From positions 17,247,565-17,311,564 of the forward strand of contig NC_049993.1 in the NCBI RefSeq assembly GCF_000003815.2: a stretch of 64,000 bases of DNA. The letters are read 5' to 3'. The notes below the pieces were generated by a model that saw nothing but the letters and a program-made list of their open reading frames with translations, had not been told where the DNA came from and searched no databases. Within the stretch, counting starts at the first letter, position 1, and every line of letters begins with the position of its first letter. This document shows, one piece after another, positions 1 through 64,000 of this stretch. This DNA is from Branchiostoma floridae. Lineage: Eukaryota > Chordata > Leptocardii > Amphioxiformes > Branchiostomatidae. The position numbers were made by a program, and so were the translations under genes.

Positions 1-241
1 CAGCTCTAGATGACTAACCATATTATGCAACACACCAGCAGGCATGTGCACATCATGGCATCAGCTGACCTTACATGTAGTGCTAATGAGGGTTTTTCTT
101 ATGTGCTTTAAGTGGTATAATCAAACTTGACATACCAACCAAATAGAATGGAAAGTGCCATTGAGGCCAAACCTTTGTTTTTCTTCCCTTATATGTAGGT
201 ACATATGTAGGTGTATGATGATATTTTTAAAACCATTTCAG

Positions 242-488
242 GTCGGCCTGCGCACTGTTGCCCTTTCCCCAAGTCTGACGGTAGACTCGACCACGCCGGA
301 GGCTGGTGACGTCATCTGCCCACGTCACATCCCCGGCACAGACGAATTATCCTGCACCTGGCACGGCTTCCGGGACGAGGAGAGCCACATCCACCACTTC
401 CTGTTCGGGGTCGGCACGGAGGAGGGAGATGACTCCATATTCCCATTCACGAGGGTGTCGGGGAAAGCGGACAGGTTCAAGGCCAAAG
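242..488 (+). CDS. Receptor exon 1 of window: FN3-like
   Basis: Acceptor after a TTTCAG, donor GTGTAC; enters in phase 0 and leaves in phase 1. It encodes the end of one FN3-like repeat (SPSLTVDSTTPEAGDV) and the start of the next (SCTWHGFRDEESHIHHFLFGVGT, the W..F.D.ES.I..Y pattern). The in-frame sequence to its left (155-241) is intron, not coding. Earlier exons are outside the window. Confidence 0.8.
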
Positions 489-3400
489 GTGTACCTTCCG
501 TTGCCTTCAATATGGTATCCGTAGCATTTGCCATGAGGGATGTAGTCATGATTAGCATTAATTATCCTTCTAAGAAAGAAAGGATGCAAATGTATGGAAT
601 TACTGTAGATAGGCCAGAGTAGAAACTTTAAGACAATTTTACATTATACAACAGGAAAGAGATATTTGCAAAGAAAGGGACACCAGCATTTGACCTGAAA
701 ACAATGCAAATCAGAGAGAAGGGGATGCATGAGGGTTGATGATGAGTTACTTTTTCTTTACTACTTGTGAACTATTGGTTCAGGCCTTTGCAGTAAAAGC
801 TCTTAGGAGGGACGTGCTGTAGTCCTTAATGTCAGATTTCTATTATCTACCTCATGTGCAAAAATGTAATAATTATTGTATTGTTTGAAATCCTAGGATT
901 TGCTGGACAGTTTTTGCGTCACCAGGAAAGCTACTATGCCACAGTGATCGCGTATAATGCAGTGGGAGGGAAAACATCAGCCTACTCAGAGGCGATCGTT
1001 GTTGATGACACCCCACCTGTTCCTGGGACTGTGGTGGAGCTGGACAGTATCTACCATGCTGACTTAGAGGGGGATGATGCAGATGGTAGAGGAAAGTGTG
1101 ACAATGAAGAAGGTAATTTTACTATGCAATTACATGTACCTAATATTAGAATGCTAAATTATCATAATTCAATCATGAATGTTTGATCAAGATTTTTATT
1201 GTAGAGATTCTTTCTTAAATATTGCTGCTTTATCAATAGACCAATTGATTGATTGACTGATTTACTTATTGATTGATTGATTGGTTGGTTAGTAAGGTAT
1301 CACTAGCTTCTTTTCAGAAAATGATATTAGCTGGAAATCCAAGCAGCCAGATTCTGCATATTGAAAAAAACTACATCCTGTATACAACAGGGGAGCTAAT
1401 ACCTGTATCCCTAAAATTAATGAGGAATTACACAAACTGTGAATACTGCCCATTGCAAAGACATAATTATAGAGATGTTTTCTGATTGTTTCAGACTGCC
1501 AGGAGATGGATGCCAGGTGTCAGGCTTCTGTCAGTCAAGTCACTGTTGCCTGGCAACCATTCATGGACCCAGAGACACCGATCATCAGGTGGAAATTTCT
1601 TTTTATATCAACAATCATTCATTTAAAATTAACAATATGATTGTGCAATGCACTGTACACAGCCACTGTACAGTGTACTTTGTGTACAAATGTAAGTACT
1701 AGCATGTCAAAAATAGGCTGGCCCTAATAGCCACAGGCTGCGCCCTGGTTGTGCATGCTGAACAGCCAAACCAATAAATAAATGAATAAATGTCAAACAT
1801 TGCAGACAAAATTTCAATTGAAGATGCCATGGGTGATACAGGTAATTTGGATAGGATGATCCAGACCAAGTCAAAGACACTCATATTCACACACTTTCAT
1901 GTATTTAATGCAAAAAATGGCTGATCTATTTCAGGTACGAAGTAGCTGTAGGAACTGTGCCAGGAGCAGCAGACCTGCACAGCTTCCACCAGGTTCCCCA
2001 TCCTGACACTCGCTTCTTTGTCGTTAAGAACCTGGATCTGTCCGACATCAGACAGGTAATTGTGATGTTTTTGCACTCTTTGTGATACCCCTCTTCAAAG
2101 CACTATATAGGCAGTAAAACAGAAAATGTCACTGTTATAATGCCTCAACCTACATGTAAATGAAAGCTCTTTTTTCCATGATAATCTAACCTTGAAGACA
2201 CTGCAATGTCTTGAAAGGAAATATTATTTGATGACCAGTGACATTAACTTGAAATTAATACAATGACATCTCAGTGTCCCAATATGATATCTCTCTAATC
2301 TATCTATATCTGTCTGTCTCTTTCTGTCTGTCTGTCTCTCTCTCTCTCTACGTCAATCTGTCTCTCTTTCTCCCTCCCCTTTCTTTCTTGGAGTCCCTCT
2401 TTCTGTCTGTCTCTCACTCACTAGCAAAGTATGATATATGTCACGCTATCCATCTTTCATCTTTCATCTTTACTGTTCTCTCTGTCTCTAACTCACTAGC
2501 AAACTTTAAGTATAATATAGAAGAAGAACTTTATTGTACGACAATTGTACATGGTACAAAGTATGGCAACAGCTATTACTGAAAACATAAAGTACAAAAT
2601 AGAGGTAGATATAAGATATAAGAACTTTATTTTGGTTTTCGCAGTTTCAAACAAAAAACTGAAATTTTAAACCAAATTACATAGTTGGCTAATGTTAGCC
2701 CTGGAGTGTCATTCTAAAAGTATCATCCTAAGGATTCATTTTAAAATAAAGTTTCATATGATACAAGTCAGCAAAGTTTCATATGATACAGGTCAGCGTT
2801 TACAGAGAAACAAAGTTACTTGTCACTGAAATGAAAGTCTATACAGTCTTGTTGTACAGAGCTGTTGCCTTGTATAAAAATGACTTTCTAAGTCTTTCAG
2901 TGCGACAGGTCGGTAGTGTGAGCTCGTTACAGTTCCTCAGTGTACGTCCCGTCCGCTGTTGCCGGTTTCCTGTAACCATGTAGTGTAGTGGATGGTCACT
3001 GGCGCGCATCTGGTTGAGAAGTGTCACTGCTGCGTCTTCGCGCCTGGACTGGAGAGTTGGCAGGAGGGTAGTCGTGCAGGAGGCATCACTGTTTCTGTGG
3101 ATGATCTTCATGGCTCTTTTCTGTACGGCCTCGAGGGTGTTTGACTGTGAGATGGTACACCCAACGTACACAACGTTTGCATATTCCAGTACCGGTCTGA
3201 TGAGGGTTGTGTACACTGTTGTTAAATCCTCAGCAGGCATACCACCTTTGGCAAGAAGACGGAGGAAGTGCAAGCGTTGAGAGCCCTTTCTCGTCACGTG
3301 GGATATGTGGCTGTCATACTTGAGGTTGGAGCTAATCTTGAAACCGAGGTAAGGTGCACATGTAACGACTGCTACCTCCTTTCCTCCCAGAGTAAGTGGA

Positions 3401-6400
3401 GGGAGGTCAGGTGGTATTCTGGCGAAACATATCCTGAGCTCGTACGATTTGTCGCCATTCATGGTCATGTTGTTTTGTGTTGCCCATGAGTCCAGGTGGG
3501 TAGCTTCTTCCTGCATAGTGGTGTCGGATTCAGCAGTGATACAGGGGATGCATCGAGACAGTCCAATGTCATCAGCATAACCGATGTTGGTGGTCGTTTC
3601 GTGTTTGACAGTTGAGAAGACATATACACCAGGAATAGGTAAGGTGACAAGACTCCCCCCTGGGGTACACCGGAAGTGACGTCATGCCAGCTGCTGAATT
3701 CCCCGTTAGCGGCGACACGCTGTTTCCTGCCAGACAGATAACTGTTGATCCAAGTCAACATTTGAACAGGGATACCGCGTGTAGCAAGGTGCTGTAGAAG
3801 AATCCCATGGTCTACTTTGTCAAACGCCTTTGACATATCTGCAAGTAACACGCGCACCACTGATGTCTGTTTGTTGTCAAGACTAGTGAACCAGGACTGG
3901 TATGCCTTCAGCAGTGCAGCGGTGGTTGACGACTTGGGCATATATGCAAACTGATCCTTGATCCAAGGTTTCATTATGGGGAACAGTTTGTTTAGCACGA
4001 GACGTTCCTGCACCTTTCCCAGTGTAGAGATCAGAGAGATCGGCCGCCAGTCTTTCTTGCACGAAGGGTGTGTTGTTTTAGGTACAGGGCAGATGTTGGC
4101 TATTTTCCACGCAGACGGCATGATGCCCGTGTTGTAGGACGTGTTCATCAGATGACAGATGACCGGACTAAGATCCTCACAGAACTGGCTTAGAACCCAG
4201 TTTGGTACACCATCGGGACCACAGGCTTGTCTTGGGTTTAGATTTTTTAGTAATGTCTTTACTTGGCCTATGCTGCAGAGATCGTAGGTGTCATCAGTTG
4301 GTGGGAGTGGGAACAGAGCAAAAGTGTTGCTGTCTGACATTGCCTCCCCGAAGAAGTTGTTAAGGTGATCTGCTACTTGTTTCTCTGGGATGTTGGTGAG
4401 AGTGACCTTTCGTTTTGATCTCTGAGTGCGGCCTAGTTCGTTGTTTACAAAGTTCCACCAGTCCCGGGGATTTTGCTTTTTCAGCAATCCTATGCATCTG
4501 TTGTAGTAACATCGTTTTTGCTTCCTGATAAGAGTCTGTACAAGGTTCCGGAGTTTCTTCCAGCGCTCTGTTTTGCCATACTTCAGGTAGGCTGTTTGTC
4601 TTTTTTGGAGTGCCGATTTGATTGTGTCGGTCATCCAGTACTTGTCGACGTTTCTAGTCTTCTTCCTCCTGAAAGGTATGCAGGTGTCGAGCATGGTTTG
4701 AATGATGTCGTAAAAGGTGGTAACCTTGTCCTCCACTGTGCTTGCGTTGTACACACTGGACCAGTCCGTGATCGCCATGCACAGCCCTAGAGCGTCCTTT
4801 CTCTCCTGTGTTACCAGGCGGTGCATGGTTCTGGAGGGCTCGCAGTGGTTTTGATGGATTTGGGGTTTCCAAATCACACAGTTGTGATCACTTGCTCCGA
4901 GGGGAGCTATGGTAGTCGGTGTCTGATATTGGTTGTGAACATTTGTAATGATTAGATCCAGCACACTGTCGGCGCGGGTGGTCATTGACACTACCTGTTT
5001 CAACTCGGGGTGACTGGTCAGCAGGGGATTCAGTGGAAGCTTGTTGAAATCGCCGCACAGTATGATACCTGCGTGTGGATGTTTTCGGCGGATTTCATCC
5101 AAGGAGTTGATCAGGTATTGATTAGTTGTGGTTTGCAGGTGAGGCTCGTTAGCCCATGGAGGATGATAAAGTGCTCCCAAAAAGAGTCTCGGGATGGCTC
5201 TTGGAGTCCAATGTGGTTCGAGCTGTATCCACATACATTCGATGTCATCCGGTGTCGAGATGTTGACGGGAGTTGCCTTTATACTTGTTTTGATGTAGAC
5301 AGCGACTCCTCCGCCCCTTCTGGTTTCCCGATCCTTGCGATAGAGACAGTAACCGTCGATGATGGTCGATTCCTCTGGTATGTTGGAAGAAAACCAGGTA
5401 TAGGCTTAACATCCTAGTTGACATAACAATAAGGGCTAACATAATTCATTTATATAGTATCATAATGAAGTAGGCTAAATCATCAGCTTCAGTATTCTGT
5501 CTAATCGCAAAGCAGTCCTTGATATATTTGCCTATTTTTGCATTATATGTATGCATCTTCTATTGTTTACCACTGCAGGTGTTTGTGACAGTGAGAGGAC
5601 ACAACGCTGCAGGCCTGTCCAGTGTGGCTGTGTCTAACGGAGTCTACATCAGTAAGATCAGTGCCGGGTTACCTCCCCTCACACCGCTCATTGTCAACGA
5701 TGGGGATCACAATGGCGACATGTAAGATGTTCTTTGCTCAGCATATGGTCCAACAGAGCGGTGTGTCTATTTGCATATTGATAGCTGTTCAATACACTAC
5801 CAAAAGTGCTTTTTCTTGTTTGTCTTGTTTTGCTTCCTCACAGAAAATTTATCTTCCAGGAAGAAAAAAATTCTTGTATTTCTTAAGAGTTGAATCCGGT
5901 TAGAAAAAAACAAGAATTTCTAGAATTTTTTTCTTGCATTATAAGAAAAAATAAGAAGATTTTGCTTAACTGTCTAGAAAAATTTTTGTAGTTTCTCGTT
6001 TTGCTTGAATTTTATTCTACATTTTCTTCATACAAGAATATTTGTCTTCATACAAGAATTGTCCATGGGGCAAGCAAAATAAGAAAAAAATCATTTTTGG
6101 TAGTGTAGACCTACCACATGTGGTGGAACTTTGTCAGGTAAAATGATGGACTCGCCTCTGCAAGTTGTGCAAAGATGAACAAAGCTTCAGTTACATCATA
6201 CATGGATGATACTCTGATGCCATTACGATACAGTTTGCCACACCTCATCGTGAAAGGTATCCAACCATACATGATCTTCAAGTCGATGGAAGTTCAACTA
6301 CTGTTAATTTATCATACTTTGGACCCCATCTTCAAGAAAGTAAAGGATTATGAACTTTAACAAATTACAGTGTGAGCTAATCGAAGAGAGTCGTCTGAGT

Positions 6401-9400
6401 TTGTATCTGTATATTATATAGCCGGTATAACCGCCCTTCGGCGTAACACACCAGCTTAAAAGAGACCACAAATTTTTTCTTTCTTAACTTTAAAGAGCTG
6501 TCTGTTCTAAAAACAGAGACTACCAGAGCCATAACGAGGAGATGAGCGCACACTGGGACTTCAGCGGTGACCCCTGCCCTCCCGTCCGGACGGAGTGGTC
6601 AGTGGTCAGGCTGGACGGGATGGAGATCTGGCCTCTCACCGAGCTGGATCCAGGTCTGACTTTCTCAACTACTTTTGCCGAATGAATTTACAGAAATGCG
6701 TGCATCTCATTAACAGTATTTGCTTCAAACACCCCATTAGGCACAATAGAATAATAAACTTACTTTGTAAAAGTAATGCTAAATTTGATTGAGTATGTTG
6801 ATGACACTATCCTGCTTCCTGATGATCTGGAGCAACTTCAAGATACCCTTATGGTCTATGATGAGGACCAATTAAGATAGCTGAGGCTCAGAATCAACTG
6901 GAGCAAGACAGAGCTCATGCACATTGGAGATGGCAGCCTGTGTCGATGGCTTTGATAGTAGAGCTCTGAGAAGGAACACAGGCACCCGTTGGCATGAGCA
7001 CTTGTGCAACAGTTATTGTTTTACAGTGAGAACTGTTATTGGCCTTCACTTCAGTTTTACTTCATATCTAATATTATTTACTTTGTTACTTTCAGCTGTC
7101 TTGCTAATATCTGTTGAAGTTCTTAAACAATTGTTTTGCCTTGGTTGCATTTAACATTCAATGGTAGCGAACTACAAATGAGATTTGGAGAAGGTAATAT
7201 TTTTTATCAATCTATATTCAGGCACTGACAGTGCCACATCGGACGAGTTTGACCTCCGTGATGGTGAAACGTACTACACCGTTGTCAGGGCAACCAACCA
7301 GCTGGGCTACAGCTACTCCACCAGGTCTGATGGCGTCACAGTCAGGCTGGAGCCTCTCGTTCCCGGGGTAGTCAGGGACGGCCCCATCATCGGGTTCGAC
7401 CTGTCCCATCAACAATCTGTGACGTCACTGTCGGCTAACTGGGACAGCTTTGGAAAGGATTACGGTCTTGGGGATGCTGCTGCCATTAATGGTAAGATTG
7501 CTTAACCAGTAAAACTGTGAGTTTACTAGTAAAGTATGTACCAACTGCACAAGACAGGAATGTGTTTGTTGTGACAGAATTTTTTAGGATCTTGTCAGCC
7601 TTCTTAGCTACTAGCATATGCTCCTTTAATCAGGATCAATCTGTCGACAGTAAACATTCATATTCTATAAATTAAAGTAGTCTCAAAATCTGTATTGAGC
7701 TACATTGTATAGTTATTACATGTCTATAAGATAATATTCAAAGTAAAACGTATTGTCTACAATTTAGATGTTACACAAATTTCGAAAGATACCATTCTCC
7801 AAAGTATGGTGATGTAATACGCTGTTTGATGAAATTAAGTGTACTATAATGATAAGATTTATTTTCTATTACAAGGCGAAACCGTTGAGCCTGGAGACCA
7901 CCAAATCGTAGACCATTACGAAGTCGCGGTAGGGACGGACCGACGGTACCCGAGTACCCGCACCAACATCCGCCCGTTCATCAACGTCGGGAAGAACAAG
8001 ACCGTCACGTTTGAACACCTTCAGCTCATCCCGAGAACAGGCATTTACTACGTCACGGTCAGAGCTGTCAGTCTCGCGTCATCTGCGACGGAAGTGACGT
8101 CAAACGGCATCCGGGTGGGATTCGGTGGGGACATCATATCTCATGGAGAGGTACAAATACCAAGGTAAGGGAAAACCATCTTCTTTGAATGAATGGTTTT
8201 ATTTGATCAACATGATCAGGCAAAAAGTACAAAAAAATATCGCCTGTGTATATCGCAGCCACAGGCTGAATTGCATACTTTTACAGTTAAAATCTATTGG
8301 CTTAGGCACATTACAGCTTTACATCTAAACGCACTGATGACGAGATTTGTATTCTTAAAATCAACAACAATACTATCTTAAAACAGATATGTTAAATCGC
8401 TAAGATGGTATGTACAATGCGTGGTCACAAATAGCTTACAACAGCTTACAGTTTCAATGTGTGGCTAGAGTCCGTTCAGAAGGTAAGGAATGTTCTTTAT
8501 CTTAAACGTTTCATTATCAACTTTTCTTAAACATTTCTATATCATGTGTTTTACCTTAACTTACGAGTATAGTATAATGGTTGCAGTCAAATCATTGTAA
8601 TCTGTCATAGTCTTGAATGTTAGATTTTGTCTGACCCTTACCTCTTCCCTCCTGACCTCGATGAAAAGTTTTCTGTTGCATCATTCATAAGCAGTTTCTT
8701 ATGAGTACAAAGTTCAGACTATGTAAAGTGTTACCCTAACTTAACATATATTACTTGGAGTCTTGCTACCTTAATCTGTGCTTGACATCATGTATTAAAC
8801 AAAAAAACATTTTGGAATACATGTGTACATGACACACTTTGTGCTCACATGTACCACAGATGTTTATGCTATTGATTTTGGAATCTATTGTTCAGTATTT
8901 TTTGCATAGCTGCAGTTCAGTATTAGTTTTTTGTTACCCACAGATACATCTCCTCTGAAGCAAACATCACGGTGGCCTGGAGTGATTTTGAGTTCACCAT
9001 GCCGATCCTCCTCTACCAGTGGGGAATCACAACCAACCGGACCAAACTGGAGGAGCTGAACTGTCTAGATCTGGTAATTATTTAGACTGATCTATTAAAT
9101 AAATTTTATCTCCTTTTATTAGTAGCACTATTATGGTATTACTTAGCAGACGGCTCCATTCTGTGAACAAGGCTGACGGGTTACATTAATGGGTATTACT
9201 AAGTCACAATGTGTTGGTTGATAAAGTTTAGTTTTCTTTGATTCAGTGTCGTTCAACACAGATAAATTCTCATGGTAAAATCTCTTTCAATGTATTAATA
9301 ATTATTGTTTTACAGTTTTGCATGTTTTGGCTTCCTAAAGTTCTTTTGGGGGATGTTTGTGTACATGACTATGAAGTTAGTCTTGTTTGAATGGTTAAAC

Positions 9401-12400
9401 CTTGTTGGCGGGTAAATTTTATAGTTTCAGCCAACCAGCATGGTAAATATGACATCATTTGTAAAAACCTTATGGAGCAAATTTTCTCATCCTGATCTTT
9501 CCTAGCTATTCATTTTTGCAATTTTGCCACTTTCCAGCAAAACTTCGACGAAGATTGGTATGCTGGAGTCTTTGAAATCAGATGTAAACGCTTGTTATTG
9601 ATGTTAAGATGGGTCTGCCCATCCATTAATTTTCAATCTTTTCATGTTTGCAATTTTGCCACTTTCCAGCAAAACTTTGATGAAGACGGATACGCCGGAG
9701 TCAGTGAGGAGCACGCCCACCTGTTTGACATCTACCCCCTCACCAAAGTGGGCAGGAACACCATGGTTCAGTACCAGGGTCTGGAGCTCCAGCATGGACA
9801 CACCTATCACGTCGTTGTCGTGGCAACGGATGAGGCTGCGCAGTGCGCCATGGCCCTGGCTGACGTCACCATTGATACCAGCCCTCCGGTGGAAGGACAT
9901 GTGTTTGTAGGAGCACCAGGAGATATGGTAAATTATGAAGCAGAGCAATAGACGATAACGAATGCCAAAGCTTTTGATAGTCATTTTGCTACGCCTACAG
10001 CTTTGATAAGTCAGTTAGTTGAGCTTGCCTATAAGACACTTGTTTCTGACTTAGAAAAAAGAGATGCTGCTACAGTGAGCATTAGGTCAATGCCCAGAAT
10101 TGGTCTCTGTGGCCTTGCACAAAGCAAACTTGTCAAAGAAGTGCTGTGAGTCAGTACATTGTTTTTTAGTACCTTTAAATGATGCGTCTCTTATAAATTA
10201 AGTTGAGTTGGTTGATTAACCTTAACTTTCTCCTTAATTTGTAATCTCAGTAAGAAAAATACTTAAGTGACAGATGCCCTTTTTTCACCAGAACGTCATG
10301 TACGCAGCCATGACAGACCGGATGGAAGTATTTTGGGAGGGTTACCATGACAACACAAGCGGCATCGCCCAGTTTGAGGTCTCCCTGCTGTCGGGGGGTG
10401 ACTGCCAATCACGCGGCAATGAGCAACGCACCGTTAAAGTCGACTTTGTGCCTGTCTCCGCCAACGAGTCTTCATACATGTTTGTTGACATTGATCTGAA
10501 GGTAGCTACAGTCTTTATTACTTTTTGTATGGCGTAGATTATGAGAATTATTGTTTTGTTTACCTCTTTTTAGACTCATTTTGCCTTTTATGTTGAAGTA
10601 ACTGATGAATCCGAATGAATAGATGCAGATAAAAAAAAGCCAGTTTTTATGAAATCGGTGATTGTAATCTGTGATACATTGGATAGAGCTATCATCACAT
10701 TTTGTACTTTTGTAAATGATAATTAAAATGAATTTAAATGGTTATTGAGCACCAAGGAGCCAAAGGACTTGTCTTGTGTGAACTAATGTTGCTTTACACA
10801 GAAAATCGCATGCAGGCTTTACCCTTTTCCCCATTCCAGCCTGACACGCCATACTACGTGACCTTCCGGGCCATCAACCGAGCTGACCTGGTGACGGAGT
10901 CCACCACCCCTTCCATCCTGCTGGACCTGCGCGACCCTGTGGCTGGTGACGTCATGGACGGGGTCAACTTCCAAACCGACGCCACGCACCAGAGCTCCTT
11001 GTCGGAAATGAAAGGTCATAAAGTTAAATCATTGACTGTCCCCAAAACATATTACATTTCTATATCATTCTGTGTCTGTACAGTCGGTGTAACAGATCTT
11101 TACCACATTTGTCTGAAATGACCATTTAAAATGGTATTACAATATATTAGTGTGTTCTAGATTAGTCAGAACTCCTTACATTCAATTAGTACAGCCTCTG
11201 GGTGTTAAAGACTTCCTTCCAATCCAGCCACATGTAAAAGACGCGTGAGGCTGCGTCTTCTTGATGAAGGTTTAAGCATCTGCTGAATATAAGAAGAGTC
11301 TATCTTATGTTTGAAATAAAGCTCCTTGATGAATCAGTGACCAATTATTGACCAATTTTGTTTTTTTTTGTTTTACAGGTGTGATTATACACCATCCTAA
11401 CCCTGTTGGTGACCCCTGCCCCAAGACGAGCTATCCTATGGACGAAATGCACGACAGCTGGTCTGCGTTACAGACGACTGGACTGTGGGGAGTGTCGGGG
11501 GAGAGACGGATTCTGTTTCACCCAGAGCAGGTATGCCATTAACTCAAAGTGTTTCAAATGTCATGATTCAATTTTTAAATTTCTTCAGCCCGGTAACCAA
11601 CTGCCCGTTAACCAACCACCTGAGAACCAACCACCTGTTAACCAACCACCTGATAACCAACCACCTGATAACCAACCACCTGTTAACCAACTGCCCGTTA
11701 ACCAACCACCTGAGAACCAACCACCTGATAACCAACCACCTGTTAACCAACCATTTTAACCAACCACCTGTCATACCAAAGACTTTAAAAATGGTACAAG
11801 CTGCTTTCTCTTTGATTAGCACTGAGCACTAATGAGGAAGAGTATGGGAGTTAAACACACATCACTATACCAGCCGGCCCCTGCTGTAGTTGCTTCCACA
11901 AATGTGTGGCCCAGGGGCTACAAAAATGGAGATGGGCTGCTCATATGTATGGGCAACTTTTAACTTTATGTTTTGACAGTTTTTGTGTCTTGTCAGCTAT
12001 CTTTTGATGAAGATGAGGGCTTGTCTGTCCGCCTGACCCGTGATATTGAGTACGAGAGGATGATGTCAGGAGCCTACTCTACAGAAGTGGACGGCAGCAC
12101 AACAGGGCAGTACGAGGTGAGGAAACTGTAGCACAAACACTTACAACAAGAGATTAATGTCTTATCTTATGCAGTATAGCGGGAAATCTTTATTTTTTTT
12201 TTTTTTATCTATGCTGTGTCCACACCTCATCATTAACAGCTGTGCTGACATTTTACAATACATCACGCTGGCGAGTTTCGGTGAGGTGGGCATTAACTTT
12301 CCATTTGAAGTTCCTCAAGTCTCTGATAGTTACAATGTCTTGTGGGAGGCAGTTCCATAACTTAACTGTGGCTGGGAGAAAAGTTCTTTTGTGCCAGGAG

Positions 12401-15400
12401 GAGGTTGACTTGACAGGTTCTAGGGCTGCACTGTGTTGGGATGTTGACAGACGTGTTTCTCGGCGGTGTACGTAGGACTCGGGTAGAAGGTTGTTCAGTA
12501 GTGTTGGTGCGTCTTGGTGATACATTCTGTGTAGAAGTGAGAGGGCCCCAACATTTCTCCGCTGTTCTAGAGGCTGGATCTGGACACTGTCCAATGCGTC
12601 TTGAGGTAAGTTGATTAACTTTGTTGCTCTTCTTTGAATGGCATCTAGCGAGCTAAGGGATGTTGCACATGCACCCATCCACACAGTAGAGGCGTACTCC
12701 ATCGAGGATCGAACCATGCTCTTGTAGATAGTAGCTCTCTGTTTAGGACTTAGGTATGGGGAGACTCTTCTTAGCAGGCCAAGTCGTCTTCCAGCATCAG
12801 TTGACATTTTGTCTATGTGGTGTGACCAGGTCAGATTTCTCCTTATTGTAAGTCCCAGCAGGTCTGCTTCTTCCACCTCGGTGAGGATTGTATCCATAAA
12901 GGTGAGATCAGGGTGGTTTTCTTTGACATCCTTCAAGTTACTCACTATCATGCTTTTGCATTTTGTTGCCCCAAAGAGAACATTCCAGTCTTTTGCCCAA
13001 TTCTGGATCCCCATGAGGTCTGTGTTGAGTGATTGGGCGGCAAGGGTTCTTTCTTGTCTGTTCCTTATGATGTTCATAAGAGACGTGTCGTCAGCATATA
13101 GCATGGCAGTGTTTCTTATCTTTTCGGTGATGTCGTCTATGAAGATGAGGAACAGGAGAGGTCCTAGGATGGAGCCTTGGGGAACTCCAGCGTTGATGAC
13201 TTTGGAGGTGGACGTTTTCCCACTGATTACTACTTTTAGCTCTCTATTTGACAGGTAGTCCTCAATCCATTTTAGTAAGCTTCCTTTGACACCGATGGCG
13301 CTTAGTTTAGCGATGAGCCCCCTATGCCACACTCGGTCAAAAGCCCTGCTTATATCCAGGCAGATCAATCTGCTCTCTTGCCGTCTGTCCTTGGTGTCAT
13401 GTAAAAGTTGGCTTACAAAGGTCAGCGCATCTGTTGTCGAGTGACCTGCCCTAAATCCAAATTGGTTGTTGCTTATGAGTCTGTACTTACTGATGTGTGT
13501 CCATAGAGCTTTGTTTATGAGAGCTTCCATTACCTTGCTGATTATGCTCAGCAGGGATATAGGTCTATAGTTGTTTGGATCTTGTTTGTTGTTCTTTTTG
13601 TGGACTGGAATAACATTAGCGATTTTCCATTGTTTTGGCATGTGGTGATTGTCTATCAGAAGCTGGAAGAGTCTGGCTAGAGGCCCGGCTAGCTCAGGTG
13701 CAGCTTGTTTCAGAACTCTGGCGGGTATGGAGTCTGGACCAGTAGCCTTGTTGGTGTCTAGCGTAGACAACTCTTCGCGCACTTGATCCGGGCAGAAGGT
13801 TACTTTCTCTAGAGTGGATGTAGTTCTGGTCGTTGCCAGAGGGACTTCTTTCTCATTTTCTTCTTGTGTTATGGTGGATTTGTCGGCAAATATGCTAGCA
13901 AAGCACTCAGCTTTTTCCTCAGGATGTATGTAAGTTTGGTTGCCAGAAGTCAGTAAGGGAATATCACATTTTCCACCTTGCCCCATCAGCCTCTTTGCCG
14001 TCCACCACCAGCTTTTGCTTCCATTTTTAAGTCCTGTGGTCATTTTTGCCTTGACCCTCTTTTTGTGGGCTTTTCTTGCTTTTCTGGTGGCATAGGTGTA
14101 GTCATTTCTGGCCTTGTTGTATCTGGTTCGTGTCTCTTGGGTTTCGTTAGCTTTGTACTGGTGCCAAGATTTTATTTTCTTCTGTAGGGCTCTCTCACAC
14201 GCGCCATTGTACCACTCAGGTTTTCCATCAAAGGTCTTGAGTTCTCTTCTCGGGATGTGGTGTTTCATGGCCTCTTGGATAACATTTGTTACGTTTGTAC
14301 ATGAGCGTGCACATTTGTACATGAGACATCTGCTTGTGTCTATGGCAGCTCTATACGAGGTTAGAAGTCAAACACTTTCTTCTCATCAAAACAGTAACGT
14401 TCTGATCACAGAGAATAGATGTACATGTACCTAATCTTTGGACCAACCATTTGAATCCCGGCTGTTGTTGCTCACCCAACTGGATGGAACTTTAAGCCAT
14501 GGTCCACCGTGCATTATACCTGTCGAATAGAACTAGTAGCGCTGTACATAGCATCTTTCTTCTCTAACAAAAAACAAAGGAAGAGTAGCTCAATTTTTCA
14601 TTAAGCAAGATGAGCAAGATCACTTTCACACAATATAACAGGGAATCGAGAGGCATCTGTATACATTGATTCCTTTGGTATGCTTATTTTGAGTTGTATG
14701 TAAAGGACATGTACTAGCTTTGTCAAAAGTGGAGATCAAAACATTGCTCATATCTGTAGTATTGCAGAGTCTTACTCATTAGAAAAACAATTACTGTGAA
14801 ATTTCCGGATTTCTTGTCTCATGATGCTACTGATAATTTCTGCAGATGGACATCATCGCTGCCAGTGGCGAGCTTCAGGCGGTCACCAGTGTTGTGTTCT
14901 GGGATGGACTGGAAGGCGTGGTCGGAGATCACATCGAAATGAGCCTTGAACAAGAAGAAGAACTTTTCCCCGGCAGCAACGAAAACTGCAGCTGTTGCCA
15001 GATAGGAGACACTGCTAACATTACAGCTGCTAATGTTACAGGTGGATATACAATCATGATAATGTTACAGACTAGAAGACTACGTTTGATACAAATCTTC
15101 AACAAAGGGTGTTCCTCTTATACTTTTGTCCATGCTTATAGATACAATGTATATGTCTAAGATGGACATTGAAATGACTGCAATTGCAAATATTCCTACC
15201 TGTCTAAGTGCCAAAGCTGCCCCTTGCTTCTCTACGTGTGGTTTCTCCATTTACTAATTAATAAATATACAAACTTAAGTTACCCTGGATGAAGTAATCA
15301 GATCATTTAGCTGTCACATTTTCTAAATATACAATTCTCCTTTCTTGCAGGCAACTGTAACTGCACCTGCACCAGCCCCAGCCCCACAAGTGAACCTCAA

Positions 15401-18400
15401 ACCAATACTGAAGAGCCGGCGAGCGCGACTGAGTCCCCACCAGAATGGACCATCGAGGAGGAGGATGCAGAAGGAGGAACCTCCGGGACGGAACCCAACT
15501 CAAACAGCTTTCCGTACGCTTCCTGTGGACTACAGATTCATTCAGGTAGCATACAATCTTCTGAACTAAATATCGTAGGTTGTGTCAAATTATGACATTT
15601 ACAATGTAATCACCTGGTGAGTGAAGGCCAACGCATTACTTTACTTATCCTCTTCATCTCATGTGGGACCATTCTCCTACGCAGAGAGACCACAGTCGTG
15701 TCGAAACTCCTTGTGTTCACCTCTGCTATCATGTGCACTCAGATGAGTTACTAACAGCCCTTCTTATGAATATTATGAGCTTACCCTTATATGGGCAATC
15801 AGCTGTTGGGGATCGGGCGTAGGAGGATGGAGCTATGTAAGCCGTAACATGATTGGCTGATAGCTTCCTACCGTCCTTTGCGAGACAACTTTCGAAAACA
15901 AAAAGCCCAAGAAAAGCCTATTCTCTGATTGGTTGAGAGCTGGTTTGTGGCGACAATCATAGTAATCGCTGGTAGGCATCTAGATAGCAGGGCCCCAATA
16001 GGCTAGTGCTATTGGGGACCGGGCGTAGGAGGATGATGTGGGACATAAGGCTGTGATAAGTTTCCTCCACTGGGGGCTCAGACTGTTCTATGCTAGGGGC
16101 TGAGCAGCATTCCAGGGGATCCCAATGGCCGCTGGGTCTTTAGCTTACTAACACTAACAGTGCGTCTCCATGTAGTTTTAGGACATCCCCTAACTATAGA
16201 ACATGTCATAAAACCTTCTATGGTGAAAATCACTCAAAACATTTGGCAATTCTAAACATTCAAATCCATGGTTGTCTACTATTTTTCAGAAACTTCTGAC
16301 AGCCCCAGCTACGCCGGGCTGTGGTGTCGGTTTGCGAACGGGACAGAATCAGAACAGGGAGAAACTGTGAAGTTGGACTTCGACCCGTCAGCTGCCTGGC
16401 ACAAGTACACCTTACAGTTCATGGAGGAGAAGATCTTTGCTACCAAGGTTGGTCAACAGTTTTCTGAGAGCATGTAAACATAAAACATACACACAGACAC
16501 TCGCACATGCATGCGCGTGCACACTCACACACACACGTACACAATTCGTGAAGTTCTTAGCTGTTTCCACTAATTAGAAAGAATGGGGTTCTGGGAATTC
16601 CAGGTAAGATTAAGAGCTAGGCATTATATGAATGCCTCGTAAGATCTAAGTGGCTTGCAACTAATCAATCAGCAGCTTTGAGCTGACTGCTTCTGTGCAA
16701 TCAGGACTAAAGGCGTCACTGTCATTTGCCTTTAGCTAACAAAAGTTTTTATCTTTTGCATACCCCCAGGTGGACAGATCCGTACGGTTGTACATTGACG
16801 GCCAGTTTAAGGCGGTCCTGACCGGAATCCCCACCCTGAGCCAACAGGCAAAGTTGATTCTCAGCGCCTGGAACAAGCACGACAGGATTCCTGAGTTGGT
16901 GGACCCGTTTGAACCACCAACGACAACTGCCTATTTCCGTTCTGTCAGGTATATATCATTACGTTCCTGATACATTGACATGTAATACGAACAAAGGGAA
17001 GGTTTTTCACTGGCACATTTTCAGAATACCAGAGTTTAAACGGTGCCAAAAGTGACCAATCTTGTATTATTATTAAATTATTGGCTTTACTTCGATGTAG
17101 GTTAGACATCCAGGTAATAAGATACAACAAAAAGTAGCTACTCAAGCAACTGGATATATGGTTTTGGAAACGGTCAGACGTTTCGGATAGAATTCACTAT
17201 CTTTTGTCAGTGACACTGAAGTGATCTGGAAGAAACAGGTCCTTTATACTCTATACTCATCGAACCTTGATCTGTTCCCAGTCTCCCGCCTGACTCCACC
17301 AGCCTGTGTTTGCACGGCCAGCCATTCAGGAATGGTGACCACGCTGTGGTGAGGTTCGAGGCCGGGGTTGGTTCCGCTAAACTGCTGGATGACGTTGCGC
17401 CATTCAGAGAGGTAAATTAAATGCATTCCTGCTTTTTAGAATAACATTGAATAAAAACTACAACACATTTGTGATCGTCTTACAGTTGGCTTGTATATGA
17501 ACTAAGAGGTTTTCAAACTATACAATATCGTATTGAGGTCACCAGTGTGGCGCTGAATGGCTGCTCGCTCCAGACCCTTGCGATTTAGCCCCGCCTATTG
17601 TAAGCTCCTCGCAATTCAGCCCCTGGCTGCAAAGAGTAAGTAGTCTGCCCACCCAATAACAAATAACAAAATATCAGTTTCCATGGGTACAATTCGTTAC
17701 ACACTAATAGGGCGATATCTTAATACTGGATACTACTACTTTTACTACTACTAAGTACTAAGTAAGCAGTATAATCTTTCTTTAAGTTAGTAGTAGTAAT
17801 ATGTAAATTTTAAAGCTAATTGGTATGAAAGTGTGACTTTTAAAACTGCTTTTGCATTTTGTGCAATGTATACTAATTACAGTATTTTTACAGACTTTTA
17901 TTAAACTCTCAAATGTTGTCTCGTTTCCACGTAGGTTGCTAAACCATGTATCCCGTATTCAAGTCACTAGAGAAAGACATTCCAATGACATTGAAGAAGA
18001 GTGATGGATGTCACTCGGATGTAATCTTCGCAACGCAACCATTGATTTGTCTTTGAGAATTGTTTACCGGGATGTCTAATCTTAATAAGTGTACTGCAAA
18101 GCACATTCGTGATCTCCTTACAGGAATTCCCACGTCAACCAAGAGAGGTTTCAAAGCAATGAACTCTGACATCTTGGCGTCGATTGGTATCAACAGTTGA
18201 GTGGTAATGCTGTAATGCAACATGCTTTGTGTTGTTCGTTAGCGTTATCACATTGTGTAACGCCAAGCTTGGGTGTCTCCCCACCAGGTTGCTAAGCCAT
18301 GTATCCCGTGCTCAGCACGATGTGATGTGCTCGGCTGTGATCCTGACTGTGACGCAGACGAGACGTACGTACATCAGGTCCTCCTCACGGGACTGGACCT

Positions 18401-21400
18401 GTCTCCTGTGTTGTCTGTACAAGACTCCAACACATCTATATCAACTGTACAAGACTCAAACACTTCCGTACAGGCTGTGTACTACCTCACCGTCAGAGCT
18501 GTTGCAGGTAACTTTGGTCCAATGATGCTATGTTTTTATCAAGCATTCCAGCCTTAACAGTGCAGCCTTGATACTTCAAATATTAAGTAAATGCTTAAAA
18601 CTTCACCTGTTAACAATGTCCGTTCATTAGCTATGTTAATGAAAAGTACAATTATATTAATCATAATCTGAAAACTCTTTTGGGAGAGCAAACCTACCTG
18701 TGTTCAGTGTTATGTCCAGCTGGTACACAGTTGCCATTTAAAGGATGGTATAATAGGACATTTCTTCAGACATTTTGCTATCGACAAGAGAATGCTAAAA
18801 ACAAGATACACAAAGATGAAAACCTGTACGTTTTGCATGTTTATTGAACAAATGCCAGTTTAGGAGCTATGTTAGTGACAAGTAACTTAGTAACTTACCT
18901 GGAAAGTGGAAACTCCTTTGGCAGATCCATTATGTCAAGCTGGCGCATTGCAAAACCACACAGTTGCCATTGAAAACATCACATAATACAATAGGACGGT
19001 GCACATATGTCCATACATTTTGCTATCAACAACAAATTCTCACCAAAAGAAAACAGGAAAAAGAACTATAGAAGCTGTCTTACCCCCGTGATATTTCTGT
19101 GATCACCAGGCTCTGGCAGAGCGGCCATTGCGTCGTCCAACGGGATCTACATAGACGAGACGTCACCGGTCATAGAGAACCTTTCAGCAGCCGTGCAGTT
19201 GTCATTTAAAAGATCACATTATATGTCGACAGATTGCAGATATGTTGACAGTCTCCTATCGACCAAAGATTCTAACTAAAAACAAGAAAAAAATATAGAA
19301 ACTGTACCTTACCCTCTGATATTTCTTTCTGTGATCTCCAGGCTCTGGCAGAGCGGCCATCGCGTCGTCCAACGGGATCTACGTAGACGTGACGTCACCG
19401 GTCATAGAGAACCTGTTCCACGTGGATCTGTCCTGGTCACGTGACGAGCCCACCCGCTACCAGGGGGACAACAGCTCCATCGCTGTGTACTGGGAGGGCT
19501 ACGACAAGGAAAGCGAGGTAAGATCAAATGTACACCTTACCGTACCATATCATACTTAACAAGTCTTCATGAAACCACACCATACCACACCATACCATAC
19601 CACGTGGATCTGTCCTGGTCACGTGACGAGCCCACCCGCTACCAGGGGGACAACAGCTCCATCGCTGTGTACTGGGAGGGGTACGACAAGGAGAGCGAGG
19701 TAAGATAACATTTGTACCTTACCGTACTTAACAAGTCTTCATGAAACCACACCACACCATGCCAATATTACCACGTGGATCTGTCCTGGTCACGTGACGA
19801 GCCCACCCGCTACCAGGGGGACAACAGCTCCATCGCTGTGTACTGGGAGGGCTACGACAAGGAGAGTGAGGTAAGATCAAATGTATACATTACATTACCA
19901 TATCGTACTATACTGGTCTACATGCATGTGCATGAAACCACACCATATACCATATATCGCATACCATACTGTACCAGGGGGACAACAGCTCCATCGCTGT
20001 GTACTGGGAGGGGTACGACAAGGAGAGTGAGGTAAGGTCAAATTTCATACCTTACCATGCAATATGATACTATACTAGTCTACATGAAAGCACACCATAC
20101 CATACTATGGCTATACTATATCATACTTACTAAAGGCAAACTAGCTACCAGGGGGACAACAGCTCCATCGCTGTTTACTGGGAGGGGTATGACAAGGGAA
20201 GCGAGGTAAGATAACATTTGTACCTTACCGTACCATATCATACTTAACAAGTCTTCATGAAACCAGTGCCATACCATACTATACCATACCACGTGGATCT
20301 GTCCTGGTCACGTGACGAGTCCACCCGCTACCAGGGGGACAACAGCTCCATCGCTGTGTACTGGGAAGGATACCACAAGGAGAGCGAGGTACAGTACAGT
20401 GTACAATATTCATCGCTAGAAATCCCTCCAATGATTATAAAAGACCATTTTCATCACATGCACCCTTGTATTAAGTAGATTAGTCTTATAGAACTGTTAT
20501 GTATCAGTAGATGCCATGCTTTGTACCTTGTGCAATTGTTGTGCAATTTATTTTATCATAAATATTTGTACCTTATTGTACCATATCTGGCCTATACCAT
20601 ACCGTCCTAGTGATGAAAGAAATTTGCCAGTTTGGCACACTTAGTCTAGGTATAACTTATAATTTTTACTCTGCCAAATGGTGGCATTGGTGGCAAATGG
20701 GTACTACCCTGGGTGTTAGGCCCAGAAACCAGAGATCTTTGGTTGTAATCTCCTGGCATGTGCCGTTTTACCCTTGAGAAAGGTACTTTACAAGATTATC
20801 CTCACTTCACCTGGGTGTAGAACTGAGTATCTGACTTTGGTTGTTCCAACAAGGTATTGATTATGTCATACATTTTTCTTGACAACCTGGCGTCAGGCAG
20901 TGAATTTGTTTTATGGGATTTCTTTTTATTACAAGGGAGCAAACTTTCTTAGAACTTTCCATTTGTGTTCTATCAGGTGTCAAACACTCCATTATATTCA
21001 GATATCAATAAAGATGTATTTTGTATTACAATTCTCACAGGTAGTGGAGTGCCAATGGGCAGTTGGAACAAGCCCTGGAGAAACGGACATCCAAAACTTC
21101 ACATCGGTTGGTCCGGATCAAAACTTAGTCTACAGCGACAAGTTAGAGGGAAAACTCAGCAACAAGCAGACGTATTACGTCACTGTGAGACTGGTCAACG
21201 GTGCTGGTCTGGTCAGCGAGAAAACTACAAGTGGTCAGTATTGGTTGTCAATTACTGTACGTTAGGTTTGGTTTTTTACAGTGGTGTGTCATAAGTTTCG
21301 AAAACCTTGTGTCATACTCAGTCTGATAGTAGCAAACTAGTTTTCACATTCATTATGTTTGAAAGGTAATTTTATTAGGTCATTTATCTATATATAAACA

Positions 21401-24276
21401 TAGCTGTAGTTTGAAACTATTTTCATGACAGTTTCTTAAGAATTGGATTGTTGCAAATGATGCTAAATATTGTCACAGTCACTGTGATACCTGGTTAACT
21501 GCTCACTTAAACTTTCCTTTGGTCAAGTGCCCATCCTCAGACATAGACCACAAATTAAGTTCCTTGCCATCCTAAGCCATTTCTTGCATTTCTGCTCCCA
21601 TGCATGCTCATGTGCGTGTACAGTCACACATTCACAGTCACACACACACACACACGCACGCACACACACAACAACCTCTGTCAGTACTTTTCATTGACGC
21701 CAAGATAAATACCTAACGGACTGTATCCCCACTTTGTACAGGAGTAACGGTACTACTCGACCCACCGGACACCAGCAGCAGCAACACGACCACATCCTGT
21801 GAACAGACAGTGGAGAAAAGTTCCACACTGAGAGGCATGGACGTGGATCTGTGTGGAGACCAGGAGAAGATTGACATCTCCTGGACAAGAGTGGAGGACG
21901 ACTCTGTCAACAATTATAGTAAGTTTTTGTCTTGGTCTGGGCGCGAGTAAGTATGAGTAGTACTTACTTATGCCCAGACCTCATGTAGAATCTTTGAAAG
22001 ACTTACCGGTACTAAGTTTTTCATCTTGTCATCTTTAAACATCTCTTATCCAAATTTCTTCTCTTTAACAGTGAGTTAAAGCATCCATTGATTACATTTA
22101 CGAAAATTCACTTGACATAATGTACAAAATTCTTTATAGCTTTGTCATTGGTAAAAATCAACATGCGTATGACATCTACATCATCTTGACTCTTTTTGCT
22201 TTTTGTTACATCTCGCATATTTACTTTACTGTCAAATTCAACATGACGATAGCTAAAAAGTTTGATTGAATATTTTTTTGCAGTGTTCAGTGTGGGCACC
22301 TCAGAGGACAGCTCTAGTGACATCATCCCACAGACACAGGTCGGGTATAACGAGTCGGGCTGGGTGCAGGTGCTGGAGGGCGAACTGTCCTTTGGCAGGT
22401 CAAAGGTCAACATTTCGGACCTGCGCAGTCGTGCAGATGCGCCGAGTGTCAAGACACATCATATGTTCCAGATGGAGCCTGGCAGGTAAAAGATCTGCTT
22501 GCTTTTTTGTTTCTTTGTTTCTTCTTTATGATTATAGTAGCATTGGCGCCTTGAAAATTGTTACCCTGTATCACATTTGGTTACTTCTAATTCAGCATTT
22601 TCCTATGATTATGAAAACTTTTGCCTCTGCATGTACTATGGTGTCAAATAGACAATAGATGAGGCTATAAGTCACTGCTATTTGTGTCCCTTTTCAGGAC
22701 GTTGTTTACAAGACTGACTGCTTGCCATGCTGGTCACAAGTGTGCAGACATTACTGTAAAGAAACGAACCATACTGAGTAAGTACCGAAAGACTCTTTTT
22801 GACTAAAAACACCATTTTTAAAGTTAACAATTTCCCATACATAATTTGACATGAATTGGCATTGGGTCTCATGCTCGTGATACAAAAGGCAGATGCAAAA
22901 TCTGCATCCTTAGACAAATATCATAAACTTCAATCTACTTGTGATTGTGTAAATGACAGAGTACTTTGTCTCAAATTGTCCACAATACGTTGCATGCTTT
23001 TTCTTCCAAACAAAACATAGGCATAGAATATACATACACATTAGTACAACAACAAAGGAATTTACTCCCCGTCTACATGTTCTAACTATCGCTATGTGAC
23101 ACTTTAGGACCCCAGGACAAGCTGCTAACTTTCAGGAATGGATCGTCTGAAGGCATAGAGCTGGCACATGGGGATGGATCCGTGAATGCGTCCATCATCA
23201 TAGCAAAATCTCAAGGTAAGATTTTATTGATGCAAAATCAGTTGTTTGCTCAGCTGTGTGCAGATGGTGTACGCACCAGGAACAGGTGTGTTTACCTGTG
23301 TGTGGATGGTGTTCAGCACAAAAGACAGGTGTGTTTACCTGTGTGTGGATTGTGTTCAGCACCAAGGACAGGTGTGTTTACCTGTGTGTGGATGGTGTTC
23401 AGCACCAAGGACAGGTGTGTTTACCTGTGTGTGGATGGTGTTCAGCACCAGGGACAGGTGTGTTTACCTGTGTGTGGATGGTGTTCAACACAAGGGACAG
23501 GCGTGTTTACCTGTGTGTGGATGGTGAAACGTGTTCAGCACCAGGGACAGGTGTGTTTACCTGTGTGTGGATGGTGTTCAGCAGCAAGGACAGGTGTGTT
23601 AACGTTGTGTCTTTGTGAATGATGTTCATTGATAGAATTTTGCCACATATTCAAACATGCAGTTACGTCCTACTTTGTTGTCAATGACAAGGATAATTTT
23701 CATAGTCCTCTGAAACCTATAGATCTTACCTTTTGTATTTTCCATACATGCTTTCTGTACTCCGACAATATCCTGCAGCAGGGTGTCTCAGACTGTACAA
23801 AGAGAAAAAGTAGCAGAAACTATATGTTTTTGTCACATTTCATTTGCCTTTGTTGAAAAGTTTGAGTCAAAGCTGTGAATGCATGATATCTTTGCTCCCA
23901 TACTCATCATATTCATTAAACTGTTTTGTTTCAGACCAAGACACCGGTGTGTTTAAGCCTGGAGCTGTCGCAGCTGGTGTCCTGACTGACCGTGACGTCA
24001 CTATGAGGTACACTTCCGGTAAACCTTACATCTCCAACCCTGCCTTCACCATGCACCAGACAGACAGATTCCTCAAAAACAGGTAGGATTTGTGGTGTGC
24101 TGTTGTTGAGAGGTAATGTAGTTGCATATTGCATGTCAGCACATCTGGAAAGAGAGGGTGGACTTATTCAGGTGAAGTCATCAAAAATTGTGATCATGCA
24201 TATCAGCATGTCATCAAGCAAAGAAAGCTACGTATAATTATTAGGGACAAGCGTTTTGCCTGTGTGTGTGTGTGTA

Positions 24277-24343
<67 letters not shown>

Positions 24344-24555
24344 ATGGTGTTCAGCACCAAGGACAGGTATGTATGTTTGTGAGTGTGGATTATGTTCAGG
24401 ATAAGGGACAGGTGTGTTTTCCTGTGTGTAGATGCTGTTCAGCACCAAGGACAGGTATGTATGTGTGTGAGTGTTAATGGTGTTCAGGTGCTTTACCTAT
24501 GTGTAGATGGTGTTCAGCACCAAAGACAGGTCTGTGTGTGGATGGTTGTGTGTGT

Positions 24556-24605
<50 letters not shown>

Positions 24606-27600
24606 TTGGAAGATGTTCAGCACCAACACCAAGGATAGGCGTCTTTGCACTTTTGATGTTGTGTAGTACAAAGGATGTGTTCACACCTGCTCTGATAATG
24701 CCATGAAATAGAAAGATCTGATTAATTTTTAAATGTTTGTTGAACAGAGTTCGAAAAGCATACGGCCAGTCGTTCTTCCTGGCGTCCATTGGAGGTGACG
24801 AGGTCGATGCCCCGTTAACAGTCACTGCGCATTTCAATGACTCAGCACTTCTGAGAGATGAGTTGCCAAGAGTGGTGTTCTGGGAACCAGGTAAATATGT
24901 CTTCTGAATAGAGTGAGATCCTTTAAAGAGTTCTGCAAATTTCGAAATATGCAAACTGCACATGCACAAGACAACTGTCATTCAAGATACGTCGATGTAG
25001 GTTAGACATCCAGGTAATAAGATACACCAAAAGTATTTACTCAAGCAACTGGATATGGTTTTGGAAACGGTCAGACGTTTCGGATAGAATCCACTATCCT
25101 TCGTCAGTGACACTGAAGTGATCTGGAAGAAACAGGTCTTTTATACTCTAACTATGAATGAAGATGTCCATTAGGAAACGTTGTTAGACAATTCAGACAG
25201 AAGACAATTTGGATTCCAAAGAAGACTCCAGTTGCTTGGGTACATACTTTTTGGTGTAACTGTCATTCAAGCAACTGGATATGATTTTGGAAACAGGCAC
25301 ATGTTTTAGGAAGCATCCACTATCTTTTGTCAGGGACACTGAGCAAGGTCTGTTGATATACAGATTTTACATATCCAGTTGCTTGAGTTACTGTGATCTT
25401 AAGTATCTTATTACTAGAATGTATAACCTTCACTTTATGCAAAATGTAATCTTTGCTGAAAGTAAAGCTGTGGTAGGAGACTTCAAAAATGTCATGCTTT
25501 GTGTAGGTAACCAGTTCATAAGTCTACAATATAATGATTATCCCATATTTTGTTTCTCAAAAGAATCAACTCCTAAAATTGGTTAATGCCATTTTCACGT
25601 AACGTCTTTACTCATTCACATCTTCCTTGTACTGCATGTAATATACTGCTGTAAGGAATTGAATTCATGGTCAATTTACCCTTACCATTGCACACAGAGT
25701 CTGAAATGTGGAAGGACGTCCATGGCACCTGCACAGACAGTACCGAAGCTGTAGATTACAACTGGGATGACGGAACGTTCACTGTCGAGGTAAGCAATGT
25801 GTGGCAGTATTGAGAATCTTCAGTACTGTTTGTTGAATACTAGAAATAAGAATACGTAGTAACCTACTGCATGAAATCGTGCTTGGCGGATGACGGCCAT
25901 GGCCATCGAGTTGTGAAGAATGAAGTGGAGGAGATACATGTATGCAACAAGGGTGATTGATTAGATACTAGAAGTGAAAAAACTTTCTGCCAACTAAGCT
26001 AACACTGTATATCATAAATCATAAATGATAAAGAATATGGCTTTCTCCTCCGTCATTTGGTTTATAGGACTTTCAAATTATTTCGTACAGATTGTTACGG
26101 TTCCCTGAAACGACAACATAGCCCCTTTTTTCTCGGCTTAAAGTCTAAGAAAGCATGTCTACATTTATGAGAGTTACTGAATTTCTCTCCCCTCAGCTCT
26201 GCTCCACCACAGCAATACGCACCCACCTCAGCCGCCGCAGTGAGCAGCGTTACTTCTCGGGCACGTCACAGTTCGCTGTCGTCATTATTAACGGAACCTT
26301 CCAGAACAAACCACCCTTATCATTGTGAAACATGAGATTAACCGAAATTATCTCTCTCCCCCTCAGCTTTGCTGGACCACAGCGGCACGCACCCACCGCA
26401 GCCGCCGCAGTGAGCAGCGATACTTCTCGGGCACGGCACAGTTCGCTGTCGTCATCATTAACGGAACCTTCCAGAACAGGCCGCCTGTGCTGCTGTCTCC
26501 ACTGCGCATGTCCATGGGCGAGGATGAGGGAACTCTGACTGCTCAACTCGTCGCTAAAGACCCGGAAGATGATGACTTGGTCTTCCGGTTGGCTGAGTTA
26601 CAGGTACTCTTTCATTATCATTGTGTTTGTCTTTTATTCTATTTTATCTTTTCTGGTTTTGAATGAAGACTTTGTTTTCTGGCTGACTGGACATCTGGTA
26701 TGTATATTATGATTCATTTTGAAATTCTAATTTTCTTTCATAAATTTTAACAAGGTTATTTTTCTGTCCATGTTCCTGTATGTGCGTGTGTGTGTGTTTG
26801 TGTGTGTGTGTCAAATGATAACTTGACAAGGCCAACATGGATGGCTTTATATTGGATATATGAGTAATTCTTGATGATACCTCGACATTTCATTTTACTT
26901 TGTTCTGTTTTGTCTAGATGTAGTCCATTTTATCAATATACTTGCAACAGTGGAATACTATTTCCTGATGCCTTCTGTTTGTTGTTTGCCTGCTGTTTGT
27001 TGCATGAAGGGTCGACAGAAGTCGGCATGGTTACATCTAATTGGCTATTCAACAAAGTAGCATGTATATACATTAGATACTTCTCATATGGTGTATATGA
27101 TTCTCATTATGACTCAAAATGTTCCCACTTACTCTATCTCAGCGGGACTCTGGCGATCTGGTTGAATTAGATGAACAAGGCACGCTGCGGTACAAACCAG
27201 CCCTGGACTTCTCAGGCTCCAGAGAGATCCCTATAACCATCTCTGAGTCACGTGCGGATGGCAATCCTCTACTCTCCACCACCCTGACGATCGTCATAGA
27301 TGTCGGAGACGAAAACGACACTCCGCAGCCGTTTGTGGTCCATGAGGGAGAAGAGAAGCTGCAGGGAGCAGGAATCCTCCACCTGACGGTGGAAGAAAAC
27401 CATCCTGAAAACGTTGACTTCGAGGTGCTGAGGTTCGTTGCGGGTTCCTTCGACGTTGATGCTTACGATGCGCTGACGTTGCACATCAAGGCACCCTCCA
27501 ATGGAACTATTGCAGTCGGGAAACATGTGAAGGAAATTGCATTCAAAGAACCAAACTGTTCGATGTCTGTGGATGCAAAGAGAAGTGAGTGGGCGGACGT

Positions 27601-30600
27601 CTTTAACAAGTCTTGGGCTGGTCCTGCCATCCCCTACCCATGTGAGATAGTACTCCCACACGCACCGGATCTACTGAACTGGGCCGTTGCCGCTGTGACC
27701 TACACTCCAGACCAACACTTCTTCGGAGAGGATACGGTGAAGTTCTACGCTGCAGATGCGTACGGGGCGATGTCCAAGCTCGTAACTGTTGTCATCCATG
27801 TTCTGGAAAACCCTTGTCTGAACGGAGGAAGGTGCGTCGGACCTGAAAGCGATCCTGAATGCCAACACCAGTCGCGCAGTGACGGTTTCCATGACTACAC
27901 CTGCAACTGTACGGTGGGGTTCGAGGGGAGGCACTGTGAGATCAACCCTAATGACTGCATGCTCGACCCGTGTCCAAAGAACTACACCTGCATCGACCAG
28001 GTAATAGATTAGAAGACAAACAGCATTTTGTAGTAGAATGAAGATTATACAACAAAGAGAGAGCTGAAGTTTAAAGACTGATGTTTCCCTAGTTCATACA
28101 CCTAAGTATCACAGATAAATTCATATTCCTAATGAATTTAGACAAACCTTAGATTGTAAAACATATCTGTTCCTACAACTTCAGTATCACAGTGAGAAGA
28201 AGTCAAATTCACTTAGTAGAATATGATTCTTGTGTTGCAATTGGTTGACATTGTATATATTCCATGTATCTGGCAACTATTCTTTTGTTGTAACCTGTAC
28301 TTAACCCTGTGGGTATATATATATATATATATATGTACAATAAAGGTCTTCATTCATTTATCGACCAGGTGAACGGTTACGTGTGCCACTGTGAGCCTGG
28401 CTGGCCCTGTAATGGCCTGACGCTAGGAGAGATCGTGGGGATCACTGTCGGCTGTCTGGTTGCTCTGATCATCCTCATCGTCATCTTCAAGCTGTGGATG
28501 AAGAGACGGGCAGAGGCACGTAAAGTCTTGGACAGCCCGTAAGTACATTGTACAAGTTTTTTTCCATTAATTATCCTGTATAAAAGTATATCTATTTTGG
28601 CTATGGGTATAAATTTCCTCAGCACAGCGCTACCAAAGTGGGTTGAATCATGTGAAGACAATTAGTAGACATTTGATGGTGACGTGACTGTCATAGTGTT
28701 GCTCTCTACCTTGTACGTTGGTCCCTTAAACCTCTTTCTACATATTGGTCATGTACTATACTACTATATGGCCTGACCTTCAGTCAATATTGACCATAGT
28801 CGAATCCTAATTGACATCAGCCCTACAGCGTCAACTGTGGCTAAACAGTCCTATACGAGAATTACATAGGGCATGTAGGCGTAGGGAATCTGAATCCATT
28901 ACTGGAGCTCTTCTAGTATCATGTGTTTTGTACCATGTACATGTATATTTATTTGGACTTTAAATGATGTGCTCTATATTGTTGTTATAGTTCATATGAC
29001 CCTTACCTTCTATCTCATGACCTCAATGAAAAGCGGCCTGCAGGTCGAGTGGAACTTCTCATGAATAAAGATTCAAACAAACAAGCAAACCCTTGATGCA
29101 AACTGTTTTAACTTAAAGATAGGCTTTGATAATTTGTGACAATCCAAGGTTGCTTCAACTGATGTATTATAACTAAAGGTATTATCTATTGAGGCAAACA
29201 TCCCACTTTTAGTGCATCAATGTTCTTTTGAATTTCAGGGCAGGAAGCAATGTTAATCTTCAGGGTCCCCTAGCACTGCCTCCGGGAGCATTCCTGAACC
29301 CGGCGTACGAGAGGATGAACTTCAACAACGTGAGGAATGTCTGGAATGAGGTGGAGGAGGTGCAGTTTCGTCACGTGGTGAGCATGACATGTGTAATGTA
29401 GCGTGCGTAGTCCAGTGGTTAGCGGTCCTGCCTCTGGTACTAGAGGTCGTGAGTTTGATTCCAGCTGTGTTGCTCACCTGACATGCACGCTACCGGAAAG
29501 GGTTACAGTCCTTAGGACAGGAGGTTAAATCGTGGTCCACTATTCATTGTCTCAGCCATCGAGAGATTGTGTAAACACAGGCTAGTGTATGTCCTGATGC
29601 AATTTCTTTGTACATAGGCCAATATATCTCTAACGCTCTTCTGAAAGAAAAACGCATTATTTCTGACACAAACATCATTAATGTTAACTTTGCGACTAAA
29701 AGGACAACATGGGTGGAATTCAGGCCAGCAGAGAGGGTGAAATTCTTTGAAATTAGTTATGTGACCATTGATATTATTCTCTGAATTTAATTCTTGCATT
29801 CCAGGAACAGGAATGAGAACGTGGTGAGCATGTGTTATTTCTACCTACCTGCCTTATCCTCTTCGCTCCCTTTGGTGGAGCATAAGGCACTGACAAACTT
29901 CCTGCAGTCCTTCCTATCTTGGGCCATCCATTTGATCTCATGCCACTGACCTGTCTTACGTACTGCCTTCATCTCCCCTTCTACAGTTCTTCTCCAGGTC
30001 CCTAGAGGCCTGCCTCTGTTTCGCTTCCATTGAGGAGTCCATTTGAGGGCGACATAAGGGTGTCTGTTTTTATGCATACGCAGAATGTGTCCCAACTATT
30101 TCCAGCGTCTGCGTCTTATCTCATCTACAATGTTGGGTATACCGTGCGCGCTCAGAAACTTCTTTGTTGGAGACTCTCTGCGCCCATCGTATATATCATA
30201 CATGTGTCATTTCTAGCCTGACTAGAATTGCGCTCCTAGCAGCCGGCCCCACAGTTCTCATTAACCCCAGCCAGCGAGAGATTGTGTAAACACAGGCTAG
30301 TGTATGTCCCGATGCAATTTTCCTATAACTACATACATATTAGGCCAATATATCTCTAACGCTCTTCTGAAACAAAAATGCATTATTTCTGGCACAAATA
30401 TTATTAATGCTATATAACTTTGCTACAAAAAGCACATTTACACATGACTGGAATGCAAGCTAGCAGAGAGGGTGAAAGTCTTAAGTTATGTGACCATTAA
30501 TATTATTCTCTAAATTCTTGTGTTTCAGGAACTCAAGGAGGCAGCACCGAATGCGAATTCAAAGAAGTTGGAGCCACAACCTCAACTGCTGCTCCCTCAA

Positions 30601-30708
30601 CTGCTGCTCCCCCCAGTGGCTCCAGCCAAAACTGCACCAGATGACTCTGAAGACTTCGGGTCTTTTTACAGCCTGCCCGGAAGTGTCACCTCCGAGACAG
30701 ATGGCTGA
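242..30708 (+). CDS. Large FN3 / GH16-like / cadherin-like / EGF single-pass receptor, 5'-partial, 34 exons
   Basis: Spliced model, exons: 242-488, 897-1112, 1495-1588, 1935-2055, 5579-5721, 6517-6653, 7222-7491, 7876-8164, 8944-9073, 9670-9927, 10292-10501, 10840-11014, 11379-11530, 11997-12116, 14846-15041, 15351-15545, 16290-16447, 16770-16948, 17282-17411, 18288-18507, 19342-19517, 21041-21233, 21742-21918, 22284-22485, 22698-22777, 23108-23215, 23935-24082, 24748-24890, 25698-25789, 26367-26603, 27143-28000, 28369-28538, 29239-29377, 30529-30708. Every junction is AG/GT with matching phase, and the sum is 2181 codons including TGA. Residues about 1-763 are FN3-like (YYVTVRA-type strands), 764-1140 GH16-like, 1141-1462 FN3-like, 1463-1690 a beta-rich region, 1690-1950 cadherin-like, 1950-2037 EGF-like, 2040-2058 the membrane span, and 2060-2180 a cytoplasmic tail. 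The N-terminus and signal peptide lie upstream of the window. It is probably a cell-surface adhesion or recognition protein (inference); I do not recognise the gene. Confidence 0.85.
897..1112 (+). CDS. Receptor exon 2: FN3-like
   Basis: Phase 1 to 1. Contains the F/G strand signature ESYYATVIAYNAVGG and the inter-repeat linker VVDDTPPVPGTV, then a D/E/G-rich loop ending CDNEE. The acceptor could instead be the CAG at 906-908, so the first few residues are less certain. Confidence 0.75.
1495..1588 (+). CDS. Receptor exon 3: FN3-like B-strand exon
   Basis: Phase 1 to 2. Encodes CQEMDARCQASVSQVTVAWQ followed by PFMDPETPIIR, the Trp-bearing core strand of a repeat. The reading frame is fixed by the phases of exons 2 and 4; the longest open frame across this region is a different frame. 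Confidence 0.78.
1935..2055 (+). CDS. Receptor exon 4: FN3-like
   Basis: Phase 2 to 0. Encodes YEVAVGTVPGAADLHSF, a pattern (YE.AvGT.pG..D...F) that recurs in exons 8 and 22 and marks the C-strand region of these repeats. It is followed downstream by a 3.5-kb intron swollen by an antisense LINE. Confidence 0.8.
2740..5415 (-). mobile_element. 5'-truncated CR1-like LINE (endonuclease plus reverse transcriptase), frameshifted
   Basis: Read on the - strand. From about 5414 the frame gives an APE-type endonuclease with YRKDRETRRGGGVAVYIK, CGDFN (5043-5060) and GASDHN (near 4890). A reverse transcriptase follows (PDGVPNWVLSQFCEDLSP, ADMSKAFDKVDHGILLQ, SGVPQGGVLSP). The frame breaks near 3625. The YADD box (3568-3579) and C-terminal third continue in the neighbouring frame to 2839. 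A stop marks the 5' truncation at about 5410. At 2751-2797 a roughly 24-bp unit occurs twice in tandem, a tail type known for CR1/L2 elements. It is antisense to the host gene and degenerate. Confidence 0.9.
5579..5721 (+). CDS. Receptor exon 5: FN3-like
   Basis: Phase 0 to 2. Encodes VFVTVRGHNAAGLSSVAVSN, a typical F-G strand and loop, then the linker to the next repeat. It lies about 160 bp beyond the 5' end of the antisense LINE. Confidence 0.82.
5795..6105. mobile_element. MITE with CACTACCAAAA termini, TA-flanked
   Basis: Terminal inverted repeats CACTACCAAAA and TTTTGGTAGTG enclose about 310 bp of A/T-rich sequence, flanked by TA on each side (5793-5794, 6106-6107). This fits a Tc1/mariner-type non-autonomous element (inference). 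It lies in receptor intron 5; the rest of that intron shows no further feature. Confidence 0.7.
6517..6653 (+). CDS. Receptor exon 6: FN3-like
   Basis: Phase 2 to 1. Encodes EEMSAHWDFSGDPCPPVRTE and then WSVVRLDGMEIWPLTELDP. The frame is set by neighbouring phases; other frames across it are shadows. Confidence 0.78.
6794..6946 (+). pseudogene. Reverse transcriptase relic (LINE fragment)
   Basis: Reads YVDDTILLPDDLEQLQDTLM, then an in-frame TAG, then LRLRINWSKTELMHIGDGS. This is the catalytic YxDD box and the following thumb region of a non-LTR reverse transcriptase. Nothing else of the element is intact. Confidence 0.75.
7222..7491 (+). CDS. Receptor exon 7: FN3-like
   Basis: Phase 1 to 1. 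Contains DGETYYTVVRATNQLGYSYS (FN3 F strand), a linker, and the start of the following repeat (SLSANWDSFGKDYG). Confidence 0.85.
7876..8164 (+). CDS. Receptor exon 8: FN3-like
   Basis: Phase 1 to 2. Contains VDHYEVAVGTDRRYPSTRTN and GIYYVTVRAVSLASSATEVT, which together make most of one FN3-like repeat. Confidence 0.87.
8944..9073 (+). CDS. Receptor exon 9: FN3-like
   Basis: Phase 2 to 0. Encodes the core strand ANITVAWSDFEFTMPILLYQ and a short C-strand stretch ending LNCLDL. Confidence 0.8.
9511..9575 (+). pseudogene. Truncated copy of the exon 10 acceptor and first codons
   Basis: TTTGCAATTTTGCCACTTTC plus CAG and about 12 codons (QNFDEDWYAGV) repeat the exon 10 junction 132 bp later with a few substitutions. 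There is no donor in the copy. Confidence 0.75.
9670..9927 (+). CDS. Receptor exon 10: FN3-like
   Basis: Phase 0 to 0. Contains HTYHVVVVATDEAAQCAMAL and the linker DTSPPVEGHVF. A truncated copy of its acceptor and first codons lies 132 bp upstream (9511-9575). Confidence 0.87.
10292..10501 (+). CDS. Receptor exon 11: FN3-like
   Basis: Phase 0 to 0. Encodes DRMEVFWEGYHDNTSGIAQF, the Trp core strand, and runs to DIDLK, which reads directly into PDTPYYVTFRA of exon 12. Confidence 0.85.
10840..11014 (+). CDS. Receptor exon 12: FN3-like, last repeat before the GH16-like module
   Basis: Phase 0 to 1. Contains PDTPYYVTFRAINRADLVTE. An in-frame alternative acceptor 24 bp upstream (GCAG at 10812-10815) would add eight residues; the 10840 start gives the better FN3 join. 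Confidence 0.82.
11379..11530 (+). CDS. Receptor exon 13: N-terminal part of the GH16-like module
   Basis: Phase 1 to 0. Encodes a D-x-W-rich stretch (MDEMHDSWSALQTTGLWG) reminiscent of the N-terminal strands of GH16/concanavalin-A-like glucanase folds. A 15-bp minisatellite follows in the intron. Confidence 0.75.
11588..11770. repeat. 15-bp minisatellite
   Basis: About 12 units of a 15-bp repeat based on AACCAACCACCTGTT with variation at the last two bases. One + frame reads as NQPPx pentapeptides, but that frame is not the one in which exon 13 ends. It is intronic. Confidence 0.85.
11770..11950 (+). repeat. SINE body, headless copy
   Basis: Contains TCATACCAAAGACTTT, GCTGCTTTCTCT and GTGTGGCCCAGGGGCTAC. 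It matches the - strand SINE at 61985-62265 but lacks the tRNA-like head. Confidence 0.7.
11997..12116 (+). CDS. Receptor exon 14: GH16-like module
   Basis: Phase 0 to 0. Encodes LSFDEDEGLSVRLTRD, then MMSGAYSTEVDGSTTGQYE. The last part fits the GH16 pattern SG.i.t......YG.yE. Confidence 0.78.
12190..14370 (-). mobile_element. CR1-like LINE with an uninterrupted reverse transcriptase ORF
   Basis: The ORF at 12253-14322 (689 codons, no stop or frameshift) has the reverse transcriptase blocks in order: KATGPDSIPARVLKQAAPEL, NNYRPISLLSIISKVMEALI, NQFGFRAGHSTTDALTF, LDISRAFDRVWHRG, AGVPQGSILGPLLFL and YADDTS. A C-terminal domain follows (SMEYASTVWMGACATSLSSL). The reading frame continues without a Met to about 14365 (LTSYRAAIDTSR), so the copy is 5'-truncated and lacks the endonuclease. 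A poly(A) tail (poly-T on +, 12192-12206) marks the 3' end. It is antisense within receptor intron 14. The intact frame suggests a recent insertion. Confidence 0.92.
14440..14530 (+). repeat. SINE fragment
   Basis: TTTGAATCCCGGCTGTTG, TGCTCACC and GGTCCACCGTGCATTA match the box B and body of the SINE at 29403-29560. The remaining 300 bp to exon 15 shows nothing recognisable. Confidence 0.55.
14846..15041 (+). CDS. Receptor exon 15: GH16-like module, degenerate catalytic motif
   Basis: Phase 0 to 1. Encodes MDIIAASGELQAVTSVVFWD and, at 14927-14950, DHIEMSLE. In GH16 enzymes this position normally reads E-[ILV]-D-x-(x)-E, with two catalytic Glu flanking an Asp; here the first Glu is His, the Asp is Glu and the last Glu is Ser or shifted. 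The exon ends with a Cys-rich segment (NCSCCQ) and N-glycosylation sequons. An antisense LINE lies in the preceding intron. Confidence 0.78.
15351..15545 (+). CDS. Receptor exon 16: Cys and Thr/Ser/Pro/Glu-rich insert in the GH16-like module
   Basis: Phase 1 to 1. Starts GNCNCTCTSPSPTSEPQ and continues as a low-complexity acidic/Thr-rich linker, ending YASCGLQIHS, which resumes the fold. This frame is required by both neighbours; another frame is open across it but does not join. Confidence 0.75.
15546..16289. repeat. Intron 16 with a direct repeat
   Basis: A 24-bp sequence (starting TTGGGGA and ending GTAGGAGGATG) occurs at 15806-15829 and again at 16012-16035 with one mismatch, framing about 180 bp. 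The segment may be an inserted element. Nothing coding is seen. Confidence 0.5.
16290..16447 (+). CDS. Receptor exon 17: GH16-like module
   Basis: Phase 1 to 0. Encodes GLWCRFANGTESEQGETVKL followed by DFDPSAAWHKYTLQF. The F.P(S/T)..[FW]H.Y...[WF] stretch is a strong GH16-type signature (glucanases and xyloglucan transferases have DFHTY..EW). Confidence 0.82.
16770..16948 (+). CDS. Receptor exon 18: GH16-like module
   Basis: Phase 0 to 2. Encodes RSVRLYIDGQFKAVL (matches the wyVDG.lv strand of GH16), QQAKLILSAWN (matches the m.l..s.W strand) and ends TTTAYFRSV. Confidence 0.85.
17085..17240. repeat. Dispersed TIR-type repeat, copy 1
   Basis: Includes TTAGACATCCAGGTAATAAG and GGAAACGGTCAGACGTTTCG. 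It is nearly identical to 24990-25148. The inner motif TACTCAAGCAACTGGATAT recurs inverted at 25370 and near 62515. Confidence 0.8.
17282..17411 (+). CDS. Receptor exon 19: C-terminal edge of the GH16-like module
   Basis: Phase 2 to 0. Encodes SLPPDSTSLCLHGQPFRNGD and VVRFEAGVGSAKLLDDV. The upstream intron carries a TIR-type repeat ending about 40 bp before the acceptor. Confidence 0.8.
17412..18287. other. Receptor intron 19 with an exon 20 relic
   Basis: At 17925-17975 the acceptor and first eight codons of exon 20 are repeated (CACGTAG then GTTGCTAAACCATGTATCCC, against GTTGCTAAGCCATGTATCCC in the real exon) and then run into a stop. The rest of the intron is unremarkable. Confidence 0.7.
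18288..18507 (+). CDS. Receptor exon 20: Cys-rich start and FN3-like strand
   Basis: Phase 0 to 1. Starts VAKPCIPCSARCDVLGCDPD with six Cys in about 20 residues, continues with a duplicated VQDSNTS motif, and ends VYYLTVRAVA. A relic of its acceptor and first codons lies at 17925-17975. Confidence 0.82.
18720..19341 (+). repeat. Diverged tandem units upstream of exon 21, including a truncated exon copy
   Basis: Three diverged units of about 230-245 bp start near 18720, 18950 and 19190 (shared CAGTTGCCATTTAAA-like and ATTTTGCTATC-like blocks). The second ends in a copy of the exon 21 acceptor and its first 74 nt (19110-19183, SGRAAIASSNGIYIDETSPV). That copy then reads into intron-like sequence and a stop, with no donor. 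Confidence 0.8.
19342..19517 (+). CDS. Receptor exon 21: FN3-like; source of a tandem exon-fragment array
   Basis: Phase 1 to 0. Encodes SGRAAIASSNGIYVDVTSPV and HVDLSWSRDEPTRYQGDNSS, then AVYWEGYDKESE. Its 5' half is copied upstream (19110-19183). Its 3' half with the donor is copied five times downstream (19601-20388). Confidence 0.85.
19601..20388 (+). repeat. Five tandem copies of the 3' half of exon 21 with its splice donor
   Basis: Copies: 19601-19699, 19772-19870, 19972-20031 (short), 20146-20205 (short) and 20290-20388. Full copies encode HVDLSWSRDEPTRYQGDNSS through KESE (33 codons), short ones the last 20 codons. All five are open, nearly identical to exon 21 (19419-19517) and followed by a GT donor. 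They are separated by CCATACCATAC-type simple sequence, and no AG acceptor with a pyrimidine tract precedes them. Confidence 0.9.
20640..20860. repeat. Probable SINE body
   Basis: Contains TTGAGAAAGGTACTTTACAA and CTCACTTCACCTGGGTGTAG, resembling the conserved core of deuterostome SINEs (CTTGGGCAAGGCACTT-like). No tRNA head is visible. Confidence 0.45.
21041..21233 (+). CDS. Receptor exon 22: FN3-like
   Basis: Phase 0 to 1. Encodes CQWAVGTSPGETDIQNFTSV and TYYVTVRLVNGAGLVSEKTT, the most canonical FN3-like sequence of the gene. Confidence 0.87.
21742..21918 (+). CDS. Receptor exon 23: FN3-like
   Basis: Phase 1 to 1. Encodes GVTVLLDPPDTSSSNTTT, a repeat linker with sequons, then DVDLCGDQEKIDISWTRVED. 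Confidence 0.83.
22284..22485 (+). CDS. Receptor exon 24: FN3-like
   Basis: Phase 1 to 2. Encodes MFSVGTSEDSSSDIIPQTQV and continues to FQMEPGR. The reading frame is fixed by exons 23 and 25. Confidence 0.82.
22698..22777 (+). CDS. Receptor exon 25
   Basis: Phase 2 to 1, 80 nt. Encodes RTLFTRLTACHAGHKCADIT followed by VKKRTIL. It ends the FN3-like section. Confidence 0.78.
23108..23215 (+). CDS. Receptor exon 26
   Basis: Phase 1 to 1, 108 nt. Encodes LTFRNGSSEGIELAHGDGSV and NASIIIAKSQ, the start of a beta-rich region of unknown family. A 43-bp minisatellite begins about 65 bp after its donor. Confidence 0.8.
23258..23605. repeat. 43-bp minisatellite
   Basis: About eight units with a 43-bp period (CAGGTGTGTTTACCTGTGTG, then GATGGTGTTCAGCACCAAGG). 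Because 43 is not a multiple of three, all three + frames are open across it. Related unit fragments reappear at 24340-24530 around the (TG)n array. Confidence 0.9.
23935..24082 (+). CDS. Receptor exon 27
   Basis: Phase 1 to 2. Encodes DTGVFKPGAVAAGVLTDRDV, then a stretch ending DRFLKNR. Confidence 0.82.
24262..24602. repeat. (TG)n microsatellites with minisatellite remnants
   Basis: Two long TG arrays (24262-24342 and 24540-24602) flank fragments of the 43-bp unit. It lies in receptor intron 27. Confidence 0.9.
24748..24890 (+). CDS. Receptor exon 28
   Basis: Phase 2 to 1. Encodes SFFLASIGGDEVDAPLTVTA and LPRVVFWEP. A long (TG)n array sits in the preceding intron. Confidence 0.82.
24990..25425. 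mobile_element. Foldback/TIR element, copy 2
   Basis: The left end has AGGTAATAAGATAC and TACTCAAGCAACTGGATATG. The right end has the inverse CATATCCAGTTGCTTGAGT and GTATCTTATTA. Nothing coding. The rest of this intron (25426-25697) is featureless. Confidence 0.7.
25698..25789 (+). CDS. Receptor exon 29
   Basis: Phase 1 to 0, 92 nt. Encodes ESEMWKDVHGTCTDSTEAVD and YNWDDGTFTVE. The W.dV..TC...GtftV pattern is seen in extracellular beta-sandwich regions; I cannot name the family. Confidence 0.8.
26197..26328 (+). pseudogene. Truncated duplicate of exon 30
   Basis: Preceded by its own pyrimidine tract and CCTCAG acceptor. Encodes THLSRRSEQRYFSGTSQFAV up to INGTFQNKPP, then LSL and TGA at 26326-26328. 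The period to the real exon is 170 bp. It has no donor, so if used it would act as a terminal exon and cut off the EGF, membrane and tail segments. Confidence 0.85.
26367..26603 (+). CDS. Receptor exon 30: start of cadherin-like region
   Basis: Phase 0 to 0. Encodes an Arg-rich THRSRRSEQR stretch, a possible dibasic cleavage site (inference), then NRPPVLLSPLRMSMGEDEGT and AKDPEDDDLVFRLAE, which resembles a cadherin-like D.D.D.l.y motif. A truncated copy lies at 26197-26328. Confidence 0.83.
27143..28000 (+). CDS. Receptor exon 31: cadherin-like repeats and first EGF-like domain
   Basis: Phase 0 to 0, 858 nt, by far the largest exon. Contains GTLRYKPALDFSGSREIPIT, DVGDENDTPQPF (DxND-type calcium motif) and VTYTPDQHFFGEDTVKFYAA, a tandem-95/cadherin-like strand. 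An EGF-like domain follows from about 27806 (NPCLNGGRCVGPE to GFEGRHCE), then the start of a second (NDCMLDPCPKNYTCIDQ). Confidence 0.92.
28369..28538 (+). CDS. Receptor exon 32: end of second EGF-like domain and transmembrane segment
   Basis: Phase 0 to 2. Starts VNGYVCHCEPGWPC, completing the EGF-like module, then GITVGCLVALIILIVIF as a single membrane span, followed by the basic stop-transfer KLWMKRR. The protein is therefore type I with the C-terminus in the cytoplasm. Confidence 0.92.
29239..29377 (+). CDS. Receptor exon 33: cytoplasmic tail with NPAY motif
   Basis: Phase 2 to 0. Encodes LPPGAFLNPAYERMNFNN. The NPAY at 29297-29308 fits the NPxY consensus used for PTB-domain binding and clathrin-mediated endocytosis (established for integrins and LDL receptors; function here is inferred). 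Confidence 0.88.
29403..29560 (+). repeat. tRNA-derived SINE
   Basis: A tRNA-like head has box A (TAGTCCAGTGGTTAGCG) and box B (GAGTTTGATTCC), followed by a body reading TGCTCACC and later GTGGTCCACTATTCATTG. A related body fragment is at 14440-14530. It begins 25 bp after the donor of exon 33. Confidence 0.7.
29555..29822 (+). repeat. Duplicate of the last-intron segment and exon 34 acceptor
   Basis: This segment is homologous to 30262-30533 (shared GAGAGATTGTGTAAACACAG, GGCCAATATATCTCTAACGC). It ends in its own TTGCATTCCAG acceptor followed by GAA CAG GAA TGA, so it could be an alternative terminal exon encoding only EQE. GTGAGCATGTG then follows, as after exon 33. Confidence 0.65.
29841..30130 (-). 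pseudogene. LINE 3' coding fragment
   Basis: The - strand frame reads EIRRRRWKW, then GHILRMHKNRHPYVALKWTP and RGRPLGTWRRTVEGEMKAV, to FVSALCSTKGSEED. This is the conserved C-terminal end of many animal non-LTR retrotransposon polyproteins (GH.lRM, RGRP..TWRR). Only the tail is present. Confidence 0.8.
30214..30301. repeat. AGCCTG/CAGGCT short element, copy 1
   Basis: Begins TAGCCTGACTAGAATTGCGC and ends GTGTAAACACAGGCTA. Related copies lie at 35357-35463, 52708-52817 and 54333-54446. Confidence 0.65.
30529..30708 (+). CDS. Receptor exon 34: last coding exon
   Basis: Phase 0 to stop TGA at 30706-30708. Encodes a Pro/Leu/Gln-rich stretch (QLLLPQLLLPPVAPAKTAPD), then an acidic-aromatic end DSEDFGSFYSLPGS and SVTSETDG. 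No PDZ-ligand consensus is evident at the terminus. Confidence 0.88.
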   Translation, partial: ELKEAAPNANSKKLEPQPQLLLPQLLLPPVAPAKTAPDDSEDFGSFYSLPGSVTSETDG

Positions 30709-31369
30709 AGATTTCTTTGCCCTTTTGCAAAATGACTGGAGATTTCTATTATGTCTTGCAGATTTTATTCAGTGATTTTCTTTTCAAAAATGAGAGCAAA
30801 TGTTTAAAATTCTTACAATGTAGATGGCATTGAATTAGTTTTCCTGCAGGCTTGAGTGAACATTATCATATAGATTATGAAAGTAGAATTTGATTGAACT
30901 GTATGGTTAGAATTTGTGTGTTACATCATTTCTAGACATGTCATTAGCTCAAGATTAAGAATGCATTCCTTTGCCTAGATAGCTGGTCAACTTAGCTTCA
31001 TTCAGCTGGCTAAGTGAGAACATGATAACTCATTCTATGCAAGAAAGTTTTTGTAGATAAACAACCTTGGTGTTTATCGCTGCAGATGATTTGATAAAAT
31101 ATCTGATGTTGTCAAAATCTGTAGAGAAAAGCAAAGTACATACTAGTATTCTTCTGTACCAATGAATAATACATTAGAATTCATCATGATTTACTGTTTT
31201 TTGTCATACTATACTTGCACTGTTCTGCACTTATAGTGCTAGTTCATAGTATTGTAAACTCAGCAGTAACTTACATACAGTACTCAAGCTATGGACTTTC
31301 ATACGTTATAAGAAATGCAGCTACAGTTGAAATCATGTACTAGCTGTTGTGACATTGTATCCAATTCTG

Positions 31370-31375
31370 AATAAA
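31370..31375 (+). terminator. Polyadenylation signal of the receptor gene
   Basis: AATAAA about 660 bp after the stop, followed by a T/GT-rich stretch (TTGCTTTGGTGTGTCTG). The 3' UTR would be 30709 to about 31395. Confidence 0.65.
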
Positions 31376-31698
31376 TTACTCTTGCTTTGGTGTGTCTGCA
31401 CAAGCTTATGTGTGTCAACGACTTTTACTTAAGACTGCTATACAGTGTTTTATCCTGGGCTATCAGTATATATTCTTTAAGACATGCTGATATCCTGTAA
31501 CTTTTATGACATTACAGTGGATTGTTTTTTTTTGGGAACCTGTTACAAAATAAGTTAATGTGCTTTATATATGGAGCTGGGAATCAATCGTCCGCATTTC
31601 CGCAACACAGTAGCACGCACAAAGTTTTCTTTTTTAAGAGATCTTATCCAGGCACAAATACTCGTAGTTGAGGAGAAGCATGTCTCAAAAGCACTTAC

Positions 31699-32168
31699 CG
31701 CCGCCCCAAAGTCCAACCGCCGCCCCAAAGTCCAACCGCCGCCCCAAAGTCCAACCGCCGCCCCAAAGTCCAACCGCCGCCCCAAAGTCCAACCGCCGCC
31801 CCAAAGTCCAACCGCCGCCCCAAAGTCCAACCGCCGCCCCAAAGTCCAACCGCCGCCCCAAAGTCCAACCGCCGCCCCAAAGTCCAACCGCCGCCCCAAA
31901 GTCCAACCGCCGCCCCAAAGTCCAACCGCCGCCCCAAAGTCCAACCGCCGCCCCAAAGTCCAACCGCCGCCCCAAAGTCCAACCGCCGCCCCAAAGTCCA
32001 ACCGCCGCCCCAAAGTCCAACCGCCGCCCCAAAGTCCAACCGCCGCCCCAAAGTCCAACCGCCGCCCCAAAGTCCAACCGCCGCCCCAAAGTCCAACCGC
32101 CGCCCCAAAGTCCAACCGCCGCCCCAAAGTCCAACCGCCGCCCCAAAGTCCAACCGCCGCCCCAAAGT
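31699..32168. repeat. 19-bp satellite array, about 25 near-perfect units
   Basis: Unit CCGCCGCCCCAAAGTCCAA repeats without visible variation for about 470 bp. With a 19-bp period every frame is open on both strands, producing spurious ORFs of up to 206 codons. It lies about 320 bp beyond the receptor polyadenylation signal. Confidence 0.97.
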
Positions 32169-33049
32169 CGCAGGAATGGGATCCTAGCTAGCAAACCTAC
32201 CCACCCACCCTTTTAATTCCAAACAGAGAAAGTGCTTCCTTGCTTTTACATGCTTTTTGTGGCACAATTCATGATAGAAGAAACTTATTATTGATTTAGA
32301 CCATTCATTTAAGCCAGTTTATTTTTAAAAAATAACAAAATTTTGTTTGCCTTTCAAACATATGATAAATTTTGACAACAGTCAGTCCTCTTGATTGTAA
32401 GCTTTCAATGAAGCAATCTCACATAAATTATTCTAATCCTCAAAGAGGCTTCTATCAGGATGAAATGGTACTGCAGGAAACTGCATATGTATGGCTGAAT
32501 TTGCCTTGAAAAGTAAAAGTGGTATCCAAATCCACGTGCAGCCCATGTCCTTCCAATATGTTCTACTATGGAATTCTAAAAGCACACATCTAAAAATCTC
32601 ACCTTTATGAATATAAGTCCATAAAAACTAACCTTGAGAGGATAACCCTTCTCCTTAATGGTCCAACAGTCCATTTCATACTGCTCTCAGTGACCTTTGA
32701 CTCAAAAATCAACCTAATTACACAACTTGGACCTACTTCCCCAAGTGGTCTCCCATCGCTTTCCAGACAGAAGTTTTCTTGACAGAACCAGTTAAAGACC
32801 CAATATGGAAAACATTTTGTAAAATTATAGATTAAAGATAAGAAATTCCAGGGCAAGCTCCTTGGGGACCAATGCTAACTTTGACCTTCATTCTTCCCAA
32901 AACCTATCCACATTAGTCTATAATCACAATCAATACAAAGGTCTGAAGTTTCACTGACTACAAATATCCAGAAACACAAATAGACACACCCCTCTTGGTG
33001 AATGGCATTATAACCGCACTCAAACTAAGGGAATAGTCGGATACGGTAA

Positions 33050-33135
33050 TCTCCAAGCAGATCCTACGGTAGCATAAGACTGGCAGAGGAGTGAAGCCGG
33101 CTTAGGAGTGTGTTTTGCTACCTGAACAGAGGCTT
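33050..33135. repeat. Half of the GCAGATCCTACGG foldback family
   Basis: CAAGCAGATCCTACGGTAGC and GAAGCCGGCTTAGGAGTGTG match one arm of the complete element at 40200-40372. Confidence 0.75.
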
Positions 33136-33897
33136 ACCAGTGGCCTGAGAAGTAAACCAAGCAGATGTAGGTGGGGGACATTGTGGCCAAACTGGCCCTG
33201 CAGCTCCAGGGCATGCTGCAAGGGGGCCCAAACCTATACAACTTTCAACTTACATTTAACCCTATTCAGACCGGGGGGGGGGCTAGCTCTAAATGTTATG
33301 AAGTAGATTTCTAGCGAGGTCAACGCCCATGAAGCCGGTTCTTTCAAATGCAGAGTAACCAATTAACGCCAGACCGGTGGCACGCGAGGGCCAGGGAGGA
33401 ATGTTTCACACCTATTGTCCGTCGATTACTAGCTGTTAAATACCGTCAATACATTACAAAGGACATCTTTGTGGGGCTTCCTTTAGTTTGCAGCATGTAT
33501 TTTTATGAGCTGGTCCCTTTGAATGCTGGTTATATAGAATAGAAGGACGGACTGAATAATCAGCAAACAACACGACTTGAGTGCATAACGCATATATTTG
33601 ACAACTTACTACAGCCGTTGTACACCGGGTCATCAGAGACGTCTCTTTACCTTGTTACAAGGTACAAGTTGTAAGTTGTAGAACTACGTACTGTTTTTAT
33701 TTTTGTGAATGCAAGGAAATAGCACTGAAACATAGGGTGACACGTACTAAAAGTCACAACTTTTTGGGGTGACAACATTTTTGGGGAGTGACAAGAAGCG
33801 AAACATTTCAGTTACAAAAGTACGACCGTATAGTGATAAAAAGTAAAATATTGAACAAAGAAAACTTTTTAAAAAAGTTTAAAAAATTGCAACACGT

Positions 33898-33965
33898 CAG
33901 GTTCGAACTCTGGTCCAAAAGTTAGAAGTCCAATCACTAGTCAACTACGCCACGAAGCCTTGAGA
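33898..33965 (-). repeat. tRNA-like SINE head
   Basis: On the - strand: TGGCGTAGTTGACTAGTGAT (box A-like), an anticodon-like GGACTTCTAACTT, and AGTTCGAACC (box B). The acceptor arms do not pair well, so this is a SINE or tRNA-derived relic rather than a tRNA gene. Confidence 0.6.
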
Positions 33966-34658
33966 TTCAAGTTGACGAAAAAATAGAACTAAAGTGACAA
34001 AGCGCGTAATAAAAGAGACGGAAGTAAACTGTAGGCTCGTCATTTCAAAAAGTTTAATGGCACGAAAACTCGCTACAGTCCCGTCACCTTTTGATCACCA
34101 AAGTAAACTTTTTAAACTGATATCTGCAGTTGTTTGCGAGCAAGTAAAGCTCCCGCACGGTGCAAAATGACGAACAATAATGCCTGCTTGATTTGAGTTC
34201 ACGGCATTTGCATGATAAGCAAGGGTGCGAAAAGCTCGCAGTTATCGCCCAATGTCAGTGACCTGCCAGCACCTAGTAGTATTTGATTGGTCCTCGCTAG
34301 AAACTACTGAATGTCAAATAGTCTACACGGGGGGGGCTGGGGGGGCTTTTGAGGCCCACGCCAACTTCGATGTCCTATAACGCCAGAACGCCTTACGCAA
34401 AAGCCACCAAATTTGGTGAGTTTTCCCAAAATATTGTTGGCAACAATTTTGCGAAGTTTGACAAATTTTCCATTTTTCCGTGTTGCCATGGCAACCGTTT
34501 GCTGACAGGCAGTTTTGCCAAAAATCACTATTTTTGGTTCTAACAATGAATTTTTCACATTTATTTGCTATATTACTGCTATTTTGTTACATAAATAAAA
34601 TCTTATATTATTTAGCATATCTTTCAAAATTATATATGCATAAATTATGCTAATTTGA

Positions 34659-35077
34659 TGACGTCATCAACCCAAAATCCAAGATGGCGGACCGTATGGC
34701 CAGATCAAGAATAACAAGCTTATTTTCCCTTAAAATTTGTAACTACCTGGTATTTTTTCATCAAAAACCATCTAAATGAATGAATTTAGTCTATTTCCAT
34801 TGCCCTTTGTGATTATTTTTTGCAAAAAAAGAAGTTTTAAAAATTCAAGGTGGTGGATATAATATGGCGGAGCCTATCTCGTATCTTAGATGTGCATGAC
34901 GTCATTTTATGACGTCATTATGACGTCATCGATGTTGCTATTGGCAATACAAGTCGTAATAAACATTATTATTCTGTTATCTGCACTTATTGTTACATTT
35001 TTGTAGTATAACTTGAAGTTTTCTGAGAATACCCTTTTTTCATAGGTCCGGCCAATCTAATCAAATTGATGACGTCA
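34659..35077. promoter_or_regulatory. Cluster of five perfect TGACGTCA palindromes
   Basis: TGACGTCA at 34659-34666, 34897-34904, 34910-34917, 34921-34928 and 35070-35077, with further ACGTCA half-sites to about 35115. The motif is the full cAMP response element bound by CREB/ATF. The cluster is inside the TTAA-flanked element, so regulatory use is uncertain. Confidence 0.5.
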
Positions 35078-35356
35078 TAATTACGTCATCTTACGTCAAC
35101 GTAACGTCAAACGTCAAATACTTGTCAGATATTATGTCGATATAATGTCCTGAAAATTTGGTGGCCTTACGGCACGTCGTTCGAGAGTTAGAGGACTTAG
35201 AAGTGGAGGGCCTCAAAAGCCCCCCCCCCCCCTCGGTCCAGGGATGACCAAAAAAGCCCGGTCTGAATAGGGTTAAGGGTATGTGTCAAAAAAAATCAAG
35301 ACCACAGCATGTACAAGGCCAAACACGCTAAAATAAAAAGGCCCGCTGCAGTGTCA

Positions 35357-35463
35357 ATAGCCTGACTAAAATCGCGCCCCTAGCGGCCGGCCCTACGATT
35401 GCCGCAACTGGGGAGGGGGTAATTAAGCCCAGCCAGCGAGAGCTTGTGTAAACACAGGCTACA
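35357..35463. repeat. AGCCTG/CAGGCT short element, copy 2
   Basis: AGCCTGACTAAAATCGCGCC at the left, GTGTAAACACAGGCTA at the right, about 105 bp. Confidence 0.65.
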
Positions 35464-36612
35464 GTGTCAAGTTTAATTTCTTTTTTGTACTGTGTCGCTT
35501 GTATCGCTGGGCCCTAGCAGTTGCACCAAGGAGGTTGCACCTAGCCTCCATAGCAGGCTCTCTCGGGACTTTTTTTGGCTCATAATACACTTTTGCTGGC
35601 CATTTTTGTACTGGGTCGCTGATTGCTGGCTTTCTCTGACTACCGGGCCGGTACATGTTCATAGATATGGATGGAATTTGGATGTGTTAGGACTTATCAA
35701 CGTGGCACAGGACATCTACATAATATTATATCATTGTGAAGGAAACGTGTTATTTATGACCTAATATTCCATGGTCTTGTCATTGAAATGTCTTAAATGT
35801 TATCATTCTTAATTTTAAATGGTCACATTAACGAAAACAAAGGCAAATAAGCTTTAAAAATTCAAACCCTTTGCGAGCCTTCCACCATTTCCCCATTCCC
35901 GAAAAGACGGAAATTTGGCAATTTGGCGGTCGTCTTAGCCACTTTTCTGGACGCGACCGGGAGCGGTACTGCAGATTAGGCTCTCATGGGGTATGTAGTC
36001 CGGACCTTTATGATGTGAAAATTTACATGAAAGTAGGCTTCTAGCCAGTGAAAACCTTCCAATATATGCCCTAACATCATTACACACATCTAGAAGGCCT
36101 TATAAGACGCCAGTTGACATAGAAAGGATAGATTTTAAGCACCACGTGAGGAGCCCATGTAACACCATGTCCGCCCGTCGAAGCGCCACCTACATTCGTG
36201 TATACATCATACCTTGTGTGTTATGAGTAGGTTAATGATAAATGTTGACATTTTCCGATATCCACCAAAAGCTATAGCCTTTAACTTAACTTTCCGTTTG
36301 CTTATAAAGGGTTAGAGACTTCCAAAGAAGCTTGGTCTTCAATCGGAAAACATTACGATCTTCCAACTTGCCAACATCTGCTTGGAGTACTTAAAACACA
36401 TTCGTGCTGTAGTATACGTTGTGTATATCTTTTTCTTTGTATATCATACCCAGAAGTAAAGTCTTAACACGACGGAAGTGCCCATATTTCTGAATAATTC
36501 TAGCTAAATAATTCTAGCTTTACCGTCCCCTAACAGATTGTAAAACGACTGTTCGGTCCAGCATCATTTACACAATGCTAGAAATATATCAGTATTGCTA
36601 ACGTTATATATG

Positions 36613-36862
36613 TATATGTCACAGTAGAGATCACGATCCAATAGAATCGTCGATTCTCCTAGGAGAGATCGCGATCAGAGCTGGTCCTAGGGCCAACTCC
36701 GATCGGGGTCTCTCCTAGGAGAATCGGCGATTCTACTAGTATAGATTGCGATCGGGATCTCTCCTAGGGCCAACTCCTAGCCAAACTCAAATGATAATAT
36801 TAAAGATATGGGATTCAGACTGCGATCGGGATTACTGGATCGTGATCTCTACTGTGACATAT
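36613..36862. mobile_element. Foldback MITE
   Basis: Inverted termini ATGTCACAGTAGAGATCACG and CGTGATCTCTACTGTGACAT enclose about 250 bp that is itself built of short palindromic motifs (TCTCCTAGGAGA, GCGATCGGGATC). A (CA)n tract follows at 36880-36900. Confidence 0.8.
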
Positions 36863-36874
36863 ACACATATGTTA

Positions 36875-36907
<33 letters not shown>

Positions 36908-37954
36908 TATATGTATGTACTCCCTTTTTAGAACCCACCAGTAGTTATGATATGGTACTAGTAGTCGGGTCCTAGATAGAAGGCAGTACTTGTTTGCGGA
37001 TTTTGCACTGTACATGTATTTCGGACGCATCTTAAACCGACTCTATACCATGCATCACTGTAAGAAGAGCATTCGTAAACAAGAAAAACACCTTAAGACG
37101 ATTTCGGTGTCGTCATCTTGCAATGTCCCTATAGTGGAAAGCAGTGCAATGCACACAGACTGACGAAAGGACACCAAAGTCACTGGTACGCTAACTGCAA
37201 TGCAGAAAACAGATCGATAGGCGTCGCTGCTACACCGTGTACTTCCCTGCAACATCCTCATCCTCCAAGCAGAGGTTTGGCTACGTACGGCCGTTTCTGA
37301 CGTGTTTCATACGTTTTTGTCAGGCTTTCTACTAGTATTCTTTTCTTCATTCAAGGCCAACAAAAACGCCTAAAAACACGTCAAAATGGCAGAAGCCGAA
37401 CCTCTTTGCTTTCAGAGAAATGATAATCTATTGGAAGCAACTAGTATCTCACTGTACTTTCTGAATGTTTCTGATCGACCAGGATACACCTTTCTCATGC
37501 GGCGGCCATGACAAATCTAAAACGAGTTCAATGAGGCAAACAAAAGACTGTCCATCATGATTAGCAGTTCATCCAATGATAGCCTGCCAATTAGGAAATC
37601 GACCAATACGAGAATGGCTGCATGTCAGTCAAATATTTGCATTATTATATCTTTATTTTGCATCTCTTAAAGGACTATGGGATCAGTCTACACTACTCTA
37701 AATAGCTACATCTTTCAGTGCATAACACTAGTTATAATATTTATTATTTTATCTTATATCGTGACAATGTGTGGTTTGGGAGCTGGTTTTAGAAATAAGT
37801 TCTGTCTGTTTGCCTCGTTGACCTCGTCTTCGATCTATCATGGCCGCCGCGTGAGAAAGGTGTATTGGGTAATGACTGATGTGGCCATTTTCTTTAGAAC
37901 ACGCAAGGATTTCATCAGTAAAATTTAAGTCAGTGTGGCCTTACATGTATGTGC

Positions 37955-38358
37955 ACACACACACACACACACACACATACACACACACACACACAACCTA
38001 CATGACATGTGCATGCAAACATACAAATGTACTCACACCGGTGCAAACACATGTATACATTTTTCTTATGGCAATATTAATCTTGCCACCTTTTCAAACT
38101 TTACTAAATGAGACACACAACAACGACACTTCCAGACAAGAGTTACAACAAAACTTTAAATATATTTTCATTTCATTATCTACCAATATTGTTCAAAAAT
38201 CTATCTCCAGGATCATTGATATATGATAAAAACTCTGGGAAGATTACGCCTAAAACTAGACATTTTTACAACAGCAACAACAGTGGAAGGAACAAGTACA
38301 CCCCTCCAACGGAAGTATGGGCACAGTACAGAAACCAGATATATATATATATATATAT
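37955..38358. repeat. Microsatellites
   Basis: (CA)n at 37955-37996 and (TA)n at 38339-38358. Nothing else in between is recognisable. Confidence 0.8.
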
Positions 38359-40199
38359 TTATGTATATGTATATTTAGCATAGCCTTGTCTACTTCAGCA
38401 TAACCTGTCGAACTTTGAACAACGTAAGTGGACCGTCGAACAACGATCAAACATCTCAGTTCAACTACTCTTTCTCTCTTCAGTACATGTAGCTGCTGCA
38501 ACACACCTCCAAATTTGTGTCTCACTGGTGCCCAAACAGGGCAACAACACTTCCAGAAAAAAAAACAATACTTTCTGGAAACAAAGAAGGGATGTTTTCT
38601 TCCTATACCATCTTAATTCCAAACACTACTACCACTGTTTCTTAAGGTTACGCCATCTTAGAATAGCTACTACCAAACAGGAAGTATTATTTGTTTTTGC
38701 GTATTTTTTTTTTTTACAACATCCACCATAATAATTTCATTTCTTTGTGCAAAAATACGGGTCTGGAAGAAAGCAGGTGCAGAAGAGAAAAAAGGCTCTC
38801 TAGGTGCTACGTCAGTATTCTACCATCACAGCCATTTGACGAGAAATTGGCAACATTGCAGATTAGGTAACGGTTCTGCCTCAAAACCAGAAGAATTCCA
38901 AAATCTTTCTTTAATACACGTACCTCTGATGTAGAAAATTGGAGGAAAACTACTGAACGGTTAGCAACAGAGGTTGGCTACATTACATCTGAGGACCTTC
39001 TTTTCCCACCATATATACAAAACAATGCTATGGAGTGAAGTACAAACTATGAATGCTCAGTCCATTCCCAAAAGGAAAAGACAAATGGTTAAGTTTTTTT
39101 GTGGCTTGATAAAAATGGAAAATCCCCAAATGTTTACTTTAAGGACATTGTGGTGAAAATTCGCAATTTTTCCTTCGGGAATGCAGGAGTAACATTGCCT
39201 TGCCAGTTCTACATATGCAAAACATTACAGAGCACAAATGAACACTACTACACTAGAACCCCCTCCTCACTACACAGAGCTAGAAAAATGGTCTACAAAA
39301 TAAAAATTCAACACAGACGCCTTTCCAATTGCACAGACTCTCCTGGAACGCACAAAATTTAGAAACAGGCTACGCTACCTCACCTAAACTCAGGGGGAAA
39401 AGTTAGCACAATGACACAATCGAAGCCTATTCCCTTGGGTACTTATTGTACAAGTCTGTTCTTCTCCATATACAAGAATAGGTACACAAATCTATGATAA
39501 TCAAATATGACACTAAGAATAAAACAGTGTGGACTGACTGCTACACATGGAGGCACATTGTTTTCTACGTTCAAACTAATCATTTGCTTGCCTTCGCAAC
39601 CTGTAAGCCTCAAGAAACCACGAACATTCCTCTTTGAATTTTTCAAATGTACAACAATGGGGGAGCTTAGGGTCGCCATGGGGAATTGCTAGCTCACAGT
39701 TGAAGGTGAATCTTCCAAAAATAAACTTTTCCAACTACTGATACCAGAAGAAAAGTGTTTTTGTCAATTGAACGCTCCAATTTTGAGCCTCAAACCAATT
39801 TTTCGGTTTTAGCGGTTGTCAACGTGTTGGGAAGGGAAACAGTGGTAGGCCTTTCTTAGTTTACAAAGGATTAGTTTCCATACTATGTGCATCTTTTGCT
39901 TTCTTGTGAAAGAAAAACCAATTTCTAAGAAAATGTCGGCTTAACATCCTCCCTGTTGCTTAACCCTGTCACCAATACAAACTTGGTACCAGATGGCCAG
40001 GTCAGCAGGGGGACAGTTAAAAAGAAGTGGACAATCAAGAGGCTGACATAAGAGGGTGGTTTGGCCGGACGCTTACAGAGAGAGGAGGCAATCGGTCAAT
40101 TATGGACAAGACAGTGTGTGGCTTACTTTAACAAGGTAAGAAACAATGTTCCACTGGCCAGCAGACGGACATGCATGTCAGAATTCGTGGGAAGGATCT

Positions 40200-40372
40200 A
40201 ATCCCCAAGCAGATCCTACGGTAGCATAAGATAGTATCAAAAGCTGGCAGAGGAGTGAAGCCGGCTTAGGAGTGTGTTTCGCTACCGGGGCAAATGTACA
40301 CCTTTTGGCCACCTACACTCCTTGGCCAGTTTGGTACTATCTTATGCCATTGTGGGATCTGCTTGGAGATCA
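40200..40372. mobile_element. Foldback MITE, complete copy of the GCAGATCCTACGG family
   Basis: The left arm reads CAAGCAGATCCTACGGTAGC, ATAAGATAGTA; the right arm reads TACTATCTTATGCCATTGTG, GATCTGCTTGGAGA. A second copy lies against kinase exon 6 (49612-49728). Confidence 0.8.
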
Positions 40373-40642
40373 GGAAGGATCCCTTCTTAGGGTCTCCTGT
40401 GGTGCACCGTGGTTATGTCGGCTTTCGAAGCGGTTTCTCGGAGTTGGAGCGAAAATTGTTGGTCTCGTTGTTGTAAACTTCGCACAGGAGGTCTACTAAT
40501 GAACAGCCGATTATGATAACTAGTTTTCATATTCTCAACATTGCATCAACTTCAGCATAGATAAATTTGGGGAGGGCCGAGTCAAACAACCACTTCGAAA
40601 ACTGGCGTAACAACAAGACGTATCTGGCTGAGTTATCCTACT

Positions 40643-40722
40643 TTAACCCCCTTTCTGCTGCAGTAGCCAAATGGCACTAAATCTGTGTTGGTTACAGGTT
40701 TAGGCAGCAGAAAGAGGGTTAA
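40643..40722. mobile_element. 80-bp TTAA-flanked mini-element
   Basis: TTAA at both ends and inverted repeats CCCCCTTTCTGCTGC and GCAGCAGAAAGAGGG around about 42 bp. This is the piggyBac-type target and terminal signature in miniature. Confidence 0.7.
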
Positions 40723-41136
40723 CAACACCCTTCCCTGCTTACTACCTTTGAAAACAGTATGAAAACACAGCCGAAATGAGTCAAAGATTTTTTGTTTCAT
40801 CTCCCTGACTTAAAACTTGAGCTCTGACACCCCGCTAGTGGGTTGACCTGTTCCACTTTTCACTAGAATCGATAATAACGTCCTGCTGCCATGGAAAAGT
40901 GCGGCCGTCGTACGTCGGGAAAAGAAGCGACAGCCTTGCGGTTTCACCCGGCCCGGCAGGTCCTACGACAGCGGTGTGTGGACTCTTGGAGGAAAACCGT
41001 GGGAACGTGCGACGGTGTAGTTAGCATCTGACATGGTGGCAAGAATTCCTTACAATCGCCTCGAACAATACTGAAAAGGTGGGCAACACTACGATACGTA
41101 GTCCGCCGTTCATGTTTACTACTAAGAGATGGCTGC

Positions 41137-41170
41137 GAGTTGTTGTTGTTGTTGTTGTTGTTGTTGTTGA
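41137..41170. repeat. (GTT)n microsatellite
   Basis: About ten GTT triplets in the probable 3' UTR of the kinase gene (transcribed from the other strand as CAA repeats). Confidence 0.85.
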
Positions 41171-41222
41171 ACCTTCTGGCCAGTTTTGTTCCCCCCTGTT
41201 CTGCGACCGCGTTGGCGCCCCA

Positions 41223-58039
<16,817 letters not shown>

Positions 58040-59044
58040 CTGGGCAAGTGATCGAAAAGTAAAAAAAAAAATGTGTTTCAAAAAAGTTAAATCTCAAAAA
58101 CAAAATACAAAAAAAAACCTCTCCAATTCTGAAAATTAAAAAAGATTGAAAAATAATCAAATTGAAGTGTTTGAATTTGTCCAAAACAACAACATTATGT
58201 TCAAAGAAAAGGTAGACAAAGAGGTGCCTGGAACACGTAAACAACAACGAACCTCATTACTCAGATTGGGTACCTACTGGCTGCAATATAGCACCAAGGT
58301 GAATAACAACAGTGATGTGTACAATGTAGGAGGTTAAGAGAACCATGGGCACCAAGCAAAAGTCAATAAATACACTATTGTATCGCCCACCTATAAGTTT
58401 CCTTGTATCCTAACAACATAGCTAATGTGAATATTATGAAAACAAAGCCATTAGAGCCATCTGAAATCAGATATCCCTACAAACATGTCACGAACATGTG
58501 TTTGGATTTCACTACAAAACGTGTTTCAAGACACAAACAGGTCAACTTGCCAGCCTGATGTGGACAAAGCGCTGTGTTTTTTCTACAAGCACTTGGTACT
58601 TCAGGAAAAATGCTTTGTAGCATCAGTGGAATGTAATAGCCTATTGAACATAACCGTTAAGCAGTTTCAAGTTCACGAAGACTTAATTTCAGAAGAAGAA
58701 AGAAGATGTTTGCAGTGTTTTGAAGTAAAATTGCCAAGAAAGAACTTCTTTGCTGTACCATGGGTTTGCTATAAAGACCAACTCGAAAACCCAAAAAAAA
58801 ATAAAGCACTGTGATTTTGCGACTTAACTGTACACATGACAATTGTAAAGTGCCGTGTGCTATCGGGACATAGCTCTTCAAACAGACATCAAAGTAAGGA
58901 TAAAACCTTTGCAGTTCCTCTTGGGAGAAATGCCTACTCGTAGCATCACTAGCATTATATAACTTCCTTTCAAAGATATCAAACCGCTTTCATCCCTTGT
59001 AAATAGACATGTGAAACTATCACTAGGGAATACGTTTCACCGTT

Positions 59045-59462
59045 AGGGGTGTACCGGTACAAATTATTTTTCCTTGTGAGACTGGTCTGGAATACCTGGA
59101 CCTGAAAAAAATCAGCAGGCCGGATGTTGGACAGCTTAGAAAATGTTTTGAGGCTTACCGGCCCAAGAAAAGTAGAGGAGCGAAGTAGAGGAGAGTTGAT
59201 GGTCGATTTTGCCTTTTTAAAAGTTTCTACAGTCAAACTTGGTCTTAGATAACATGTTTACATGAAGATAGGACTTTAAAAACGACAGTAGGATACGGAT
59301 ACTACATCAAAGTTTCGAACAGATTCCTTTGTAGAAAACTTGACATTGTTTTGAGTACTGCCCAATCACAAGTTTTCACAGACGATTAGGTCCATGTTCA
59401 GGGCTGGACCGGACCATAATCACCTGTACCTGAATTTTCTCCACTTGTACCCACCCTAGTTC
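59045..59462. mobile_element. CTAGGGGTGGGTACC-type element, copy 1
   Basis: Left end TAGGGGTGTACCGGTAC, right end TTGTACCCACCCTAGTT, inner GTGAGACTGGTCTGGAATAC. The second copy is at 60312-60672. Confidence 0.65.
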
Positions 59463-60311
59463 ACATTGTTCGCTGTTAAAACAGCCGTAACATCGCAATG
59501 CAACTCTGACACAGAACATGTTACCAGTTTGTGGTAACAGCTCACTGCAAAAACATAGAAACCCACTGCGTTTCACAGTACCGTACTACTGGGAAACAGC
59601 CAGACATCAAAATAAGGAAGGATGCTAAAAAATGCAAGTTCCTCCAGGGAGAGGCATCTGATATCTTATCTTCGAATCAAAGACATCACAGCACCCCTTC
59701 TGTGGGTCATTTTTAGACCTCTATCTTCACTTGTAAACATAAAAGTATGTTCTCTTCAGATCACTGGAGAGAATACAAGCAGCACACAATCACAAACGAA
59801 AGCCCCTTCAGAATCAATGGGCTCTTAAACTTTTGACGATGTTGTCAGCAGCAGGAGTTTCTATTCTAATCATACTTGAAGTCGAAGGTCAAGGTACAAA
59901 AAAATGCAAAAACATGATCTTTAGAACTTATTTTCAATACCTTGCAACAATAGCTAACAATGACTTTTACATTTAAAAAAAACAAACTTTTCCTCATCTA
60001 CATTGGTGCATGATTATAAAACATCACGATTGTAGCTATTGCTGTCAATTGAAATTCCAATGCAGTAGTGTATGATTATATCCTACCAGTAACCTGTTTG
60101 AAATGAATGTTTTCAAAGTGCACTGGGTGGATACAGATAACATTGCTACCTGGCTAATTACAATCAATAATCTATTGCAGGAGTCCTCAAATATACAAAA
60201 AAGATTGTGACAAAGTTTTGTGACAAAAATGTCGACATTTCCTGCAATGTGTACCAAAACAAAAATCCTAGTGGCAGAAATCTTTATCACAAAAAAGGCT
60301 ACTCTGTACAC

Positions 60312-60672
60312 TAGGGGTGGGTACCGGATCGTACCGGTTCAAAACTGTTTTTTCTTGTTAGACTGGTCTGAAAAGACCGGACATGAAAAAAATCAGTGCA
60401 CCAAATTATATCGGCAGGCGTCCACACCATTGGAGGTTCAACTGTCTAAAATAATAACGAGTGAAGTACAATTCAATCAATACAACCAAATTTGTATAAT
60501 GTAGTCAAACGTAAAGAGCCAACGGGAGAGCTTAAACGGGATTTCCAAACGCCAGTGTTTTAGTATCGCCCATTCACAAGTTTTCAACAATCAGGTCTAG
60601 GTTCAAGTCCTGATCCTCTGCACCTGAACTGCATCTGTAGCTGAACTTTCTGTACGGGAATCAACCCCTACT
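60312..60672. mobile_element. CTAGGGGTGGGTACC-type element, copy 2
   Basis: Left end CTAGGGGTGGGTACCGG, right end GGGAATCAACCCCTA, inner GTTAGACTGGTCTGAAAAGA. Confidence 0.65.
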
Positions 60673-60911
60673 GTGTACTAATGCCCGAACAAATACATGA
60701 ATGTTAAAATATTTACCTACTCTGACTGATAACACGCAGGCCATAAGGCCATGCACAATTGGCAAATACTTGGAAACAATCTTTATTTGTACTACCTGAA
60801 TAACCCCCGCCTTCGGCAAACTCTACCTGCACGACAAGAAAAGGCTACCACGATACATCGCGCATTTGATTCCAAATTACGCAGAATATATAAAGTCACT
60901 CCATGTCAAAG

Positions 60912-61287
60912 CAGGGTTTCTAGCCAGGACTTTATTTCAGCGTAATTGTAAAGGCAAAGCGACCAATCTGGGGGGTGGAGTGGAAGAGGGATCTTGGCCA
61001 TTCCGCAGTGAGATTTTGAAAATGTTGGGTAAAAAGTTGGCATTGTAATTTTTTGTATGTAAGGGTACCTTTGAGGTGACTTAAATCTGTTAACATCCCA
61101 TGTAATTTGAAGGACATTTTGGTCAGTTTGGAGTGGCATATCATCATTTTTCATATTTGAATTTTGATCAACTCAACAAGTAAATGTTCAAAACTACTAG
61201 TAGCGTAGTGGTCTTCATTTCATCATGGTTGTCACAAATTATAGCGTAGTGGCCCGTTACTCTAAAAATGCACTAGCTAGAACCCTG
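60912..61287. mobile_element. CAGGGTTTCTAGCCAG TIR element, copy 2
   Basis: Left end CAGGGTTTCTAGCCAGGACT, right end CACTAGCTAGAACCCTG. The outside flanks repeat each other over about 25 bp (TATAAAGTCACTCC on both sides), longer than a normal target duplication. Confidence 0.72.
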
Positions 61288-61984
61288 ATGTATAAAGTCA
61301 CTCCTTGTCCAAGTCCTAAGCTTGCATCTAAAAGATGAATGACCTCACAGAGCATACTTCAAAGGAACGGAATATTCTGACATTTGAGGAGAAAGGTCTT
61401 GTGTACCCCCGAGCTGCTTAATTAGCGCTACAACATGGCTACAATTACAGCCATAGAGTAGAAAGACTTGTTTTCCTACTTGTTGTCCTTTGAATAGGGA
61501 GTAACTCAATGATCACAAAATGTTTACTCCAATTTGCACATCAAGGTTGCATATTTTCTGTCTTTTTAAATATATGCTAGCAGTAGCTGATAGGTACAGA
61601 CCAATATCTAATTCTGTGCTCAGAATGAGATATTTCTTAAGCTTTTTGGCCTTGTCTGTAGTCTACATAAATGTGTTATAATCCTTTGCAATGTTAACTC
61701 AAAGCTTGACCCTCAAAATCCTTTCTTTCTTGACCAATTTTCTATACACTAGCTTTAGGCGCATTGCTAACTGGATAAAACAAGGGGCCTTTATCTCCGC
61801 TTTGGCAGTTATCAATTTTTTCCAGAAATGTGGAATTCAGCTCAAGAAACACACATCAAACGTAGATGTTTGCTACATTCAATATTATGGTTTCAGATTG
61901 AGAAAGTATTGTTCATATTCATATTTATTTGCTAACAATGCTCACAAAGATTGAAAGAATCGGCTTAGCCTGAGATACTGTGTC

Positions 61985-62265
61985 AAAGTCAAGGTCCTTC
62001 CCACACCAGATGGTGCATAGGGCGGTGCCTATCTCCTTTTCAGTAGCCCTAGGCCACACAACTTTGTGCAATCACTGCAGCAGGGGCTAGTCCAGACAGG
62101 TAGTGGCGTGTGTTCCATACTTCCATACTCTTTCCTGAATGCTATATGCTAAGCAGAGAAAGCAGCATGTACCATTTCAAAAGTCTTTGGTATGACTCAG
62201 CCGGGGATCGAACTCACGACCTACCAAATGCAAGGTGGACACTCTACCCAGTTGGCAGTTGTTTT
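61985..62265 (-). repeat. tRNA-derived SINE, apparently complete
   Basis: On the - strand: a tRNA-Ala-like head (GGGTAGAGTGTCCACCTTGC, then GAGTTCGATCCCCGGC), then a body with CATACCAAAGACTTT and GTGTGGCCTAGGGCTACTG. The headless copy at 11770-11950 shares the body. Confidence 0.75.
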
Positions 62266-64000
62266 TATTAAAATTTAAACTAATGCATCCAAACACAAGA
62301 TGGTTGCCAAAGTCATAATTTTCTCCAGAGCTATCCATAATAAAATATAAAGGATATAATTATCCAGTATGACTGAAGTTAGACATTAAGTCCTCTCTGG
62401 CCTACATTGCACTGCTTAACAATGTAATTAGAAGTAAACAGGTTTGCCTTAAAAATGTCACTGGCGAAAGGTAGTGAATACTACCTGAAACTTCTGACCG
62501 TTTCAAACTTCATATCCAGTTGCTTGAGTAACTGCTATTTGGTGAATGTAATTAAAGATGTGCATACAACACTTACTACTCTATCATCACGGCTCAACAT
62601 TTAGCATTACCACGACATTTTATACCTTTACGTGATCAGAGAAAATCTAAGGAAGTCCAAAACATTGTTCACGCCACTGACAGTGTTTTTATATGGTGCT
62701 TTTTTGTGGTGGATTGAAACTATGTACTATTGTACAGATATATCTACAGAATAGCATGGTGATATGCAAAGAAAATGGTGAATAAGCAAAATGCAACTGC
62801 AAAGAAAAGGTTGCAGTGGAAAAGAAAGAAAGAAAAGGCAAGTTAAAAATGGTCACACTCACATGCAGTGGCTGGTCACATGGGAATGTGGCAGACATGT
62901 CAGAAAAACAAGATCATTAGAAGGGAAAAATGAATGGAAACATATCAACCTCGCATATTGTTTCATACCTATAGAATCATAATAAATCAACTTTCAATAT
63001 CTATAAAATAGAGAAACAAAATGGCAAGTATTGTATCTGTATCAATACAATTCATTGTACCATTTAAAAAATATTACAGTTACCTTTTGAATTGAATTGA
63101 TTAAAATACCACTAGAAAAAATCAAAACATAGGTCTAAATCGCTTCAACCACAATTTACAAAATTGGAACACAAAAATGACAGCCACGTTTTGTAGAGAA
63201 TTACAGAAGCTAACTTCATATGATTTACATTTTGAATATTAATCTAAACCATAGTAAAATACATGTCTGGATTTAAAAAGACCTAGCATAACTCAGTCAT
63301 TGCACATATCATTTACAACACTGTCAGATACTTTTCTCTTTTGCGTACAGGATGACAATGGGCATCATTTTTACATCATCTATCTCCGATGCCAGGCAAT
63401 AAAAGATAACATGACGTATTAATGCACGCGTCTGACATTATCTAATATGTAAGCCCTTCTATTTAATTGGCGCCGCACAAAAACACCTGTCAGAGAGGCA
63501 GAGCTCCGTTTATCCTATCGCCACGGTTACCACATCCTCCCAGCTGCCAGCCCTGATCGGAAATTGCCCCGCTTGCGTCACACGACACAGTGTTAGCGTA
63601 TCCATTACATACAGAGGGATAGCGCACATGTAAATAGGCAGGGTAGACACGCAACGTGCACGGTACGTGGACTCATCAAACGGGAACTTATCTTTCGCTT
63701 TACATAAACAACGGAAAGTGTTACACGCCACAGTGCTTCAACCATTTATTGTGTATGGAAAAGGCAACCAAACTTGTTTGCATTCATACCTTAGACCCCA
63801 ACCTTGACAAAAGTTGAACCAACAACAAGCATTTTATGCAAAACAGTCGGCTCTGTATGTATACCAAAGAAATGCATGCTTTGGCATGCTAAATTTGCTT
63901 TACACGCAGAAAGGTCTGTGAATTCCTTATTCTGATGAAAAACACAGTTTGACCCTTTTTAAATACATAAAGGAATATTTAGTGATAGTATTGGCGATGA

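Follow-up and report, generated by a model that had tools for sequence, protein, structure and literature searches.

A GH16-like module with apparently lost catalytic residues in a receptor-like protein of Branchiostoma floridae

A stretch of 64,000 nucleotides of the Branchiostoma floridae genome (the window) encodes a 377-residue module that, from sequence comparison, is very probably derived from a GH16 enzyme, catalytically dead and part of a receptor. Because its cutting residues seem lost and because about ten related genes carry it, the module may serve to sense sugars instead of cleaving them. The proposal as a whole, in which such a dead module sits in a single-pass receptor-like protein and also binds glycan, is more tentative and falls a little short of an even chance.

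The gene and its paralogs

The module is encoded by seven exons at 11379–17411, all of which (7/7) have AG/GT borders and which join into one 377-aa frame. Identical borders were recovered by a spliced-alignment script run on the window, for which the guide was the window's own protein at first and paralog proteins in later passes. This and all other features described here are on the + strand. Exon 1 (11379–11530, residues 1–51) contains W37, which aligns with the lichenase cleft residue Tyr24 and is the point where the hhalign match to GH16 starts. Exon 2 (11997–12116, residues 52–91) carries two strands of the N-terminal half of the GH16-like core, SGAYST and GQYE, as placed by HMM and PDB alignments. 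Exon 3 (14846–15041, residues 92–156) runs from the DIIAASG and VVFWDG strands through GVVGD into the start of an insert, and exon 4 (15351–15545, residues 157–221) holds the remainder of that insert, followed by SCGLQIHS (15521–15544); in both, the segments were assigned by conservation. Exon 5 (16290–16447, residues 222–274) encodes the strands YAGLWCRFANG and ETVKLDFDPSAAWHKYTLQF, and exon 6 (16770–16948, residues 275–333) encodes the VRLYIDGQ and KLILSAWN strands, with which the GH16-like core ends; the strands of both exons were placed by Pfam and PDB alignments, and the hhalign match stops at residue 336. Nearly all of exon 7 (17282–17411, residues 334–377) is beyond the core and leads into the next region of the protein. 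All seven exons were assigned from splice sites and frame.

The insert (14909–15520, residues 113–213) is split by the intron between exons 3 and 4 and contains six Cys and four N-glycosylation sequons. Its approximately 100 residues are variable among the paralogs, except for the GVVGD at its start, and hhalign found no GH16 similarity for residues 119–205.

Directly upstream of the module is an FN3 domain in two exons within the window, with provisional borders at 10271–11030 (Pfam fn3, E 1.5e-5 and 25.5 bits, where the cut-off is 25, using exon pieces joined by eye as the query). A cadherin-like and EGF-like part of the same gene is found at 26292–28009, identified by Pfam from exon pieces likewise joined by eye (Big_9, E 2.8e-13; Cadherin_5, E 1e-7; hEGF, E 5e-7) and by the paralogs. 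Reading the sequence by eye gave a probable transmembrane helix, IVGITVGCLVALIILIVIF, followed by KLWMKRR (28432–28488), and, in the probable cytoplasmic tail, NPAY (29297–29308), an NPxY-type motif. The last exon is probably an open frame, also read by eye, that follows an acceptor-like site and runs to a stop near 30.7 kb. The first-pass annotation had embedded the module in an FN3/cadherin/EGF membrane protein, a layout supported by the Pfam matches flanking the module, the by-eye transmembrane helix and the architecture of the paralogs.

The module is also encoded at nine other places in this 513-Mb genome, making a family of ten loci. The cadherin-like/EGF part follows downstream on the same strand in six of these nine, and the EGF part alone in a seventh. 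The module is maintained by purifying selection, as shown by a dN/dS of 0.08–0.20 for its core in six close pairs; “core” here means residues 1–118 plus 206–377 and so takes in ends beyond the GH16-like part. In two distant pairs, saturation of dS precluded a ratio for the core, and for the insert no ratio was obtained in three pairs.

Similarity to GH16 glucanases

The strings first read as GH16 signatures (SGAYST, GQYE, FWDG, FDPSAAWHKYTLQF, LYIDGQF and KLILSAWN) are all present, in that order, in the spliced frame. They exceed chance, since an HMM of 31 bacterial GH16s gave 21.1 bits for the window module and 12.6–21.1 bits for the ten modules of the genome, against 8.5 bits for the best of 5000 residue shuffles and at most 3.8 bits for reversed sequences. 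When a profile of the family was searched against the PDB, all 11 distinct sequences found at E ≤ 10 were lichenase-type GH16 glucanases (best whole-sequence E 3.7e-4). The eleven, all of which also appear in a list of lichenases, represent a single enzyme type, as closely related, permuted or fused versions of it; in the best chain, the match consisted of two individually weak stretches (i-Evalues 0.43 and 12). Comparison of the ten paralogs with the 31 bacterial GH16s in hhalign gave 96.3% (E 1.6e-9 for one comparison) over 190 columns, while the reversed control gave 0.1% and the best of 60 column shuffles 0.5%. Each half matched GH16 by itself, the N-terminal half at 90.9% and the C-terminal half at 94.8%. 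The PDB search and the hhalign comparison both support a GH16-like module.

The profile similarity expected of a GH16 jelly-roll domain is found with the family profile, and single sequences fall below the Pfam curated cut-off. The window module reached 14.8 bits (E 0.021) with PF00722, for which the cut-off is 22, and GH16 stayed below this cut-off in every single-sequence form tried. PF00722 was matched at E ≤ 1 by only two of the nine paralogs, and gave no match in an exon-by-exon reading of the amphioxus genome itself; the N-terminal half alone matched no Pfam family. A single-sequence phmmer search of the PDB gave no match at E ≤ 10, and NCBIfam BglS was matched at E 0.042, where the cut-off is 300 bits. 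Pfam nevertheless gives GH16 for the module, and no FN3 within it, so that neither of the outcomes named at the outset as contrary to a GH16 reading, a lack of any GH16 or concanavalin-like match or a pair of FN3 domains, was encountered in the sequence searches.

Within GH16, the module resembles the lichenase type (ExDxE) more closely than the laminarinase type (ExDxxE), as judged from profile scores. Against a set of 28 no-bulge (ExDxE) sequences, the module family scored 96.9% in hhalign, and against 17 bacterial bulge-type (ExDxxE) sequences it scored 0.3%, although discrimination is weak at such a distance. An untidy bulge alignment is not the cause of the low score, since trimming gave 1.0% and realignment 0.9%. 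The 30 GH16 domains fetched for this purpose comprised 15 of bulge type, 11 without the bulge and four of neither kind, which were dropped. The bulge set consists of 13 of the 15 plus four plasmid sequences, and two members of the no-bulge set, both from plasmids, have a motif that is altered.

Catalytic strand, cleft and possible roles

The loss of the catalytic acids that was first suspected holds in all three candidate registers, none of which keeps a triad across the ten paralogs; the ExDx(x)E motif of the GH16 active-site strand is not retained by the family in any of them. The nucleophile column is Gly in 10/10 paralogs if SCGLQIHS is the catalytic strand, H, L, F or S if it is DHIEMSLE, and Glu in only one of ten at the third site, residues 190/192/194, where hhalign places the catalytic columns.

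The first-pass annotation had put DHIEMSLE (14927–14950) at the catalytic position. This placement was not confirmed, as the segment is as poorly conserved as the insert (mean BLOSUM among paralogs of 0.29, against 0.5 for the insert and 3.73 for SCGLQIHS) and lies in the stretch that lacks GH16 similarity in hhalign. Since DHIEMSLE opens the variable Cys-rich insert, it is probably not the catalytic strand. SCGLQIHS, which is better conserved, is the preferred counterpart of that strand, but the profile tests disagree. An HMM excision test, with arbitrary cut lengths and with one paralog (L049) omitted, scored the DHIEMSLE register higher in 6/9 paralogs and SCGLQIHS in 3/9. When 140 start positions were scanned with the catalytic columns left out, the three best starts were, in order, residue 207, residue 189 and YASCGLQIHS (212), all scoring close to zero, and the DHIEMSLE register was outside the best ten. 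With the catalytic columns, YASCGLQIHS came second and a start at 124, overlapping the end of DHIEMSLE, fifth.

According to PMC6827312, the lichenase cleft is lined by the aromatics Tyr24, Phe92, Tyr94, Trp103 and Trp192, with Tyr24 and Tyr94 important. This GH16_21 set is incomplete in the module: only the Tyr94 position (aromatic in 10/10 paralogs) and the Tyr24 position (8/10) are mostly aromatic, the Phe92 position is V, L or T, the Trp103 position is S, G, A or D in the preferred register, and no counterpart of Trp192 was found by eye. Trp184, another cleft position, is retained as Trp in 8/10 paralogs.

Glycan binding by the module is a plausible, putative function. In the proposed reading, the GH16-derived module of beta-glucanase fold, its catalytic triad lost, sits on the extracellular side of a receptor-like protein that spans the membrane once, and its jelly-roll cleft, with some lichenase aromatics kept, would bind a beta-glycan without cutting it. 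The ligand could be a glucan of microbial or algal origin or a glycan of the host. The Cys-rich and probably N-glycosylated insert may cap or tune the cleft, and binding may be relayed through the FN3/cadherin/EGF stalk to the NPxY-type tail, leading to uptake or adaptor binding.

It is also quite possible, if somewhat doubtful, that the dead GH16-derived module has lost sugar binding as well and acts as a structural spacer or a protein–protein interface in an adhesion protein. The missing Phe92, Trp103 and Trp192 aromatics would fit such a role, and so would the insert, which adjoins the cleft and could block it. However, the aromatics at the Tyr94 and Tyr24 positions have been kept while the catalytic columns have not been kept acidic.

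An active enzyme with displaced acids, such as EMSLE (residues 122–126) or EEDAE (193–197, an ExDxE present in the window module), is improbable. In its favor, EMxLE (ExxxE) is kept in three of the ten paralogs, namely the window module and its two closest relatives; the 6/9 outcome of the excision test and the hhalign placement of the catalytic columns around residues 188–198 also favor it. However, EMxLE is missing from the other seven and has no middle Asp, columns 193/195/197 are variable, and both motifs lie inside the variable insert without GH16 similarity. Moreover, ExDx(x)E occurs anywhere in 4/10 modules, and shuffling the window module 2000 times produced it in 643 cases.

Another concanavalin-like fold of laminin-G type, with the GH16 resemblance reflecting general superfamily likeness, is very improbable and was rejected: WHKYTLQF and LYIDGQ are reminiscent of laminin-G motifs, and the C-terminal half reached 11.2% against 18 laminin-G domains (25 fetched loci gave 21 clean domains, and 18 after removal of near-duplicates), as bacterial GH16 itself reached 64.7% against the same set, but the whole module reached only 4.3% over 32 columns (96.3% over 190 for GH16) and the N-terminal half 0.3% (90.9% for GH16), and no laminin-G family is in the Pfam list for the module.

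Relation to known systems

A search of the literature, covering titles and the openings of abstracts, found no description of this architecture, which may have been published elsewhere. If the proposal is true, an invertebrate chordate has made a dead lichenase-type fold the basis of a whole family of membrane proteins, which offers a testable candidate for glycan sensing, and the ten paralogs form a series in which the passage from enzyme fold to receptor module can be followed. A broader scenario, which we consider unlikely, is that a chordate lineage captured a lichenase-type GH16 that lost its catalytic residues, gained a Cys-rich lid and spread as a ten-locus receptor family of membrane beta-glycan sensors apart from the GNBP line.

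The GH16_21 lichenases (e.g., PDB 1GBG and 1U0A) are the best profile match of the module, colinear with it over most of the fold and of the ExDxE, no-bulge type. In contrast to these enzymes, the ten paralogs lack a conserved triad, carry the Cys-rich insert of about 100 residues and lie within a membrane protein. A survey of the GH16 subfamilies (PMC6827312) reports lichenase-type GH16 from bacteria and from a small number of early-diverging fungi.

Some GH16 proteins are known to bind without catalysis, among them the animal GH16_4 proteins (GNBP/beta-GRP), which have lost their catalytic residues and bind rather than cut (PMC6827312), a property that the module may share. GH16_4 is there derived from GH16_3, the laminarinase subfamily (PMC6827312). 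The module may differ from this laminarinase-type background, scoring 0.3–1.0% against the bulge type in a comparison made with the 17 bulge-type bacterial sequences. GNBPs are secreted or lipid-anchored and have an N-terminal glucan-binding domain.

Klotho proteins offer a parallel of another kind: they cross the membrane once, and their ectodomain contains a pseudoenzyme with a glycosidase fold. However, the GH1 fold of Klotho is unrelated to GH16, and the Klotho proteins are FGF co-receptors.

The probable GH16 fold of the module

The GH16-like module of the window (11379-17411) is made from seven exons with canonical AG/GT borders throughout, which join into a single 377-aa frame; the same exons were recovered by a spliced-alignment script. 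The GH16 strings quoted in the first-pass annotation are all found in it, in the order stated. As a single sequence, the module is a weak GH16 match: E = 0.021 (14.8 bits, with a cut-off of 22 bits) against Pfam GH16. The C-terminal half alone gives E = 0.0033, and the N-terminal half alone gave no match in the Pfam search.

An HMM from 31 bacterial GH16s scores all ten modules (the window and nine paralog loci in the same genome) at 12.6-21.1 bits, and the top score among 5000 shuffles was 8.5 bits. Hhalign of the ten paralogs against 31 bacterial GH16s gives 96.3% over 190 columns (module residues 37-336), with E = 1.6e-9 for one comparison. The reversed control gave 0.1% and the best of 60 column shuffles 0.5%. 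The two halves match separately (N-terminal 90.9%, C-terminal 94.8%), and residues 119-205 gave no match to bacterial GH16 (0.0%). Against a set of eight GH16s the score was 86.5% over 80 columns in the C-terminal half. A laminin-G fold was rejected, with just 4.3% against 18 such domains versus 96.3% for GH16.

Searched against all PDB sequences, a nine-module profile found 11 distinct sequences at E ≤ 10 (best E = 3.7e-4). All belong to the lichenase list and represent one enzyme type, as close relatives, permuted forms or fusions. The three best alignments comprise two stretches that are colinear in both proteins and individually weak.

The active-site strand and the cysteine-rich insert

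There are three candidates for the active-site strand: DHIEMSLE (residues 119-126), chosen in the first-pass annotation; a stretch at about residues 188-198, where hhalign, rather than at SCGLQIHS, places the catalytic columns; and SCGLQIHS (residues 214-221). The last is favoured because of its conservation and the spacing of the strands after it, and is probably the active-site strand. Its mean BLOSUM score over nine rows is 3.73, compared with 0.5 for residues 141-213 (including about 188-198) and 2.9-4.8 for the remaining scored core strands, and LWCRFANG to ETVKLDFD align by eye, gaplessly, to the lichenase strands that follow the catalytic strand. DHIEMSLE fares poorly at 0.29, although an HMM excision test preferred its register in six of nine paralogs.

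The predicted loss of the triad holds whichever candidate is right, independently of the SCGLQIHS register, and here the earlier proposal of lost catalytic acids stands: no triad is conserved across the ten modules in any of the three registers. With SCGLQIHS, the nucleophile column is Gly in all ten, and the other two catalytic columns hold an acid solely in L049, a paralog on contig C6 whose model is poor there. With DHIEMSLE, the nucleophile column carries H, L, F or S. Started two residues further on, this register gives EMxLE, a string that the window shares with its two nearest paralogs and that the other seven lack. In the register at about 188-198, the nucleophile column holds Glu in one of the ten modules. 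Four of the ten contain an ExDx(x)E string, and so do 643 of the 2000 shuffles made from the window module.

In the window module, FWDG and CGLQIH are separated by an insert of 102 residues that includes six Cys and four sequons. Its length is 91-115 residues, with five to seven Cys, in nine of the ten models; L049, with a poor exon model within the insert, has 49 residues and one Cys. If the SCGLQIHS register holds, the insert would lie in the loop preceding the catalytic strand, which in lichenases is located at the -1 subsite according to a GH16 survey (PMC6827312).

Paralogs, genomic surroundings and host protein

The assembly searched (513,431,437 bases, 431 contigs) yielded 51 matches to the module at E ≤ 1. 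Fifty, as counted here, fall in the window and the nine other loci, whose sequences were fetched and their exons modelled; the remaining one (C17:4.875 Mb, E = 0.35) is separate and short, covering residues 335-375. Querying the genome with the diverged C19:14.22 Mb paralog added no locus at E ≤ 0.001. Six close pairs (the window with L041 and L042; L043, L044 and L045 mutually) have a core dN/dS of 0.08-0.20, and L046/L047, at dS 1.66, has 0.19; for the insert, the same six pairs give 0.17-0.53. Taken together, the analyses show a module of GH16 origin that is maintained and in which no triad is conserved.

On the reverse complement of L041 (C15:17.01 Mb), the paralog closest to the window, positions about 3290-3953 include a small internal duplication at the insert start (DHDEMGLHDEMGLEEEE) and an additional copy of adjoining exon 3/exon 4 segments.

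The intron between module exons 2 and 3 contains a 704-aa open frame with a reverse transcriptase domain (12256-14367, minus strand; Pfam RVT_1, E = 4.4e-40), a retroelement insertion that is probably of the non-LTR type. Upstream within the gene region lies a second retroelement, a 646-aa open frame (3468-5405, minus strand) whose domains are endonuclease/exonuclease/phosphatase, at E = 1.5e-8, and reverse transcriptase, at E = 1.2e-22. At 19418-19909, an exon-like segment (VDLSWSRDEPTRYQGDNSSIAVYWEGYDKESEV) and its flanks stand in tandem (TRF period 171, 2.8 copies), possibly a recent exon duplication array; frames resembling it recur up to about 20.4 kb. A minisatellite of APKSNRRPKVQPPPQSPT-like repeats at 31668-32213 is open in several frames on both strands.

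Read from provisional exons, the host protein has one Pfam fn3 match barely above cut-off as well as cadherin-like and EGF domains; inspection by eye adds further FN3-like repeats, and a hydrophobic helix followed by a tail with NPAY. The cadherin-like/EGF part lies about 4-10 kb downstream of the module on the same strand at six of the nine paralog loci. A seventh (C19:13.98 Mb) has a match to the EGF stretch alone, roughly 11 kb downstream, and at E ≤ 1e-5 the part was not found near either C19:14.22 Mb or C6:20.10 Mb. It is present at C4:23.19 Mb and C18:8.26 Mb, where the module was not detected, and EGF-only matches also occur elsewhere in the genome.

The residual cleft may bind glycan, and the tail would then pass on a signal or drive uptake. 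Nearly as likely, the module serves as a spacer with no glycan binding. Among the ten modules, the cleft position of Tyr94 is aromatic in all and that of Tyr24 in eight; an aromatic residue is not kept at that of Phe92.

Relation to known GH16 lines

The family scores 96.9% in hhalign against 28 lichenase-like GH16s, which have no bulge, versus 0.3% (1.0% once trimmed) against 17 bulge-type GH16s; the two sets score 99.6% against each other. With six proteobacterial no-bulge sequences by themselves the score is 93.8%, with five random 17-sequence Bacilli sets 93.7-94.6%, and with four plasmid bulge-type sequences 1.2%. In the sections drawn on here, the GH16 survey lists Metazoa under GH16_3 and GH16_4, and GH16_21 for bacteria and a few early-diverging fungi; one of the two catalytic residues, or both, has been lost in about 9% of 1,900 GH16_4 members (PMC6827312). 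Scores and subfamily taxonomy together suggest, weakly at this distance, a GH16 line distinct from that of the GNBPs, the animal GH16_4 proteins with lost catalytic residues.
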